Assembly: GCA_035516255.1 (NCBI GenBank) | Contig: DATJAL010000052.1 | Span: 186,001-250,000, forward strand | Length of the DNA: 64,000 nucleotides | Source: Chitinivibrionales bacterium | GTDB taxonomy: Bacteria > Fibrobacterota > Chitinivibrionia > Chitinivibrionales > FEN-1185 | Reading direction: 5' to 3' | Part shown: positions 1 through 64,000 of the stretch, piece by piece | Position numbering within the stretch: position 1 is the stretch's first letter | Layout: the number at the start of each line of letters is the position of its first letter | Made by a program: the position numbers and the translations under genes | The notes under the pieces: model-generated | Told to the model about the DNA's origin: nothing | Database searches by the model: none | The model's input: only the letters and a program-made list of their open reading frames with translations

Positions 1-2
1 AG

Positions 3-356
3 TCGGTCGACGTCGTCGAAGGCAGCACACGTCTGGTACAGATCCTTAACAAACTCGACGAGGCCGGTTCCGGCATCCAAGTTTCTCAGGAAAGCTCGCC
101 GGCGCCGGACATACCCGGCATGGTTTACCGGTTGCGCATCGGGACAATATTCGAGGCGGTGGTCGACACAAAGGGTGAGAAAAGCGCCGTATTCACTGGC
201 TGGGGAGACGATGGAGCTCCGCATTGGAGGAATTTGAATTCTCCGAAAACCGCTATGGCGATTCTTCAGGCGGTTAACGTCCGCGAAGGAAGATCATTGC
301 CCGTGTTCGTGAACCTTCCCCTTGGAGCCGGTGCGGGAAAGGAAGGTGCAAAGTGA
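3..356 (+). CDS. DUF3450-like periplasmic protein, C-terminal end (truncated by window)
   Basis: The reading frame is open from the window edge to the TGA at 354-356, so only the last ~117 residues are present. The tail (AHWRNL-like segment, then AILQAVNVREG, then a terminal LPVFVNLPLG) looks like the end of DUF3450 proteins, which end in an L-x-LP motif. DUF3450 genes normally open TtpC-type TonB2 operons in Vibrio and Shewanella, and that is exactly the context here: the stop overlaps the GTG of the next gene. Role is inferred to be periplasmic accessory to the energy-transducing complex. Identification rests on a short tail plus synteny. Confidence 0.6.
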   Translation, partial: SVDVVEGSTRLVQILNKLDEAGSGIQVSQESSPAPDIPGMVYRLRIGTIFEAVVDTKGEKSAVFTGWGDDGAPHWRNLNSPKTAMAILQAVNVREGRSLPVFVNLPLGAGAGKEGAK

Positions 357-1819
357 AAAAGACGTTTTTTGTAATTCTGTGGCTGACGGTGACGGCATCT
401 TTTGCAGGCAAAGCCGAAAAGATCCAAGCGATAAAGGAAACGGAACGCAAAGAACTCCAGAACGCCCTCGACAAATCGCGCGATAGTCTGCAAGAGCTCG
501 TTACAAAGCAATACGCGTTCGAGCAGCAGGCCGTGGAAATGAAAGAGGCAAACAAGGATGAATTCGACAAGCTGCACGAACAACAGGACCGCATGGAGAC
601 GGAACTCGCGCGCATCAAGGAAGAAAAACTCAATCGTGAACAGTCGCTTGCAGATGAAATAAAGAACCTCGAAGCGAAAAAGGAGGAGTGGACCTACCTG
701 CAAAACCAAATAAAAGACATCTTTCAGAAAGACGCCGATGGTCTGCTTGAAGCCTTTCCGCTCGACAAGGAACTTCGACGTGCCGAACTCGAAAAGATCC
801 GGGCGTCCTTGAGCGAACGCCATTCGCCCACGGCGGCGTTTGGAGCTTTTGTCAACTATAGGCTGGCATGGTTGGCCCTCGGGGATTCCATATCCCTCGC
901 CAAGGCCGTGGTCTTGCCTGAAGATGGCAGCCCAAAGCAACTGACCATCTCGCGATTCGGTAACGTGTTCGGGTACGGCATCGACCCGGCCGCGGGAACG
1001 TGCTACTATTTGCGCCAAACGGGAAGACTTGGATCTGATCGATTTTCGGTTGAAAAAATTGCGGCTCCACAACTCGCTACTAAGTTGACCGAACAGTTTC
1101 CCAAGTGGCTTTCCACCGGCCGGATTACCGGAGACGTGCTGATGGAAGTGATGCAAAATGACCAGGCCCGCATGCTCATTGCGGGAAAAAGACAATCCAC
1201 TGGTCTTGCGTTGTACGAATCGTTCGCCAAGGGCGGTTGGGTCATGATTCCCATGCTCATGTTACCCTTCTGGGTGCTGTACCTGATGGTCGTTAAAATC
1301 GCGCAATATGCAGGGCGGGGCAGCCTACTTAAGAAGCAATACGTCACAGCAATGAAGTTCCTTGAAAAGAAAGAGTTTAACAGCGCACTGGCATGGGCAA
1401 AGACTTGTAAGAGAGGGGTGATGGCCCGCATAGTTGCCGCAAGCCTTGAACGGCAAAGCCAGGGTAGGCAAACGGGTGAACGAGCGGCCTACGAAATTCT
1501 AACCCTTGAAACTCCGCCCTTACGCCGTCACCTCAATACATTAGCGGTGATCGCGGGGGCGGCTCCGCTGCTTGGATTACTTGGAACCATTAGCGGCATG
1601 ATAACTCTGTTCGCGGCGGTCACGCACTTTGGAACCGGAGACCCCAAATTTCTCGCGGGCGGAATATCCGAGGCGCTTATCACTGCGAAAACAGGGTTGG
1701 CTATTGCCATTCCCGTTCTGTTTATTCACGATCTTCTTCGTGCAGCAAAGGATCGTCTTATGGCAGACCTGGAGAACGATACGATTGCCGTACTCAACGC
1801 AGTGTATCCCGAGGAATAG
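353..1819 (+). CDS. TtpC-like MotA/TolQ/ExbB proton channel protein with N-terminal coiled coil
   Basis: 488 aa. Residues 1-18 form a signal peptide. Residues ~20-125 are a charged, heptad-like coiled coil (many KEE/ELE runs). Around 295-315 a membrane segment follows (GGWVMIPMLMLPFWVLYL). The C-terminal ~100 residues are a classic ExbB/TolQ channel region (LNTLAVIAGAAPLLGLLGTI, GGISEALITAKTGLAIAIP). Length and layout match TtpC of TonB2 systems, where it joins ExbB2, ExbD2 and TonB2 in the inner membrane to pass proton-motive force to outer-membrane receptors. GTG start overlaps the preceding stop, and the next gene begins 3 nt after its stop, so translation is probably coupled. Confidence 0.88.
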   Translation: MKKTFFVILWLTVTASFAGKAEKIQAIKETERKELQNALDKSRDSLQELVTKQYAFEQQAVEMKEANKDEFDKLHEQQDRMETELARIKEEKLNREQSLADEIKNLEAKKEEWTYLQNQIKDIFQKDADGLLEAFPLDKELRRAELEKIRASLSERHSPTAAFGAFVNYRLAWLALGDSISLAKAVVLPEDGSPKQLTISRFGNVFGYGIDPAAGTCYYLRQTGRLGSDRFSVEKIAAPQLATKLTEQFPKWLSTGRITGDVLMEVMQNDQARMLIAGKRQSTGLALYESFAKGGWVMIPMLMLPFWVLYLMVVKIAQYAGRGSLLKKQYVTAMKFLEKKEFNSALAWAKTCKRGVMARIVAASLERQSQGRQTGERAAYEILTLETPPLRRHLNTLAVIAGAAPLLGLLGTISGMITLFAAVTHFGTGDPKFLAGGISEALITAKTGLAIAIPVLFIHDLLRAAKDRLMADLENDTIAVLNAVYPEE

Positions 1820-1822
1820 GAA

Positions 1823-2860
1823 GTGTTCACACCGTTTCTAAAACTATTCTATGAAGGCGGATGGGTGCTGTTTCCCATCTTTGCCGTGTCGGTTGTAGTG
1901 TGGCACATCGTTTTCGGAAAGCTAATCCGCTTTGCACATCTACGCACGGCGCGCAAACGGGTCCATGCCATACTTGTGACGCAAAACGTTGAACCGACGA
2001 CGCGCACCGGCTACCCGGCCTTTGACGTGTTTGTCAAGAGGCTCCTGAAGCCGGGAATCAAACCGGAGCAGGTGGAACGGACGTTTGACGAGCTTGTGAT
2101 AGAAATCAAACCTGGGCTCGACCGGGGCTTTTCCACGATCACTGCCTGCATCGTTATGGCGCCGCTGTTGGGCTTGCTCGGAACCATCACCGGCATGAAC
2201 AGCATGTTCGCCATTATCGGCGAGTTCGGTTTCGGCAATCCGACAATCATGGCCAACGGGATTTCCATGGCGCTTGAGGCAACGCTCACCGGTCTGGCGG
2301 TTGCCGTGTCGTCGCTTTTGTTCCTTGATTACCTCAATACCGCAAAACAAAAGCTCATTGCCGGTCTGCGCGAAGACCGGGACATAATACTAAGTAAACT
2401 TCTCAGCGGCCGTTCCCAGACTAAGGCCGAGCCTATCAAGGGAGGATCAATGCGCCCCGTCAACAATCCATTCCACGAGGAACACCAAAACCCGGAAATC
2501 AACCTTGCGCCGTTTGTCGACACGATCATGATCCTTCTGATCTTTTTCGTGGTTACGGCAAACCTTTACGTAGAGACCGGCGTGGACGTATCCAAGCCAA
2601 AGGCGCAGAGCGCACGGCCTGCCGGCCAGAAAGCGATACTCATCGGAATCACCCGCGAAGGCACCGTCCACATTTACGGACGACAAACCACGATTGAACG
2701 CGTTCGCACGCTTGTGGAGCAGGAGGTGGGAAAACAGCCTGATATTTCGGTGGTGATTGTTTCTGATCGGGATGGCTCGGTCGGCAGGACTGTCGAGGTA
2801 ATCGACCAATGCACTCTTGCGGGCGCGCAGAAAATATCAATCGCGGCAAACAAGGATTAG
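1823..2860 (+). CDS. ExbB-ExbD fusion protein
   Basis: 345 aa, GTG start. Residues 1-~195 are a full ExbB (N-terminal EGGWVLFPIFAVSVVVWHIV helix; APLLGLLGTITGMNSMFAII; NGISMALEATLTGLAVAV). Residues ~210-345 are a full ExbD (NPEINLAPFVDTIMILLIFF) with the proton-path Asp at residue 233, equivalent to E. coli ExbD Asp25 by position. The two proteins are normally separate genes; here no stop lies between them. At the junction an in-frame ATG (2450) follows AAGGGAGG, so free ExbD could also be made. Sits between the TtpC-like gene and tonB in the same operon. Confidence 0.9.
   Translation: MFTPFLKLFYEGGWVLFPIFAVSVVVWHIVFGKLIRFAHLRTARKRVHAILVTQNVEPTTRTGYPAFDVFVKRLLKPGIKPEQVERTFDELVIEIKPGLDRGFSTITACIVMAPLLGLLGTITGMNSMFAIIGEFGFGNPTIMANGISMALEATLTGLAVAVSSLLFLDYLNTAKQKLIAGLREDRDIILSKLLSGRSQTKAEPIKGGSMRPVNNPFHEEHQNPEINLAPFVDTIMILLIFFVVTANLYVETGVDVSKPKAQSARPAGQKAILIGITREGTVHIYGRQTTIERVRTLVEQEVGKQPDISVVIVSDRDGSVGRTVEVIDQCTLAGAQKISIAANKD
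2438..2452 (+). promoter_or_regulatory. Internal Shine-Dalgarno and ATG at the ExbB/ExbD junction
   Basis: AAGGGAGG at 2438-2445 is followed after 4 nt by an in-frame ATG (2450) that would give a standard-size 136-aa ExbD. This looks like the original exbD ribosome binding site kept after loss of the exbB stop codon. The spacer is slightly short, so use of the site is inferred. Confidence 0.55.
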
Positions 2861-2866
2861 CCCCTC

Positions 2867-3502
2867 ATGCATATCCTTTCCTATTGGTTGCTTTGGATCG
2901 GGCGTCTAGCGCTTGCCGTTGTGGTGAGCTTTCTCCTGTTCACCGGAGTTTCGCTTTTGCACGCAGCGGTGGGACTCGGTTCCAAGTCGGACAAGCAGCA
3001 GGCGCTCAGGATCTCGGCAACGGACATCGTGCGCAAGCCACCTGAGGAAAAAAAGCTGGTGCAGCAGCGCATCCGTCAAGTGCAAACGCCGACGAACCAG
3101 GGAAGGTCCCTAGAGAACCAGATGACCATGCGCTTCGCGCCGGACCTGGATGTAGACAATTCGGGGGAAGGGGCGGGTGTGGCGCTGCAAAAGCAGGAAC
3201 TTTCAGCCGAAGTGTTTGAGCAGGGACAAGTCGACCAGGACGCGTCGCCGGATTACACGCCGCCGATCCCGTATCCTAATCGCGCGGCCGAGCAGGGGAT
3301 CAAAGGTACAGTCGAAGTGGAATTTGTCGTCACCCACGAGGGAAAGATAACCGATGTCCAGGTCACGAAATCGTCATCGTCTTTGTTCACCGAAGCTGTC
3401 AAGCGAGGAGTGGCCCAATGGCGCTTCAAACCGGCGAAGAACAAGGGGATTCCGGTCAACCAGCGGTTCCGCCAAGTAATCCATTTCAATCTTGACCAGT
3501 GA
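2867..3502 (+). CDS. tonB: TonB family energy transducer
   Basis: 211 aa. One N-terminal membrane anchor (residues ~8-33), a short linker with no long proline-lysine repeat, and a C-terminal TonB domain (residues ~125-211: PIPYPNRAAEQGIKGTVEVE, then VTHEGKITDVQVTKSSS, WRFKPAKNKGIPVNQRFRQV). TonB spans the periplasm and contacts TonB boxes of outer-membrane receptors. It starts 6 nt after the ExbB-ExbD stop, and its TGA overlaps the possible GTG of the next gene. The short linker fits TonB2-type systems, where TtpC and a TPR protein complete the machine. Confidence 0.9.
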   Translation: MHILSYWLLWIGRLALAVVVSFLLFTGVSLLHAAVGLGSKSDKQQALRISATDIVRKPPEEKKLVQQRIRQVQTPTNQGRSLENQMTMRFAPDLDVDNSGEGAGVALQKQELSAEVFEQGQVDQDASPDYTPPIPYPNRAAEQGIKGTVEVEFVVTHEGKITDVQVTKSSSSLFTEAVKRGVAQWRFKPAKNKGIPVNQRFRQVIHFNLDQ

Positions 3503-3513
3503 TTTTGAGTATC

Positions 3514-4446
3514 ATGAAAAGCAAAGCATTCTTCATTCTTATGTTCATTGCCGTGGCAATTCCTGCCGCCGCCATGACCTCGCTTTCCCAGGCTGATTCT
3601 GCCTACAACGCCGGGAATTTTCGCCAGGCGATCAAATTGTTCCACACGGCAGCCGGAGAAGGCGAGACTCCGGCACTGTGCTACTACAATATGGCCAATG
3701 CGTACTTCCAGCTCGACAGCCTTGCGGAAGCGGTCGTTTACTATCGCGCATGCATCCAGAATGCACCTGATTTCTTCAAGGCCAATTTCAACCTTTCCGT
3801 GTGCTATTACCAGCTTAACGACCTCGGCCGTTGCCTAGCATCGATAAAACGCACGCTTGAACTTGATCCGACGCATCAGAAGGCGCTTCTGATCCAGGCC
3901 GCTGCGCTGCGCCGCGTGGGCGCAATTGCCAAGGCCGTGGCAGCCTTTGAAAACATAATCAGGCTGTATCCTCAAGTCGAGGAGGCCTACATCGCTCTCG
4001 GAGAAATGTACCGCGACATCGGCGATGCGGACGAGGCAACCAAATGGCTCGAATCTTTTCCGCTGAACGGCAAGAACACCTTGTACGTTGATTTGTTGCT
4101 TGCCGACTTGTACGAAAAGGCGGGGGACGTTTCCCGATCCATTTCTTATCTTACCATGGCCTTTAATCTAGACACAACTAAACAATGGACCCTGTATCGT
4201 ATTGCGCAGCTGCACCAGCAATCCGGCAACCAGCTCGTGGCGCTTGAGACCTGCCGTGACGGCATGAGGCGTTTCCCGAACTTCGCGGACATGGCCGTGC
4301 TCGCCGGCAGCATCGCTTTTGATCGCCAGCGCATTGACGAAGCGGAACAGTTCTTTGCTCAAGGCGCGAAAAACGGAAGCCCGTCCGCTGTTGTGGGTCT
4401 CACCAACGTTCGCGCTTGGCGTAAGGCACATTTTGTTGAGCAGTAG
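3514..4446 (+). CDS. TPR protein of the TonB2-type operon
   Basis: Signal peptide at residues 1-~20 (FFILMFIAVAIPAAA), then about seven TPR-like 34-residue units up to residue ~300 (for example ADSAYNAGNFRQAIKLFHTA and YYNMANAYFQLDSLAEAVVY). Predicted periplasmic. TPR genes commonly close DUF3450-ttpC-exbB-exbD-tonB operons, where they help the TonB complex. I chose ATG 3514; a GTG at 3499 overlapping the tonB stop would add five residues and is possible. Confidence 0.85.
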   Translation: MKSKAFFILMFIAVAIPAAAMTSLSQADSAYNAGNFRQAIKLFHTAAGEGETPALCYYNMANAYFQLDSLAEAVVYYRACIQNAPDFFKANFNLSVCYYQLNDLGRCLASIKRTLELDPTHQKALLIQAAALRRVGAIAKAVAAFENIIRLYPQVEEAYIALGEMYRDIGDADEATKWLESFPLNGKNTLYVDLLLADLYEKAGDVSRSISYLTMAFNLDTTKQWTLYRIAQLHQQSGNQLVALETCRDGMRRFPNFADMAVLAGSIAFDRQRIDEAEQFFAQGAKNGSPSAVVGLTNVRAWRKAHFVEQ

Positions 4447-4487
4447 TGGTTGAATAAGAAGATTGCATCAAGATAGAATAGATAGGT

Positions 4488-4685
4488 ATGCTACCACTGT
4501 TAAAGGAAGGTGACGCAAGGGTTAATCGGAAGATCACGCTTATATTTGTTACGCCTTTTCTTTTTTGGTTATTGCCCGGTTGCTCCCTGCACACGAATCC
4601 CCAATCCATTCAGTCTCAACAACGAAACAACCAAGAATATCTATTCGCAGCTGGCGCACTGCAAGCAATTAATTATCCAGAATAG
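4488..4685 (+). CDS. Possible small lipoprotein (weak)
   Basis: 65 codons. N-terminal charged residues, a hydrophobic run (ITLIFVTPFLFWLLPG) and Cys in an LPGC context that would fit lipoprotein signal peptidase II, then a short polar tail. No strong Shine-Dalgarno. It follows the TonB operon by 41 nt in the same direction. Could equally be chance or a decayed gene end. Confidence 0.25.
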   Translation: MLPLLKEGDARVNRKITLIFVTPFLFWLLPGCSLHTNPQSIQSQQRNNQEYLFAAGALQAINYPE

Positions 4686-4882
4686 ATTGAATAGGGAAGA
4701 CCTCCCCAGGTTTAGTACTGTAAAAGTGCGAGTGAAGCGCTGCCGGACGTGAACGCTGGACATGCGCAGCAGTAATGCTGTGCTGTCAAACAAATATCAT
4801 CCAGTATACGAAAGCCAGCTTTATTGATGCGCATGCCAAGTGAGCGCCTGCAGCTGAACGATCCAATGTTGTCCATGTGGCT

Positions 4883-4907
4883 GTTGTAGGCTGTTTTCGC
4901 CAATTCA
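4883..4907 (-). repeat. 25-bp imperfect inverted repeat, left copy
   Basis: Read on the minus strand this begins TGAATTGGCGAA and ends TACAAC, matching 21 of 25 positions with the plus-strand sequence at 5487-5511. The two copies point outward and bracket the AT-rich membrane-protein gene. Confidence 0.55.
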
Positions 4908-4955
4908 CTATATTCGTAGAACCCCAGCGTTACTGTTTATATTGTATTTGTTGAA

Positions 4956-5444
4956 TTAATAATTACACGGATTGCCAGAAGTTGCTTTGCCAGATGGACT
5001 CTTATAAGGAATGTCCCATCTCTTATTTGGTAACCAATCAGGAATTATAAATAAGTTTCTTTTTGATGTTCTGTAAAGTGATGTTGTTGAATCGCCAACA
5101 CATCTTTTGTATTTATTCAACTCCCAATAGACGATATCTAAATTTCTACCCTTACCTGGCATTTCCATTGCCATAAATTTTCCATCGCTTGTTTCATAAA
5201 GGTACTGTCGAATAAATGGGATTCCCCCAAATTCTCCGTAAGAAAAAAAGAACATTAAAATTGCGAATATGTTAAAAAACGTCTTTCTAATTTTAGTATC
5301 TATTTTGACAAACTTTTTAAAAAAATACAGATAAATTACACATAATATAATAGACAATGGGATACTTAAAAATGTTCCGAACATTGCATGCGCGATATTA
5401 ACAGATATATAAGTTATCGTCAGAATAGTTATTTTTTTATTCAT
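4956..5444 (-). CDS. AT-rich hypothetical membrane protein
   Basis: 162 aa. Three hydrophobic segments in the first ~80 residues (ITILTITYISVNIAHAMF; LSIPLSIILCVIYLYFF; FFNIFAILMFFFSYGEF), then a polar domain of ~80 residues. No family recognised. Base composition is far more AT-rich than its neighbours, with many ATA and TTT codons, which suggests recent acquisition. It lies alone inside a segment bounded by 25-bp imperfect inverted repeats. The start ATG is preceded by AAATAAAATG-type sequence without a strong ribosome site. Confidence 0.65.
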   Translation of the reverse strand: MNKKITILTITYISVNIAHAMFGTFLSIPLSIILCVIYLYFFKKFVKIDTKIRKTFFNIFAILMFFFSYGEFGGIPFIRQYLYETSDGKFMAMEMPGKGRNLDIVYWELNKYKRCVGDSTTSLYRTSKRNLFIIPDWLPNKRWDIPYKSPSGKATSGNPCNY

Positions 5445-5486
5445 TTTATTTCCAATATTATTCTTTCGCAGTTTTTTTTACCTTTA

Positions 5487-5511
5487 TGAATTGGCGAAGA
5501 TTGCGTACAAC
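5487..5511 (+). repeat. 25-bp imperfect inverted repeat, right copy
   Basis: Begins TGAATTGGCGAA and ends TACAAC; partner of 4883-4907. It runs directly into a stem (CGTTCC 5511-5516 with GGAACG 5554-5559, plus CAA 5508-5510 with TTG 5563-5565 and a three-base bulge). That shape recalls integron attC folds, but the attC consensus cores are not matched. Confidence 0.5.
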
Positions 5512-5687
5512 GTTCCAGGCATGCAGAAGTTGCCCGATTGCCGACATGACGCCGGAACGAAGTTGACGGCGACGGAGGCATCAAACCGGCCTTGTGATCC
5601 CTTGCACTATTGTTTGTCTGTTTGGGCACCCAAGCCTTCGTTTTTCGTCGCGCTCTTCGGACTTTTTCAAGAAAGCCCTTTCAATAC

Positions 5688-7328
5688 TTATTTTACTCTC
5701 TTGAAATCGAGACCAAACATGGTTATTATGTCCTTGGATGCAATGATAGTTTCTCCTGCAAACCTTCCATACCCGATGGTAATTGCCTCAGAATCATTTA
5801 TGGCATCCAGGAATATTTTTAACCGTCCCATTTTATCGACAATACTTGAAAGCGCCATTCCGTCATGGGTGCATTGAAGTTTAAAAGATTTCAACCGTGG
5901 TCGCTCTTCATTAACACAAACGTAATTGCCGCTTCTTTGTTTCCACGTTTCCGTAACATTCAAAGGCCTAAATTGTTTCCCCTGCGGTGAGCGAAAACCG
6001 AGTTGCTCAAGGGCAAATACTTTTTCGCCATTGATTTCAACGATACCTACGCGAAGCATCGATAGTTTTTTCAATTTCAAGGGTAAAAAACCGAAAAGCA
6101 TAAAAAGAGCGCCAAACCAGCCATCGCTATGCGGTTGAAGACGAAATATGCCTGAAGCCAATTTAGCCACGAGATGTTTTCCAGAGACCAAGGTTTCTGC
6201 CATTCCCGAAAGTGTGAAAAATCGACCGGTCAGAGTTTTCATTTTTTCAGGTGAAAGGGTTGATGGCATTTTCCCTTGATCTGGTGGAACAGCTATATGA
6301 TGGCCTTCTTCGAGAAACAACTGAAGAATGTCGACCGCTAATGTATGGTTCATCGTAGCGCCGGTAGATGAGTTTGTCAACAAGGTGATACCAAGTTTTC
6401 TCTCTGGAATAAGAACCACAAGACTGAAAAAGTGTGGCGTACCACCATCATGCCAGATTACCTTGCCACCGTGATCGAGTCCCGGTTTACCCATAAACCA
6501 TCCTAGTCCGCAAATAAAGCTCATGTCTATGGCATTGTCTGGATATTGGGGAGTAAGCATCATATCAAAAGTATTATTATTGACAAAAATGTTCTTGCCG
6601 GAATTCAGAATCGAATTCATAAACAATGCCATATCCGGGGCCGTTGAATGAATCCCCCCTTCAGGAACTGCTTTCATCATTCCTTCAAATTGTTCTTTCC
6701 CCATTCGGTAAGGTTTTGAAAGAGCTTTTCTTTTCTCATCAGAAAGACCTATTGCCGAATTGGTCATGCCGATTTTTCTTAATAAAACATCGTCAATATA
6801 TTTGTGAAAAGGCATGCCGCTGATTCGGCTGATAAGCACGCCCAGGAGTTCATATCCAAGATTAGAATAATAGAACATTTGTCCAGGGGGACAAATGGCA
6901 TATGCGTTTTGAAGGTAGGGCAGAACAGAATGGAAGGCTTCGAGATTATCGTTATAATAATCACGCAGGTTATCGCAAGGAAGGCCAGAATGATGGCACA
7001 AAATGTCGCGGATAGTTATCGGTCTATCGGATGGAAAACGGGATTTTACGGAGAATTCCGGGATGTATTCCTTTATGGGCTTATCAATATCAATCTTGCC
7101 CTGCTCGGCAAGCTGCATGACAGCGGATGCCGTGAAGACCTTGGTAATTGACCCGATTTTGAAAAGTGTCGAATCATTAACGGGGATGTTGTTCTTTTTG
7201 TCGGCATAACCAAAGTTTCTGAGAATTACCGGAGCATTGTCATTGATGATCGAAATGCTGGCGCCGGTGATCCGATAGGTTTTCATGGCGCGTTGGACTA
7301 ATGCCGCGGCTCTTTCATTTAAATCCAT
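5688..7328 (-). CDS. Serine beta-lactamase-like (class C/esterase) protein
   Basis: 546 aa, PF00144 family of penicillin-binding-protein-like serine hydrolases. S60-x-x-K63 (GSITK) is the nucleophile motif, Y154-S-N156 the second motif and H293-D-G the third (usually K/H-x-G). The catalytic domain ends near residue 350, and a ~190-residue C-terminal extension follows. No signal peptide is evident, so it may be cytoplasmic, or its start may be annotated short. Substrate cannot be told: these proteins include D-aminopeptidases, esterases and transpeptidase relatives as well as beta-lactamases. Codon usage is AT-rich compared with the rest, in line with the accessory region around it. Confidence 0.85.
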   Translation of the reverse strand: MDLNERAAALVQRAMKTYRITGASISIINDNAPVILRNFGYADKKNNIPVNDSTLFKIGSITKVFTASAVMQLAEQGKIDIDKPIKEYIPEFSVKSRFPSDRPITIRDILCHHSGLPCDNLRDYYNDNLEAFHSVLPYLQNAYAICPPGQMFYYSNLGYELLGVLISRISGMPFHKYIDDVLLRKIGMTNSAIGLSDEKRKALSKPYRMGKEQFEGMMKAVPEGGIHSTAPDMALFMNSILNSGKNIFVNNNTFDMMLTPQYPDNAIDMSFICGLGWFMGKPGLDHGGKVIWHDGGTPHFFSLVVLIPERKLGITLLTNSSTGATMNHTLAVDILQLFLEEGHHIAVPPDQGKMPSTLSPEKMKTLTGRFFTLSGMAETLVSGKHLVAKLASGIFRLQPHSDGWFGALFMLFGFLPLKLKKLSMLRVGIVEINGEKVFALEQLGFRSPQGKQFRPLNVTETWKQRSGNYVCVNEERPRLKSFKLQCTHDGMALSSIVDKMGRLKIFLDAINDSEAITIGYGRFAGETIIASKDIITMFGLDFKRVK

Positions 7329-7349
7329 AGTATCAAGAAACTCTTCCTT

Positions 7350-7586
7350 TCAATAAATCCACGGCACAAGTCGCCAAGTTCTTGTCATGTAGCCGCGGTA
7401 TTCCGGAAATTCAGCGATCATGAATTTCTCTTCCTTGTGAATTCGTAATATCGCTCCTATAATGCAAAGAGGTAGGAATAAAAAAGCAATCAATGAATGT
7501 AACATCAACCATGTGCCTGCTACCTGCAGCAGTGTGGCGCAATATAAGGGATGACGCACAACCCGATAAATACCGTTAGTCTGCAA
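7350..7586 (-). pseudogene. Isoprenylcysteine/phospholipid methyltransferase-like, C-terminal fragment
   Basis: 78 codons that match only the C-terminal half of the ICMT/PEMT membrane methyltransferase fold: GIYRVVRHPLYCATLL (the RHPxY SAM-binding motif), a hydrophobic pair of helices, then EEKFMIAEFPEYRGYMTRT and LVPWIY. Full-length members have about 150-220 aa, with two to three more helices before the RHP motif. The only start is a TTG, and the sequence upstream (7590 onward) does not continue the protein in any frame. The 5' part appears to have been lost by a rearrangement near 7590. It ends 21 nt before the start of the beta-lactamase-like gene. Confidence 0.65.
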
Positions 7587-7916
7587 ACGTTGATTCTCGG
7601 AACGTCCCTTCGGCGCTCAACGCCTTTGCGAGGCGTCCTGTCCAATACGCGGTTCAATCCTTTACGGGACGGGCCGGACTGGTTTCTCTTCAACCGCTGC
7701 GGTACGTGGCTCGGTCATGCAGATTCTTCTTTCAAGATAGGTCAAAAGGGATCACTACAAATCAACCTTCCGCGCTCCGGAAAAGCAAGGCTTGCGGTGG
7801 AAAATTGCCGGTCAAAATGCACAATAGGGGCGGGCCGAAGCAACGTTGGAGAAGTCAGGCCGAAGCAGAATTCTCGTCGCGCAGCAAAGTATTAATGCAA
7901 CACTAAATCATGCGCG
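7587..7916. other. Gene-free stretch next to the truncated methyltransferase
   Basis: No coding signal in any frame. Contains a palindromic segment near 7610-7640 (GGCGCTCAACGCC, then TTTGCGAGGCG) that could form a hairpin. It marks the breakpoint at which the methyltransferase fragment starts. Confidence 0.45.
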
Positions 7917-8783
7917 TCAATTTGACGATCCCAAAACGGAGTTTTCTGTTTTGGCGGATTCTTTGGGCCGCGGAAACCTGTAAAGCAATGGCTGCTGTGT
8001 CTTCCCGACAACGGGTATGAGGTTCAGCAGCCGTACTTTCATGCGGTCGGAAAGAGACAAGCGCCGAAACTCGGGCAAATCGGTTGCTTTAAGCAAAGAA
8101 TCGAAGCATAACCGGGGTTCCAGCCGGATCACCTGCCGTGGAGTGCTGATTCCCCAGTGGAACGCGGCCCCTGTCCCTCTCACGGTGGAACGGGACATTA
8201 ATCGGACGAGCAGCTTGCCGAACGCGTTGAAGAGTATCCGGCCGCTGGGGAACCTGTCGACAACCCGGTTGAGCAGTCGCCTCATGATGTTCTCCGTGAG
8301 GTACATGGTCACGCCCTCGGCCATGATCAGTGCCGGCCTGTCATTTTCCACTTTGTCAAGCCATTCCAGCTCCGACAAGGGAGCGGCAACGAGGTGATAA
8401 CCGGCCCGTGCGGGGTAGAGCCGTTGACGCAGGTCGACCACTGCGGGATAATCAACATCATACCAGCCGACGGACCCGGCCGGATTGACCCGGTGCACCC
8501 GGCTGTCCAATCCGCACCCCAGATTAAGGACCGTCGCTTCAGCATGGTTCCGGAGGAATTCCTCGGTGGCAAGGTCGAATATCCTGGCGCGAAGCGCAAG
8601 GAATAAAGATTCTTTTTGGCCGACATTGAATTTTTTAAAGTCGTTTTTGATTTTCGAGACCGCCAATTCGGCCCAAGGGTCGCGGAATATCGCCCACTTT
8701 GAACGGCTCTCCAGCGCCTTTGCATACAAGGTAAAGAGCATTGTCTCCTGCTCTTTGACCAAATTGACCGTTTCTGTTTGCAT
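7917..8783 (-). CDS. TcmP/LCM-family class I SAM methyltransferase
   Basis: 288 aa. Pattern of the leucine carboxyl methyltransferase family (PF04072, with TcmP): VLNLGCGLDSRVHRV is motif I with the family-specific GLDSR, WYDVDYPAVVDLR is the acidic SAM-ribose motif, and ALIMAEGVTMYL is motif IV. Such enzymes O-methylate carboxyl or hydroxyl groups of small molecules, often secondary metabolites; the substrate is unknown. GGGAG lies a few bases before the ATG. Divergent from a TetR-family gene across a shared 185-bp region with a strong palindromic operator, so it is probably the regulated target. Confidence 0.87.
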   Translation of the reverse strand: MQTETVNLVKEQETMLFTLYAKALESRSKWAIFRDPWAELAVSKIKNDFKKFNVGQKESLFLALRARIFDLATEEFLRNHAEATVLNLGCGLDSRVHRVNPAGSVGWYDVDYPAVVDLRQRLYPARAGYHLVAAPLSELEWLDKVENDRPALIMAEGVTMYLTENIMRRLLNRVVDRFPSGRILFNAFGKLLVRLMSRSTVRGTGAAFHWGISTPRQVIRLEPRLCFDSLLKATDLPEFRRLSLSDRMKVRLLNLIPVVGKTQQPLLYRFPRPKESAKTENSVLGSSN

Positions 8784-8835
8784 TCATCTCTCCCGTATCG
8801 TCATCAAAAGCCTTGCTTCGATTTGCCGCCGTCAC

Positions 8836-8862
8836 AGATAAGATACATAGTGTATCTTATCT
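8836..8862. promoter_or_regulatory. TetR-type operator, perfect 12-bp arms
   Basis: Inverted repeat with arms AGATAAGATACA (8836-8847) and TGTATCTTATCT (8851-8862) around a 3-nt centre TAG; every one of the 12 pairs matches. It lies between the divergent methyltransferase and TetR genes, the normal place for a TetR autoregulatory operator. Confidence 0.85.
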
Positions 8863-8882
8863 TAAATATACGCCATTTTAAA

Positions 8883-8905
8883 ATAAAAGACAACATGTAT
8901 CTTAT
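8883..8905. promoter_or_regulatory. Second, imperfect TetR-type operator
   Basis: The right arm TGTATCTTAT (8896-8905) is identical to that of the upstream operator; the left arm ATAAAAGACA (8883-8892) matches 8 of 10. Its centre lies 45 bp from that of the first site, about four helical turns, so two dimers could bind the same face. It is nearer to the tetR gene. Confidence 0.65.
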
Positions 8906-8968
8906 ATTTATTTCAATCGGATTGTATATTATTCATAAAAGAAATACAGGCAGAGGAGGTTCGCATTC

Positions 8969-9574
8969 ATGAAGAACACACGCAGGAATACACGGAAGCG
9001 GGGAGATGCGCTGGTCGAAAGTATTTATGACGCGGCCGTAAAGCTTATGAAAAAAGTCGGGTATGCCGATCTCACGTTTCGGCAGATCGCGAAGGCGGCA
9101 AAAACCGGCCGCAGCGTGTTGTACCGCCGTTGGGCAAATATGTTTGACCTGCTCATGGAAATAGTCGATGACCGATCGTCCAAAGCGCTGGGCGGCCAAT
9201 TGATCGACAGAATGGAAAATACCGGAACTTTACGGGGAGACCTGCTCAATTTGCTTACCCTCTACCAGAGCACCTACGCGGAAATCGGGCCGGAAATTTT
9301 AAGCGCGGTTTTATTTGAAATAGGGCAAGGCAATAATAAAATACCCGAAGCCGAGATAGACGCTGCCGCAAAAAATATCCTGGTCATGCGAAAATTACTG
9401 AAAAATGCGAAGTCAAGAGGCGAAAAGATAAAAAAGGTCAGCGACGCGGCACTGACCCTGCCGTTTACCCTTATTCGCATGGAAAACCTTATGCGTAAAA
9501 ATGCCGATTCGAAACGGATCGCATTATTTGTCGATGAAATACTGCTTCCGGTTTTTACCAAAGCTTGTTTCTGA
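8969..9574 (+). CDS. TetR/AcrR family transcriptional regulator
   Basis: 201 aa. N-terminal helix-turn-helix of TetR type (residues ~18-62: ESIYDAAVKLMKKVGYADLT, FRQIAKAAKTGRSVLYRRW), followed by a helical ligand-binding domain. GAGGAGG sits 9 nt before the ATG. Divergent from the TcmP-like methyltransferase with two operator-like palindromes between them, so it most likely represses both itself and that gene until a ligand binds. Confidence 0.92.
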   Translation: MKNTRRNTRKRGDALVESIYDAAVKLMKKVGYADLTFRQIAKAAKTGRSVLYRRWANMFDLLMEIVDDRSSKALGGQLIDRMENTGTLRGDLLNLLTLYQSTYAEIGPEILSAVLFEIGQGNNKIPEAEIDAAAKNILVMRKLLKNAKSRGEKIKKVSDAALTLPFTLIRMENLMRKNADSKRIALFVDEILLPVFTKACF

Positions 9575-9757
9575 TTGCGCTTTGCCGTATCGACCACAGA
9601 GAAATAAATTACTGAATTCGGCATTTTCGTGCTAGCGCTGTTTACGCTGCTGCCATAGTGTAATGTCTTGTTTGCGCCGATCTTCTCTTTTGTCATTGTC
9701 TTGCCGCGCCCCTCTTTTGTTTTCAGCCGCCGCACGGAACTGCGCGGGCACCTTAGC

Positions 9758-10486
9758 CTATTTTGAGGCTTTCAGGATTCCCTGCCAGGGAGTCACGGTT
9801 TCAAGAAAATGGCTATCAAGAATCTCCGTCGACATTCCCTCGCTACGGAAGACTTGGGCGTACTCCTTCAGCCGGAGGATGTCCGAGATTATGACTTTCC
9901 CACCGGGCTTTAACACCCTTGCGATTTCCCGGCAAGCTTTTTCTCTGCCCTCCTTGGTTGGGATGTTGTGGATGCAGAGGTTGGAAAGAACAACGTCAAA
10001 GTATAAACCGGGAAAGGACATCTTTTGAGCGTCTTCGTTTCTTACCTCAACCTTGTCGCTTACCCCTTCTATTTGGGCGTTTTTGAGGGTGTCTTGAGGA
10101 TTGTTTTCATGCATGTCTACTTGGCTCCAAATATCGATTCCAATGCTCTTACCGCCGGTTAACCTCTTGGCCGCTCCGATCATCAGCAAGCCTCTTCCGG
10201 TGCCGATGTCAAGGACTGTTTCGCTTCCCTTCCAATCCACCATGGAAAGAAGCCTGTCTCGCAAGTGAAACTTGCCGGCCTTAACGTAATAAGCGAATTT
10301 AACGGCGACGAAGGTGAACAATAGAGAACCAACAAGGAACAAGGCGCTCAGGATTTTAAGAATTGGGTTGGGAAGAATGACGAGAACGATGGTGATAACC
10401 CAAAGCCCGGCACAAATAAAAGGAACCCTGAAAGGTGAACCATCAACGCCATAGTCCGGTGAGACAGTTTTTTTGTTTTGATCCAT
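9758..10486 (-). CDS. Membrane-anchored class I SAM methyltransferase
   Basis: 242 aa. Two N-terminal transmembrane segments (residues ~20-66) precede a Rossmann methyltransferase: VLDIGTGRGLLMIGAA is motif I, SIGIDIW the ribose-binding strand, VEVRNEDAQKMSFP motif II and YFDVVLSNLCIHNIP motif IV, with VLKPGGKVIISD further on. UbiE/Methyltransf_11-like. The substrate is probably lipid-soluble, given the anchor. It stands alone, without an obvious operon partner. Confidence 0.85.
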   Translation of the reverse strand: MDQNKKTVSPDYGVDGSPFRVPFICAGLWVITIVLVILPNPILKILSALFLVGSLLFTFVAVKFAYYVKAGKFHLRDRLLSMVDWKGSETVLDIGTGRGLLMIGAAKRLTGGKSIGIDIWSQVDMHENNPQDTLKNAQIEGVSDKVEVRNEDAQKMSFPGLYFDVVLSNLCIHNIPTKEGREKACREIARVLKPGGKVIISDILRLKEYAQVFRSEGMSTEILDSHFLETVTPWQGILKASK

Positions 10487-10588
10487 AGACCCGACTCTGA
10501 TGTTTTAAAATGGTATTTGCTTTTCCTGTCTTCGGCGCAAACTCTATTATTTCATTCAGCGCAAACATTGACGCCAATGTGCGCCGTG

Positions 10589-10807
10589 TTACGACGTGGC
10601 CAGCGTTAGAAAACGTGGGCTTGCCGAAGGGGACATGCCGCCGGCGTCGGCCGTAAAAAAAGCGAAAGATTCGTATCGTATGTTTTTTGCCCACGGGAAG
10701 TTCATGGCGGCGCTCATTTTGACCTTTGCCGTCGGCGGCAAACCGGTGGCTTTTATTTTGATTCTTTCATCGCAAAGGGCGGTCATCGGATTGGCTTCAA
10801 GTTTCAT
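10589..10807 (-). pseudogene. BAAT/acyl-CoA thioesterase N-terminal domain fragment
   Basis: 72 codons. The segment ALCDERIKIKATGLPP, then VKMSAAMN, then YESFAFFTADAGG matches the N-terminal domain of the acyl-CoA thioester hydrolase/bile acid-CoA:amino acid N-acyltransferase family (PF04775: L-x-D-x-x-x-I-x-x-x-G-L-P-P ... S-x-A-x-F-x-A-D-x-x-G). Full proteins have more than 400 aa including an alpha/beta hydrolase domain, which is absent here; the frame stops just after the ADAGG motif and no continuation is seen downstream. It is thus a remnant in the patchwork region, 55 nt beyond the start of the MDR oxidoreductase gene and on the same strand. Confidence 0.6.
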
Positions 10808-10862
10808 CAGTAAAAACCTCCTTTGGTTTGTATCATGTTTGATGCTGATGACGTTGCGCCCG

Positions 10863-11834
10863 TCAAACCATGACTACCACGATTTTGCCGTGTGCATGGC
10901 CCTGCCCAAGATATCTCATGGCGTCCGCGGTCTTTTCGAATGAAAACCTTTTGTCTATAACCGGTTTGATCCTGCCTTCCACGATGCGCTCTTTGATGAA
11001 ATCCAGATCCCGCTTGTTTGCTTTTGCCGACAAGGCAAGAAATTTCTTCCGGGAGCCCAATGCGAGCAACGGGCCCATCAAAACCCCCTGGAAAATCTGG
11101 CGCGGGTTTCCGCCCACCATTATATACACGCCGTTTTCCTTTAAAGCCCGTTTGTAAACGGAAGACGGCTGGAAACCGTTGATGCCGAGTATCGCGTCGA
11201 AACGTTTGCCTCCTGTAAAGGCGTTCTCCTTTGTATAATCGACCACGTGATCGGCGCCGAGCGAGCGGGATTGCTCAACGTTGCCGGGGCCGCATACGGC
11301 GGTCACGATGGCCCCGAAATATTTTGCCAGCTGCAGCGCGAATGTTCCCACCCCGCCTCCCGCGCCCTGGATCAGCACTTCCTTCCCCTGCAGGGAAGTC
11401 CCGGCCTTTTGCATGGCCTGCAAAGCGGTAATGGACGCCAGGGGGACCGCCGCCGCTTCTTCGAAAGACAGGATGCCGGGTTTCGGGACCAAGCTGTCTT
11501 CAATACAAACGGCGTATTCGGCGAAACTGCCCGACCCATGCATGAAAATACAGCCAAAGACCGCGTCGCCCGGTTTGAATTGCGTAACGTTTTTCCCGAC
11601 CGCCTCCACCACGCCGGCAACGTCAGCGCCGAGGACACTTCGTTTGGGTCTTGTCAATCCCATCATCAGCCTGACCGCAAATATATCGGCGGTCAGAAGA
11701 TGCCAGTCCGCGGCATTGACGGATGCGGCATGGACTTTTACCAATACCTCGTTGTCTTTGGGCGCGGGCTTTTCTATATCCTTTAACTGAAGCACGTCCG
11801 GTGGGCCGTATTTTTTATAGACAAAGGCCTTCAT
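10863..11834 (-). CDS. NAD(P)-dependent MDR oxidoreductase (quinone-oxidoreductase-like)
   Basis: 323 aa of the medium-chain dehydrogenase/reductase superfamily, zinc-free branch: MKAFVYKKYGPPDVLQL at the N-terminus, VLGADVAGVVEAVG, a PGDAVFG segment, and the nucleotide-binding GAGGGVGTFALQLAKYFGA. No structural-zinc Cys cluster. Most like the RTN4IP1/quinone-reductase group that reduces alkenal or quinone substrates with NADPH. The exact substrate cannot be read from sequence. Confidence 0.88.
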   Translation of the reverse strand: MKAFVYKKYGPPDVLQLKDIEKPAPKDNEVLVKVHAASVNAADWHLLTADIFAVRLMMGLTRPKRSVLGADVAGVVEAVGKNVTQFKPGDAVFGCIFMHGSGSFAEYAVCIEDSLVPKPGILSFEEAAAVPLASITALQAMQKAGTSLQGKEVLIQGAGGGVGTFALQLAKYFGAIVTAVCGPGNVEQSRSLGADHVVDYTKENAFTGGKRFDAILGINGFQPSSVYKRALKENGVYIMVGGNPRQIFQGVLMGPLLALGSRKKFLALSAKANKRDLDFIKERIVEGRIKPVIDKRFSFEKTADAMRYLGQGHAHGKIVVVMV

Positions 11835-12152
11835 TGTTATCCCTTCCGGTTTGTTTTGTGGACCAATGATGACGTTTTACACCGCGAGGATGACTTTTTC
11901 AAATCTAAAATCCAACTTGCGACTATCATAAACATCTCTCATAAAATCAACCATCCGCGCCTTATAAAAGCAAGCCTGAGCTTTCAATCCAATAAAATGA
12001 GATCGATGATGAAACAATGCCTAGAAATCAAGATGTACCCCTTTTGAAAATCTTCAAAAGGAAAATGATTGCTCTTGCCATTTGGAAAAAAACGGCAGCC
12101 AACGGTTGGCCGTGCGTAACGCCCGGATTTTTATCTTCTTGCTTGGGAACTA
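11835..12152. other. Intergenic, hairpins only
   Basis: No coding signal. Contains a 9-bp hairpin (CCTTTTGAA 12040-12048 with TTCAAAAGG 12053-12061, loop AATC) and a terminator-like stem at 12093-12113. Confidence 0.45.
12083..12113 (-). terminator. Probable terminator of the FmdB gene
   Basis: On the minus strand, ACGG-CCAA, loop CCG, TTGG, a 3-nt bulge and CCGT are followed by a run of seven T (plus-strand A run 12086-12092). It lies 40 nt after the stop of the zinc-ribbon gene. Confidence 0.45.
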
Positions 12153-12395
12153 TTATGACATTCCCGGGCAACAATTCCCGGCGCCGCAACTATTGGCGCC
12201 GGGACAGGCATGGCCGCTTGAGCAGGCAGGCCCGGATGAAATCTTTCCCATTGCAATGCCGCCCACGCGGGACATGAGCTTGCGGGTCTTTTTCGACTTG
12301 CATTTGGGGCAGGGCAGGGTATCGTTGGTGAAGGATGAGACGATTTCTTCAAACGTGTTTCCGCATTTTTCGCATTCATATTCGTAAATCGGCAT
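12153..12395 (-). CDS. FmdB-family zinc ribbon protein
   Basis: 80 aa. It starts MPIYEYECEKCGNTFEE, the signature of the FmdB/CxxC_CXXC_SSSS regulatory domain, with CxxC at residues 8-11 and LPCPKCKSKKTRKLMS as the second zinc knuckle. A Gly/Cys-rich tail (SSGHACPGANSCGAGNCCPG) follows, which may bind extra metal. Function of this family is not settled: a regulatory protein of formamidase/amidase genes was the first case. Divergent from the metal permease gene, so a shared metal-related role is plausible. Confidence 0.85.
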   Translation of the reverse strand: MPIYEYECEKCGNTFEEIVSSFTNDTLPCPKCKSKKTRKLMSRVGGIAMGKISSGPACSSGHACPGANSCGAGNCCPGMS

Positions 12396-12622
12396 GACGG
12401 AACCTTTTTTTGGTTGATCCCTTACTTATATTGGTTAATTGATGAAACAATTCTTATTCTCTATTTAAAATCCTGCTCACCATCCGTGAAATTCCCGTCC
12501 ATCATAGTTTAAAATACATCAAAATTCGGCACTGCGACCGGCCGTAATGATTTGTGCCGCTCCTCAAAGAAGGGAAAAGGTATTTTACAGGCTCATTCTT
12601 AAAGCATAATGGACCAGATTTT

Positions 12623-13900
12623 ATGCTGATACAATTTGCAAACGGGATCATTGATACGTTTCTTGCCATGGCTCCGTATCTCACGATAGGGTTGTTCTTC
12701 GCCGGCATTCTGCATGTGTTCGTGAGCACCGACATCGTGGTAAAACATCTCGGCAGCAACTCCATAGGTTCGGTGGTCAAGGCGGCGATCTTCGGCATCC
12801 CGCTGCCGCTGTGCTCCTGCGGCGTGCTTCCGGTCGCCATGTCGCTGCGCAAGGGAAAGGCGTCAAACGGCGCCACGATCTCGTTTCTCATTTCCACGCC
12901 GCAGACCGGCATCGACGGCATCATTGCCACCTGGGGCATGCTCGGCCCTGTGTTCGCCTTATTCAGGCCGTTTGCCGCACTAGTCATGGGAATAGTGGGC
13001 GGTCTTGTGGCAAACCTGTTCTCGCCCAAACAGGCCGCGTCGGCAAGCAATGGTGAACGGCGTTTCGAATGCAACATCTGCTACGACACGTCCCCGCATT
13101 CCCATTCGCTCGCGCACAAAATACGGCGCATTTTTACCTATGCGTACAGGGATTTTTTCGACGACATTTCGGTGAACCTGATCATCGGGCTGGTGCTGTC
13201 GGGCGCCATCTCGTTTCTCGTGCCCGACAATTTCTTCGAGAAGTACGTGGGCAACGAGTTGCTTTCGATGCTCATGATGATCGCGCTGGGCATTCCCATG
13301 TACACCTGCGTCACGGCGTCCATACCGGTCGCGGTGGCGCTCATGCTCAAGGGGCTTTCACCCGGTGCGGCGTTCGTGTTCCTCACCGTGGGGCCTGCAA
13401 CGAATTTTTCGTTCATCATGGTGATCGCCCAGGTGATGGGGAAAAAGATCGTCACCGTGTATCTCGCCACGCTCGCGGCCATGTCCGTTATCATGGGCTT
13501 TGCGCTCAACGCCGTTTTCGATATTGCGGGCAAGTCCTCTCTCGAAGGCCTGGTGGCGCGGCATTATCACCATCACCATATTCCGGTTTGGCAACTTGTT
13601 CTTTCCGGCATTTTCCTGATCGTGCTTCTGCTTTCGTTTTACCGCCTGCTTGCTCCCAGAGTGCAAAGGCTGTTGGGAGTGAAAAAAACCGGCAGGGAGG
13701 CATCCGGCGCACTCGTACTTTCCGTTTCCGGCATGAGCTGCAAGAACTGCGCGCGAAAGGTGACCGAGGCGGTGAAAAAGGTTTCCGGCGTAAAGGAAGT
13801 TGAAGTGGACGTGAAAAAAGGCAAGGTGAAGGTGGCTGGCAAGGTTGATATAAATGAAGTTAAAAAAGCTGTGATAGATGCAGGATACAAAGTTGCATAA
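12623..13900 (+). CDS. SO_0444-type Cu/Zn efflux permease with C-terminal HMA domain
   Basis: 425 aa from ATG 12623. Two-part permease (PF03773/ArsP-like) with about eight membrane helices and the invariant PLPLCSCGVLPVA motif; a second half carries GIPMYTCVTASIPVAVALM. A His cluster (HYHHHH) sits on a loop near residue 315. The last ~65 residues are a heavy-metal-associated domain with GMSCKNC (metal-binding CxxC). These transporters export copper or zinc. A GTG at 12554 could extend the protein by 23 residues, but these are polar and do not fit the family, so I chose the ATG. Confidence 0.87.
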   Translation: MLIQFANGIIDTFLAMAPYLTIGLFFAGILHVFVSTDIVVKHLGSNSIGSVVKAAIFGIPLPLCSCGVLPVAMSLRKGKASNGATISFLISTPQTGIDGIIATWGMLGPVFALFRPFAALVMGIVGGLVANLFSPKQAASASNGERRFECNICYDTSPHSHSLAHKIRRIFTYAYRDFFDDISVNLIIGLVLSGAISFLVPDNFFEKYVGNELLSMLMMIALGIPMYTCVTASIPVAVALMLKGLSPGAAFVFLTVGPATNFSFIMVIAQVMGKKIVTVYLATLAAMSVIMGFALNAVFDIAGKSSLEGLVARHYHHHHIPVWQLVLSGIFLIVLLLSFYRLLAPRVQRLLGVKKTGREASGALVLSVSGMSCKNCARKVTEAVKKVSGVKEVEVDVKKGKVKVAGKVDINEVKKAVIDAGYKVA

Positions 13901-13912
13901 GTTTTATCTAGT

Positions 13913-14000
13913 GGGGGAAGTCTCCCCCTAGCCCCCGGCTTCCGGCGCACTCCCATGATAGATTATACTATGTCAAGGAGTGCGCCGGCGATCCGGGGGC
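13913..14000. repeat. Hairpin repeat family B, copy 1
   Basis: GGGGGA-AGTC-TCCCCC (13913-13928) is followed by a composite stem: GCCCCCGG (13931-13938) pairs with CCGGGGGC (13993-14000), and inside it CCGGCGCACTCC (13942-13953) pairs with GGAGTGCGCCGG (13977-13988). It directly follows the permease stop and could terminate transcription. The 16-mer GGGGAAGTCTCCCCCT recurs after polA. Confidence 0.65.
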
Positions 14001-14207
14001 ATACCCCCTCTTTGGCGCCGATACTCCCGTTATTCGCATGCAGTATGAGTGGCTGGCGATACAACAGTAGCAGAGCGAGATATTATTCTAAGGAAAAAGA
14101 TAATTATTATGGCTACTGACGATCTGTCAATTTGTGCCGATTCTCAAAAAAGAAATGCTGTCCGATTGGCGCCACACTAGTTGTTGACGCGAAAGAATTC
14201 CGCCGTC

Positions 14208-14362
14208 GCGTTAGGGGCGACTGGAGGCCGCGCCAAAGCGCGGTGCTGCCCGGCCCTCGCCGACAGGCATATAGGGGCCGTGGCAGCCCGAGCCGAAGGC
14301 GAGACCGGAAGGAGAACCGACCCCGTTTGTAAGGGTGAAATATTTTTCACCCTTACAAACGG
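14208..14362 (+). repeat. Structured repeat family A, copy 1
   Basis: Begins GCGTTAGGGGCGA. Hairpin A: CCGCGC (14228-14233) with GCGCGG (14238-14243). Stem B: GCTGCCCGGCCC (14245-14256) with GGGCCG (14275-14280) plus GGCAGC (14282-14287), loop containing CAGGCATATA. It ends in an 18-bp perfect hairpin, arms 14323-14340 and 14345-14362, loop TATT. Nearly the same sequence, inverted, is at 41435-41581; shorter relatives are at 17978 and 31214. It lies in the leader region of polA. Confidence 0.75.
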
Positions 14363-14419
14363 AGGTACGCCCATTTTTATTATTTAGTTTTATCCATTAT
14401 TTATCTTTTATCCATCCCC

Positions 14420-17119
14420 ATGTCCCAACAAAAATCCGACAAGAAACTTTTCCTCATCGACGGCCACGCCGTCGCCTACCGCGCCTATTACGCGCTGATC
14501 AAAAACCCGCTCACCAATTCCAGGGGACAGCCCACGGGCGCGGTGTACGGGTTCGCCACGTACCTGCTCAAGCTGCTTGACGATTACAAATGCCCCTACA
14601 TCGGCGTGGTGTTCGACAGCCCTGAGCCCACGTTCCGCCACAAGCTGTACAAGGAGTACAAGGCCAACCGCGAGGAAATGCCCGACGACATGAAGTCGCA
14701 GATCCCGCTCATCAGAAAACTGGTGGAGGCGTTCAACATCACCGCGCTTGCCCAGCCTGGACTCGAGGCGGACGACATCATCGCGCACATGACCAGGCGC
14801 GCGCGGTCCGAGGGGTTCGAAGTGTTTCTGGTGACAAAGGACAAAGACCTCATGCAGCTTGTCGGACCCGGCGTGCGCATGCTCGCGTTCGAATCCGCCG
14901 GCGGCATCGCGGTGGTCGGGCCCGACCAGGTGAAGGAGAAACTCGGCGTTTTGCCCGAACAGGTGCGCGACCTGCTCGCGCTCATGGGAGACTCGTCCGA
15001 CAACATACCGGGCGTGCCCGGCGTGGGCCCCAAGACCGCGCAGAAGATCCTGGAAAAGGCGGGCACGGTTGAAAAGCTGCTCAAAGACCCTTCGGTGGTG
15101 GAAAACGAAAAGCTGCAGGCGAAAATCGCGGAGAACAGGGACATGATTCTCCTTTCGCAAAAGCTGGCGACGCTGCATTCGGATGTTTCCTATGACGTCA
15201 ACGTCGGCGACCTCGTTGCCAGGCCGGTCAAGAAGGACGAATGCATTGAGTTTTTCAAGGAGCTCGAATTCACGTCGCTGCTTAAGAACCCGCTGTTCGT
15301 CCAGGAAAAAAAGATCTGCCATGCGTCAACGGTCCCGAAATCCGCGGCCGAACTCGAAGCGTTCGTAAAGAAGATAAAGGCCGCCGGGTATGTATCGGTC
15401 GACACCGAGACCACGAGCCTCGTGCCCCGCCAGGCCTCGCTCGTGGGGATTTCCCTGGCGCTGGACGACAATCAGGCCATGTATGTTCCGGTGGGCCATA
15501 CCGGAAAGGACGCGTCTTCCAACCTTCCGTTTCCGAAGGTGCTTGCCGCACTCAAGGACATTCTGGAGTCAAAATCGGTGGCAAAAATAGGCCAGAACCT
15601 CAAATACGATTACCAGGTGCTCAAGAACCACGGCATCACCATGCGGGGCATTGCGTTCGATACCATGATCGCCGCCTACGTGCTTGACCCTGGAAAGCGC
15701 AACTACGGCCTTGACGCCATGGCCGCCGAGCACCTCGGCGTTTCAACCGTTCCCATCGAGTCGCTCATCGGCAAGGGAAAAAAGCAGGTCTGCTTCAGCG
15801 AGGCGCCGGTCGCGGAAGCCGCGGAATATTCCTGCGAGGACGTGATCCTGCCGCTGCACCTTAAAAAGCTGTTCGAGCCCGTGCTTGACGAACGGAAGCA
15901 GGTCGCGCTTTTCAGCGACATCGAGATGCCGCTCGTGGCCGTGCTCGCCGAGATGGAATGGGAAGGCGTGCGCATCGACGACGGCCTGCTTGCCAGGCTT
16001 TCGAAGCAGTACACGAAAGACCTCGCCGCGATCTCCAAGGACATCTACCGGCTCGCGGGCGAGGAGTTCAACCTCAATTCGCCCAAGCAGATCAGCGCGA
16101 TACTGTTCGACAAACTGAAGCTCCCCAAATCCAAGAAGACCAAGACCGGTTTGTCGACCGACGTTGACGCGCTGGAAAAACTCGAAGGAAGCCATCCGAT
16201 CATCCCCAAGCTCCTCGAATACCGGGAGGCGCAGAAGCTGCTCTCCACCTACATCGACGCGCTCGGCCCGCAGGTGCTGCCCGCGACCGGCAGGCTCCAC
16301 ACCACGTTCAATCAGACCATCGCGGCCACCGGCAGGCTCTCAAGCGCCAACCCCAACCTGCAGAACATACCGGTGCGCACCGACGCGGGCCGCACCATAC
16401 GCGAGGCGTTCATTGCATCCGAGGGCCGCGTGCTCGTGTCGGCCGACTATTCGCAGATCGAGCTGCGCATCCTGGCGCATGTGTCAAAGGACCCGTTCCT
16501 CGCGGCGTCGTTCATGGAAGACAAGGACATCCACACGCAAACCGCCTCTGCCATTTACGGCGTGTTCCCCGAGATGGTGACGCAGGAAATGCGGCGCGCG
16601 GCAAAGACCATCAACTTCGGCCTGATGTACGGCATGGGGCCGGTGAACCTGTCGCGCCAGCTCGGCATTTCGTTCAAGGAGGCTTCCGAGTTCATCGAAA
16701 CCTATTTCAAGCAATTCCCCACCATTAAGTCCTGCATGGAAAAGAACATTCGGAAGGCGCGGGCGAGCGGCTTTTCTGAAACGCTGCTCGGCCGGCGGCG
16801 CTATCTCCCGGAAATCAACGCCGAGAACCGGCAGGTGCGCGAGGCGGCGGAGCGCACCGCCATCAACACGCCCATCCAGGGCACGGCCGCCGACATCATC
16901 AAGATCGCCATGATACGTATCAGCGAGGCGGCCGAAGAGTCGGGCTTCGACTTCAAAATGCTCCTGCAGGTGCACGACGAGCTGGTGTTCGAGGTGAAAA
17001 CCAAGGACGCCGAGGCATTCAAGGAATGGGCATGTAAAATGATGAGCGAGGCATACAGATTAAATGTTCCCATTAAAGTGGAGGCCGGGGTAGGGAAGAA
17101 TTGGAGCGAGGCGCACTAA
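14420..17119 (+). CDS. polA: DNA polymerase I
   Basis: 899 aa, complete three-domain enzyme. Residues 1-~290: 5' nuclease (LFLIDGHAVAYRAYYA; GDSSDNIPGVPGVGPKTAQK helix-hairpin-helix). Residues ~310-490: 3'-5' exonuclease with an intact DxE (VSVDTETTSL, near residue 328), so proofreading is likely kept. Residues ~500-899: polymerase, with motif A SADYSQIELRILAH (~675), motif B RRAAKTINFGLMYG (~722) and motif C LLQVHDELVFE (~847). It fills gaps in repair and removes Okazaki primers. Single gene, preceded by repeat A copy 1 and followed by a hairpin of family B. Confidence 0.98.
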   Translation: MSQQKSDKKLFLIDGHAVAYRAYYALIKNPLTNSRGQPTGAVYGFATYLLKLLDDYKCPYIGVVFDSPEPTFRHKLYKEYKANREEMPDDMKSQIPLIRKLVEAFNITALAQPGLEADDIIAHMTRRARSEGFEVFLVTKDKDLMQLVGPGVRMLAFESAGGIAVVGPDQVKEKLGVLPEQVRDLLALMGDSSDNIPGVPGVGPKTAQKILEKAGTVEKLLKDPSVVENEKLQAKIAENRDMILLSQKLATLHSDVSYDVNVGDLVARPVKKDECIEFFKELEFTSLLKNPLFVQEKKICHASTVPKSAAELEAFVKKIKAAGYVSVDTETTSLVPRQASLVGISLALDDNQAMYVPVGHTGKDASSNLPFPKVLAALKDILESKSVAKIGQNLKYDYQVLKNHGITMRGIAFDTMIAAYVLDPGKRNYGLDAMAAEHLGVSTVPIESLIGKGKKQVCFSEAPVAEAAEYSCEDVILPLHLKKLFEPVLDERKQVALFSDIEMPLVAVLAEMEWEGVRIDDGLLARLSKQYTKDLAAISKDIYRLAGEEFNLNSPKQISAILFDKLKLPKSKKTKTGLSTDVDALEKLEGSHPIIPKLLEYREAQKLLSTYIDALGPQVLPATGRLHTTFNQTIAATGRLSSANPNLQNIPVRTDAGRTIREAFIASEGRVLVSADYSQIELRILAHVSKDPFLAASFMEDKDIHTQTASAIYGVFPEMVTQEMRRAAKTINFGLMYGMGPVNLSRQLGISFKEASEFIETYFKQFPTIKSCMEKNIRKARASGFSETLLGRRRYLPEINAENRQVREAAERTAINTPIQGTAADIIKIAMIRISEAAEESGFDFKMLLQVHDELVFEVKTKDAEAFKEWACKMMSEAYRLNVPIKVEAGVGKNWSEAH

Positions 17120-17153
17120 TAAATTTGTAATGATTGATAAATAATAATTTGGC

Positions 17154-17167
17154 GGGGAAGTCTCCCC
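17154..17167 (+). terminator. Hairpin after polA (repeat family B, copy 2)
   Basis: GGGGA-AGTC-TCCCC, the same 16-mer as at 13914. It is followed to ~17265 by GC-rich sequence that can pair GGGTGC with GCACCC, echoing the longer stem of copy 1. It starts 35 nt after the polA stop. There is no T-run, so intrinsic termination is uncertain. Confidence 0.5.
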
Positions 17168-17358
17168 CTCGCTCGAGCCTCCTCGGCCCGCCAGGAGCGG
17201 GACTGGGTGCAGCCGGGTAACGATAGTGGCAAGATTCATCCGCCTGCTGGGCGCACCCGCGGAGGACATCTGTAAAACAATTCTTACAAATCCAATGATA
17301 CTCATCTAAAGAACAATAACCTTAATGTAAAACATCAGGATAATCTTCTACTTATATT

Positions 17359-17808
17359 TCAAATTATTTCTTCGGTGATCGTCTTCTTTGATTTGGCTAA
17401 ATCCGTCACCTGCAAAGTTTTCCCCTCCACTTTGTAAATCGCCCAGTTTTTGAATCCCCGGTCTTTTATATACTTCCCGAATCCAGGTGATTTCTTCGCC
17501 AGCATTTTCAGTACCTCATCAAACTCTTTTCCTTCAGGCACCTGCGACGCCTTTCCCGACAGGGCCACGCTCTTGAACTCTTCCTGCGAGATGACGGGAT
17601 TCTGGAAATTAAGCGTGACATTCGGATTTGCGGCAATATGCCTTACCTTCCGCGAATCCAGGGCCGTGGTGAAGTAGACGTTGAGCCCGGTGTTCACCAG
17701 CGGGCCCACGAACCTTACGAAAGGTTTATTTTCCTCGCCCACGGTAACGAGCAGGGCGATCATTGATTTCTCAATATAGGCGGCGGCGTCGGATGAAAGG
17801 TCGCTCAT
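17359..17808 (-). CDS. Pyridoxamine 5'-phosphate oxidase-family flavoprotein
   Basis: 149 aa, split-barrel fold of the PNPOx-like/F420- or FMN-binding group: ALLVTVGEENKPFVRFVGPL, then VYFTTALDSRKVRHIAANPN, then NFQNPVISQEEFKSVALSG, and a C-terminal NWAIYKVEGKTLQVTDL. Such small proteins bind FMN or heme-like cofactors and often act in stress or general reductive metabolism; the specific role is unknown. Monocistronic. Confidence 0.82.
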   Translation of the reverse strand: MSDLSSDAAAYIEKSMIALLVTVGEENKPFVRFVGPLVNTGLNVYFTTALDSRKVRHIAANPNVTLNFQNPVISQEEFKSVALSGKASQVPEGKEFDEVLKMLAKKSPGFGKYIKDRGFKNWAIYKVEGKTLQVTDLAKSKKTITEEII

Positions 17809-17977
17809 GGAGACTCCTTTACTTTCAAGCTCAAAATAAGACTTTTATGCGTAGAAGGCAAGATGCGTGAAGGCAGGCGCCAAAGCATTTGAAAATAGCA
17901 ATTGAAAATGGCGTAGGGTAATTTATGTTCGATTTGAGTAACGGAAGCTTGTTTACATAGTGGAAGTCATTCTAAAT

Positions 17978-18060
17978 GTTAGGCATGACTGGAGGCCGCG
18001 CTGGAGCGCGGTGCCGCCCGGCCGGCCCCGCCTCACCCGCATCCGTGAGGCGGGTGAACG
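17978..18060 (+). repeat. Structured repeat family A, copy 2 (short)
   Basis: Begins GTTAGGCATGACTGGAGG. Hairpin A is kept with identical arms (CCGCGC 17996-18001, GCGCGG 18006-18011) but a different loop, TGGA in place of CAAA. The distal half is replaced by another hairpin (CCGCCTCAC with GTGAGGCGG). It lies just past the 3' end of the alcohol dehydrogenase gene. Confidence 0.65.
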
Positions 18061-18077
18061 CCAGCCTTTATTTTATT

Positions 18078-19025
18078 TCACATCTTTAACAATACTTTTA
18101 ATATTCCCGCCTTTTTAGAATACTCAAACGCCTCCATCCCATCCTTGATCCCAAACTCTTTTGCTATCATCCACGAAAAATCCGGCTTGAACATTTCGAG
18201 GAAACGAATTGCTTCAGAAAACCGTCCGCAGCGCGAACCCACCATTGTTATTTCGTTGACCACGAGCGGTGAGGGATTGAACGTGATGCTCAGCGCAAAG
18301 GTGCTCTTGAGAACAAGGGTGCCGCGCGGTTTTGTGCATTCTACTGCGAGTTGAAACGCATCCGGGTTTCCGGAAGCTTCAATCACCACGTCAAATTTGG
18401 TTTTTTGGAATTCATCTGACACAATTGCCGCCGCCCCGGGTTTTCGGATACGGTTGAGCGTTTCGGGATGATGCCCGACCACTGTCGTCTCGCATTGGAT
18501 TGTGGAGAGCACATGGGCGATTAAAATACCCAGCTTTCCGTCGCCGACGAGCAGCACCTTTGTATTTTCAAGCGGAACCTGGTCTTTTATCTCAAGCGCG
18601 GCGGCAAGCGGCTCGATGAACACGGCGCTTAAATCGGGAATCGAATCAGGAATCACCACGGCATTTTCCGCAGGCACGCTTATATATTCCGCGAACGCGC
18701 CGTCGCGCCCCTGTATGCCGATGACAGTCCGGTGGGGACAGTGGCGCTCCATGCCGCTTTTGCAATAATCGCAGGTGCCGCAGCCGCAGTTGATTTCGGC
18801 GGTGGCGCGTTTCCCAATAAATTTTTTATCGTCGGCTTTTTCGATAACGCCGATAAACTCGTGGCCGAGCACGCCCGTGAAGCCCGGCATGTAGCCGGCC
18901 ACGATCTCGTGGTCGGTGTTGCAGATGCCGGCTTTTACAATGCGGATAAGAACGTCGCCTTGTTTACGGACAGGAATTGGTAATTCCGCGAGATGAAGAT
19001 TTCCGTCAAAGACAAGCGCTTTCAT
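18078..19025 (-). CDS. Zinc-dependent alcohol dehydrogenase-like MDR protein
   Basis: 315 aa. Catalytic-zinc ligands C35 (AGICNTDHE) and H55-E56 (GHEF); structural-zinc cluster C82, C85, C88, C96 (CGTCDYCKSGMERHC). Nucleotide-binding VLLVGDGKLGILIAHVL, with Gly-Asp-Gly in place of the usual Gly-x-Gly-x-x-Gly, which is slightly atypical. Similar to the threonine/sorbitol dehydrogenase branch. It should oxidise or reduce a small alcohol with NAD(P); substrate unknown. The protein is a little shorter than the usual ~340 aa. Confidence 0.87.
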   Translation of the reverse strand: MKALVFDGNLHLAELPIPVRKQGDVLIRIVKAGICNTDHEIVAGYMPGFTGVLGHEFIGVIEKADDKKFIGKRATAEINCGCGTCDYCKSGMERHCPHRTVIGIQGRDGAFAEYISVPAENAVVIPDSIPDLSAVFIEPLAAALEIKDQVPLENTKVLLVGDGKLGILIAHVLSTIQCETTVVGHHPETLNRIRKPGAAAIVSDEFQKTKFDVVIEASGNPDAFQLAVECTKPRGTLVLKSTFALSITFNPSPLVVNEITMVGSRCGRFSEAIRFLEMFKPDFSWMIAKEFGIKDGMEAFEYSKKAGILKVLLKM

Positions 19026-19124
19026 TTGAATCCCTTGGAATAATAGTATTGAAAATTATGTAAAGAAAAACCATAGTAGTTTGATCTCTTCCGGGGGCGT
19101 TGTCCCAAACCTCTGCCAACTTTT

Positions 19125-19195
19125 TTGTCACTTCGTTCCCCACGGCAAAGTAGTTGGTGCTTCGCACCAGCTATTATGTCTTTTGCCCTGTCAGC
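19125..19195 (+). repeat. Nested-hairpin repeat, copy 1
   Basis: TTGTCACTTCGT, outer stem GGCAAA with TTTGCC, inner hairpin TGGTGC-TTC-GCACCA, then CCCTGTC. Copy 2 (19422) keeps both stems with changed bases. Confidence 0.65.
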
Positions 19196-19421
19196 GGCGA
19201 AGGAAAGTAGGCAAAAGACGCCGCGCCTGCAGGGCCGCCTATTCCCGCGGCAGTCGGCCGCTCGTGAACTCGCCCAGCTGGATGAAAAAAGATTAGCGGA
19301 CTCAAACAGCGCGAGCACCATTCCTCCTGCCTCAGGGCGGCGCTGATGATGACGAAAAAACAAAGTCGGTGGCTGACTTATGCCCAGCGTTGGGCCGGAC
19401 TGGAGGGTGAGCAAGGGCGAA

Positions 19422-19492
19422 TTGTCACTTCGTTTAGTCAGGGCAAGGTAGTGGTGCTTCGCACCATCCATTATATCAATTGCCCTGTGCCG
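19422..19492 (+). repeat. Nested-hairpin repeat, copy 2
   Basis: TTGTCACTTCGT, outer stem GGGCAA with TTGCCC, inner hairpin TGGTGC-TTC-GCACCA, then CCCTGTG. The outer stem is shifted by one pair and changed on both sides relative to copy 1, so pairing is kept. Confidence 0.65.
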
Positions 19493-19610
19493 GCCGACCC
19501 GGCCGTCAGGCACAGGGCGGTCCGGCAACGAGGCGAACGGCCGAGCCCGGAAGGAGGGCCGCCGCGGCAGAGCCGCGGAACGCCCAACGCAATTCGGTTT
19601 AAAAATATGA

Positions 19611-20135
19611 TCAATGATATCCCGCCAGCGCCATTACTTCTTTTTCAATTTCATAGTACCGCTTTTCGGCCATTTTTACGGATTCTACTTTCTCCTTTTC
19701 CAACTTTCTGCGTTTAAGAACTTCTTTGAACCTTTCTTTAAGAGAAACCAACCTGTTCTTGAACCGCGCATCGGCATAAGCCACTATTTTATTCTCAACG
19801 GTTTTGGGAAGCAATGATTGGTCCGGCTTTCCGCGAATCACCGAAATTTCGTACATACTTCCATGCATCACAATTTCTGCTATTTCTTCAAGACCTTCCT
19901 GCTTCAATAGGGTGATCGAATTTATTTCATGATCCCCTTGCATGCTTCTTCCGATATCGTGAAGTAAAGCGGCGATGCGGACTTTTTCGGGATTAATAGC
20001 AAGTGATGGGTGCTTTTTATGGATTTTTGCGGCGAGATTAAAGGCGAATTGCGCCACGCCTTTGGAATGACGCATGTGTGATTCGTCAAGGTCGTATTTC
20101 TTAAACAGCGAAAGGGCCTGTTTTACGGTGATCAT
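19611..20135 (-). CDS. HD-domain phosphohydrolase
   Basis: 174 aa. Metal-binding HD motif: H23 (MRHSKGVAQFA) and H59-D60 (IAALLHDIGRS). A further His (MHGSMYE) fits the third-helix ligand. The C-terminal ~60 residues are a highly charged helix that may be a coiled coil. HDIG-type proteins cleave phosphomonoesters or nucleotides; closest pattern is the small stand-alone HDIG/YqeK-like group. Substrate not determinable. Confidence 0.85.
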   Translation of the reverse strand: MITVKQALSLFKKYDLDESHMRHSKGVAQFAFNLAAKIHKKHPSLAINPEKVRIAALLHDIGRSMQGDHEINSITLLKQEGLEEIAEIVMHGSMYEISVIRGKPDQSLLPKTVENKIVAYADARFKNRLVSLKERFKEVLKRRKLEKEKVESVKMAEKRYYEIEKEVMALAGYH

Positions 20136-20170
20136 AATTACGTCGGATGAACTGGTTGATTGGAAAAATG

Positions 20171-20200
20171 AAAGAGGGAGCCGCCTTCAGCTCCCTCTTT
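20171..20200 (-). terminator. Terminator for the upstream lipoprotein-like gene
   Basis: Arms AAAGAGGGAGC (20171-20181) and GCTCCCTCTTT (20190-20200), 11 bp perfect. On the minus strand it follows the stop at 20221 by 20 nt and is followed by T-rich sequence. It could work in both directions. Confidence 0.75.
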
Positions 20201-20220
20201 TATTATCGGATGTTGTAAAA

Positions 20221-21138
20221 TCAGAAAAACCTGGGCCAAAGTTTTAGCGGCGATTTCTTTGGAACCGTCGGTCTGACGGACCTTTTGAGCAAAGCGGTTT
20301 TGGCATTGGCAATAATGAAGTCCGAAAACCAGGTTGGGACATCATTCGGGCATGACTTCGGCTTGGCATAATAAGTGCCGGTAGCATGTGCGGAATTGGA
20401 GCTCGAAAAGGTTTCGTCGCCCTGCGCGTTCCAGGTGACGGTGACGGTCTCGCCCGAGGTTTTTCCTTTCAATTGTACCGAGGAGGCGCTCAGCTTGACA
20501 ACGGTGATATTATAGCTGCAGGTGTCCATGCCGTAGCTGCCGGCCGAACAGCTGGTCCATGATTTCACATATTCGTCCGCCCAATCAATGCTGGAAGACA
20601 TTGTTCCGGTGATTTGATTGTTGGAGAAGGTATATTGCATGGAAACCTGGCCCGATGAAAGCGCACTGTTGAAATCAACATTCTGTGAATCAAGATATCG
20701 CTTTATGCTGTCGGGCGCTGTGCCGGATGAAACGGCATAACCCTCGGAGGCAAGTTTCCATGTGCCCTCAAGTCCGCTTCCCATGCCGACCCGATTGAAG
20801 GTGGCAACCATATCAACGGTATACGCTGAACCCGACATATAAGGGTCCCATTGAGAAAGCGTCATGGTGTTATTCACAATGGAATAGACGTCTCCGGTTT
20901 CGCCCGATGTTCCGGCAGAATCAATTTGGACCTCAAGACTGTCGCCTAGGCAGTATGTCGATGTGTCGGCCTGCGAGTTCATGGTGACATACAAGGAATC
21001 TCCGGACACGCGGTAGGTGCCGGTCATGGTCATGGCCTGGCTCGGCGCGGGGCCCACGCCGTTGCTGGTCCCGCTGCAGAACAGAAAGATCGTTCCGACA
21101 ATGACAAGCGCAATAATCAACACGAGAAGTTTTTTCAT
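20221..21138 (-). CDS. Secreted protein of unknown function (lipocalin-like design)
   Basis: About 305 aa. Signal peptide or lipoprotein leader (LLVLIIALVIVGTIFLFCSG); the Cys context is LFC rather than a textbook lipobox. The mature part has two similar beta-rich halves, each with a GTYRVSGDSLYV- or GTWKLASEGYAV-like opening followed by SxxxxTxTxNN motifs, as in lipocalin-like/META-type outer-surface proteins of FCB bacteria. Two Cys pairs may form disulfides. I chose ATG 21138 since AAAGGAG lies 5 nt before it. Function unknown. Confidence 0.7.
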   Translation of the reverse strand: MKKLLVLIIALVIVGTIFLFCSGTSNGVGPAPSQAMTMTGTYRVSGDSLYVTMNSQADTSTYCLGDSLEVQIDSAGTSGETGDVYSIVNNTMTLSQWDPYMSGSAYTVDMVATFNRVGMGSGLEGTWKLASEGYAVSSGTAPDSIKRYLDSQNVDFNSALSSGQVSMQYTFSNNQITGTMSSSIDWADEYVKSWTSCSAGSYGMDTCSYNITVVKLSASSVQLKGKTSGETVTVTWNAQGDETFSSSNSAHATGTYYAKPKSCPNDVPTWFSDFIIANAKTALLKRSVRPTVPKKSPLKLWPRFF

Positions 21139-21212
21139 CATCACTCCTTTAAAAAGGTGCAGAGTCCGGTTGACCGGTAGGACTCATTAAGTATACATTT
21201 GCGGCGACGGAA

Positions 21213-22574
21213 TTACTTGAAAAATTCGTGGTACAGGGCCACGACTGCCTTTTGCTCATCCGATGCGTCAATGCCGAAAATCATGCTGATCTCGGAGCTG
21301 CCCTGGTTGCACAGCTTGATGTTGACGCCCGCCTTTGACAATGCGGAAGCCGCCTGCGCCAGCACGCCGATCTTGTGCAGCAGTCCTTCGCCCACCACGG
21401 CCACGAGCGCGATGCCGAACTCCACCTTGATGTCCTCGGGCTTCAGGTCGTCGTGGATGGTGCGGATGATGTTGTTGACGTCCTCGGGCTTGAGCTGGCT
21501 CTGGTCGAGGATGACCGAGATGTTGTCGACGCCCGACGGGCAGTGCTCGTAGGAAAGCCCCATGTCCTCGAAGATGGCAAGCAGTCTCCGTGTGAACCCC
21601 TTTTCGCGGTTCATGAGGAATTTCTGTAATGTAAAGCTGCAGTAACCGCCGCCGCTTGCTATGCCGGTCACGTCGCGCTGGCTGGGCAGGCGCTCCGACA
21701 CGATGAGCGTCCCGTCGTTTTTGAGGTTGAAGGTGTTCCGGAGGCGGATCGGGATTTTCTTCCGCATCACGGGCCGCACCGCCTCCTCGTGCAGCACGTT
21801 GAACCCGATATACGAGAGCTCGCGCATCTCCTTGTAGGTGAGCGCCGGGATCTGCGAGGCCTTTTCGATGGTGCCCGGGTTGGCAGAGAAGATGCCGTCC
21901 ACGTCGGTAAAGTTCTCGTATTCTATTGCGTCAATCGCCTCGGCGAGGATGGAGCCGGTGAGGTCGGAGCCGCCGCGCGAAAACGTGGCCACGTCGCCGG
22001 CGCGCGTCACCCCGAAAAAGCCGGGAAAGACCACGATCTGCTCGGAGCAGATTTTCTTGAGCCCCGCGAGCTTGAACGCGATGTCGTCGATGGGCTGCGC
22101 GTCGCCGAACACGGGCGTCACCACGAGGCCCGCCTCCTTGGGCGAGACATAGGTGGCCTTCCGGCCCAGGTGCTTGAGGTATTCGGCGAACAGCCGCGCG
22201 TTCACGTCCTCGCCCGCGGCCACCACGAGGTCGCGGAACTTGCCCGGGTGCTCCTTGCGGCCCGCGACGCGCTCGTCGAAGTCGTCGAGCGCGGCCTCGA
22301 TGATCTCCTTCTTGACGCCGAGCGGGCCGTAGATGTCGCGGAAGCGGGTCTTGACGTCCCGGATCTCGTCGCCGCAGTCCTGTTTCGCAAGCGCCTTCTG
22401 CACCGCCTTGATGAGAAGGTCGGTGACCTTGACCGCGACGCCCTTTGCCTTTCCGGGCGCCGACACCACGACGCAGCGCCGGTTTTCCTTGAGCTCCAGT
22501 ATTTTCGCGATCTGCTGTAGGGTGTCCTTGGTGGCGACCGAAGTGCCGCCGAACTTGCAAACGATGAATTCCAT
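21213..22574 (-). CDS. lysC: Aspartate kinase
   Basis: 453 aa. VCKFGGTSVA at the N-terminus is the kinase signature; VVVSAPGKAKGVAVKVTDLL and TFSRGGSDLTGSILAEAIDA complete the catalytic core. Two C-terminal ACT domains (from ~residue 305: ISVILDQSQLKPEDV; VAVVGEGLLHKIGVLAQAAS, NIKLCNQGSSEISMIFGID) bind lysine or threonine for feedback control. It phosphorylates aspartate, the first step towards Lys, Thr and Met. Monofunctional, with no homoserine dehydrogenase fusion. Not grouped with other biosynthetic genes here. Confidence 0.95.
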   Translation of the reverse strand: MEFIVCKFGGTSVATKDTLQQIAKILELKENRRCVVVSAPGKAKGVAVKVTDLLIKAVQKALAKQDCGDEIRDVKTRFRDIYGPLGVKKEIIEAALDDFDERVAGRKEHPGKFRDLVVAAGEDVNARLFAEYLKHLGRKATYVSPKEAGLVVTPVFGDAQPIDDIAFKLAGLKKICSEQIVVFPGFFGVTRAGDVATFSRGGSDLTGSILAEAIDAIEYENFTDVDGIFSANPGTIEKASQIPALTYKEMRELSYIGFNVLHEEAVRPVMRKKIPIRLRNTFNLKNDGTLIVSERLPSQRDVTGIASGGGYCSFTLQKFLMNREKGFTRRLLAIFEDMGLSYEHCPSGVDNISVILDQSQLKPEDVNNIIRTIHDDLKPEDIKVEFGIALVAVVGEGLLHKIGVLAQAASALSKAGVNIKLCNQGSSEISMIFGIDASDEQKAVVALYHEFFK

Positions 22575-22591
22575 GAAACGTGCTCCTCTGG

Positions 22592-23572
22592 TTAAGATGC
22601 CGGCGCCGCGCGGGCCGTTTTTTCCTGCCTGCGGCGGTATGCCGTGGGCGCCTGCGACGCGTAATGCTTGAAGGCGCGCGTGAACGAGTTCGCGTTGGGA
22701 TAGCCGATGGCCGACGCGATGTCCGAAATAGAAAGCTTGTTTTCCTCAAGAAGGTATTTCGCGTGCTCCATGCGGACGCCCACGAGGTATTTGTAAAGGG
22801 TCATGCCGGTTTCCCTGAAAAAGATCACGTTGAGGTAATTGACGTCGACCCCGCACTCGGCGGCCAGCGCGGCCTGGCGGTGAAGCGTCGCGTAATTGTT
22901 CTTCATGAAGTTCTTGGCCTTTGCCACGAGGCTTTTCTGCTTGTTTTTGGGGAACTGGCTTTCCTCTATGACAAGGATGCCCTTTTTGAAGAGCACCACG
23001 AGGATCTCGATGATGCGCGACACCGACGCGAGCCCGAGCATTTCGTTGCGGCCCGCGATCACGCGGATGCAGTCGAACACTAGGTTTTCAAAATAGAGAC
23101 GCTCGTCGCCGTCCAGCACGATCTTGCCCTCCACCGCCGAGTTCCAGTAACATTTCGCCTGATGCGAGGGCAGCAGGGAGAATTCCATCAAAAAGCATTC
23201 GAACGGCCCTTTCTGATGCAGGTAGGTGTGCCGCTCGCCGCGATCCATGACGCCGAGCAGGCCGGGCCGGGTGTTGCCGAAACTGCTGCGCGTGGCGTTC
23301 TGGAGGATTCCTGTCCCGTCAATCTGGTACCACAGCCGGTAACAGTCCTGCTGGAACCGGAGCATGTCGCCGGGCCCGCCCGGCTTCATCCCGAGGTTCC
23401 GCAGGTAGTCGAGCCGCCTGATTTCTATCTTGACGCGCGGGAGGTCGATCACGGCGCCGTCCGGCATCCACGACGAGAGGTTTTCGAACGTTTCGAAACC
23501 GGGAAACCGCGGATGGGGCACGATGGCCGAGGCCCTGATCTCGGAAAGTATCTCGTGGCGCGTCTGAAGCAT
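22592..23572 (-). CDS. AraC-family transcriptional regulator
   Basis: 326 aa. The C-terminal ~100 residues carry the double helix-turn-helix of AraC/XylS proteins (VDVNYLNVIFFRETGMTLYK; MEHAKYLLEENKLSISDIAS; IGYPNANSFTRAFKHYASQA). The N-terminal ~220 residues are a sensor region without a clear cupin signature. It ends 17 nt before the start of the aspartate kinase gene and runs in the same direction, so it may be co-transcribed with it. No target can be named. Confidence 0.88.
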   Translation of the reverse strand: MLQTRHEILSEIRASAIVPHPRFPGFETFENLSSWMPDGAVIDLPRVKIEIRRLDYLRNLGMKPGGPGDMLRFQQDCYRLWYQIDGTGILQNATRSSFGNTRPGLLGVMDRGERHTYLHQKGPFECFLMEFSLLPSHQAKCYWNSAVEGKIVLDGDERLYFENLVFDCIRVIAGRNEMLGLASVSRIIEILVVLFKKGILVIEESQFPKNKQKSLVAKAKNFMKNNYATLHRQAALAAECGVDVNYLNVIFFRETGMTLYKYLVGVRMEHAKYLLEENKLSISDIASAIGYPNANSFTRAFKHYASQAPTAYRRRQEKTARAAPAS

Positions 23573-23675
23573 GGATCAAAAAATACATTTTCACATGCGA
23601 ATGGAAAAGAATTGGGGGGAGTCGATATGATAATTTGATATGGATAGTCTCGTAAGCAACCAACTTACCATCAAA

Positions 23676-23957
23676 TTAGAGCAGAATTTTAAGAAATCCA
23701 ATTAAAGCAAGGACGAGCAGTATGGCGGCGACGACGGCAACCCAGGAAACCTTTGTCTTTTTTTTACCGGGGGAGGAGGGGAATTCATTCTCGACCAGCT
23801 CGTCGTAGTCAACATCGTCGCCGAGGTCTATTCCGTCAAGATAGGTCCTGTCGTTCCATCCGGTGCGCTCGTCCGACCCGCAGTGCGGGCACGCTGCCGC
23901 GCCTTTTCTCACCTCGCCGCCGCAGTTGGGGCACAGGAAGGTCTGGTTGGTTTTCAT
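23676..23957 (-). CDS. Zinc-ribbon protein with C-terminal membrane anchor
   Basis: 93 aa. FLCPNCGGEVRKGAAACPHC is a double CxxC zinc ribbon at residues ~8-27, followed by an acidic linker (DLGDDVDYDELVENEF) and a single membrane helix at 72-92. Small zinc-ribbon tail-anchored proteins of this layout are common and uncharacterised. Stands alone. Confidence 0.75.
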   Translation of the reverse strand: MKTNQTFLCPNCGGEVRKGAAACPHCGSDERTGWNDRTYLDGIDLGDDVDYDELVENEFPSSPGKKKTKVSWVAVVAAILLVLALIGFLKILL

Positions 23958-23999
23958 AATGCCTTTTAATCAGTAATTATATTTGTTATCGAAAAAAAG

Positions 24000-24260
24000 T
24001 TATTTATACCGTAGAGGATATTTTTCCAGGCTTTCCAAGGAGGCCAGTTCAAGATCGACATCCATTTGAGGCCAGTGAAGATGGGTTGCGTGCAGCAGAC
24101 TGACATCAAGGACCGCGCTCACTTTTGCTTCCCTGAACCAGGGGAAATCCACAAAAGAAAGGAAATATTCGTGCGCTTTCGCAATAAGCCAGACGCCATG
24201 GGAGGTGACATCCGTGATTTCAACGGCTGAAATGCTTTTTCCAACTGTTTTTGATTTCAT
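24000..24260 (-). CDS. DUF2442 domain protein
   Basis: 86 aa from ATG 24260 (GAGG is 9 nt upstream; ATG 24275 is an alternative). Typical DUF2442 pattern: ISAVEITDVTSHGVWLIAKA, YFLSFVDFPWFREAKVSAVL, HLHWPQMDVDLELASLESL. DUF2442 genes usually sit next to DUF4160 genes, as here, and the pair has been suggested to be a toxin-antitoxin-like module. Overlaps the end of the upstream gene. Confidence 0.82.
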   Translation of the reverse strand: MKSKTVGKSISAVEITDVTSHGVWLIAKAHEYFLSFVDFPWFREAKVSAVLDVSLLHATHLHWPQMDVDLELASLESLEKYPLRYK

Positions 24261-24457
24261 TAAGCCGTTCCTCAACGAGTTTTTGAAGCCGGTTCAATTG
24301 TTTCGTGGACAGCCCGTGATTTTCCGCAAGTGACGGTATCGGCTCGAGCCAGAACTTTGCCTCACCTTCCGCAATAAATATGGACACGCGTCCTGTTTTC
24401 TTCACGGGAGAAGAAGTAAAAACGGTATTTTCCCTCGTAAAAAACCGTCGGGCTCAT
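24220..24457 (-). pseudogene. DUF4160 protein gene with frameshift
   Basis: The frame opening MSPTVFYEGKYRFYFFSREE (from 24457) breaks off at VHIYCGR-stop, while the frame one step over resumes with AEGEAKFWLEPIPSLAENHG and runs to 24220. Joined, they give a full-length ~80-aa DUF4160 protein (consensus around the join: HVHV-x-x-AEGEAKFWLEP). The best explanation is loss of two bases (GCGCG to GCG) near 24372. The partner DUF2442 gene is intact. Confidence 0.75.
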
Positions 24458-24549
24458 AACCAAAGCTCCCTGAGGACAAAATACTATATTGCCGAAACAG
24501 GTTGGAAAAGCGGCAAACGACTCAATAAAACGGTTACATCCCGACAGAA

Positions 24550-24822
24550 TCAAAACAGCTTCACCGACAGCTTTATCGCCCGCATTACGCTGATAAAAAG
24601 CGAGACGTCGAACAAAATGAAAAACCCGAAGGCGATGCAGGCCGACACCACAAACCAGGTGAACTTCCGGCCGTTGAAAAAGAGGGGAGCGATGTCGGCC
24701 ATTTTCAGGTCGATCTTTTTAAGGATCGAGGCGATGCGGTCCGCATGATTGATGATTGCGTAGGCGGCAAAGGCGAGCATGGCGATGAGCCAGAGTGGCC
24801 ATAATATGATGATTGCATCCAT
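24550..24822 (-). CDS. Small two-helix membrane protein
   Basis: 90 aa. Hydrophobic segments at residues 4-24 (IIILWPLWLIAMLAFAAYAI) and ~56-78 (FTWFVVSACIAFGFFILFDV) around a short charged stretch with KKIDLKMADIAPLF. No family recognised. GAGAAG-type ribosome site before the ATG. Stands alone, upstream of the DUF4160/DUF2442 pair. Confidence 0.6.
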   Translation of the reverse strand: MDAIIILWPLWLIAMLAFAAYAIINHADRIASILKKIDLKMADIAPLFFNGRKFTWFVVSACIAFGFFILFDVSLFISVMRAIKLSVKLF

Positions 24823-25424
24823 GGATTTACTTCTCCTTGTTTCTCATTTTTCCTCGTCGACCGCTTGCAGCGCGGCAAAGTTTTATAATGACTAGCAAAA
24901 TAGGTCTTTTTCTAAGCCAGCGTCAAATCCCCGCGTCAACGGGTCCGCGGCTTTTGTGCCATATCCCTGCCCGCCTGGGCTCGATGACGCGGAACTAAAA
25001 TGCACATTTCCCTGATGTATTTTGGAGAAATCTTGTTTTATCCGCGAGCCGATCATGCGGTCGCGCTCGCGGAAGGAAATACCATGCCGGCATGCTGCAG
25101 GGCATGCAAGCAGGCGCCCTTGGCAAAGCGGCACTGGGCGCTTCCAAACAAGTTCGGCATCAGCCCGGTCTTGCTGAGGTTCAATGTTGAGCAGTACCTG
25201 CGGTTGATGTACGGAAGACTGGTGTTGCGCATGAGCACAGTATCGTTTTCGTAACGTCTGCCGATACAGGGCCCAACCGAAAATGTTCGGTCGCCAGCAT
25301 CCGATCTCCTGCGCATTGTATATTTAACCCGTTCTCCCTGTTGAAGAATAACCGATCCGCCGTGACGTCCCGCTGAGAAAGGCCTTCTGGAGGAAAACCA
25401 ACGCCGTTTGCAGGCGCTCAGCCT
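24823..25424. other. Gene-free stretch before the glycosyltransferase cluster
   Basis: ORFs of 80-84 codons exist on both strands over 24892-25254, but neither has a recognisable motif or ribosome site. A 6-bp hairpin (ACCGAA 25276-25281 with TTCGGT 25286-25291) is the only structure seen. The promoter of the glycosyltransferase genes may lie here. Confidence 0.45.
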
Positions 25425-26585
25425 ATGAATATCTTGTTCATATCAACGCTTTTTCTTTTTCGAGAAACCAGGTTCGGCGGTTCAAAGCGCCTCTATGCCA
25501 TTGCGAAGGAGCTTTCCAAAAAACATGACGTCCATGTCCTCTGCCTTGACGGCTGCAACGAAATAGGAAATAAAAACAACTATCCCGTTGAATTCGAGCA
25601 TTTTCTCTATGTTCCCGAGGACAGGCCGCGGCGGCTCCATGAACGGCATCTTCCGATCAATCATATACCGTATCTGATCGGCCGTCACGAATCCGGCATT
25701 TCCTTGTTTGTAAATGCGGCCGCCTTTGATGCGGTCTTTCTCGCATTTCCCTATGCACTGTCGTTCCTCGATATTCTGCCCGAAGCGGCTCGCGGCAAGG
25801 TGACCTACCTTGAAGACGATCTGTATCTGGAAAAACTCCGGATGGAAGCGGAAGTCCTTTCAAATCCGGTACGGCGTTTTTGGAAACGCTTCAGATACCG
25901 GCAGCTCCTCGACTATTACGGCAAGCGGCTCCATCACATTAAACATTTCATAGGAATATCCCGCGAGGAAATCGAGATATTCCGCCGTTATTTTCCCTGG
26001 GTAGATGCGAAGGTCATCACCTATGGCGTCGATCCGCTCGAATTTCAATTCCTGCCTCCGCCCCAAGACAGAAGCACCGTAGGCTTTCTCGGCAATTACC
26101 GCCATACGCCGAACCGCGATGGAATGGAGTGGTTCCTTCGCCGGTGCCTTCAGCCGCTCGCAAATAAAAATCCCGCGATCAAGTTCTGCTGGGCTGGCCC
26201 CAATATTCCTGAATCCCTCCGTAAGGAGTTTGGCGCGGTTCCGTCGTTAATTTGGCGGGACGATGTTGCCGATGTCAGGGATTTCTATTCCTCGATCTCC
26301 GTCTTTGTCAATCCAATCGTTTCCGGACGTGGTCTGCGCACCAAGCTTATCGAAGCGGCGGCCCTGGGCAGGCCCATTGTCTCGACGCGGCTGGGCGCCG
26401 AAGGCCTTGACGACTTGAAGATTGAACGCGCCGACGATCCTGATACGATCGCGGCAGCATGCACGGAGCTGGTCAACAACGCCGACTATTATCATGAGAC
26501 GGCACGCCATAATAAGAAAATCGTCAGTGAAAAATATACCGCCGCGGAAATTGCCCGGCAAGTTGAGGAAGTGCTTTTTTCCTGA
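25425..26585 (+). CDS. Glycosyltransferase, family 4-like
   Basis: 386 aa. GT-B fold: N-terminal MNILFISTLFLFRETRFGGS with the sugar-acceptor domain, C-terminal GT1/GT4 domain (STVGFLGNYRHTPNRDGMEW; SISVFVNPIVSGRGLRTKLI; GRPIVSTRLGAEGL). It should transfer a sugar from a nucleotide donor, probably for exopolysaccharide, LPS or glycoprotein. First of two codirectional GT4 genes, 20 nt apart. Confidence 0.87.
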   Translation: MNILFISTLFLFRETRFGGSKRLYAIAKELSKKHDVHVLCLDGCNEIGNKNNYPVEFEHFLYVPEDRPRRLHERHLPINHIPYLIGRHESGISLFVNAAAFDAVFLAFPYALSFLDILPEAARGKVTYLEDDLYLEKLRMEAEVLSNPVRRFWKRFRYRQLLDYYGKRLHHIKHFIGISREEIEIFRRYFPWVDAKVITYGVDPLEFQFLPPPQDRSTVGFLGNYRHTPNRDGMEWFLRRCLQPLANKNPAIKFCWAGPNIPESLRKEFGAVPSLIWRDDVADVRDFYSSISVFVNPIVSGRGLRTKLIEAAALGRPIVSTRLGAEGLDDLKIERADDPDTIAAACTELVNNADYYHETARHNKKIVSEKYTAAEIARQVEEVLFS

Positions 26586-26605
26586 CGTTGATGAAGGCCC
26601 GATTC

Positions 26606-27802
26606 ATGAAGCATGTTTTTTTTGATACGACGTTCCTTCACTACGGCGACGACCTGCGCGGCATACCGCAGGTGATCCTCCAGCTTGTGCGTCTGTTCCG
26701 CGACGATAAACGGTTTAGGGAAATCCGCTTCATCGCCACCCGAAAGGTGTTCAAGAAGAGACTGGCGCCGCTTGGGATTGCGCCTGAACGCGTCGCCATT
26801 GTCAAGCCGCCGCCCCTGTTCCTGAACACGCTGCGATTCCACGGCGCCTTTGCCGCGTGGCGCTATCGGAAACTGCTGCCGAACGCCTCTTTCATCATTC
26901 ATCCCGAACACCGGACGGTCATCGGGGGGCACCTACCGCAGGCGGTCATCTTCTATGATTTCATTTATCTCGAGGAAGAACGGATCGAGAGGAAGAAACC
27001 GACGGTACGGTCGCTGGGACGTTCCTTGTATCTCGTTTACCTCATGAGAAAATTCTCCATTGCGTCTAGGGTTTCCCATAAAATTACCATCAGCGAATAC
27101 ACCAGATCGGAATTACTGCGGCGTTTTCCCTCCTGCGCCCCGGCGTCGGTGACCGCGCTGTGCATCGGTTTCCGGAACAGTTTGTACGAGGGGCCTCGGC
27201 TTGCCAAGGGCGATTTGAAAAAGGGAATTCAGTATCTTTACGTCGGGGGTATATTGGAGTCCAGGAAAAATGTCAGGGCCTTGCTCCAGAACTTCGGCTC
27301 GTTTCCCCAGCCCGGGGAAACCAGACTCCACCTGGCCGGAGGGGTATTGGCAAACGGCGTAAACAATAAAACCATGCTTACAAAGAAGTTGCGGGAACTC
27401 GGGCTTGAAAACAGGGTGGTGATCCACGGTCTGGTGGACGACGTGAAGCTCCGGTCACTTTATCAACAGGCGCATTTTTTCCTTTTCCCCAGCCTCATGG
27501 AAGGGTTCGGCCTGCCGCTGATAGAGGCAATGGCAAATGGGACTGTCGCATGCGCTTTCAGGAATTCAAGCATACCCGAAGTCGCGGGGGAGTGCGCGAT
27601 CCTGAGAGAGAATAATGATTTTGCAGGATGGACGGATGAAATTCAGAAGATGATCAGCAGGCCGGGCAGCTACGATGAATTAAGCAAGAGATCGGTTGAG
27701 TGCGCCATGCAGTTTTCGGAAGAGAAAATGTTTAAAAGGTATGGGGACTATTTTGAATCCGTTCTGTTCGCCAAAAGTGGGCTGCTCTCGAGGAGGACAT
27801 GA
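26606..27802 (+). CDS. Glycosyltransferase, family 4
   Basis: 398 aa from ATG 26606 (GAAGG 8 nt upstream; in-frame TTG/ATG at 26588/26591 are alternatives). C-terminal GT4 donor domain: YVGGILESRKNVRALLQ, HLAGGVLANG, VIHGLVDDVKLRSLY, FLFPSLMEGFGLPLIEAMAN (EGFGLPxxEA motif), VACAFRNSSIPEVAGECAIL. Probably acts in sequence with the preceding enzyme on the same glycan. Confidence 0.9.
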   Translation: MKHVFFDTTFLHYGDDLRGIPQVILQLVRLFRDDKRFREIRFIATRKVFKKRLAPLGIAPERVAIVKPPPLFLNTLRFHGAFAAWRYRKLLPNASFIIHPEHRTVIGGHLPQAVIFYDFIYLEEERIERKKPTVRSLGRSLYLVYLMRKFSIASRVSHKITISEYTRSELLRRFPSCAPASVTALCIGFRNSLYEGPRLAKGDLKKGIQYLYVGGILESRKNVRALLQNFGSFPQPGETRLHLAGGVLANGVNNKTMLTKKLRELGLENRVVIHGLVDDVKLRSLYQQAHFFLFPSLMEGFGLPLIEAMANGTVACAFRNSSIPEVAGECAILRENNDFAGWTDEIQKMISRPGSYDELSKRSVECAMQFSEEKMFKRYGDYFESVLFAKSGLLSRRT

Positions 27803-27817
27803 TCAAACAGCCGTCAT

Positions 27818-28840
27818 TCACGACTTTGATGGTGGATCATATTCCTGAAACGGGTGCTTGTGGAATAATGCAAACTCGCGTTCCCTTACCTTGAATTTAG
27901 CAGTCAGCCTTTTTCGCTCCGCGCCAAATTGTAATATTCCCGACAAAGCCTTCATCCTCGATGCAAGATAATCCCGAAATCTCTGTCTCCCGGCGCAACA
28001 TTGCAGAAGGGCCCACATCTCCCTTTTAATCAAAGGTAAAATATTCTTGAAAATAACCCTCACGGGAAAGAATTTGTACATAAACCAGTATCGATTTCTC
28101 TCCGACAAGTAAAAGCTCAACCCGTCCTGCTTGTTAAACGTGTGGCCATGGCGATGGTAGACAACCGCCGACGGCAGGTACAGACATTTCCATCCGTCAA
28201 GGAACGCCCGCAGGCACAGGTCTGATTCTTCGTGATAGGCAAAATACCTTTCGTCGAATGTTCCTATCTCGTCAAGGCATTTCTTGCGGTATATTGCAGA
28301 GGCGCCGTTGGCAAGAAGCACAAGACCGCAGTGATGATACGGGGCAAGACCGGAATAGAGCCGGCTGGTGCCGGCATGAAAGGGCGCGAAGTTCGGGGGG
28401 ATGATGCCGAACAGGGCATCAACGATTTCCCTGTGCCAGAAGTCCATCTGCCGGCAGGAGACGATGCCGATTTCTTTGTCGGATTCGAATGCGGCGACTG
28501 GGGCGTTGAGCCATTGGGGTTCAACGATAATATCGTTATTGATTGTTGCAAGATACGCTCCCTTGGCTTTTTCGAAGCCAAGGTTGTTTCCGCCGGCATA
28601 GCCGAGATTTTTTTCAGATTTAACCAGGGATATTCCGGAAAGCGTCGACAGAATCCTGCAGGAATTATCTGCTGAGGCATTGTCGACGACAATAATTTCG
28701 TAATTCGGGTAGACGGTCTTTTGCAGCGAAGCGACACATTCTTCTATAATATCCTCGCCGTTGTAATTGAGCACCACCAGTGATACCAGGGGATATTCTT
28801 TTTGAGCTTCTTGCCGATTCACTGCCATAGCGTCTTGCAT
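27818..28840 (-). CDS. Glycosyltransferase, family 2 (rhamnosyltransferase-like)
   Basis: 340 aa. GT-A fold: VSLVVLNYNGEDIIEECVAS, then NYEIIVVDNASADNS, YAGGNNLGFEKAKGAYLATI and the DxD-like NND, with DERYFAYHEESDLCLRAFLD (acceptor-site ED motif). Similar to WbbL/GT2 enzymes that add rhamnose or related sugars. It converges on the GT4 pair (15-nt gap). Confidence 0.88.
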   Translation of the reverse strand: MQDAMAVNRQEAQKEYPLVSLVVLNYNGEDIIEECVASLQKTVYPNYEIIVVDNASADNSCRILSTLSGISLVKSEKNLGYAGGNNLGFEKAKGAYLATINNDIIVEPQWLNAPVAAFESDKEIGIVSCRQMDFWHREIVDALFGIIPPNFAPFHAGTSRLYSGLAPYHHCGLVLLANGASAIYRKKCLDEIGTFDERYFAYHEESDLCLRAFLDGWKCLYLPSAVVYHRHGHTFNKQDGLSFYLSERNRYWFMYKFFPVRVIFKNILPLIKREMWALLQCCAGRQRFRDYLASRMKALSGILQFGAERKRLTAKFKVREREFALFHKHPFQEYDPPSKS

Positions 28841-29039
28841 GCGGACGTCTGGGTAAACTTTCTTCTGCCATTAAGATACGCTACGGAAGATGCCTCCGCC
28901 TATAATTTTAACGGTAATTATGATGACGGCTCCATGCAGGGGAGGCAATGGGTACATTGGGTCATCATTTGACAGTGATGACCTTAAAGGGCTATATTAA
29001 AACGCCGGCGTTAATAAATCTATCAAACGAGGATCGGCC

Positions 29040-31097
29040 ATGGACCGCGTAAAAACAGTCTTGCTGGTTTATATCGGCTCGGAGCAGGGATCATGGGGAA
29101 ACATCGCGTTTCCTAAGCCGTGGCATTACTACATCATGCCGGGCGTCCGCTACTGCGCAGCGGCGCTTGAGAGCGATTCCGAAATAGCGGGCTCGTGCGC
29201 CGTCGAATGCCGTTACTTCAACCGCACCGTGCAGGACATCGGCGCCATCACGGCGCAATTGCTTGACAAAAAATATGACCTGATCGGCTTCTCTTCGTAC
29301 TGCTGGAACATCACCGACGTTTGCCTGCTCGCCGGCCGCGTCAAGCAGCGTCATTCTGATACAATCATCATGATGGGTGGGCCGGAAGTTTTCATGCGCG
29401 ACCAGGGCGAAGCCGATGCGTTTTTTCACGGTAATTCCTTTGCGGATTGCCTGGTGTTCGGCGAGGCCGAGAAGAAAATATCCCTTCTTGTCAAGGCACT
29501 GTTCGGCAGGCGGGAGCTGTTTCCGCAGGCAAGGGGATTCGCGCTTGCGCCGCGCCTGGGCGGGGCCTCCGATTTCACCATGACCTACGCGGCAGCGCCG
29601 TCCGAGGTCCCGGCCATCATCCCTTTTGCCATCGAGGTGCCCCGCACCAGGGACTGCGGGCTTGCCATGGTCTATGAGACCGGCCGCGGCTGCCCTTACC
29701 GCTGCATCTACTGCCAGTTCGGCCACCGCAATACCAAGCCTTTCCGGCTTGACATAACGCGAGTGCGCGCGGAGCTTTGCTGGCTGCTGGAAAAGGAGAT
29801 CGATTGCATCCATTTCGCCGACGCGGTCTTTGACCTCGACCCGGACTATACAAAGGAAGTACTGCGCCTGCTGGTCGAGAAAAACCGGCGCACGTCGCTT
29901 TTTTTCTACTGCTCGTTCAACAAGCTTGACGAGGAGCTTGCGCAGCTTTTCAAAGCGTCCCAATGCCAGATCGGCGTCGGCATACAGTCGACCAACACCG
30001 AAGTGCTCAAGATAATAAAGCGCACGCTGAGCCCGCAGCTATTTGAACGTAATGCTGAATTGCTTGAGCGGCATCGTCTCAATTTCTACACCGACCTCAT
30101 CTTCGGCCTTCCGAACGATGATCCCGCATCCTATGAACGTTCGTTTGACCAGGCGCTCGGCCTGGATCCCTCATTTGTCATGACCTTTCCGCTCACGCTT
30201 ATCAAGGGGACGCCGCTGGCCGACAATGCCGCGTCGTACGGCATACGGCGGTTCGCCTCTGATAAAATCGCGGAGCTCGGGCTCATGTGCGGCATCCAGT
30301 ATGACAACATGGGCCTGTTTCGCGCGTTTTCGTTGCAAGATCTTGCGGCGTTCGACGACGTCGCTCTTGCCCTTTTCTATTTTTACAACCGTTTTCCCCA
30401 TTGCTTGTCCTATCTGCGCCGCAGGTGCGTAAAAGGGAGAGCGTTCGGCCTCTACCGCTCAATCGGGAGCGAAACAAAGGAATTTCTCCGCCGTATCGGC
30501 CGCACCGCGTCAAACACCGATCTTATTGAGGGATTTCAGGACGAAATTCAAACCATTTTCCTTCAGATTCTGGAGAAGGAATCGGCCGGCGAAAGGGAGA
30601 CCTCGGGTTTTAAAGAACTTTTTAAATTGGACATTTACCGGATTCTGATCATCAACTCCTCGCAGCGAGAAAAAATATTCCGCGCATCGTTCCCTCTGAA
30701 AAGCCGTTGCATTGACCTCGCAGCAGGCATCGGCGATGCGCCCGTCAAAGCGATTCGTTCCACGCACGGAAAGGTATTCACGCTTTCATACCGGCTCAAA
30801 GACCTCCTGCGGCTCCATGAGAAAAGGGAAGCACTCGAAGCGGCGCCGGAGGCCGTGTACATCCACGCGCCGTTCGGCCATTGGAACGCCTCGGTTGCAT
30901 CGGTCAACGAACTCAAACGTTTCCTTGTGGAATTCATTCCGGCCGACCGCGGCCTGCGGCTGCAATCAATCATTAAGGCGGCGCTACGGCATTTTTCGTC
31001 CCATGCTTCCGCGAAGCAGGTGGATGATAACGCGATTCGTTTGACGCTCACAAATATGGCGTGTGAAGAGGTAGTGCTGGTTTACAAAGAGGATTGA
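29040..31097 (+). CDS. B12-binding radical SAM protein
   Basis: 685 aa. Residues ~1-170: cobalamin-binding-type domain (DLIGFSSYCWNITDVCLLAG, IIMMGGPEVF). Residues ~205-440: radical SAM core with C218, C222, C225 (GRGCPYRCIYCQFG), then HFADAVFDLDP and a GIQSTNTEVLKIIKR strand typical of the TIM barrel. The C-terminal ~240 residues, including a DUF4080-like part, are of uncertain function. This architecture (B12-binding, radical SAM, C-terminal extension) is common in Anaerobic and FCB-type genomes and in natural-product pathways. The reaction is unknown. GAGGATC precedes the ATG. Confidence 0.87.
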   Translation: MDRVKTVLLVYIGSEQGSWGNIAFPKPWHYYIMPGVRYCAAALESDSEIAGSCAVECRYFNRTVQDIGAITAQLLDKKYDLIGFSSYCWNITDVCLLAGRVKQRHSDTIIMMGGPEVFMRDQGEADAFFHGNSFADCLVFGEAEKKISLLVKALFGRRELFPQARGFALAPRLGGASDFTMTYAAAPSEVPAIIPFAIEVPRTRDCGLAMVYETGRGCPYRCIYCQFGHRNTKPFRLDITRVRAELCWLLEKEIDCIHFADAVFDLDPDYTKEVLRLLVEKNRRTSLFFYCSFNKLDEELAQLFKASQCQIGVGIQSTNTEVLKIIKRTLSPQLFERNAELLERHRLNFYTDLIFGLPNDDPASYERSFDQALGLDPSFVMTFPLTLIKGTPLADNAASYGIRRFASDKIAELGLMCGIQYDNMGLFRAFSLQDLAAFDDVALALFYFYNRFPHCLSYLRRRCVKGRAFGLYRSIGSETKEFLRRIGRTASNTDLIEGFQDEIQTIFLQILEKESAGERETSGFKELFKLDIYRILIINSSQREKIFRASFPLKSRCIDLAAGIGDAPVKAIRSTHGKVFTLSYRLKDLLRLHEKREALEAAPEAVYIHAPFGHWNASVASVNELKRFLVEFIPADRGLRLQSIIKAALRHFSSHASAKQVDDNAIRLTLTNMACEEVVLVYKED

Positions 31098-31213
31098 ACT
31101 CGTGGTTTTATCGCTGTAAAGGTGGATTTTTTCCTCTTCACTGAGCGCGTCAAATTGACCCTTTCCGGATCGGACGGGGGACATTTACAAATACGGCGGA
31201 GAACTTTTGCCGC

Positions 31214-31346
31214 GCGTTAGGCAGGACGGAGGCCGCGCTGGGCGTCCCCCGCCGCGCGGGAGCCCTCGCCCTGGTCGTCGAGTAGCCGCTTTTAAGCGGC
31301 GTATTGAGACGCAGGCATACAGGGGCCGCGGCAGCCCGCCCGTCTC
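31214..31346 (+). repeat. Structured repeat family A, copy 3 (with insertion)
   Basis: GCGTTAGGCAGGACGGAGG at the start and CAGGCATACAGGGGCCGCGG near the end match copy 1. Between them is an extra ~35-nt segment with its own hairpin (GCCGCTT with AAGCGGC, ~31284-31299). It lies between the radical SAM gene and the convergent pilC gene. Confidence 0.65.
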
Positions 31347-31366
31347 ATTCTGTAAAGCCTGATTTT

Positions 31367-32572
31367 CTACTCGATATTGCCGATCATGCTAAATATGGGT
31401 AGATACATGGCGATGAGCATGCCGCCCACCACAATGCCCACAATGACAATCATGATAGGCTCGATGATGGCGGTGAGCGATTCAACCGCGGCGTCCACTT
31501 CCTCGGTGTAGAATTCCGAAATTCTGGTGAGCATGCCGGACAGATCTCCTGTTTTTTCTCCCACCGCGATCATTTGAATGACCATGGGTGGGAAAAGCCC
31601 CACGTCTTTAAGCGGATCGGCAATGGTCATACCGCCGGAGATCCGTTCGAATACCCTCATCAGCCCCTTCTCCAGGACCTTGTTGCCGGCGGTTTTGGCC
31701 GTAATAGACATGGCGTCAAGAATCGTGACGCCGCTCGTAAGTAGGGTCGCGAGCGTCTGCGAGAACCTGCTGACCGCAGTCTTGCGTTGAAGCTCGCCGA
31801 TGACAGGCGCGCGAAGGAGGAGAAAATCTATGTTATATCTGCCGATCGGATTCCGGTAATATAGCGTGAATGAAACAATAAAAATAATGATGCCCGGAAT
31901 AATGAAAACGATATTGTGCGTTATGGCATCCGATATTCCCATGACGATCCGCGTCGGAAGCGGCAGCACTGCGCCCATGTCCTTGAACATCTGCGCAAAC
32001 ATCGGAATCACGAACGTGAGCATGACCGCGGAAAGTCCGAAGATGATGAAAATGATGATGACCGGGTAGGTGAGCGCGCTTTTAATTTTGCGCACAAGAC
32101 GGTCGCCTTTTTCCAGATATTCGGCGATGCGGTTGAGCACGCCGTCAAGGTTTCCCGACGCCTCGCCGGCCGCCACCATGTTGCAATACAGGGAATTGAA
32201 GACGCCGGAATGCTTGGAGAGCGCATCCGCCAGCGAGCTTCCCACCTGGATATCCGCGGAGACCTGCTGAACTTTCTGTGAGAAGTTCTTGTTCGCTATC
32301 TGTCCCACGAGGATGTCGAGGCACTGGACAAGGGGGAGTCCGGCGGAAGTCATGGCTGCAAGCTGCCGGGTGAACCTGCTGACCTCCTGGGATTTGACGC
32401 CGCTTCCCAAAAACGCCAGCGGGTTCAAGGACACCTGCTTCACCTTGATGGATATGGCGCGGATTTTTTTCTTTCTCAGCTGGGTGATGACTTCGTTCTT
32501 GTTGCCGGCAAGGAGTTCGCCCTTGGTCTGCTTGCCGTTCGCGCCGACGCCAATATATTCGAATCGAGGCAT
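31367..32572 (-). CDS. pilC: Type IV pilus/type II secretion platform protein PilC/GspF
   Basis: 401 aa. Two GspF domains: cytoplasmic VSRFTRQLAAMTSAGLPLVQ with the first helix pair (PVIIIFIIFGLSAVMLTFV), and the second copy AVSRFSQTLATLLTSGVTIL, with the last membrane helix ending in MIVIVGIVVGGMLIAMYLPI. The inner-membrane platform that couples the ATPases to pilin assembly. Follows pilT by 14 nt, so the two form an operon. pilB and the pilins are not in the window. Confidence 0.95.
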   Translation of the reverse strand: MPRFEYIGVGANGKQTKGELLAGNKNEVITQLRKKKIRAISIKVKQVSLNPLAFLGSGVKSQEVSRFTRQLAAMTSAGLPLVQCLDILVGQIANKNFSQKVQQVSADIQVGSSLADALSKHSGVFNSLYCNMVAAGEASGNLDGVLNRIAEYLEKGDRLVRKIKSALTYPVIIIFIIFGLSAVMLTFVIPMFAQMFKDMGAVLPLPTRIVMGISDAITHNIVFIIPGIIIFIVSFTLYYRNPIGRYNIDFLLLRAPVIGELQRKTAVSRFSQTLATLLTSGVTILDAMSITAKTAGNKVLEKGLMRVFERISGGMTIADPLKDVGLFPPMVIQMIAVGEKTGDLSGMLTRISEFYTEEVDAAVESLTAIIEPIMIVIVGIVVGGMLIAMYLPIFSMIGNIE

Positions 32573-32586
32573 AGGATGCTCCGTTG

Positions 32587-33642
32587 TTAAGCGTCCAAAT
32601 ATTTCTGCAAGCCATCAGGGTCCGGAGTACTGCTGATGGCATCCTTCATTGAAATCATACCCTTATGAAACAGCCGCGCAAGGTCCTGGTTCATAGTCTG
32701 CATGCCCTGTTTCTGGCCGATCTCCAGCATCCCCTGCAGCTGGTGCACCTTGTCCTCTCTGATAAGGTTGCGCACGCCGGTGTTCGCCACCATGATCTCC
32801 GACGCAACCACCCGGCCGCCGCCGATGCGCGGCACGAGCGTCTGGCTCACGATGGCCTCAAGCACCATGGCGAGCTGAGCGCGGATGGTGGACTTCTGAT
32901 CGGCCGGGAAAACGTCGATGATGCGGTTGATCGATTTCGTGGCAGAATTGGTGTGGAGTGTCGCGAGCGTGAGGTGGCCCGTTTCAGCAATGGAGAGCGC
33001 TGCCTGGATGGTTTCGAGGTCGCGCATTTCGCCGATGAGCACCACGTCCGGGTCCTGCCGCAGCGCCACGCGAAGCGCGCTCGCGAAGCTCTCGGTGTCC
33101 TGGTGCACCTCGCGCTGATTGACGATGCATTTCTTGTGCTGGTGCACGAATTCGATGGGGTCTTCCACCGTAAGGATGTGTCCCTCAAGCTCGGAGTTGA
33201 TTCTGTCAACCATTGAAGCGAGGGTGGTGCTTTTGCCGCTGCCCGTCGGGCCGGTCACGAGCACGAGCCCGTTCGGCCTTTCGGTGAGTTTGCCGACGAT
33301 GACGGGCAGCCCGAGCTTGTCCAGCGGCTGGATGAGGTAGGGGATCTGCCTGAACACGCACGCGGTGCAGCCGCGCTGCAAAAAAACGTTCGACCTGAAA
33401 CGGCACAGGTTTTGCACCCCAAAGGAGAAGTCTACCTCTTTTTTCTGCTCAAAGGTTTTTTTCTGCTGTTCGTTCATCACGCTGTAACCGAGCTTGAGGA
33501 TCTGGTCCGGGTTGAGCTTGTCGGCGGTCATAGGCTTGAGGACGCCGTCCACACGGAACAAGGGCGAGGACCCGGCGGTGAGATGAAGGTCGGACGCCTT
33601 TAAATCGATCATCTGCTTCAGCAATTCTTGTATCGATGCCAT
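32587..33642 (-). CDS. pilT: Pilus retraction ATPase PilT
   Basis: 351 aa. Walker A VLVTGPTGSGKSTTLASMV (~residues 126-140), Asp box LEGHILTVEDPIEF, Walker B VVLIGEMRDLETIQ, His box GHLTLATLHTNSA. The C-terminal AIRAL-like helix region is present. The hexameric motor depolymerises type IV pili for twitching motility and DNA uptake. Upstream of pilC in one operon. Confidence 0.96.
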   Translation of the reverse strand: MASIQELLKQMIDLKASDLHLTAGSSPLFRVDGVLKPMTADKLNPDQILKLGYSVMNEQQKKTFEQKKEVDFSFGVQNLCRFRSNVFLQRGCTACVFRQIPYLIQPLDKLGLPVIVGKLTERPNGLVLVTGPTGSGKSTTLASMVDRINSELEGHILTVEDPIEFVHQHKKCIVNQREVHQDTESFASALRVALRQDPDVVLIGEMRDLETIQAALSIAETGHLTLATLHTNSATKSINRIIDVFPADQKSTIRAQLAMVLEAIVSQTLVPRIGGGRVVASEIMVANTGVRNLIREDKVHQLQGMLEIGQKQGMQTMNQDLARLFHKGMISMKDAISSTPDPDGLQKYLDA

Positions 33643-33889
33643 AATGCCTTAAAATTACTTTGTTATACGGTGAAAAAGAATAACTTTCTCCCCCTGGGAA
33701 CGGAGATGCGTCGTGTTACTACAATGATAACCTTAGGTGCATTGTTTTTCAAGGAATTACATTTTTTTATGTACCGGGCAGCCGATACTTGACTTGGCAG
33801 CATTACGGATTTATTATTTTAAAGTGCTGCCCGCCGGTATCTTTAGGGCCGGAGGTATCTCTTCTGTCAATAGAAAGGCGCATGCGGCG

Positions 33890-34402
33890 ATGATGACACA
33901 TTTCTTCCGCTTCACCGGTGTCGCGATGATTTTAATCATTCTGAATTCGAATTATGCCATGTCGAAGCGGCCGCAGGACGATGAGGCGCCGGCCCGCAAA
34001 ATCGTCCTCGCAGCGAATGACAAGCCCGCCGCCGAGACCTTTCTCGACACGCTGAACAGAGGAAGGGAAATCACGCTCAGCGACAAGGACTTCAATCCCA
34101 TCATTGCGGAAACGACCGCGATAGCGCCCGGCAAGGACGGCGCCGGTTCCTCCGAGGTCCCCAACGGTTTCAGGGTGCAGTGTTTCGCTTCGAGCCAGAT
34201 CGAGCGCGTCCGCGCGGAGCAGAAAAACATTGAGGCCAGGGTCCGCTTCCCCGTGTACATCATTTTCGCTGCGCCCTACTACAAGCTGCTCGTCGGCGAT
34301 TTTGTCAAGCGCGCCGATGCAGACGCGGCGCTTGTCAAGATGAAGGAACTCGGTTATGCCGACGCGTGGGTCATGCGCACCAAGGTGTGGATAAAACAAT
34401 AA
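33890..34402 (+). CDS. SPOR-domain protein
   Basis: About 170 aa from ATG 33890; the frame extends to 33737, but the added residues look non-coding. N-terminal hydrophobic segment (FFRFTGVAMILIILNSNYAM), a low-complexity middle, and a C-terminal SPOR/Sporulation-related repeat (FRVQCFASSQIERVRAEQKN, YYKLLVGDFVKRADADAALV). SPOR domains bind denuded peptidoglycan glycan strands at septa. Exported, and possibly lipid- or membrane-anchored. The start choice is uncertain. Confidence 0.78.
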   Translation: MMTHFFRFTGVAMILIILNSNYAMSKRPQDDEAPARKIVLAANDKPAAETFLDTLNRGREITLSDKDFNPIIAETTAIAPGKDGAGSSEVPNGFRVQCFASSQIERVRAEQKNIEARVRFPVYIIFAAPYYKLLVGDFVKRADADAALVKMKELGYADAWVMRTKVWIKQ

Positions 34403-34453
34403 CCTTCGGTCGTGCCGTCTCCCGACTCCAGCCGACCGCTGACTTTTACTCCC

Positions 34454-34975
34454 TTATTCTTTTTTGAGATCGACGGGGACGATGCCCTGCGGCGGCTTGA
34501 CAGGCAGGACTTTTTCGCCCTTTTGGGGAAGGCTTTTCTTGGCGGTGTCGAGCGCTGCGGTCGCTGTCGCGTTTACCGTCTTGGAAGGTGCGGTAACTTT
34601 GCTTTGCGCGTAGGCGGAGGATGATTTGGACTGATAGTATGCGAAGGTGAAATAACCGCCGGCGCCGACGCCCAGGGCGAAGACCAGCGCGGAGAAGAGG
34701 ACCCTCTTGACCCATGGCAGGTAAAAGATTCCGATGCCGGTGGGTATCATGGGCTTCGCGCACAGCGAAATGATCTTTTTATCAAGATGTTCGGGCGTGG
34801 GTTCGCACAGGAACGCCGCGCTGAAGTATTTTTTCCTTTCGAGGAAGTATTGATTGAGTTCGTTTGAGCAGCACTGGCAGATTTTAAGATGTTGTTCGAA
34901 TTCTGACGTTAACGGCTGGGATAGTTCGTTGGCCATGTACAGCAGACCACTTTCGTCCCACTTATTGCACTCCAT
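34454..34975 (-). CDS. Membrane anti-sigma factor (zinc-finger type)
   Basis: 173 aa. N-terminal zf-HC2/ZAS motif with His/Cys ligands (FEQHLKICQCCSNEL), a single membrane helix (~residues 88-112) and a Lys/Pro-rich periplasmic tail ending VKPPQGIVPVDLKKE. It overlaps the sigma-factor gene by 14 nt, the standard arrangement in which the membrane protein holds the sigma factor inactive until an envelope signal arrives. The trigger is unknown. Confidence 0.85.
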   Translation of the reverse strand: MECNKWDESGLLYMANELSQPLTSEFEQHLKICQCCSNELNQYFLERKKYFSAAFLCEPTPEHLDKKIISLCAKPMIPTGIGIFYLPWVKRVLFSALVFALGVGAGGYFTFAYYQSKSSSAYAQSKVTAPSKTVNATATAALDTAKKSLPQKGEKVLPVKPPQGIVPVDLKKE

Positions 34976-35525
34976 GGATACCCCTCTTTTTTAATTCTTT
35001 TCTGATATTTTTCAAGGCCAGCCGCATCCTGCCCAGCGCGGTATTGATGGGGCAGTTCATGATGTGCGCTATATCCTTGAAAGCAACATCACCGAGTTCC
35101 CTCAACAGAAACACTTCCCTTTGCATCGGCTCGAGCGTCTTCACCGCCTCGTTGATCACGGTGTTCAGATACTCGTTTGAAAGACCGACATCCGGCTGGT
35201 CCGGCCCTTTTCCGACGGACCTGTCGGTATCGAGAAGATGCTCGTTTTCGACTTTTACATGGCGGAAGTAATCGATCGTGCGCTTGTGTGCAATCCCGAA
35301 GATCCAGCTTAAAAAGTTGCGTTGCCTGTCGTACTGCTGCGCATTTCGCATCGCCGCCACAAAAGTGTCTTGGAGAAGGTCTTCCGCGATTTCACGGTCG
35401 CCGGTCATCCGCACCAGGAAACCGAACACACGGTTTTTATACCGCTCGTACAGGGCGGCGAAACCGTCGGAGTCACCTCTCATCCATTTGTCGAAGAGTA
35501 CCTGATCGTCCTGCAAACTGTCCAT
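34962..35525 (-). CDS. ECF-type RNA polymerase sigma factor
   Basis: 187 aa. Region 2 ALYERYKNRVFGFLVRMTGD and DLLQDTFVAAMRNAQQYDRQ, ending FLSWIFGIAHKRTIDYFR; region 4 LEPMQREVFLLRELGDVAFK, IAHIMNCPINTALGRMRLA. The two-region layout (sigma2, sigma4) is that of group IV (RpoE-like) factors. Translationally coupled to the following anti-sigma gene, so co-regulated. Target promoters cannot be deduced. Confidence 0.93.
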   Translation of the reverse strand: MDSLQDDQVLFDKWMRGDSDGFAALYERYKNRVFGFLVRMTGDREIAEDLLQDTFVAAMRNAQQYDRQRNFLSWIFGIAHKRTIDYFRHVKVENEHLLDTDRSVGKGPDQPDVGLSNEYLNTVINEAVKTLEPMQREVFLLRELGDVAFKDIAHIMNCPINTALGRMRLALKNIRKELKKRGIHGVQ

Positions 35526-35570
35526 AACTACGTCTGCTGTAAAAAAAATATTGCAATTTATTTTAAGTAT

Positions 35571-36023
35571 TTAAAGCAGCCCCAGGTCATTTAGGGCCTG
35601 TGAATAGACTTCCTTTTTAAAACCGACAATTCTTTTCAGCGCCTCTGTTGCGGGCGCCCACATGAAAGCATCGAATTCGGCGTGCTCATGGTTGAAATTG
35701 ATCGCAGCATCGTTTCCGGAAAATTCGGCAAAAATCCATTGCTGCACCTGGCCGTCGTAATTTTTGTGTTTGCTCCGCATCCCTTCGGGGAAATTGTAGC
35801 TGTACTGTTTTGCCGATATCCGGACCACCGTGACGTCTTCGGTGCCGATTTCCTCCCGGAGCTCGCGCTTCATCTCCGCAACGATTTCGGCGCCTTCACG
35901 GATGCCGCCCTGGGGGAACTGCCACCCGTCATCGGGAGGGAACCCTTTCCGGTGGCAGAGAAGCAAAAGGCTGGTGCCAGCTTTCCGCACCGCTATGCAG
36001 ACGTTTTTCCGGTATCGGGGCAT
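35571..36023 (-). CDS. rppH: Nudix hydrolase, RppH-like RNA pyrophosphohydrolase
   Basis: 150 aa. MPRYRKNVCIAVRKAG is the RppH/Ap4A-hydrolase N-terminus, GGIREGAEIVAEMKREL and REEIG form the Nudix box (metal-binding REL-x-EE intact; Ala replaces the first Glu of the loop consensus), and YDGQVQQWIFAEF matches the RppH GQ-x-x-W-F substrate motif. It removes pyrophosphate from 5'-triphosphorylated RNA to start decay, or hydrolyses dinucleoside polyphosphates. 19 nt after the giant TPR gene, so probably in its operon. Confidence 0.87.
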   Translation of the reverse strand: MPRYRKNVCIAVRKAGTSLLLLCHRKGFPPDDGWQFPQGGIREGAEIVAEMKRELREEIGTEDVTVVRISAKQYSYNFPEGMRSKHKNYDGQVQQWIFAEFSGNDAAINFNHEHAEFDAFMWAPATEALKRIVGFKKEVYSQALNDLGLL

Positions 36024-36042
36024 GGACCGATCCGCCCGAATA

Positions 36043-39000
36043 TTACCGTTTGGCGTTCTTCGCCTCTTCCTTTATCTCGGCGTTGTTCGGATCGAGCTGT
36101 ATTGCCTTGTCGAGATTCTGGAGGTACAACGCGTTGTTCTTCTGCATTTTTGCCAGCCGTGCAAGTCCCAGGTATCCGAGCGCGTAATTCGGATCGGCGC
36201 GCAGCGCCCGTTCAAAGAACGTCTTGGCCCACTGGGGTTTGTTCTGCTGCAGATGCACGTCGGCGCGCTCGTACAGCGCGGGCGCGTAGTTGGGATTGAT
36301 ATAGGAGATTTCCTTGTACGTTTCCACTGATTGATCCAGTTTCTTTTCGCAGCGCAACGCCCGCGCAAGGACCATGAGCGCTTCGATGTTTTCCGGGTCC
36401 GTGGCCTTGATGTCCTCGATGACATCCTCTGCTTCCTTGCATTTTCCGTCCTCATAAAGGGCCGATGCGTAAGGGAGTAAAATCTTGTTGTCGTGCTTGA
36501 TGGCGATGAGCTGTTTCATTTCTTCGAGCGCCTTTTTCGGCTGGTCGGTCTTCTTGTACAGCTCCACGAGCTGCAGTCTGATGTCGGCGTCATCGGTCTT
36601 GAGGGCTTTTGCCTTTTCGAGCACGTCAATAGCATCTTTGGCCCTGTTTGTCTTGATATACCCTTGCGCGAGCAGGATCATGATGTCGGGGTCCTTGTTC
36701 GAAAGGGTGTTGGCCATTTCGAGGTACACCATGGCATCGGTGACCGCACCACCCTTCATAAGGAGGTAACCCAGGCGTTTGTTCGCCTCGAGGTTCTGCG
36801 GGTCCATGGTGACGAGTTTTTTATACGCCTCGAGCTCGCCCCGGTCGTTGCCCAGTTTGTTATAGACCTGGGCCATTTCGATCCACATGGCAGGGATCGT
36901 GTCCGCGATGGTGGACGCTTTTTTCAGGAGCGCGGCTGATCTCGAAAGCATGGTCTTGTCTTTTGCGTACAGAATGCCCAAACGCAACATGTTGCGGTAG
37001 TCATTGGGAAACGCGGCCACGTTGTCCTCGTAAATTTTACGCGCGCGCATCGGGTTGACCTTTTCCTGCAGGAACCCGGCCTTGTACGCGACGTCCGGGT
37101 CTTTTGCGCCCGGAAGCATGGAATAGTCGGCGTACATGTCGACGGCTTTTTGCAGGTTGTTGTCCTTCTCGTACGACTCGGCGAGGATCTTGAGGACTTT
37201 CTTGATGCCGGGAACCGTGGGCTTGCGGAGCCGCAGCCCCTCGTAGATTTCCTGCGCTCTTTTGCTGTTGCCTGCGAGGTAATAGCTTTCGCCGGCGGCC
37301 ATGAGGTAGTCGATGTCTTCGGCGCCTTTTTCCTTGACAAGATCGAAATATTTGGTCGCCTCCTGATATTGCTTTTTCTGGTACAGCGCCATGCCAACGC
37401 CTTTTGCCACGTCCTGGTCGGTCGGAACCTTCTCGAGGTATTTCTTGTACACGCTGATGGCCTGGTCGTTTCGTCCGTCCTTGAGGTAGAGGTCGCCGAG
37501 CTCCTTGAGCTCGATTTCGGCCTTGGGGTTCATCATGATCACCTGTTCGTAAGTGATGATTGCGCCGTTCCGGTCCCCGGTCTTTGCCTGGCATTCGGCC
37601 AGCGCCGAAAGAACGTCAAGGTTTTGCGGGTCCATCTGCATGGCCTTCTGGTACATTTCGAGTGCCTTGCCGAACTGGCTGCTCTTCTGGTAGATCATGC
37701 CGAGCGTAGTGTACGAACCCACGTCGGCCTCTCCGGCCGCGATCGCGCGGGTGAGCACGCGGATGACCTCGTCCTGCTGGCCTTTCGCGATCACAAGCTC
37801 GGCGTAGCGCTTGAGGAACCCTTTGATGGTTGGATCGAGCTTGAGCGCTGCGCGGTAGGCATTCAGTGCGCCGTCCTGGTCCTTGAGTTCGTAGAGCAGG
37901 TCGCCGAGGTTGCGCTGCGCGACTGCGTCGGACGGGTTGAGCTGGATGTACTTGCGAAGGTAAACGCTGGCACCGCCCTTGTCGCCGCTCTTCATGCACA
38001 GCTCATACAGGTTGCGGAATACCTCGGGGTTTTGCGGGCTGAGCACGGACAGTTCTTTGTACATGTCGAACGCCTGCTTGGAATCCTTCTGGTCGAGCGC
38101 GTAACGCGCAAGCCTGAGCCGCGAATCGACGTTGGTCTTGTCCATCTCGGCGATTTTCTTGTCCGCGATTGCGAGTTTGGCCTTGTCGTTAGTCTGATCG
38201 TAGCATATCGCGAGCTGCTTCCAGTATTCGAGTTCCGACGGTTTTTTACTTACCAGAAATTCGAGCTCGTCCTTTGCGCCGGTAAAATTTTTGTCCTTGA
38301 GGTATGCCTTGGTAAGGATGATCCGCGCGTCCATGAGGTTGCCGTCCAATTTGATCGCCGATTCCGCCGCGTCGCGGGCCTTGTCCCACTGGTTGAGCGT
38401 CGAGGCGGTGATCGCAATGCCCTCCGCCGATTTCGCGCCGTGGTCAAGCAGGTAGCATTTCTCAAAATATTTCAACGCTTCCGCAAACTTTTTTGCCTTG
38501 AGGTTGTACTGGCCCAGGGTCATGTAAACCTTGGGGTCGTTGGGATTAAGCGATATCATTTTCTCGTAGGTGGTCTTGGCCTTTTCGCCCATGCCGTTCT
38601 TCTCATACAGGTCGGCAAGCCGCGCGGTGGCTTCGATGTTGTTCGGGTTCTGTGCAAGCGCCTTTTCGAGGCAGAGGATGGCCTTGGGGCCGTTGCCGGA
38701 ACCATCGTAGGCGTCGGCAAGCAGGAAATTGATGTTCTCGACGAATTTTCCTTGCGGGTCGGCATTGGCGATGAATTGGTATTGGGCGAGCGCCGCCTCG
38801 TAGTTTTTCTTTTCAAGATTGGCGTTGCCGACCTTGAGCCTCGCGGTGAGCGCTTCCGGCGATGTGGCGGTGCCGAATTTTTCAATGGCCTGCAGATAGG
38901 CCTTGATGGCGTTGTCCATATTATTGTTTTTTTCATTCGACACGGCGCGGGCGTACTCATCCATCGCGGTCATCTCGGGCCGCGACGCTATTTTCTCGTA

Positions 39001-39741
39001 TTCGCTCGCCGCGGCGAGGTATTTCTCCTTTTTATAGTAGCAGCGGGCAAGTTCGAGCGTGGCTTCGGTGAGAGAAGGGTTTTTTGCGGACGCTTCTTTT
39101 AAATAGTTGATGGCATCGTCCACCTTGTTAAGTTCCAAACAGACTTTTCCGAGCCTGAAGGCCAGGTCGGCGTCGGGCTGCCGAGCATAGGATTTCTGCA
39201 GAAGCGGCAGGGCATTGCCGTACTGTTTGTCGTTGTAATAGATGTTGCCGAGTTCGCGGTTGGCGATTGCGTTTGAGGAGTCGGTCTGGATCACCTTTTC
39301 GAGCGCCTTCTTCGCGTCGGCCGGCCTTTTGAGCTTGATGCAGGCGGCGGCGTATTCCCAGCTCGCCTCGGCGGTGAAATTGATTTCGAGCGCCTTCTGC
39401 GCCTTTTCGAGCGCATTTTCGGGCTGGTCGAGCTTGTTGTAGATTCGCGCCGCGCCGAGCAGCGATTCGTAGTCCTTGGGATTGAGACGCCACGACACGA
39501 GATAGCAGGCGAGCGCCTTCTCGATGAGGCCGAGCGATTCGTTGGCCTTGCCGAGCTTCACCCAGACATCGGCGGTCCTGGAGGGAGCGGGTATCTTGTC
39601 GTCGGCGTAATCAAGGGCGGCCTTGTAGTTCTTGTCGTTTATCATCTTGTCAAATGTGTCGTCGGCGCGCGACGTTGCCGCAAAAAGTGAAATCATGAAA
39701 AGTCCCGCCGCGCCGCACATGAGTAACCACCGTTTTACCAT
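36043..39741 (-). CDS. Giant secreted TPR protein
   Basis: 1232 aa from ATG 39741 (AAAGGAG 8 nt upstream; the 39759 start would add six residues). Signal peptide LLMCGAAGLFMISLFAATSR, then about thirty TPR units along nearly the whole length (for instance AEVLLSLGNYFYNDKQYGNA-like and LGMIYQKSSQFGKALEMYQK). No other domain is seen, so it should be a periplasmic solenoid scaffold, possibly for envelope complexes or polysaccharide export. The antisense strand carries long ORFs, which are shadows. Followed by rppH and, after that, the ECF sigma pair. Confidence 0.88.
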   Translation of the reverse strand: MVKRWLLMCGAAGLFMISLFAATSRADDTFDKMINDKNYKAALDYADDKIPAPSRTADVWVKLGKANESLGLIEKALACYLVSWRLNPKDYESLLGAARIYNKLDQPENALEKAQKALEINFTAEASWEYAAACIKLKRPADAKKALEKVIQTDSSNAIANRELGNIYYNDKQYGNALPLLQKSYARQPDADLAFRLGKVCLELNKVDDAINYLKEASAKNPSLTEATLELARCYYKKEKYLAAASEYEKIASRPEMTAMDEYARAVSNEKNNNMDNAIKAYLQAIEKFGTATSPEALTARLKVGNANLEKKNYEAALAQYQFIANADPQGKFVENINFLLADAYDGSGNGPKAILCLEKALAQNPNNIEATARLADLYEKNGMGEKAKTTYEKMISLNPNDPKVYMTLGQYNLKAKKFAEALKYFEKCYLLDHGAKSAEGIAITASTLNQWDKARDAAESAIKLDGNLMDARIILTKAYLKDKNFTGAKDELEFLVSKKPSELEYWKQLAICYDQTNDKAKLAIADKKIAEMDKTNVDSRLRLARYALDQKDSKQAFDMYKELSVLSPQNPEVFRNLYELCMKSGDKGGASVYLRKYIQLNPSDAVAQRNLGDLLYELKDQDGALNAYRAALKLDPTIKGFLKRYAELVIAKGQQDEVIRVLTRAIAAGEADVGSYTTLGMIYQKSSQFGKALEMYQKAMQMDPQNLDVLSALAECQAKTGDRNGAIITYEQVIMMNPKAEIELKELGDLYLKDGRNDQAISVYKKYLEKVPTDQDVAKGVGMALYQKKQYQEATKYFDLVKEKGAEDIDYLMAAGESYYLAGNSKRAQEIYEGLRLRKPTVPGIKKVLKILAESYEKDNNLQKAVDMYADYSMLPGAKDPDVAYKAGFLQEKVNPMRARKIYEDNVAAFPNDYRNMLRLGILYAKDKTMLSRSAALLKKASTIADTIPAMWIEMAQVYNKLGNDRGELEAYKKLVTMDPQNLEANKRLGYLLMKGGAVTDAMVYLEMANTLSNKDPDIMILLAQGYIKTNRAKDAIDVLEKAKALKTDDADIRLQLVELYKKTDQPKKALEEMKQLIAIKHDNKILLPYASALYEDGKCKEAEDVIEDIKATDPENIEALMVLARALRCEKKLDQSVETYKEISYINPNYAPALYERADVHLQQNKPQWAKTFFERALRADPNYALGYLGLARLAKMQKNNALYLQNLDKAIQLDPNNAEIKEEAKNAKR

Positions 39742-39879
39742 ACCGAACGCTCCTTTCAACGAAATCGCCGGATTTTTATCTGCAATTTTTGATTGGCTGA
39801 TGAAAAATAACCCCTAAATATATATAAGTGAAGGCCTTGATATGAAAGACAAATGTTTGTTTCGCGGTGTTAGTTCGTG

Positions 39880-40476
39880 TCATGCCGCGGGAAAACGCAA
39901 CATCGTTCTGAACCGATTCCAGTTGAACAGCGAACCGGGATCGCGCTTGATGTCTTTCCTGAGGCCGAGCCAAACGGCCTTTTTTCCCGCGATGTCTTCA
40001 TGCCCCACATAGATGAATTTTTTTCCGCGCCTTTTTTCGATGTTCCTGCAAAGGCTTGCGCAGGCGGCATATTGCCGCTTCGTAAACCCTGAGCGCGGGG
40101 TGGCGACAAGCTCGATTCCTATTGAGAAATTGTTTACCGCTTCGCGCCCGTCCCTTCCGGGCATGATGCTGCCGCCCGCGTGCCAGGCCTTTTTTTTCTC
40201 AGGCACAAGGCGCAGAATAACGCCGTTTCTTTGGATCAGATAATGGCTGCTAACGCCGTAATCGCAGAAAATTTTCAGCATTCTTTTCAGGGAAAACGGG
40301 CGGGCCGGAGTCACGTTCACCGCGCTCATGTAATGGATCACGATGGTATCGCAAAACGGAGAAGAGCGCTCGTCCCATAAATGTTTCTTGCCCTGCGCCC
40401 GCACGCAATCGGCCACCGTGGCCCTGCCCAGCGGGGTATTATTGTGGATGTCAAGCAGGCAGTCGGTGATGTTCAT
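39880..40476 (-). CDS. N-acetylmuramoyl-L-alanine amidase (AmpD/PGRP-type)
   Basis: About 198 aa from ATG 40476; the frame goes on upstream without support. Zinc ligands of amidase_2: His in DTIVIHYMSAV, then VSSHYLIQRNGVILRLVPE, AWHAGGSIMPGRDGREAVNN, FSIGIELVA, and KFIYVGHEDIAGKKA (second His) with a DPG (KRDPGSLFNW) that closes the site. No signal peptide at this start, hence perhaps cytosolic recycling of muropeptides. 22 nt after the phosphatase gene, same direction. Confidence 0.85.
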   Translation of the reverse strand: MNITDCLLDIHNNTPLGRATVADCVRAQGKKHLWDERSSPFCDTIVIHYMSAVNVTPARPFSLKRMLKIFCDYGVSSHYLIQRNGVILRLVPEKKKAWHAGGSIMPGRDGREAVNNFSIGIELVATPRSGFTKRQYAACASLCRNIEKRRGKKFIYVGHEDIAGKKAVWLGLRKDIKRDPGSLFNWNRFRTMLRFPAA

Positions 40477-40498
40477 GGGTGAATCCAAAAAATCCTTT

Positions 40499-40966
40499 TT
40501 ATCCCGATTTCCGCAGCAGGGGAATGATCCGGTCGATATGGCCGGACAGCGCCTCAAACGCTTTCCGGTAATCCTTGATGGTGCCGCCAACAGGGTCGTC
40601 GATCATTGCCTTTTTGGAACCCGCATGCTCCGGCCACGCGCCGAGCAGGAAGATTTTTTCATCGAGCGCGGGGTAGAACGTTTTGAGGAATTCCTTGTGC
40701 ACCGGCTCCATCACGAGAATAAGTTCTGCCTGCCGGATCTCATCGCTGACCAGCGACCGGGAACGCTGCTGCGAAATGTCGATCCCGTTTTCCGCGCACA
40801 CCTTGATCGCGAGGCCGGTGGGCGGCAAACGGTCCATGCCGTGGATTCCCATGGAAGATATTGCGAGGTTGTTTCCCGCAGCCGCGGCCCACCAGTGCCG
40901 CATGATGCCCTCGGCCATCATGCTGCGGCACCTGTTGGCGGTGCAGATGAAAATAAGCCTTTTCAA
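40499..40966 (-). CDS. Low-molecular-weight protein tyrosine phosphatase
   Basis: 155 aa. P-loop C8-x5-R14 (FICTANRCRSMMAEGI) and the catalytic general acid in the C-terminal IDDPVGG segment (~residue 123). It dephosphorylates phosphotyrosine, in bacteria often as the partner of tyrosine kinases controlling polysaccharide export. No kinase is adjacent; the Ser/Thr kinase at 43246 is 2.3 kb away. Confidence 0.9.
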   Translation of the reverse strand: MKRLIFICTANRCRSMMAEGIMRHWWAAAAGNNLAISSMGIHGMDRLPPTGLAIKVCAENGIDISQQRSRSLVSDEIRQAELILVMEPVHKEFLKTFYPALDEKIFLLGAWPEHAGSKKAMIDDPVGGTIKDYRKAFEALSGHIDRIIPLLRKSG

Positions 40967-41063
40967 GATTTCCCGCAGGTAAAGGTGAGTGGATAATCTG
41001 TCAAGGACAACTAAAATATATTATTTTTATTGTGGTCAGACGCTTTCATTATAAAGGAGCAGT

Positions 41064-41402
41064 ATGGCACTTTCGAACGAAGAAAAATCACTCATCGAAG
41101 AGGCATTGCAGGTATATGTCCAGCTCGTGGCGCGGCAACTGCCCAAGGCCCAGGTCCAGCAGGTGGCGCAGATCGCGCAGGGCATCGTTGGTAAACTGGA
41201 CTCGGTGGGCAGTGGCGGCAAGGGCGGCAAGCCGGAAGGCATCACCGACGAGTGGTTCAAAAAAGTGTGCCAGAAATGCGACAAGCTCACTCCCACGGGA
41301 TGTTCCGACAAGGTAACGGCCAAGTTCCCCGGAAAGTGTGATCCAATATTAAAATATGAGAATGAAAAGCGTGGGGTGAGGATGCCGGGAAAAGAGTTTT
41401 AA
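41064..41402 (+). CDS. Small cytosolic protein of unknown function
   Basis: 112 aa. Amphipathic N-terminal helix (EEKSLIEEALQVYVQLVARQ), a Gly-rich hinge (GSGGKGGKPEG) and a Cys-containing C-terminal part with CQKCDKLTPTGC, which might bind a metal. AAAGGAGCAGT is a good ribosome site before ATG. No family recognised. Confidence 0.65.
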   Translation: MALSNEEKSLIEEALQVYVQLVARQLPKAQVQQVAQIAQGIVGKLDSVGSGGKGGKPEGITDEWFKKVCQKCDKLTPTGCSDKVTAKFPGKCDPILKYENEKRGVRMPGKEF

Positions 41403-41434
41403 AATATAAAAGATTTGAGCGTTCCCCCGGTCGC

Positions 41435-41581
41435 AGGGACAAAATATTTTTTGTCCCTCCATCCGGGGTCGGTTCTCCCTTCGGTCTCGCCTTCGGCTCG
41501 GGCCGCCACGGCCCTATATGCCTGACGGCGCGGGCCGGGCAGCACCGCGCTCCGGCGACGGCCTGCGGTCGCCCCTAACGC
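41435..41581 (-). repeat. Structured repeat family A, copy 4
   Basis: On the minus strand it begins GCGTTAGGGGCGAC and follows copy 1 closely. Stem B is kept: GCTGCCCGGCCC with GGGCCG and GGCGGC, the A-to-G change giving a G.U wobble in this orientation only. It ends in a hairpin of unrelated arms (AGGGACAAAA 41435-41444, TTTTGTCCCT 41449-41458) but the same 4-nt loop TATT. Downstream of tyrS. Confidence 0.75.
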
Positions 41582-41677
41582 GTCGGCGAGCTTCTGCTTT
41601 GTAAACTATTGTCGTGACTCCAATCGACCTTCCGCTTATTAAGCGCGCTTGAGGATAAACGAGCCTTGCAAAATCCT

Positions 41678-41700
41678 GGGGAACCGCAAAGCGGTGCCCC
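41678..41700 (-). terminator. Possible terminator of tyrS
   Basis: GGGG-A-ACCGC, loop AAA, GCGGT-G-CCCC, a 5+4-bp stem with one mismatch, 16 nt after the tyrS stop on the minus strand. Only a short T-rich stretch follows, so termination is possible but weak. Confidence 0.4.
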
Positions 41701-41716
41701 CACCATATCGATATTT

Positions 41717-43024
41717 TTATTTTACATTCACCAGTACGTAATTCTTCTTTCCCTTTTGTACCAAAATATATTTCCCATTCAGCAACGCCTCGGTCGTCAC
41801 CGTATATTCCGCGTCAGGCACTTTTACCTTGTTGACCGACACGCCGCCGTTCTGAATCAGGCGTTTTGTTTCACCTTTGGACGGAAGAATACCGCATTTA
41901 GTGGACAAAAATTCAACGATGTTGATCCCGCCCTGGAGTTCCGATTTCGCGATTGACGCCTTAGGAACGCCCTCGAACATCGAAAGCAAGTCCTGCTCCG
42001 AAAGTTTCTTGAGCGATTCCGTGGTGCCTTCGCCGAACAAAATAGCCGACGCCTCGACCGCGCCTTCCCAGTCGGTCTTCGAGTGCACGCGGATGGTGAT
42101 GTCTTTTGCCAGCGCCTTCTGCAGCGGCCGCGTGTGCGGCGCCGCGTCGTGCTCCCTGCAGACGGCGTCGATCTCTTCCTTTTTCATGAGCGTGAAAATT
42201 TTTATGAAACGCCGCGCGTCGTCGTCGGCGCAGTTCAGCCAGAACTGGTAGAACTTGTACGGCGAGGTCATGGACGCGTCAAGCCAGATTTTCTCGCCCG
42301 CGGCGCTCTTGCCGAACTTGGTGCCGTCGCTCTTGGTAAGCAATGGGCAGGTAAGCGCGAACGCTTCGCCGCCCGCCTTGCGCCGGATGAGCTCGCACCC
42401 GGCCGTGATGTTTCCCCATTGGTCCGATCCGCCCATCTGGACGACGCAGTTTTTGTTTTTGTAAAGCCAGTAGAAATCGTACGCCTGCAGGAGCTGGTAC
42501 GAGAATTCCGTGAACGAAATGCCGCTTTCCAAACGTGTTTTTACCGAGTCCTTGGCGATCATGTAGTTCACCGTCAGGTGTTTTCCCGCGTCGCGCAGAA
42601 AATCGAGGAACGACACGCCCTTGAACCAGTCGTAGTTGTTCACGATCTCGGCCTTGTTGGCGCGGACCGAAAAATCGAGGAACCGTGAAAGCTGCTTCTT
42701 GAAGCATTCGAGGTTGTGCTGTATTTCGTCAACCGAGAGGAGGTTGCGCTCCTCGGATTTTCCCGACGGATCGCCGATCATGCCCGTTGCGCCCCCCACG
42801 AGCGCCAGCGGCTTGTGCCCTGTCTCCTGGAACTGCACAAGCAGCATGATGGCCGCCAGGTTTCCGATTTGCAAAGAAGATGCGGTGGGGTCGAAGCCGA
42901 CGTAGCCGCACACGCCCGGATTTTTCAGCTTTTCCTCGGTGCCGGGCATGATGTCCTGGATCATGCCGCGCCAGGTGAGTTCTTCGATGAAGGTCAAAAG
43001 ATATTCCTTTCGATAATAAGCCAA
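41717..43024 (-). CDS. tyrS: Tyrosyl-tRNA synthetase
   Basis: 435 aa. Class I synthetase of the bacterial TyrS type: [20 protein letters not shown] carries the HIGH-like signature, but its first His is Gln (QIGN rather than HIGN or HIGH). [26 protein letters not shown] and KFGKS (KMSKS-like) are normal. The C-terminal S4 domain ([20 protein letters not shown]) is present. Charges tRNA-Tyr; essential. Complete length and an intact second signature argue that it is functional. Confidence 0.95.
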
Positions 43025-43245
43025 TCATTGCTAAGAATAATGGGGCCACGACATTTTTATGAAATCGTGAATTTCTTTTGTCACGGTAAAAAAATAAATT
43101 ATCGAGCATTGGAAAAGAAGAAGAATGGTGGGGGGAAGTTTCGACATGTCGGAATGGATTGATAGATATTCTCGCTTCAGGTCCCCCGCCGGCAATGATA
43201 CAATTAATCATCAATCATCTCCGCCCAATCAACTAATTTTTTCCC

Positions 43246-44214
43246 ATGCCCTTTTCCAAAAAGCATCCTCCGGTGCAGCCCATCCGCGACCTGGTGAAAA
43301 GCCTCGCTCACACTGCGGAGCAGCCGCTTGTGCCGGGCACTAGCTTCGGCGTTTACGAACTGCAACGCCAAATAGCTTCAGGCGGCACCGCAGCCATATT
43401 CGAGGCTCTTCGTGCACCGGACAATAAAAAAGTCGCGCTGAAAATCTTGCATGCACACCTTGCCGCCGACCCGACGTTTCTCGCGCGGTTCGAACAGGAG
43501 GCGAAAATCGCGGCCTCGCTGTCGCACCCCAATATCGTTTCCGTCTACGAATACGGCGTTGTGGACGGCCGCCATTTCATTGTCATGGAATATATAGACG
43601 GTTTTTCCCTTGATGATGCCATTGTAAAGCTGAAAACGGTCCCCTGCGCCGCGGCAGCGGCGATAGCCGCAAAGGCATGCGGCGCACTCGGATTCGCTCA
43701 CGCATGCAACATTCTCCACCGTGACGTGAAGCCGGGGAACATCATCGTCGGCAGAACGGGCGAGGTGAAGGTCACGGATTTCGGGTTTTCCAGAGTACTT
43801 GACAATCCGAACACCCGGCTCACCGTGCACAACAGGGTGGTGGGCACGCCCATGTATATGTCGCCGGAACAGATCGAGGGCGGCAGCGTCACGTTTTCCA
43901 CCGACGTGTTTTCGCTGGGTACCGTTTTGTATTTTCTGGTGACCGGCGTGCCGCCGTTTGCCGGCAGCGGTGCCCTGGCGATCATGAAGAAAATTATCGA
44001 CGGCGACTATGCACAGCCGAGGAAAATAAACAGGAAGGTGCCAAGGAAATTCCAGGAAATCATCGTACAATGCCTTGAACGGGATAGAAGCCTGCGGTAC
44101 GAGAGCATGGCGGAATTGAAGAGCGCGCTTGATGGATTTCTGATGGACGCCCGTGTTGAATCTACGGAAAAGGGGATCGGCGCTCTTGTCAATTTATTTA
44201 ACAATGCGTCATGA
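43246..44214 (+). CDS. Serine/threonine protein kinase (Hanks type)
   Basis: 322 aa. Gly loop SGGTAAIF (45-52), K66 in VALKIL, E85 in FEQEAKIA, HRDVKPGN (158-165), D178-F-G, and APE-like GTPMYMSPEQIEGG. All catalytic residues present. No transmembrane helix and no PASTA domain, so cytosolic. A short Pro-rich N-terminal tail precedes the domain. Probably feeds signals into regulation; the substrate is unknown. Confidence 0.93.
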   Translation: MPFSKKHPPVQPIRDLVKSLAHTAEQPLVPGTSFGVYELQRQIASGGTAAIFEALRAPDNKKVALKILHAHLAADPTFLARFEQEAKIAASLSHPNIVSVYEYGVVDGRHFIVMEYIDGFSLDDAIVKLKTVPCAAAAAIAAKACGALGFAHACNILHRDVKPGNIIVGRTGEVKVTDFGFSRVLDNPNTRLTVHNRVVGTPMYMSPEQIEGGSVTFSTDVFSLGTVLYFLVTGVPPFAGSGALAIMKKIIDGDYAQPRKINRKVPRKFQEIIVQCLERDRSLRYESMAELKSALDGFLMDARVESTEKGIGALVNLFNNAS

Positions 44215-44249
44215 AGAAAATATATTCTTAAAAGGGGGGAAGAATCGCC

Positions 44250-44756
44250 ATGAGAACCGTCAAATACCTTTACCTACTTTCTATTGCGGTCCTTCTGATC
44301 GTCCAGTACGCCACCTATACCGCGCTTCCGCAGATGGTGGCGTCGCATTTCAGCGCCAACATGATGGCGAACTGTTTCGTTCCAAAGGCGCAATATTTCA
44401 AGTCGCTGCTGTCAACATCCGCGCTGATGAACGCGGTTTTTCTCTTGTCGATTATCATCTTGCCGAGATTTCCGTCCGGCCTCATCAATGTTCCCAACAA
44501 GGATTTCTGGATGCGGCAGGAGAACAGACCGGTGCTGAACAGCATCCTGACATCGAGGCTTTTCGGGCTGCTTACAGGGATAAACCTGATATTTACGGTT
44601 CTGTCGTATTACGTTTATAAGGCAAACATGTCCGCCGCGAAGATGCTGAGCTGGCACTTTCATGTGGTGATGGTGGCGTTTCTGGTTTTTGTGGTGGGCG
44701 GGATGGTGCAGATGATGGCGAGGTTGAGAAAGAAGAATACGCCGCTTGAAAGGTAA
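44250..44756 (+). CDS. Membrane protein, DUF1648/SdpI-like
   Basis: 168 aa with four membrane helices. Opening LYLLSIAVLLIVQYATYTAL followed by PQMVASHFSANM, which is the DUF1648 signature (P-x-x-V-A-x-H-F). Three more helices run to ~155. Often found in membrane-stress or two-component contexts; the exact role is unknown. The start is 36 nt after the kinase, so co-transcription is likely. Confidence 0.75.
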   Translation: MRTVKYLYLLSIAVLLIVQYATYTALPQMVASHFSANMMANCFVPKAQYFKSLLSTSALMNAVFLLSIIILPRFPSGLINVPNKDFWMRQENRPVLNSILTSRLFGLLTGINLIFTVLSYYVYKANMSAAKMLSWHFHVVMVAFLVFVVGGMVQMMARLRKKNTPLER

Positions 44757-44771
44757 AAAAATGAAGATAGC

Positions 44772-44795
44772 CACAGAGACACAGAGGACACAGAG
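44772..44795 (+). repeat. CACAGAG heptamer, three tandem copies
   Basis: CACAGAG occurs at 44772, 44780 and 44789, with 1- and 2-nt spacers, in the space between the DUF1648-like gene and the convergent GH16 gene. Short repeats of this type are scattered in many environmental bacterial genomes. Confidence 0.45.
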
Positions 44796-44863
44796 AAAAA
44801 AGAGAGATGAAAGTTGGAGGTTGAAAGCATGATGCAGGAAGCGCAAAAGCAAAGGGCGCATTC

Positions 44864-45961
44864 TTATCGTGTCAATGTGATCGCGCCGCTTGACTGATGC
44901 ATCCCGTCCGAAAAGCTGATGCAGTAAACGCCGCGGCGCACCGGCAGCCGCTCCCAGGCCACGGTATGCCGCCCTGCCGGCTGCGACCGGATCCAATCGC
45001 TAAGGTCCGCAACAAGCCCGCCCCTCAGATCAAAGAACCGTAGAAATGCGTTTGCGGGTTCCTGAATGTTAAACGATAGACCGCTGGCATTTTTTTCCAT
45101 GGATGGTGTGGCTGCGATTGGTTTCGCGAATCCATTTTGCACGTTGGTTTTCTTCTGATACCACCGTATCCAGTCGACGGTCAGGTATTGCGGCAGCACC
45201 GTCGAGGCGTCCGGGTTGCCGGCAAACCCGACTCCGCCGAGCGCCAGGTCGATGGTGAGCGAATGCGGCTGATGGAATTCTGACATGTACGCCGGAGTGA
45301 TGTCAACCTGAAAATAGGGCGTTGCGGCGCTGTCCAAATAAAACGACAGGTTTTCCTCGTCCCATATGAGGGTGAAGACGTGGAATTGGTCTGCCATGCG
45401 GCCGGGGACCTGGATTGATTTCTTGAGCTCGTTGGGAAAATCCGCAAGATCGGTGTAATGGACAACCGCGAAATTCGAATTGTCGCCCCGATCATCCGTA
45501 TAATTCTCGCCGCAGGCCATTTCGAAGATGTCGATCTCGCCGCAGGCCGGCCACGGTGTGTTGTAGGGCGGGTTGAAGTCCGAACCGAGCGTCCATACCG
45601 CGGGCCATACGGCCTGGCTGTAGGGCGCCTTGAGCCGTACCTGTATTTTCCCGTATTGCAACTCGATCTTCTGCCGCGTCGTGATGCGCGAGGAGGTGTA
45701 TTGCGCGGAGCCCATGAGCTGCCTCCGCAGTTCAATCACCAGGCAGCTGTCGTTGAAAGAAAGGTTATCGCCCGGGGTATAAAACTGCAGCTCGCCGTTT
45801 CCCCAGCCCTGGTCCCCGGTGCCCACGTCGTAAGTCCAGGAGGCGGTGTCGAGAGCATTACCATTGAACTCGTCCGACCACACCAGGCTCCAAGTGCTGT
45901 CCTGGCCGGCGCACCAGGCAACGATTCCCAACAGGGCAAGGATGGTTCCGAAAGATTTCAT
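44864..45961 (-). CDS. Secreted glycoside hydrolase family 16 protein
   Basis: 365 aa from ATG 45961 (AAAGGA upstream). Signal peptide to ~residue 19 (ILALLGIVAWCAG). Catalytic GH16 domain of residues ~20-270: LVWSDEFNGNALDTASWTYD, catalytic GEIDIFEMA (E-x-D-x-x-E) near residue 145, and VDWIRWYQK at the end. The last ~85 residues are a FlgD-like/T9SS-type sorting module (FLRFFDLRGGLVADLSDW, AGRHTVAWERLPVRRGVYCI). It should hydrolyse beta-1,3 or mixed-link glucans (laminarinase or lichenase) outside the cell. Confidence 0.92.
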   Translation of the reverse strand: MKSFGTILALLGIVAWCAGQDSTWSLVWSDEFNGNALDTASWTYDVGTGDQGWGNGELQFYTPGDNLSFNDSCLVIELRRQLMGSAQYTSSRITTRQKIELQYGKIQVRLKAPYSQAVWPAVWTLGSDFNPPYNTPWPACGEIDIFEMACGENYTDDRGDNSNFAVVHYTDLADFPNELKKSIQVPGRMADQFHVFTLIWDEENLSFYLDSAATPYFQVDITPAYMSEFHQPHSLTIDLALGGVGFAGNPDASTVLPQYLTVDWIRWYQKKTNVQNGFAKPIAATPSMEKNASGLSFNIQEPANAFLRFFDLRGGLVADLSDWIRSQPAGRHTVAWERLPVRRGVYCISFSDGMHQSSGAITLTR

Positions 45962-46159
45962 GAATGGTCCTTTGGCCGGCAATCATTCATAAATATAATA
46001 ACCGATCAGGTTTTATGCACTTCAATGCGACAGAAGAATATGAGTTTTTTTCTTGCCTCGATTGTTTTATTCCACATATATTTGATTGTTCATTTACGGT
46101 GTTTTACCGAGGAATCATCCCATATTTATTCTACTTACCCTAACCCTTTGGAGGGCGTA

Positions 46160-47686
46160 ATGAAAAAAGTAATTTTCACCTTTGCTCTGTTGGTCCCGGC
46201 CATGACCTTTTTCTGGAGTTGCAACCAGAACCCGGCAGGCTCGAAAACGGATACACTGGTCTACAAAGACACCATGTATATCGCCGACACTTCCAAGGCA
46301 TTGAGCCAGATATATGCCAATTTTGCCAATTCGGACATTTCCGATCTTACCTTCCTCAAGGGCATGACGTCGCTGCAATGGCTGAACCTCGACAGCAACT
46401 TCTTCAGCGACTTGTCTCCTTTGTCAAGTCTAGTCAACCTGCAATACCTCAATTTGAAGAACAACTACGCGGTGAGCAATATTTCGGCCCTGGCCGGTCT
46501 CAGCAAGCTCACCTATCTGAACCTTGAAGGCGACTGGAGGATCACGGACATCACTCCGCTGGCCAGTCTTACCAACCTTCAGGATCTCAGCCTGCTCAGC
46601 GCCAACGGCGTCACCGATATCTCCACGCTTTCGAAACTGACCAACCTTACTAAGCTCGATCTCGGATGGGCAAACGGCATCGCCACCTACGGTGCCTGCT
46701 CAACGCTCACCAAGCTGGAATGGATCCGTCTTGCCGGAAAGGGTGCGACCAGTGTGTCAGGAATCTCCGGCCTTCCGAACCTCCAGACGATTCTGCTTGC
46801 GCACAACTCGCTCACGACAATCGCCCTTTCCAATCTCCCGAAAGTCACGACGATTGATTTCGAGTATTGCGATTCCGTCCAGGGGGTCAATCTGAGCAAT
46901 ATGCCGGTCATCGACACCATCGATCTTTCCAATTGCCGCGGCCTTATGAAGCTCACGCTCACCACGCTCCCCGGGCTCAAGTCCCTGATTTTCGGCAGTG
47001 GTTACCTTACCAACAGCGATATCGCGCTGACCGGCCTCGGCGGCATCGAGAGCATCACGGGAAATTTTGAAAAAGTCACCGACCTCTCCTTTGCAAAGAA
47101 CCTGACCTCACTTACGGATCTGAACGTCACCTGCGAGGCGCTCACCGATATTTCGGCTCTCAGCAGCCTTACCGGTCTCACGAGCCTCACCATCCGCGGG
47201 GACGGACTTGTCGACGTCACGCCGATCCAGAATTGCGTTAACGTCACGACCTTGAGCCTGTCTTATTGCGGCTCGGTGCAGGACATATCGGCGCTCAGCC
47301 ACCTCACCAATCTTCAGAACCTGAATTTGAGCAACAACCGGTCGATCACCTCGGTCAGCGTCGTCAACAGCCTCACCAAGCTCCAGGTGCTCAACCTGAC
47401 CTACTGCCAGAGCCTCGACACAACCCTGCCCGACATGTCGGCGCTTACCCAGCTTAAGTCGCTCAATATAAACAACTGTTCAACGCTTAAAAACGTGGCC
47501 GGGCTTGCGTCGCTGACGGGCCTCAATTTCATTGATATCCGGTACAACGGCCTCACCCCGGCCACTGTCGGGCCGGTGCTTGCGACCATGCAGTCCGGGG
47601 ACACGCTCAAGTATTCAATAGGCCAGCTCGACAGCGCGCAGATCGCCCAGATCACCGCCGCCGGCGTCATACAGCCCGCGTACTGA
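46160..47686 (+). CDS. Leucine-rich-repeat surface lipoprotein
   Basis: 508 aa. TGGAGGGCGTA precedes ATG 46160; the frame opens upstream at 45458, but that part is a shadow. Leader VIFTFALLVPAMTFFWSC with Cys near 21 as probable lipidation site. From ~residue 45 about 20 internalin-type LRRs of ~22 residues (e.g. LTNLQDLSLLSANGVTDIST, SKLTYLNLEGDWRITDITPL). Presumably a surface-exposed binding protein; its ligand is unknown. Divergent from the GH16 gene and followed by a strong terminator. Confidence 0.88.
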   Translation: MKKVIFTFALLVPAMTFFWSCNQNPAGSKTDTLVYKDTMYIADTSKALSQIYANFANSDISDLTFLKGMTSLQWLNLDSNFFSDLSPLSSLVNLQYLNLKNNYAVSNISALAGLSKLTYLNLEGDWRITDITPLASLTNLQDLSLLSANGVTDISTLSKLTNLTKLDLGWANGIATYGACSTLTKLEWIRLAGKGATSVSGISGLPNLQTILLAHNSLTTIALSNLPKVTTIDFEYCDSVQGVNLSNMPVIDTIDLSNCRGLMKLTLTTLPGLKSLIFGSGYLTNSDIALTGLGGIESITGNFEKVTDLSFAKNLTSLTDLNVTCEALTDISALSSLTGLTSLTIRGDGLVDVTPIQNCVNVTTLSLSYCGSVQDISALSHLTNLQNLNLSNNRSITSVSVVNSLTKLQVLNLTYCQSLDTTLPDMSALTQLKSLNINNCSTLKNVAGLASLTGLNFIDIRYNGLTPATVGPVLATMQSGDTLKYSIGQLDSAQIAQITAAGVIQPAY

Positions 47687-47714
47687 TTTTTTTCGCTTGC
47701 AGGATTGTCCAAGG

Positions 47715-47742
47715 GGCCCGCGGGAAACCGCGGGCCTTTTTT
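47715..47742 (+). terminator. Strong intrinsic terminator after the LRR gene
   Basis: Arms GGCCCGCGG (47715-47723) and CCGCGGGCC (47728-47736), loop GAAA, then TTTTTT (47737-47742). Textbook rho-independent form. Confidence 0.92.
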
Positions 47743-47760
47743 AATGTATTTTACATCACC

Positions 47761-48849
47761 ATGAACATCGGCGTTGACATCAAGGCCCTTTACAAGGGAA
47801 AGGCAGGAATCGCCGCCTACATCCGAAACACGCTTGACAAGCTCCAAGAGACGGACCACGCCAACCGGTATTTTCTGTTTGAAAAAAGGCCCAGCTCCTA
47901 TACGACAACAAACCCCCGCTTTCAAAAAATACTGGTTCCCTCCAGACTGCCGGGCACCCTGTGGCTCATGTTCATCCTGCCGTTTCATCTGAAGAAATAT
48001 TCCATCGGCGTGTTCTGGGGGCCGGAGCAGCTTATTCCCTGCGTTTTCGGGCAGGCCGGCGTTAAAATGGTGTCAACCATCCTCGACCTGACGCTCCTGC
48101 ATTATCCCGAAACAATGCAGACCACCAATTTTCTCGTCAACAGGCTGTTCCTGAGGAGGAGCGTTTGCAAATCGGACAAGATCCTTACGATTTCCAACTT
48201 CATTAAAAAAGACATATGCGAATCATTTCCGCGTGGTGCAACGTCCGATAACGTCGTGGTGACCTATCCGGGCAGCCCCGAGTGGGAAAAGACCTGGGTT
48301 GCCGCGCAGGGCAGGGGAGAGCATCTGCTGTTTGTGGGGAGCTTCGAGCCGAGAAAAAACCTTTCAAGCCTTCTTAAGGCGCTGTGCTTCCTCAAGGACG
48401 AGAGAAACAGGGCGATTTCACTGCGTATCGTGGGGCCGCCGGGATGGAAGAACGACGCGGTGCACCATTTTATCAAGACCAACAATCTGGAAGGCCACGT
48501 CACCTTCAAAGGCTACTGCGGCGAAACGGAGTTGGCGCGGGAATACGCGTCGTGCAAGGCATTCGTATACCCGTCGCTGTACGAAGGGTTCGGCCTTCCG
48601 GTGCTTGAGGCGCTTGCCGCGAACACACTCGTACTTTCGTCCGGCGGCACGGTCATGGACGAAATCGCCGGAGGATGTTTTGTCTCATTTGATCCTGCAA
48701 ATCCGCGTGACATTGCGGAAAAGATTCTGACGGTGTATCAGAAGGATTTCGATCCAACGCCGTACCTGAAGGGTGCGAAGGACGTGCTGGCAAGGTATTC
48801 GTGGAAGTCAACGGCGGAAAAGACGATGGAAGTGCTGATGACGGTGTGA
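47761..48849 (+). CDS. Glycosyltransferase, family 4
   Basis: 362 aa. MNIGVDIKALYKGKAGIAAY N-terminus; the GT4 domain holds LLFVGSFEPRKNLSSLLKAL, GPPGWKNDAVHHFIK, GHVTFKGYCGETELAREYAS, YPSLYEGFGLPVLEALAANT (donor-binding motif EGFGLPxxEA). Likely polysaccharide assembly. Followed 12 nt later by the convergent acyltransferase. Confidence 0.9.
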   Translation: MNIGVDIKALYKGKAGIAAYIRNTLDKLQETDHANRYFLFEKRPSSYTTTNPRFQKILVPSRLPGTLWLMFILPFHLKKYSIGVFWGPEQLIPCVFGQAGVKMVSTILDLTLLHYPETMQTTNFLVNRLFLRRSVCKSDKILTISNFIKKDICESFPRGATSDNVVVTYPGSPEWEKTWVAAQGRGEHLLFVGSFEPRKNLSSLLKALCFLKDERNRAISLRIVGPPGWKNDAVHHFIKTNNLEGHVTFKGYCGETELAREYASCKAFVYPSLYEGFGLPVLEALAANTLVLSSGGTVMDEIAGGCFVSFDPANPRDIAEKILTVYQKDFDPTPYLKGAKDVLARYSWKSTAEKTMEVLMTV

Positions 48850-48861
48850 TGACAGGATAAG

Positions 48862-49416
48862 TCATCGCTTGTCCGGCAATATATCCGTATTGAAATAAGG
48901 CCTGTAATTCAATTCATATTTCAAATCCCTATTTCTTTCCCCGATTTTTTTCGCCGGATTCCCAGCAACCACCGTAAAATCCCCAAAGCTTTTCGTCACC
49001 ACCGCTCCGGCGCCCGCCACGCAACCTTTTCCTAGATGTACACCAGGAAGGATAACGGCACGCATTCCGGTCCAAACATAATCATCTAAGACTACTTTTT
49101 CTCCCCGCGTGGCGAAATCAATTGAGGCGGGATCGTGGTCAAGCGAGATGATGCAGGTTTCGGGGGAGAGGCTCACATCGCCGCCGATTTCGATTCCGAT
49201 GCGTCCGTCAAGATAGCAGTTCCGGTTGATCACGGTGTTATGTCCGATTGCAATGAGACGGCCGGTGAAGAAACATCCGGTGTGGACCGCGCAGTTATTT
49301 CCCATTTTTATGCGGAGCACGCTCCGCAGATAGCGATGACGCACCCAATAGAACGGAATATGGGTGACAAAAGCATTGTACAAATAATATTGCAAAGCAC
49401 TTGCGGGTTTAAGCAT
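48862..49416 (-). CDS. Left-handed beta-helix acyltransferase (CatB/WcaF-like)
   Basis: 184 aa from ATG 49416 (GAGGG 9 nt upstream; TTG 49431 is an alternative). Hexapeptide repeats through IGHNTVINRNCYLDGRIGIE, then CIISLDHDPASIDFAT and VWTGMRAVILPGVHLGKGCV, ending AGAGAVVTKSFGDFTVVAGN, which is the CatB/maltose acetyltransferase signature. It should O-acetylate a sugar, in line with the adjacent glycosyltransferase. Confidence 0.9.
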   Translation of the reverse strand: MLKPASALQYYLYNAFVTHIPFYWVRHRYLRSVLRIKMGNNCAVHTGCFFTGRLIAIGHNTVINRNCYLDGRIGIEIGGDVSLSPETCIISLDHDPASIDFATRGEKVVLDDYVWTGMRAVILPGVHLGKGCVAGAGAVVTKSFGDFTVVAGNPAKKIGERNRDLKYELNYRPYFNTDILPDKR

Positions 49417-49614
49417 ATAAGTTTCCCTCAACTATCGCAATACGATCAGACACGGCGCCGTAGTATTAAAATATATCAGGGGGAGAAACGCATTTTTGCC
49501 TCCATTGTGGCGAATTCAAGGGGTGTTGAAGTATATTTTACTTTTTACAAATATCTTTTAGCTTTCGATTAGCATGGTTGCCTTGCAATTTTATTTCGGG
49601 GAAAGGACAACCTT

Positions 49615-51567
49615 ATGAGCACGTCGTCAAAATATCTTCTAGTGGTGGGATCTTTCCTGCTCGCGGCCGTTCTTACGATCGGCGTTATTTATTATCGGAC
49701 CTCCATCGCAGACGGCAAACAGGTTGCCCAGCCCACGGGGATCGTGATGGAGTATCCGTTCCACGGAACGATGTTCCCGCCGGATATTGCCGCCCCGACG
49801 TTCAAGTGGGAGGACACGCGGCCCACCGCTGACAAATGGAACATCACGGTGCGGTTCAAGGACAATCCCGACACGCTCCACTTTACTTCCAGTAAAAAGA
49901 AATGGATCCCTTCCGGAGATGTGTGGGAAAAAATAAAGCTCAATTCGCTTGGAAAAACGGCCGTTTTTGAGATCCGCGGCGTGAGCGGCGCCAGGCCGAA
50001 AAAAGTCCTTTCGGGCGGCCAGGTGACGTTCCAGACTTCGCCCGACTCCGTGGTTGCCCCCATCTTCTACCGCGAAGTGAACTTGCCTTTCATGGAGGCG
50101 GTAAAGGACCCTACCAATATCCGGTGGCGTTTCGGCTCCATCTCATCCGATGAACAGCCGAGAATCGTGCTGCAGAAACTGCCGGTGTGCGGCAACTGCC
50201 ATTCGTTTTCGAGGGACGCCAAGGTCATGGGGATGGAAGCCGATTGCGGCAACGACAAGGGCGCGTACGCCATCATGCCTGTCAAGCAGGACATCGTGCT
50301 CGACCGGTCGAAAATCATCAGCTGGTCCTTTTACAAAATGCCTGGCGAAGACAAGGAGCCCACGTTCGGACTCAACAACCAGGTGTCGCCCGACGGCCGT
50401 TACGTCGCGGGCACGGTCAAGGACCAGGCGATCGCCGTGTACCGTCCCAACCTCATGTTCTCGCAGCTGTTCTTTTTTGTAAAGGGAATGGTCTCGATCT
50501 ACGACCGGCAGACCAAGGCGATGTACGTTCTGCCAGGCGCCAGCGACCGGCGGTACGCGCAGACCAATGCGACGTGGAGCCCGGACGGCAAGTACCTGGT
50601 GTTCGTCAGGTGCAAGTCCTATAATCTTGACATTTTCAACCGCCAGCGCCGCGCCCTTATCCAGGGCCCCGAGGCCGAGCAGTTCATCGAGACGGAGGGC
50701 AAAAACATCAAATACGACCTGTGCCGCGTGGCGTTCAACAACGGCAAGGGTGGCACCCCCGAGCCGCTCAAGGGCGCGTCGAACAACGGCATGAGCAATT
50801 ATTTCGCGAAATATTCTCCGAACGGAAAGTGGATCGCGTTCTGCCGGGCGAACAATTTTATTTTCCTCCAGCCCGACTCGAAGCTCTACATCATGCCGGC
50901 GGAGGGCGGCGAGGCGCGCGAGCTGTCGTGCAACATGTCGATCCTCAATTCGTGGCACAGCTGGTCGCCCAACAGCAAGTGGCTGGTGTTTTCCTCAAAA
51001 GTCAACGGCCCGTATACCCAGCTCTTTCTCACGCACATCTCCGACAGCGGGACGAGCTCGCCGCCGGTCGTGCTCGACCGATTTACGAGCGTCGACAGGG
51101 CGGCGAACATTCCGGAATTCGTCAACGGACCGTCCGATGCGATTCTCAAGATCCGCGAAAACTATCTCGATGCGTATTCGTACCACCGGATCGCCGAGGC
51201 CTTCCATCTTGCCGGCGATTTCGAGCACGCGATCCCGGCTTGGCGGAATGCGATCAAGTATAATCCGAGGAATTATTTCGCGCACAACAATCTCGGCGCG
51301 CTTCTCTACCAGAAAGGGCTTAAGGATGATGCGGCGGAGGAGTTCAAGGCCGCCATCAATCTCCACATTGACGACGAAGACCATTACGAGGCGCACACCA
51401 ATTACGGCAAATACCTTCTTGAAAAGGGCGAGATCGACAAGGCCATCGCGGAATTGTCCATCGCCTATAAGTTGCACCCCGACAGCATCACCAAGAAAAA
51501 TCTTGAAACGGTGCGCAGCAACAAGAAGACCATTGCCAAGCAGGAAGCGCTCCAATACAATGACTGA
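49615..51567 (+). CDS. CxxCH-containing beta-propeller and TPR protein
   Basis: 650 aa. N-terminal membrane anchor (residues ~6-27). C192-G-N-C195-H196 (LPVCGNCHSFSRDAKVMGME) is a heme c-binding motif, so covalent heme is possible. Residues ~250-500 have WD40/TolB-like PD40 blades (QVSPDGRYVAGTV; TWSPDGKYLVFVR; KYSPNGKWIAFCR; SWSPNSKWLVFSS). Residues ~510-640 are TPRs (AFHLAGDFEHAIPAWRNAIK; LYQKGLKDDAAEEFKAAINL). Exported, and tethered on the periplasmic side. The stop overlaps the ATG of the next gene by 8 nt, so they are coupled. Confidence 0.85.
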   Translation: MSTSSKYLLVVGSFLLAAVLTIGVIYYRTSIADGKQVAQPTGIVMEYPFHGTMFPPDIAAPTFKWEDTRPTADKWNITVRFKDNPDTLHFTSSKKKWIPSGDVWEKIKLNSLGKTAVFEIRGVSGARPKKVLSGGQVTFQTSPDSVVAPIFYREVNLPFMEAVKDPTNIRWRFGSISSDEQPRIVLQKLPVCGNCHSFSRDAKVMGMEADCGNDKGAYAIMPVKQDIVLDRSKIISWSFYKMPGEDKEPTFGLNNQVSPDGRYVAGTVKDQAIAVYRPNLMFSQLFFFVKGMVSIYDRQTKAMYVLPGASDRRYAQTNATWSPDGKYLVFVRCKSYNLDIFNRQRRALIQGPEAEQFIETEGKNIKYDLCRVAFNNGKGGTPEPLKGASNNGMSNYFAKYSPNGKWIAFCRANNFIFLQPDSKLYIMPAEGGEARELSCNMSILNSWHSWSPNSKWLVFSSKVNGPYTQLFLTHISDSGTSSPPVVLDRFTSVDRAANIPEFVNGPSDAILKIRENYLDAYSYHRIAEAFHLAGDFEHAIPAWRNAIKYNPRNYFAHNNLGALLYQKGLKDDAAEEFKAAINLHIDDEDHYEAHTNYGKYLLEKGEIDKAIAELSIAYKLHPDSITKKNLETVRSNKKTIAKQEALQYND

Positions 51568-52678
51568 GAGCTCGCAAGCCCGCGGGGAGGGCGGCCACAC
51601 TGCTGTTTTCGGCCGCGGAAAAGTAAAAAGCGTCTATGCCACGCTGCGGCCCGCGGCCGGCGAAGACGGCGCCTCGTTTGCGCGCCGACTCGTTGACCTG
51701 CTCAACAAAAACAACGCTTCATTTGTCAAATGCGACGTGTTCGGGTCCTGCGGCGCCTACAACGGGTTCATGCGGGAGCTCGAAACCGCTGTGCCGCCGC
51801 ACGGCCTGCCCGTGACGTGGGTCGAGGGCGCCGGATGCGGCGGGCACCCGATCGCGGGCGCAGCGGTCCGTTGCGTTACAGGCGTTGAGGCCGAAACCAT
51901 ATTTCTCAATACCAGACCCGTGGGCAGGCTTTACGAGGATGACTTCGCCCGCTTCTGCCTTCTGGGCGGAATCCATTCCAATGCGCCCACGGTCATGCCC
52001 GGCCAGCAGACCCAGATGACGCTGGAGGCGCTGGAGGCCGCGCTCAACGCGGCCGGCATGGACATGACCAACATCGCGCGTACCTGGTTCTACAACAACT
52101 GCCTGCTCGAGTGGTACGATTCGTTCAACGCGGCAAGGACCCGTTTCTACAGGGAGCGGGGCATTTTCGACAGGATGCTTCCGGCGAGCACCGGCATAGG
52201 CGGGAAGAACCCCCATGAGTCGGCGCTGGTTGCCGGAGCCGAAGCGGTCGTGTTCAAACATGCCAAGGCCTCCATGGAGGCCGTTGCCTCGCCGCTCCAG
52301 AACCAGGCCTTCAGCTACGGAAGCGCGTTTTCGCGGGCGGTGGAGTTGAAGACGCCGGCGGAGCGCCGGCTTCTTGTTTCGGGGACCGCAAGCATCAACG
52401 AGGCGGGGAAAACGGTGTTTGAAGGCGATCTGCACGGACAGATAAAGCAGACGCTGGACGTGGTGGAGGCGCTGCTTCGCTCGCGGCAGATGGGCTGGAC
52501 CGACGTGGTGCGCGCAATCGCCTATGTAAAGCAGCCCGGTTTTGCAAAGGATTTCTCGAAGTATTGCGCGTCGTCCGGATTGCCCGCGCTCCCCTGGATC
52601 ATCGCGCACAACGAAGTATGCCGGGACAACCTGCTGTTCGAAATCGAAGTGGATGCCGTGACGGCCGCCGCCGGTTGA
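51560..52678 (+). CDS. RidA/chorismatase-superfamily protein
   Basis: 372 aa from ATG 51560; the frame opens further up at 51137, but that part is a shadow of the previous gene. The C-terminal half (from ~residue 270: RRLLVSGTASINEAG, FEGDLHGQIKQTLDVVEALL, AIAYVKQPGFAKDF, VCRDNLLFEIEVDAV) has the YjgF/RidA-like chorismatase (FkbO/Hyg5/XanB2) pattern, including the VSGTASI and VCR-x-x-LL-x-EIE segments with the C-terminal Glu. The N-terminal half (residues ~30-200) is less typical. If a chorismatase, it would make hydroxybenzoate from chorismate; a Rid-type deaminase is the other choice. Between the CxxCH protein and the MFS-synthase gene. Confidence 0.72.
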   Translation: MTESSQARGEGGHTAVFGRGKVKSVYATLRPAAGEDGASFARRLVDLLNKNNASFVKCDVFGSCGAYNGFMRELETAVPPHGLPVTWVEGAGCGGHPIAGAAVRCVTGVEAETIFLNTRPVGRLYEDDFARFCLLGGIHSNAPTVMPGQQTQMTLEALEAALNAAGMDMTNIARTWFYNNCLLEWYDSFNAARTRFYRERGIFDRMLPASTGIGGKNPHESALVAGAEAVVFKHAKASMEAVASPLQNQAFSYGSAFSRAVELKTPAERRLLVSGTASINEAGKTVFEGDLHGQIKQTLDVVEALLRSRQMGWTDVVRAIAYVKQPGFAKDFSKYCASSGLPALPWIIAHNEVCRDNLLFEIEVDAVTAAAG

Positions 52679-52729
52679 CGCAAAAAACCTCCTCGGCGCC
52701 TGCTTGCCGCCGCGCCCGGAAGCTCCGCT

Positions 52730-55700
52730 ATGAAAGAAAACGGTCCGCTCAAAAAAGAACGCCAGCCGGCCCTTCTCTCCGCCACTACGAGCGCCCGTTG
52801 GGTGATGGCGATTTTTTTCTGCTCGGGCGTCTGCTCCCTCATCGACGAGGTGGTCTGGGTCAGGCTCATTAAGTTGACTTTAGGCAATACCGTCTATGCA
52901 TCGAGCGTCGTGGTCTCGGTGTTCATGGGCGGCCTTGCGCTCGGGGCGCTCGCCATGGCGCGGTGGGCCGACCGCGTCGCCCGACCGCTGCGGCTCTACG
53001 CGCTGCTCGAGATCGTTGTTGCGCTGGTGACCGCCGTGCTTCCCGCCGCGCTCGCCGCCGCCGACGGCGCGTACCGGCTGCTTTTTGTCCCGCTCCAGGC
53101 GTCACCGCACCTGCTCATCGCCATGCAGGTCATTGTATCGTCGGCCATCCTATTAGTGCCCACCGTGCTCATGGGGAGCACCTTGCCGCTGCTGGGACGC
53201 TATGTCACTGCGCTCCAGGAGCGTATCGGCAGCAGCGTCGGCGGGCTCTACGCAATTAACACGCTGGGCGCAGTAACGGGCTGCTTTCTTGCCGGGTTCG
53301 TGCTCATGCGGGCAATCGGCGTGATACCCACCCTATATGCCGCGGCGGGACTCAACGTGTTGGTCGCGCTTGCGGGATGGCAACTGTCGGGCAGAAGCGC
53401 CGCCTTGCTACGGGCGGCGGCGCCGGCGGTTTCCGAAAAGTCAATTCCCCCGACGGCGGGCGCCGCGCGCTGGCTGCTCGGCTCCCTCTTTTTTGCGAGC
53501 GGCTGCATCAGCATCGGCTATGAGCTCATCTGGATGCGCAGCATCGTGATCCCGCTGGGTGGATTCACCTATGTTTTTTCGGCGGTGCTGACCATCTACC
53601 TGCTCGGAAACGTGCTCGGCGTGTGGATCGGAACCTTCCTGTCGCGCCGCGTGCGCAATCCGGCGTTCGGCACGGCGCTCTGCCTGTCGCTTCTTGGCGC
53701 CTGCGGCATTTTTTTTGTGCCCTGGCTTGTGGAATGGCTCAAGCGTTTGTTCGATCTTTCAAACGGCGCTCTGCTTCCGGTGATGCAGAACATCGCCGGC
53801 TGGGTGCTGGTGCGGCCGCTGCTGTACTGCCTCGTCTTGTTCCTGCCCGCCGCAATGATCATGGGAATGGGTTTTCCGCTCGCGCTTCAGGCCTGGAATT
53901 CGCGGACGCGCGGCGCGGGAAACACCACCGGCTCGGTGTACGGCATCAACACGATCGGCGCGATCTGCGGCGGCATTGTCACCGGCTTCGTGCTTATCCC
54001 GCTGCTGGGCGCGCAATGGTCGGTTGTCGGGCTGGGGCTGCTCGGCGTTGTTCTCGGCGCTGCAGCGACGCAGGCGTTTTTCACGCCCAGAAATATTGCG
54101 TTGCGGACGGTGTACGCCATGCTCGCCCTGGCTGTCGTCGCCGCCGTCGTCCTGGTGCCCTCGAATCTTTTCGTAAAAAGAATCGTTGCGATTCCCGGCC
54201 TGCAGACCGTTGCGGTGCGGGAAGGCGTCACCGCCACGGTTTCGGTCACGCTGCGGCCGCAGGACGGCGCCATGGAGCTCACCTCCGACGGCGTGCGCGT
54301 TGCCGGCGACGACATTCACCGTTCGGCGCAGCAATGCCTCGGCAACATGGGGGTTCTGCTGCATCCCGATGCGCGCAGGGTCCTTTCGGTGGGGTTCGGC
54401 TCTGGCGAGACCGTGAAATGCCTTTCACGGTATCACCTGCGGAAAATCGACTGCGTGGAAATCGCGCCCGAACTCATCGACCTCGCGTGCAAGTATTTCC
54501 GGCATATCAATCTGGGCGATTGGAAGGACTCCTCGCTGTCGATCATCAGCATGGACGCGTTCAATTACATGCACGTGACAAACCGGACCTACGACGTGAT
54601 CATCAACGATGCGAACCTGCCTTCGCACTCGGCCTGCGCGCCGCTCTTTACAAAGGAACATTTCCTGAATTGCGCAAACCGCCTCAATCCGCGCGGGCTT
54701 TTTTTCACTAAGCTGCCGCTGGCCGATATTTCGGAGAGCTCGTTCAACAGCATCCTGGGCACTTTTCTGGAGGCCTTTCCGCAGGTGACGCTGTGGTTTC
54801 CCGTGACGCGCCCCTACATCTTTTTTTACCTCATCGGCTCGCGCCAGGAGATGCTTTTTTCCCCTGAAAACATCGACCGGATGCTTGCCGCCGACACCGT
54901 CCGCGCCGCCTCGGGTTTCCTGCGGTTCCACAGCAGCCATGACGTGCTGAGTTGCTACATCGCCGACCGGAACGATCTTTCCCGGTACCTCAAGGCGTAT
55001 CACCGGAACGCCAGCAACACGCCCTACATTGAATTCAATGTCGATCAGAAGGCGCTGCCGCTGCGGCCGTTCTTTAAGCAGCTTACCGCCGCGGTCCGCA
55101 GCGCTTCGCTGTATAATCACATCGACTGGGGCGGCTTCTCCGATGAACAGAAAAGCAGGTGGCTCGCCGACCAGCGCATCCAGGACGAGGCCACGGCATG
55201 CGTGCTGCAAACGGTGGGCGAGGAGGATAGGTGGCAGAAGCTCTCAATATGCGGAAAAGGGCTCAGGGCCGTGCCGGGCAACGCGGTACTGCTCGATGAG
55301 GAGGACGGCGACCTCCAGGAGGCGCAGAGCATGCTCAATATGAACAAGGCGGATTTCATTGGCGACGTCGCCAATGCCATGCTGATCAGGGACTCGAGCA
55401 GCGCAGCAGGATGGATACTGTTTTCGTGGACGCTGCAGCGCGGCGGCCGGGTTTCTGAAGCGCTTGCTGCCGCGCAGTCGGGAGTCGCACGGGCGCCCTG
55501 GAGTGTTTCGGCTCTTGACAATTGCGCCACCATCCTTCTGCAGTCCCAGGCGTTCGACGCCGCGATTTCCCGGTGCGACACGGCGCTGCGCCTGGCACCC
55601 GACCGCGCCCGGAGCCGCATCGTGCGCGGCATGGCGCTCTACGCAAAAGGCCAAATCGATGGTGCCATCAAAGAATTTACTAAGGTGGTTCAACTGCAGC

Positions 55701-55852
55701 CCCGCAATGCGCACGCTTGGTGCATTCTGGGCGATATTTACCGCGAAAAAAATGAACGCAGGCTTTCTGAACAGGCGTACCGGGAGGCGCTGAAGATCGA
55801 CCCGTATTATAACGATGCGCAAAACGGGTTAAACGCGCTTGGACAGCTCTAG
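52730..55852 (+). CDS. MFS transporter-spermidine synthase fusion with TPR tail
   Basis: 1040 aa. Residues ~20-480: 12-14 membrane helices (MAIFFCSGVCSLIDEVVWVR opening, MGGLALGALAMARWADR, MGSTLPLLGRYVTALQERIG, GGIVTGFVLIPLLGAQWSVV). Residues ~490-720: Rossmann spermidine-synthase-like domain (VLSVGFGSGETVKCL near 547, IDCVEIAPELIDLACKYF, SMDAFNYM, VIINDANLP). Residues ~850-1035: TPRs (KGQIDGAIKEFTKVVQLQPR; RLSEQAYREALKIDPYYNDA). Fused MFS/spermidine-synthase proteins are widespread, but their reaction is unproven. 51 nt after the RidA-like gene, so probably in the same operon. Confidence 0.87.
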   Translation: MKENGPLKKERQPALLSATTSARWVMAIFFCSGVCSLIDEVVWVRLIKLTLGNTVYASSVVVSVFMGGLALGALAMARWADRVARPLRLYALLEIVVALVTAVLPAALAAADGAYRLLFVPLQASPHLLIAMQVIVSSAILLVPTVLMGSTLPLLGRYVTALQERIGSSVGGLYAINTLGAVTGCFLAGFVLMRAIGVIPTLYAAAGLNVLVALAGWQLSGRSAALLRAAAPAVSEKSIPPTAGAARWLLGSLFFASGCISIGYELIWMRSIVIPLGGFTYVFSAVLTIYLLGNVLGVWIGTFLSRRVRNPAFGTALCLSLLGACGIFFVPWLVEWLKRLFDLSNGALLPVMQNIAGWVLVRPLLYCLVLFLPAAMIMGMGFPLALQAWNSRTRGAGNTTGSVYGINTIGAICGGIVTGFVLIPLLGAQWSVVGLGLLGVVLGAAATQAFFTPRNIALRTVYAMLALAVVAAVVLVPSNLFVKRIVAIPGLQTVAVREGVTATVSVTLRPQDGAMELTSDGVRVAGDDIHRSAQQCLGNMGVLLHPDARRVLSVGFGSGETVKCLSRYHLRKIDCVEIAPELIDLACKYFRHINLGDWKDSSLSIISMDAFNYMHVTNRTYDVIINDANLPSHSACAPLFTKEHFLNCANRLNPRGLFFTKLPLADISESSFNSILGTFLEAFPQVTLWFPVTRPYIFFYLIGSRQEMLFSPENIDRMLAADTVRAASGFLRFHSSHDVLSCYIADRNDLSRYLKAYHRNASNTPYIEFNVDQKALPLRPFFKQLTAAVRSASLYNHIDWGGFSDEQKSRWLADQRIQDEATACVLQTVGEEDRWQKLSICGKGLRAVPGNAVLLDEEDGDLQEAQSMLNMNKADFIGDVANAMLIRDSSSAAGWILFSWTLQRGGRVSEALAAAQSGVARAPWSVSALDNCATILLQSQAFDAAISRCDTALRLAPDRARSRIVRGMALYAKGQIDGAIKEFTKVVQLQPRNAHAWCILGDIYREKNERRLSEQAYREALKIDPYYNDAQNGLNALGQL

Positions 55853-56113
55853 CGAATTTTCATCTCGTGGTATTGATAAGCTGCTTTCATTTTTTTATTC
55901 CATCAAGATTTTAATATTGACACATAGCAATTCGAGCGAATTCGCGCGATATTTGACGTGGGGGATTGACCGGAAAGGGAGTAACGACCTGGGCCGCATA
56001 AATGGCGTACGTGACTGTAGAATCGGATAAATCTAAAACTGTTGACAAAAAGAAAGCCGCAGAGACAATTCCGCGGCTTTCTACTTAACTAAAACTTAAA
56101 AGAACTTGTCAGC
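55853..56113. other. Short spacer between two convergent transcription units
   Basis: No gene in this stretch; it contains the terminator of the GH3 gene at 56051-56082. Confidence 0.6.
56051..56082 (-). terminator. Terminator of the GH3 gene
   Basis: Arms AGAAAGCCGC (56051-56060) and GCGGCTTTCT (56073-56082), 10 bp. On the minus strand it follows the GH3 stop by 31 nt and ends in T-rich sequence (plus-strand A run before 56051). Confidence 0.82.
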
Positions 56114-58486
56114 TCAGTCGGTAAGCCCGAAGCCGTACGCATACATTCCGGTCTGGCCATCGCCGGAGTTGATGGGCTCCTGGGCGCTGCTCGTGGGCCA
56201 TGTCACCGGCAGCTTCCCCGAGAACTTGTAATCACCGAACAGCACGTCGGCTATGCCTTCTCCTTCCGTGCCCGGCAGACACGACCATATGAATGCGTCG
56301 CAATTGTTGATGACCGTGGAAATGTCGAGCACTCTTCCCGCGATCAGCATTCCGATGACCTTCTTGCCCGCCGTATGCGCCGCGGCAACCTCGTTGATCA
56401 CGGCCTGGTTCGTGCCCGTCGCATCATTCCCCGTCAAGTTGATGTTGGGAAATGAGGTCTCGGCATAAGGATTCTCGCTGAACACCGCGAGAATGTAATC
56501 GGAATTGCCCACCGCGTTCGGGCTTGATACAAAGCTCACCGTGGCGCCCACCGCCTGGCACGCGGTGCGTATCGACGTGCCGCCGCCGCCCGGGATCGCG
56601 CCCTGCTGGCCCTGCCAGCTCACGGTCCATCCGCCGCACTGGATGCCGATATCGTCTCCCGCCTGTCCCCATATCGCAAGGTTCGCGGTCTTGGGCATGG
56701 GCAGGACGTTGTTGGCGTTCTTGAGCAGCACCTGCGAGGCGCGTACGCATTGCCGTGCCACGTCCCTGTGCGCTGCGCACCCGACCAACGGGGTGAGCCG
56801 GCGGTCGGCGAGCGGATTGTAACCCGAATTGAACATGCCCATCCATGCCTTGACGCGCAGCACGCGCTTGCATGCATCGTAGATTCGCGCCTGCTGGGTT
56901 GCGCCCATGGCGGCCATCTTCACAAAATTATTGTTATTGTTTGGATCATTTGTCGCGATGATTCCTATGTTGCAACCCGGCGCCATGGGTACGTCGACGC
57001 CGGCTCCCTCGCAGGTGGGCAACGGCCATGATGCTTCCCAGTCACCCACAACGAGGCCTTTGAAACCTGGGGAAGGAGGGGTGCCTGTGTTGGTTGAGTC
57101 TTTCAGCCAACCTGTTATTAGCGTCTTGTTCTGATGCATTGGCGTGCCGTCACACCAGCTGGAAAATGAGGGCATGACCGTGGCGACGCCTGCGGCAACT
57201 CCGGCCGCATAACCGGGCAGATTGATTGCCCGTGCCGTTGCATCGGGACCTACCGTCTCGCCCTGGTTGACGCCGTTAGCCGTATTGCCGTCGCCTGCGA
57301 AATGTTTGATACATGCCGCGTATGACAATGGGCAGGACAGGTCGGTAAGTTGAGCGCCCAGCACGGCGTGCCTCGCCATGATCTGCGTGCGCTCAGGAGT
57401 TTCGCAGAAGCCCTCGTACGAGCGGCCCCAGCGGTCGTCGCGAATTACCGCGATACAGGGACCGAATCCCCAGTTGCAGCCCGAGCCGCGCACTTCGAGC
57501 GCGGCAACGCGCCACGCCTTCTGCACCAGCAGAGAGTCCTGGACTGCGCCCAGCGCCAGGTTGTGCGGCAGCATTGTGGCGCCCGGAACCGCGCTTGCCC
57601 CGTGCACAAAGTCGTAGGCCGCCATGATAGGGATCTTGAGTGCGGTGCCCATCATTGCCGTTTGACAACCGTCAACCTGGTCGGCGCAAGCCGAGGCGCT
57701 GGAGCCGACCAATGCGCCACCGCCGCCGAATATGCTTCCGCAGTTGTTGGAAGCACATGAGGATGCAAGATTGCCGATGCTGTTCGGCGGCATGCAGAGT
57801 TGTCCGTACCTCTGGAGATCGGTCATTTGGTTGAATAGCGCGTCGACCTTGCTCTCGATGTCAATCGGCGCAATGGTCACGTTGCCAACGTTGTCGGAAT
57901 AGGTTTGAATGGGAACATAAGTGGGGGCATAGCCGGTCTTTCCGACACGGATCGAATCGATGACCGCGAGCTTCTTAGCCATAACCATGGGCGTGTTCGA
58001 TGACGAAAGCTCATATACGGAAGCCGAACCGGTTCTCAGACCGGTTTTTAACAGTTTACGATAGATCACCTGGTTTCCCGCCCTGATCTTCATCAGGTAA
58101 ACGGATTTTGAAAGTTTTGAGGTGATGGGCTCAAGAGCATAGATGCCTTTTTCGATTCTGGCATTATAAACCGATTCCACTTTTTTTCCACTGATATCAA
58201 AGATGTCGATGGAGACCGGCCCTTCTCCAAGCAGGGTTAGAGTCGAATTCTGCTGAAGAGGTTGGCTTGTGGAAACCGAATAGCCGCCGAAGGTCCCATC
58301 TGACTTGGAAAAATCCCATGACAGGCGCTTTGCAATGCTCTGGTACGTGACTGTGGCATTTGCTACCGGTGACCCATTTGCGAGAACGACTTTTCCTGAA
58401 ACCGAAAAGTCAAGGCTTTGGGCAAATACTGTTGTATATGCCAGCAAGGCTACAGCAGTGAGTGAAATAAATTTTATACTTTTCAT
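56114..58486 (-). CDS. Secreted glycoside hydrolase family 3 (beta-glucosidase-like) with N-terminal sorting-type module
   Basis: 790 aa. Signal peptide (ISLTAVALLAYTTVFAQS). Residues ~25-205: carboxypeptidase-regulatory-like beta domain (VSGKVVLANGSPVANATVTY) and a T9SS/FlgD-type segment (IDIFDISGKKVESVY, EKGIYALEPI, SVYLMKIRAGNQVIYRKLL). Residues ~215-560: GH3 barrel (MTDLQRYGQL; IKHFAGDGNTANGVNQGET) with nucleophile D482 in GLVVGDWEAS. C-terminal GH3-C domain (ASQVLLKNANNVLPMPK, SGKLPVTWPTS, YAYGFGLTD). It likely hydrolyses beta-glucosides or xylosides. Many Cys may form disulfides. Confidence 0.9.
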   Translation of the reverse strand: MKSIKFISLTAVALLAYTTVFAQSLDFSVSGKVVLANGSPVANATVTYQSIAKRLSWDFSKSDGTFGGYSVSTSQPLQQNSTLTLLGEGPVSIDIFDISGKKVESVYNARIEKGIYALEPITSKLSKSVYLMKIRAGNQVIYRKLLKTGLRTGSASVYELSSSNTPMVMAKKLAVIDSIRVGKTGYAPTYVPIQTYSDNVGNVTIAPIDIESKVDALFNQMTDLQRYGQLCMPPNSIGNLASSCASNNCGSIFGGGGALVGSSASACADQVDGCQTAMMGTALKIPIMAAYDFVHGASAVPGATMLPHNLALGAVQDSLLVQKAWRVAALEVRGSGCNWGFGPCIAVIRDDRWGRSYEGFCETPERTQIMARHAVLGAQLTDLSCPLSYAACIKHFAGDGNTANGVNQGETVGPDATARAINLPGYAAGVAAGVATVMPSFSSWCDGTPMHQNKTLITGWLKDSTNTGTPPSPGFKGLVVGDWEASWPLPTCEGAGVDVPMAPGCNIGIIATNDPNNNNNFVKMAAMGATQQARIYDACKRVLRVKAWMGMFNSGYNPLADRRLTPLVGCAAHRDVARQCVRASQVLLKNANNVLPMPKTANLAIWGQAGDDIGIQCGGWTVSWQGQQGAIPGGGGTSIRTACQAVGATVSFVSSPNAVGNSDYILAVFSENPYAETSFPNINLTGNDATGTNQAVINEVAAAHTAGKKVIGMLIAGRVLDISTVINNCDAFIWSCLPGTEGEGIADVLFGDYKFSGKLPVTWPTSSAQEPINSGDGQTGMYAYGFGLTD

Positions 58487-59110
58487 GAAATGATCCTCCT
58501 CAATAAGTTTGTTTGCTTTTTGGTATTTGCAATGTTCGGTAGCTAAAAAGCCATAGGGCTCCTTTCTTTAATTTAAAGACTTTGTTGGCCCCCCAACTGT
58601 ATTTATAAAATTAATACAGAAATTGGTGACTTGTGAAAGGAAAAAATGGAATAATTTTATTTTACTTATAAAATATACCCAAATACATTAGACTTTTCCA
58701 AAAATATTGCAAGATTTTGTATACACGGCGTATACACATAAAAGTTCAATATCGGAAGCATGATTAAAGAAAATTAATGGAGATAAAAAAAAGATATACC
58801 GATTTGTAACTAATTGAATAATAAGACTACTACAATATTTTTCCAGTTTTTAATTTTTAAAATGGCCTTTCTTTTCGTGGCGAGTTGGTGGGAGAAGTTT
58901 TAAAAATGCTTTCAGTTTGATAAATTAAGCCTTATTCTTTTTTCTTGCTTAAACCAATTTAATCCACATATATTAACCAATCAATCGAATAATATTTTTT
59001 AACCTCAAGGCACCTCAATTTATTCTTTATTTTGCCGATGGAAGTGACAACCGCAGAAATAATCCGAGTCTCACTTAATTAACAACCAATCATTCCTCAA
59101 AGGGGGGTAA
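58487..59110. promoter_or_regulatory. AT-rich divergent promoter region between GH3 and the CBM lipoprotein
   Basis: 624 bp, very AT-rich, no gene. A palindrome at 58718-58736 (TGTATAC, ACGGC, GTATACA) looks like an operator. Promoters for both flanking genes must lie here, but I do not assign -35/-10 boxes. Confidence 0.5.
58718..58736. promoter_or_regulatory. Candidate operator palindrome
   Basis: TGTATAC (58718-58724), spacer ACGGC, GTATACA (58730-58736): a 7-bp perfect inverted repeat. It can also be read as two direct GTATACAC units separated by GGC. Located between two divergent secreted-protein genes, with no regulator gene next to it. Confidence 0.5.
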
Positions 59111-61006
59111 ATGAAAAAATTACTTTTCACAGTTCTTGGCGTGAGCGCGCTCTTTGCCGCGATGTGCTTGAACGGCTGTTCAACAGAGCCGAAAGGGACG
59201 GAAGGCAGGATAACCGTAAGCGATACCTTGCCCGTCGGAACGGCGAGTGTTGATACCATTACTCTCAAGGACGCAGATCTCACCGCTGATACGCAGAGCG
59301 TGAAGGTGACAAGCGGTGTAGACAATACAGGTATCTATCTCGTTCTATCCGGCAAAAACGGCATCTACAAAGGTGTGCTGTCATTTTCCACCGCAGCTTC
59401 CACGCCCAACAGCACGATACTGGTGAACCAGAACGGTACAGTAACGGTTACTTATAAGGATGCAAAACCCGCCGGAACACGGACGGAAATCTTAATTTGG
59501 AAAGCCGGAACCCTTGGTGTTGCTCTTGATAAATCCTCGTATCAAGGTGTTTCCACTCCCATGATCATCACGGTTACAGACACTAACGTGGCAAGCCAAA
59601 CGGTGAGCGTCAATGTCAGCACAACCACATTTACCACACCTGTTCAGGTGATACTCGCGATGGATGCTACGAAATACGGGGTATATACTGGTTCCGTTTA
59701 CTTCACGGTCGGCAATACTGCCACAATTAAAGACACCATTCGCGTAAAAGACCAAGACAATGTCACGGTATCTTATTCTTGCGCCCTTATTCCGGGATTG
59801 GCCGCAGCTACTGCATCGGCGAAGTGGGCGGCGCTTGCTTCGAGCGTCGCGCCGGGCGCAGCCACGTATACCGGACTCGCAAACAAAATGGTGATCAACG
59901 TTACCGACTCGAACGTCACGACCCCGACGGTAACCGTACATCTTAAATCGCAGAAAGACCCGACGGGTATCGATGTTGTACTCAACGGATCGGCGGGATC
60001 ATACACCGGCCAGGTTGGCGTTTCACTCACCCAGTCATCGGGGCCCAACAGCGTCATCGCCGTTCAAGCTCCCGCGGATACCATGGCGGTTTCATACACA
60101 GATCCTGCCGTTGCCAACCCGGTTCTCGGTGCAGTAGTGTGGGCTGCCGGCTCGGTGACCATTGCCCTTGACTCCGCCGCTTATCACGGAACTGCGGAGC
60201 AGATGGCCATTTCCCTTACCAACGACCACACCACGGCTGCCTCGCTTGTTGTAAACGTGAGCAGCACCAAAGCCGGAGACACAATCCCCATTACGCTCAA
60301 TGCCGTTACGGCAACACCATGGGTGTTTACCGGCGCGGCCGGTTTCTCCCTTGGTGCCAAGACCGCCACCGCGGTCGGTGTGAAGGACAGCGATGTTGTT
60401 ACGGTGTCGTACGCCGATCCGGTTTTGAACGAGACGAAGAGCGCTTCGGCGAACTGGTTTTCGACACAGGTGCCAGCCTTCGGGATCACGGGAGCAGGAT
60501 ACACCAGTGCCACCGCACTCAATCCGAATCTGATTCTCCAGCTCATTCCTTGGACAGGTGGCGGAGTGGCCACATGCACGATTGACAATACCGACTCGCT
60601 GGGTGAAGACGGAAAAACGCCGGCTGTTGCGATCACAGCCGGAACCGTTGGCTGGGCAGGATTCGGCTGGGCTGCAGTTGCCTCTGCCGGAAGCGGCACG
60701 CTGGCAAGCATTGATATGACGACGTACGCTGCCTGCACACTCCACGTGTCAGCAAAAAGCACGACGGCCACGGATTTCAGCATGCTTGTGGAAAATCTAA
60801 ACAAGACTGGCCAGACATGGGTTACCGCATCGTCGGTTGGTTTTGTTGCAGACGGAAACTGGCATGATCTTGCAATTCCACTCTCAGCATGGTCCGCGAC
60901 ATGTGACTTGTCCAACGTTGACTATTTCCTCGGTGTAAGCATGGCTCCCTATGTCGCTGGAGAAACACTAGTCCTGGACAATGTGTATTGGACATTGCCT
61001 CAATAA
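59111..61006 (+). CDS. Lipoprotein with repeated Ig-like domains and a C-terminal carbohydrate-binding-type domain
   Basis: 631 aa. Lipoprotein leader with the lipobox LNGC (Cys ~23). Four ~100-residue repeats, each with VTVSY-x-D, an A-x-W segment, V-x-LD-x-x-x-Y-x-G and M-x-I-x-V-x-D units (e.g. TLGVALDKSSYQGVSTPM; SVTIALDSAAYHGTAEQM), bacterial Ig-like in style. The last ~150 residues resemble CBM11/galactose-binding-like modules (NWHDLAIPLSAWSATCDLSN, GETLVLDNVYWTLPQ). Surface protein that probably binds a polysaccharide; divergent from the GH3 gene. Confidence 0.82.
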   Translation: MKKLLFTVLGVSALFAAMCLNGCSTEPKGTEGRITVSDTLPVGTASVDTITLKDADLTADTQSVKVTSGVDNTGIYLVLSGKNGIYKGVLSFSTAASTPNSTILVNQNGTVTVTYKDAKPAGTRTEILIWKAGTLGVALDKSSYQGVSTPMIITVTDTNVASQTVSVNVSTTTFTTPVQVILAMDATKYGVYTGSVYFTVGNTATIKDTIRVKDQDNVTVSYSCALIPGLAAATASAKWAALASSVAPGAATYTGLANKMVINVTDSNVTTPTVTVHLKSQKDPTGIDVVLNGSAGSYTGQVGVSLTQSSGPNSVIAVQAPADTMAVSYTDPAVANPVLGAVVWAAGSVTIALDSAAYHGTAEQMAISLTNDHTTAASLVVNVSSTKAGDTIPITLNAVTATPWVFTGAAGFSLGAKTATAVGVKDSDVVTVSYADPVLNETKSASANWFSTQVPAFGITGAGYTSATALNPNLILQLIPWTGGGVATCTIDNTDSLGEDGKTPAVAITAGTVGWAGFGWAAVASAGSGTLASIDMTTYAACTLHVSAKSTTATDFSMLVENLNKTGQTWVTASSVGFVADGNWHDLAIPLSAWSATCDLSNVDYFLGVSMAPYVAGETLVLDNVYWTLPQ

Positions 61007-61054
61007 TGCGGTTATGTGGTAACATCCGTCGTCGTATGGATGCCTGAAAATGAA

Positions 61055-61084
61055 AAACCCCGCGCAAGTGCGCGGGGTTTTTTT
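61055..61084 (+). terminator. Strong intrinsic terminator
   Basis: Arms AAACCCCGCGC (61055-61065) and GCGCGGGGTTT (61070-61080), loop AAGT, then TTTT (61081-61084). It follows the lipoprotein stop by 48 nt. Confidence 0.92.
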
Positions 61085-61085
61085 A

Positions 61086-61379
61086 TCCTGTTTGTAAACT
61101 TTCCCTGCTGAGGCAAAATTATTTTCATTGATGACCGCTTGCTCTTCATACGATGCGGGAGCGCTTCCGGAAAGGTGGTTTTCGGATTAACAGAGAAATA
61201 AAATCTTACCAACCAAAAACACTTATGATTGTTGTTGTATAACAATGAGTTACAACGACGGATATTTATTATAGTTTTCCTTAAGAAAACATTTAGTCAT
61301 TTATCCCCTTGATAAAAATCCTGCTTTCCCGTATATTTATAACGGAACGAAGATTCTTGAATATAAGAATGTGGCGTTT
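61086..61379. other. Spacer upstream of the TIGR02147 gene
   Basis: 294 bp without a gene; the 61007-61085 part is the terminator of the previous gene. The promoter for the TIGR02147-family gene must lie here, but no clear element is seen. Confidence 0.45.
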
Positions 61380-62207
61380 ATGATCGACATTTATGAATAT
61401 ATCGATTACCGTAAACTTCTCAAGGATCTTTACCTTGAAAAGAAAAAGGAGTTTCCATTCTTCTCTTACCGGTACATCGCCCGGAAGGTGGGATTCAGCT
61501 CTGCCGGTTTCTTCATCAACGTTGTCCAGAGAAAGCGGAACATCTCGTCGGAATTTATATTTAAATTTGCGCAGGTGTTTAAGTTCAAGCGCGCCGAAAC
61601 CGAATACTTCGAGCTGCTCGTCCGGTTCGACCAGGCCAAGAATCACGACCAGAAAAGATATTATTTCGAAAAGATTCTCGCCTCAAAAAAATCGAAGATC
61701 AAGGTAACCGACGCGCAGCATTACGAATTTTACAGCAAGTGGTATTACACCGCGGTGCGCGAGGTGCTGAACTGCTGCAAATTTTCCGGCAATTACGCGG
61801 AACTTGCAAAACGGGTATCGCCGCCGATAACGCCCGCCGAGGCGAAAAAGGCGGTGGCGCTCCTCGAGAAAATGGGATTTATCCAAAAGGACGACCGCGG
61901 GTGCTATCAGCTCGTTGACGATATCATCACCACGGGGTATGAGGCGAAATCGCTTGCGATCAACAATTTCCTCATATCCACCACCGAGCTTGCGCGGCAA
62001 GCGATAGACCGGTATCCGCGGGAGCAGCGGAGCATGTCAACGCTCACCTTCAGCTGTTCGCCCGAGGGTTACGCGCAGATTGATGAGCGTCTTAAACGGT
62101 TTAGGCGTGAAATTCTCGAAATCGTAAGGGCGGATAAAAACGTGGATAGGGTGTATCATATTAATTTTCACGTTTTTCCGATGTCCAGTCCGATACCAAA
62201 GCCATAG
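61380..62207 (+). CDS. TIGR02147-family protein
   Basis: 275 aa from ATG 61380; GTG 61371 is an alternative. Opening MIDIYEYIDYRKLLKDLYLE, then FSYRYIARKVGFSSAGFFIN, VQRKRNISSEFIFKFAQVF and RAETEYFELLVRFDQAKNHD match TIGR02147, a family first described as a large paralogous group in Fibrobacter succinogenes. The N-terminal part resembles a helix-turn-helix; the function is thought to be regulatory but is unproven. Overlaps no neighbour; 13 nt precede the next gene, so co-transcription is likely. Confidence 0.88.
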   Translation: MIDIYEYIDYRKLLKDLYLEKKKEFPFFSYRYIARKVGFSSAGFFINVVQRKRNISSEFIFKFAQVFKFKRAETEYFELLVRFDQAKNHDQKRYYFEKILASKKSKIKVTDAQHYEFYSKWYYTAVREVLNCCKFSGNYAELAKRVSPPITPAEAKKAVALLEKMGFIQKDDRGCYQLVDDIITTGYEAKSLAINNFLISTTELARQAIDRYPREQRSMSTLTFSCSPEGYAQIDERLKRFRREILEIVRADKNVDRVYHINFHVFPMSSPIPKP

Positions 62208-62220
62208 CAAAAAAACACGT

Positions 62221-64000
62221 ATGAGCCAGCTCCGTACACTGTTTTTGCTCATGTGCGCCGCCGCGGTGCTTTACGTCGGCTGTACACCTATGTTGGCCGG
62301 CGGCTCAGGTTCGGAAGTCGTCGGAGTTGTCCGTGACGCCTCGTTGAAAGCAGTTTCCAACGCAACCATCTATTTAGATTCGACACGAGCAGATACCGTT
62401 TCACAGCCCGACACTTCCCTCAAACATCACGATTCCACGAGCTCCGATGCAAACGGCAATTACCGTTTTACCCTCGCCAGCAACGGGATTTCTGTTTACA
62501 ACATTTCCTGTTCTGCAAATAAGGGCGCGCTTATCGGATTCAAACCCGACATTGTGGTCAACAGGCCGGTGGATTATAACGGGACTTTTATTGTGACCGT
62601 TGATCCCATCACCTTGGCTCCCCCAGGTGCGATAAAGGGGAAGGCCCTCATCAACAGCTTGAATATGGCGGGCATCATCTGCTACATTCCCGGCACGTCG
62701 TTTCTTGCAATGACCGATGATTCCGGAACATTCCTCATCTCCAAGGTCCCTGAGGGCACGTACAATGTGTATTATTATTATCCCGGTTACCAAACGGGAA
62801 AAACCTCCTCGGTTACGGTAATTCAAAACCAGGTCACCACCATTCCCGCCCTCCAGCTCAGCCTGGATCCGGCCGGTAGGCCGCTTCCGCCGCTCTCCCT
62901 TGCCGCCGCCGAAGACACGGTCAACGGTATTGTGAAATTAACGTGGCGGTCTGTCAAGGTTTCAGATCTTGCGGGATATATCGTGTTACGGCAAGGGCCC
63001 GGGGATCCCGACTTTGTTCCGTTAAATGCAATCCCAGTCACCGATACCGCATATAACGACGTGGTGTTCAACAATCCCCAAGACACGACCAAGACCTTGA
63101 TCTACACCGTGAGGGCGGTTGATGCCGACCATAACCAGAGCGACAACGCAATTTCAATTCGAATCGACGTCATCCCGCCATCCTATATCCGCCCGGTGTT
63201 GTATTTGTCAATGATTTCCCCGGCATCAGACACCATTGTCGCGGGGACCGCGGCAACGGCCGCCGTCGGATTCAAGTGCAACATCACGAAAACCGACACC
63301 ATCACCTGGTACGCAAAAGCACCTGACTCGGTGTTCCTCAGAAAAACGGCCGTCATGGCGCTGGCGGGCGGGGACACGCTTTCGTACGTCTGGACCGGTT
63401 CCGGCATAAAAAAGGTATGCGTGAACGTTCTTGACGAACGCGGAAACACCTGGCGCGACAGCATCATGCTCAGCGTACGGCCGAAGGCCGTCGCGGTGAC
63501 GGCAATATCTTCCACCGACAGCACCGTGCGCGTCACGTGGCGGAAATCGGCCGACCCCGCCTTTGCGCAATACCAGTTGTTTGCCGCTGATACCGGAACG
63601 GGGACAGCGGCGGTTGTTGCGTCAACGGCAAACGTGAGTGACACCACCTACCTCATTTCAACTAGGACAAACGGCATCAAGAGTTACCGCGTAAGAGTGC
63701 TTGCCGCGCAGGGCCTGGTTTCCGACAGCGGCATCGCGCTTGCGGGCGGGATAAAAGATTCACCGCCGCGTTTCACCATCGATACCGCCGCCATCCCGAA
63801 AACGGCGAACGCCGCCATGCCGTATCGCGTAAAACTTACCGTCTCAGATGTCAATCTAGACAATCTCTCGTTTGTCCAGCTTTCCTCGGTAACGGGCCTT
63901 ACCATAGCCGATACCGCGGTAGCCTGGACCCCCGGCGTCGCCGACGTCGGCGTGAAGCATATCAGCGTGCGGGTAAGCGACGGGTGGGGCGGGAGCGATA
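62221..64000 (+). CDS. Large surface lipoprotein with CarboxypepD_reg and FN3-like domains (truncated by window)
   Basis: At least 593 aa; the frame is open at the right window edge, so the gene is incomplete. Lipoprotein leader (RTLFLLMCAAAVLYVGC), lipobox VGC at residues ~18-20. Two carboxypeptidase regulatory-like domains (VVGVVRDASLKAVSNATIYL and IKGKALINSLNMAGIICYIP) are followed by fibronectin-III-like units (VKLTWRSVKVSDLAGYIVLR; VRVTWRKSADPAFAQYQLFA) and an Ig/cadherin-like end. Probably an adhesin or substrate-binding surface protein. It follows the TIGR02147 gene by 13 nt. Confidence 0.82.
   Translation, partial: MSQLRTLFLLMCAAAVLYVGCTPMLAGGSGSEVVGVVRDASLKAVSNATIYLDSTRADTVSQPDTSLKHHDSTSSDANGNYRFTLASNGISVYNISCSANKGALIGFKPDIVVNRPVDYNGTFIVTVDPITLAPPGAIKGKALINSLNMAGIICYIPGTSFLAMTDDSGTFLISKVPEGTYNVYYYYPGYQTGKTSSVTVIQNQVTTIPALQLSLDPAGRPLPPLSLAAAEDTVNGIVKLTWRSVKVSDLAGYIVLRQGPGDPDFVPLNAIPVTDTAYNDVVFNNPQDTTKTLIYTVRAVDADHNQSDNAISIRIDVIPPSYIRPVLYLSMISPASDTIVAGTAATAAVGFKCNITKTDTITWYAKAPDSVFLRKTAVMALAGGDTLSYVWTGSGIKKVCVNVLDERGNTWRDSIMLSVRPKAVAVTAISSTDSTVRVTWRKSADPAFAQYQLFAADTGTGTAAVVASTANVSDTTYLISTRTNGIKSYRVRVLAAQGLVSDSGIALAGGIKDSPPRFTIDTAAIPKTANAAMPYRVKLTVSDVNLDNLSFVQLSSVTGLTIADTAVAWTPGVADVGVKHISVRVSDGWGGSD

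Follow-up and report, generated by a model that had tools for sequence, protein, structure and literature searches.

Genes 1 and 2 of the three-gene cluster described here form a two-gene unit that recurs in several bacterial phyla, and the second gene encodes a protein with the fold and the active-site residues of a chorismatase. The favoured, though tentative, explanation is that a cytoplasmic 3-hydroxybenzoate-type chorismatase serves a membrane-anchored c-haem propeller or other extracytoplasmic redox proteins. The window, a 64,000-nucleotide stretch of DNA from a Chitinivibrionales bacterium, carries the following genes.

49615..51567, + strand: gene 1, 650 aa, a membrane-anchored PD40 beta-propeller with one CxxCH and C-terminal TPRs
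51560..52678, + strand: gene 2, 372 aa, a chorismatase-fold enzyme of the RidA superfamily
52730..55852, + strand: gene 3, 1040 aa, an MFS / spermidine-synthase-like / TPR fusion, a neighbour outside the conserved unit
51560..51567, + strand: overlap of genes 1 and 2, 8 nt

The ORF coordinates agree with an earlier reading made from the sequence alone, which had reported the three ORFs, the 8-nt overlap and a gap of 51 nt between genes 2 and 3. The overlap suggests translational coupling of genes 1 and 2. The two genes are adjacent in the window and at six further loci (L043, L053, L055, L124, L153 and L207), and the pair recurs in Fibrobacterota, Planctomycetota and Bacteroidota. Most gene-1 homologues, however, do not adjoin gene 2, and no common theme was found among their other neighbours.

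Fold and active site of gene 2

A scan of genome contigs with the single gene 2 sequence gave no matches; its relatives were found by an alignment-based scan, and the wider family comprises at least 574 matches. When a profile of 77 relatives was compared with the PDB, the best matches were the chorismatases Hyg5 (5ag3, E 2.5e-27) and FkbO (4bps, 1.9e-25), while the best RidA entry followed at 4.5e-15. The AlphaFold2 model of gene 2 (pLDDT 95.4, pTM 0.94) gave the same ranking in Foldseek, where the top seven matches were all Hyg5 or FkbO chains (E 4.9e-20 to 6e-18, TM 0.63-0.73) and RidA came next at 1.5e-7. Of the types represented by Hyg5 (CH-II), FkbO (CH-I) and XanB2 (CH-III), the comparison covered the first two. 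The following residues of gene 2 correspond to the active site of Hyg5.

52382..52384, + strand: Gly275, equivalent to Hyg5 Gly240, conserved in 77/77 relatives
52619..52624, + strand: Cys354-Arg355, equivalent to Hyg5 Cys327-Arg328, conserved in 77/77
52640..52642, + strand: Glu361, equivalent to the catalytic Glu334 of Hyg5 (E338 in FkbO), conserved in 77/77

The columns of Hyg5 G240, C327, R328 and E334 were invariant in the alignment of the 77 relatives. The marks of CH-II enzymes and the chemistry of Glu334 have been described (PMC7170507); in the Nat-hyg5 numbering used there the marks are Gly231 and Cys318, which are G240 and C327 of Hyg5, and Gly164, which would correspond to Gly212 of gene 2 (76/77) if the 9-residue Hyg5 offset holds at that position. 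Gene 2 shares the full-length fold, the catalytic Glu and the CH-II Gly and Cys with the two chorismatases, together with Arg, Tyr, Phe and Gln pocket residues, but the identity is only about 20% and the N-terminal part is divergent. The sequence-only reading had proposed comparing a predicted structure with FkbO, Hyg5 and XanB2 and looking for the chorismatase active site; both residues and fold were retained in the profile alignment and in the model. Chorismatase chemistry is thus well supported by sequence and model, and a small aromatic product is reasonable. Gene 2 scored 44 bits against TIGR04444, the curated FkbO/Hyg5 subfamily (cut-off 325), and 16 bits against PF21168 (cut-off 27), so its activity may have diverged. 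No signal peptide was apparent by inspection.

The C-terminal domain of gene 2 belongs to the same superfamily as the RidA/YjgF/UK114 imine deaminases (PF01042, Ribonuc_L-PSP), with a score of 46.7 bits that exceeds the cut-off of 27.3. Taken with the score below the curated chorismatase cut-off and with neighbours drawn from haem proteins and CcsA and not from aromatic-acid pathways, this would fit a protein that has the chorismatase fold but makes no aromatic acid, acting instead as a Rid-type reactive-intermediate hydrolase or as a chaperone-like protector of haem proteins or of cytochrome c maturation. We consider such a role unlikely: gene 2 is a long two-part protein in which the column of RidA Arg105, the substrate-binding arginine of the deaminases, holds V, I, L, A or T in 77/77 aligned relatives, the Hyg5 G/C/E set is invariant instead, and the chorismatases are far ahead of RidA by both fold and profile.

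The propeller protein encoded by gene 1

Profile matches in gene 1 identified PD40 repeats and TPRs. The features of the protein are listed below.

49633..49698, + strand: membrane anchor or uncleaved signal segment, approximately residues 7-28, from the sequence; a helix spans residues 3-37 in the model
50188..50202, + strand: predicted haem-c attachment motif CGNCH (C192-G-N-C195-H196), from sequence and conservation
50956..50958, + strand: His448, invariant in 36/36 sequences of the alignment
51172..51486, + strand: TPR region, residues 520-624, from a domain match

The CGNCH at residues 192-196, noted in the earlier reading, is the only CxxCH in the protein, and a CxxCH arose by chance in 3 of 2000 shuffles of the gene 1 sequence. 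The form C-x-N-C-H was kept in 36/36 aligned sequences, down to approximately 20-25% identity. Since gene 1 has an N-terminal membrane anchor, the propeller is probably extracytoplasmic, which is where c-type haem is attached. The conserved CxxCH, the anchor and the presence of ResB/CcsA in the genome together give gene 1 the sequence hallmarks of a c-type haem protein, and covalent attachment of one haem is predicted. His448 is a candidate for the second haem ligand or for a residue of the haem pocket.

Alternatively, the CGNCH could be a metal or disulphide site in a TolB-like binding protein that lacks redox activity. The motif is single, and the structure model, built from 7 sequences (pLDDT 77), matched generic propellers, mainly S9 peptidases; no cytochrome was among its top structural matches, the one exception being a weak match with the hydrazine synthase chain 5c2v_B. 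At this pLDDT and with generic matches only, the model carries no claim. The retention of C-x-N-C-H over such distances, the exported topology and the System II genes in the genome make a site of this kind improbable. Gene 1 is not a hydrazine synthase alpha subunit, as a Pfam search gave no match to PF18582.

Genomic contexts of the gene-2 family

Members of the gene-2 family were found beside extracytoplasmic systems, in four kinds of context, 1) with hydrazine-synthase-like genes and ResB/CcsA, 2) in imelysin-DHOR-CcsA operons, 3) with PSCyt2/PSD1-DUF1501 systems and 4) with gene-1 homologues. Genes encoding a CxxCH accounted for 34 of 296 within two positions of a family member and for 1 of 181 further away (Fisher p 8e-7, although related loci are not independent). 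The Pfam families at the adjacent position (n=87) included PSD1/PSCyt2 (10), CCP_MauG (7) and HZS_alpha (3), and those two positions away (n=74) included DUF1501 (9) and HZS_alpha (4); none of these was among the families listed for 95 distant control genes. Most of the PSCyt2/PSD1-DUF1501 neighbours lack a CxxCH, so haem is not shared by all of the contexts. A supposed PSD1 in L097 proved to be an antisense ORF and was left out of the counts.

In Fibrobacterota, one operon has the order HZSalpha-HZSbetagamma-porin-gene 2 relative-ResB-CcsA. Relatives of gene 2 thus lie inside or next to the kind of non-anammox operon, encoding hydrazine-synthase-like alpha and beta-gamma proteins, that is described in PMC12758564, the accessible part of which mentions no RidA, chorismatase or CcsA partner. 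The genome of the window also has ResB/CcsA, HZSalpha and HZSbetagamma with a porin, but at scattered sites away from the cluster, and gene 2 is the only member of its family found there. PSD1 gave no match in this genome, but neither did it in the control genomes, so the result does not argue for its absence. In Bacteroidales, imelysin and DHOR occur in an operon with a gene-2 relative and CcsA, a version of the EfeUOB / imelysin-DHOR iron-uptake operons (PMC3143127), none of whose genes are in the cluster studied here.

Chorismatases are known from polyketide, pigment and ubiquinone biosynthesis, whereas the gene-2 family sits with haem or DUF1501 systems and not with genes of those pathways. 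It could still be that gene 2 is a true chorismatase of a separate cytoplasmic pathway, whose hydroxybenzoate goes into a quinone, a pigment or a siderophore. In that case it would lie close to haem genes because they are regulated together, for instance in response to iron or anaerobiosis, and not because of a common substrate. The contexts do vary from clade to clade, and the imelysin and DHOR of the Bacteroidales operon come from families that have been connected with iron uptake under Fur control (PMC3143127). A separate pathway nevertheless has a low probability, because family members are packed very closely against gene 1, porin, ResB and CcsA, and because the Pfam tallies at one and two positions from the family show no recurrent genes for pigments, quinones or siderophores. 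There was likewise no recurrent downstream aromatic-acid gene near family members. A link to DAHP synthase was considered and discarded; the gene is directly beside a gene-2 relative in L074 and a short distance away in L136, approximately the chance level.

Gene 3 and the proposed role of the pair

Gene 3 combines MFS_SpdSyn, Spermine_synth and TPR domains, so that both outer genes have TPR tails, as had been noted from the sequence. It belongs to the fused MFS/spermidine synthases of NF037959 (126 bits, cut-off 40), but differs in its TPR tail and in altered dcSAM and catalytic motifs: on alignment to 1inl, GGGDGG becomes VGFGSG and DSTDP becomes DANLP, so the aminopropyltransferase motifs are poorly kept. 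The family is present in 132/168 genomes of the phylum.

The sequence-only reading had joined all three genes in a pathway, or a complex in the membrane, for making and exporting or modifying a small molecule, with the TPR tails for docking. The genes are closely spaced on one strand, and one gene-1 homologue (L049) is adjoined by a gene-3 relative, but the proposal is very unlikely. A sister species has an unrelated gene in place of gene 3 at the syntenic position, while genes 1, 2 and the flanks persist; no gene-3 homologue lies near any of 80 gene-2-family loci; and members of the gene-3 family are frequent in genomes without genes 1 and 2. The expected co-occurrence therefore holds for the pair and fails for gene 3, which seems to be adjacent by chance and to have a role of its own; the small molecule survives as a plausible product of gene 2, while the docked three-protein complex is unsupported.

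In the chorismatase explanation favoured here, Glu361 of the cytoplasmic enzyme would protonate the enolpyruvyl methylene of chorismate, and Gly275 and Cys354 would direct the reaction along the CH-II (Hyg5) route to 3-hydroxybenzoate and pyruvate. Gene 1 would be an outward-facing, membrane-anchored propeller with a TPR tail and one c-type haem, matured by the ResB/CcsA of the same genome. Once out of the cytoplasm, the phenolic product or a derivative would be used by the haem protein there, as a substrate, as an electron carrier or as the precursor of a cofactor. For other family members the product may supply hydrazine-synthase-like, MauG/DHOR-type or PSCyt2/PSD1-DUF1501 systems. The broader proposal, that the phenolic made from chorismate by a widespread chorismatase family (Fibrobacterota, Planctomycetota, Verrucomicrobiota, Bacteroidota and others) is needed in one of these capacities by extracytoplasmic haem enzymes, including hydrazine-synthase-like and MauG/DHOR-type proteins and CxNCH propellers, is possible but rather doubtful.

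No published description of a link between chorismatase-like and haem proteins was found in a collection of open-access papers. The gene-2 family retains the complete active-site marks and lies preferentially beside c-type haem systems of unknown function. Its occurrence across many phyla next to haem and related exported proteins suggests an unrecognised connection between aromatic metabolism and extracytoplasmic redox chemistry. Hydrazine-synthase-like complexes outside anammox, PSCyt2/PSD1-DUF1501 systems and imelysin-DHOR operons gain a shared candidate metabolite, and the proposal, if true, would reveal a so far undescribed aromatic branch that feeds periplasmic redox chemistry.

Organization of the cluster and separation of gene 3 from the conserved pair

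The positions of the three open reading frames, the overlap of the first two, the gap preceding the third, their domains and the CGNCH motif were re-derived from the window sequence, which belongs to a Fibrobacterota genome, and agreed with the sequence-only reading. The cluster and its flanking genes are:

45458-47686, + strand, leucine-rich-repeat protein, flanking the cluster
49615-51567, + strand, gene 1, propeller-TPR protein (CGNCH, residues 192-196)
51560-52678, + strand, gene 2, chorismatase-fold RidA-superfamily protein
52730-55852, + strand, gene 3, MFS/spermidine-synthase-like/TPR fusion
56114-58486, - strand, glycosidase-like (GH3-like) secreted protein, identified by inspection, flanking the cluster

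Gene 1 has, in order, an N-terminal membrane anchor, a domain with a single CxxCH, a PD40 propeller and TPRs; inspection of the gene 2 sequence revealed no signal peptide. A second gene 1 paralogue in the same genome (L044:6787-8733, C35), about 62-65% identical, lacks a chorismatase-like neighbor.

The sequence-only interpretation, a pathway or membrane complex of all three genes, was partly supported, in that genes 1 and 2 form a recurring pair, but gene 3 had to be dropped. The sister species (L043) keeps the block GH3-like protein, gene 2, gene 1, acyltransferase and leucine-rich-repeat protein, with synteny of both flanks, while an unrelated 1283-residue gene occupies the gene 3 position, and no gene 3 homologue was found among 80 public loci of the gene 2 family. 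The gene 3 family occurs in 132 of the 168 genomes of the phylum, including many of one large genus without a gene 2 match, and in gene 3 itself the aminopropyltransferase motifs of the synthase-like domain are altered and lack residues present in working spermidine synthases. One exception is L049, where a gene 3 relative adjoins a gene 1 homologue.

Gene 2 as a chorismatase-like protein

The best PDB match of gene 2 in a single-sequence search was FkbO (5.6e-7). A profile of 77 relatives matched Hyg5 (2.5e-27) and FkbO (1.9e-25), with the best RidA protein far behind (4.5e-15). The AlphaFold2 model was confident (pLDDT 95.4, pTM 0.94), and its first seven Foldseek matches were all Hyg5 or FkbO chains, covering nearly the whole chain. 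The chorismatase active-site residues are retained: Gly275, Cys354, Arg355 and Glu361, aligned with Hyg5 Gly240, Cys327, Arg328 and Glu334, are invariant (77/77), as are Arg174, Trp176, Tyr186, Arg193, Tyr253, Phe257, Arg259 and Gln294, while the RidA deaminase arginine column is V, I, L, A or T. In described chorismatases the glutamate acts as the acid protonating chorismate, and the glycine and cysteine mark the CH-II subfamily, which forms 3-hydroxybenzoate (PMC7170507); by alignment, gene 2 shares all three with Hyg5, a CH-II enzyme. Gene 2 scores below the curated FkbO/Hyg5 subfamily cut-off. Given these profile and fold matches, the conserved residues and the missing RidA arginine, the most fitting description of gene 2 is a chorismatase-like enzyme from a sister family, with predicted activity.

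Association with haem proteins

Gene 2 relatives occur in 19 of 168 Fibrobacterota genomes; 71 have some gene 1 match, mostly TPR-only, and far fewer a full-length homologue. The two genes adjoin in the window and also in the sister species (65% and 59% identity), in two genomes from a different Fibrobacterota family (L053, divergent orientation; L055, gene 2 first) and in two genomes outside the phylum, one from Phycisphaerae (L124; 53% and 43% identity) and one from Phycisphaerales (L207). In a Prevotellaceae genome (L153), gene 2 adjoins a gene 1 version without TPRs. Because each genome has thousands of genes, this recurrence is not chance, although the Fibrobacterota cases may share ancestry. 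The haem motif of gene 1 is conserved.

An alignment scan detected at least 574 gene 2 relatives, and 80 of these loci were retrieved. CxxCH genes made up 34 of 296 genes within two positions of the family and 1 of 181 five or six genes away (p 8e-7, with related loci lacking independence and a simple longest-ORF rule used for gene calling). Four contexts recurred, whose families were absent from the listed families of the more distant control genes. In the first, seen in several phyla, HZSalpha lies immediately upstream together with a propeller-MauG protein that looks like a fused HZS beta-gamma; the Fibrobacterota operon is HZSalpha-HZSbetagamma-porin-gene 2 relative-ResB-CcsA, and 17 Fibrobacterota loci include HZSalpha (10), HZSbetagamma (11), ResB (8) and CcsA (7). 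The second is PSCyt2/PSD1 with DUF1501, present at 15 of the 49 loci in the closer group. The third, in Bacteroidales, is imelysin-DHOR-porin-haem lipoprotein-gene 2 relative, with CcsA adjoining several; imelysin-DHOR operons have been tied to iron uptake (PMC3143127). The fourth is the pairing with gene 1 homologues.

Several loci have further features. The Fibrobacterota operon at L060-L076 (e.g., L060:1867-13346), HZSalpha-264-residue protein-HZSbetagamma/MauG-porin-chorismatase-like-ResB-CcsA, is a hydrazine-synthase-like gene set from outside the anammox bacteria and includes genes for its own cytochrome c maturation. A Nitrospiraceae protein (L102:1705-5721) combines an HZS_alpha domain with an FGE-sulfatase (formylglycine-generating-like) domain, and its gene lies directly upstream of the MauG-propeller gene and a gene 2 orthologue. 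At L074:8371-12844, DAHP synthase/chorismate mutase, siroheme-synthase-like and glutamyl-tRNA-reductase-like genes come after the chorismatase-like gene and share its strand. The Bacteroidales operon with CcsA (L128, L129, L132, L137, L138, L147) comes from gut and rumen genomes, whose relatives may be cultivable.

Possible role

HZS-like alpha and beta-gamma proteins have been described in non-anammox bacteria by authors who conclude, from the absence of key residues, that these proteins are unable to make hydrazine; the passages concerned mention no RidA or chorismatase partner (PMC12758564). No description of a link between chorismatase-like proteins and extracytoplasmic haem systems was found in a search of an open-access library.

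Gene 2 would convert chorismate to 3-hydroxybenzoate and pyruvate in the cytoplasm, haem would be attached to gene 1 outside the membrane, and the phenolic or a derivative would reach the outside as a substrate, electron carrier or cofactor precursor. The link between gene 2 and haem proteins could instead reflect co-regulation, by iron or anaerobiosis, or protection of the haem proteins. The genome of the window also encodes HZSalpha, HZSbetagamma with a porin, and the cytochrome c maturation proteins ResB with CcsA, each at a site of its own, and no second member of the gene 2 family was detected in it; thus, gene 2 may serve these proteins besides gene 1. The association found is broader and more testable than the three-gene one originally proposed.
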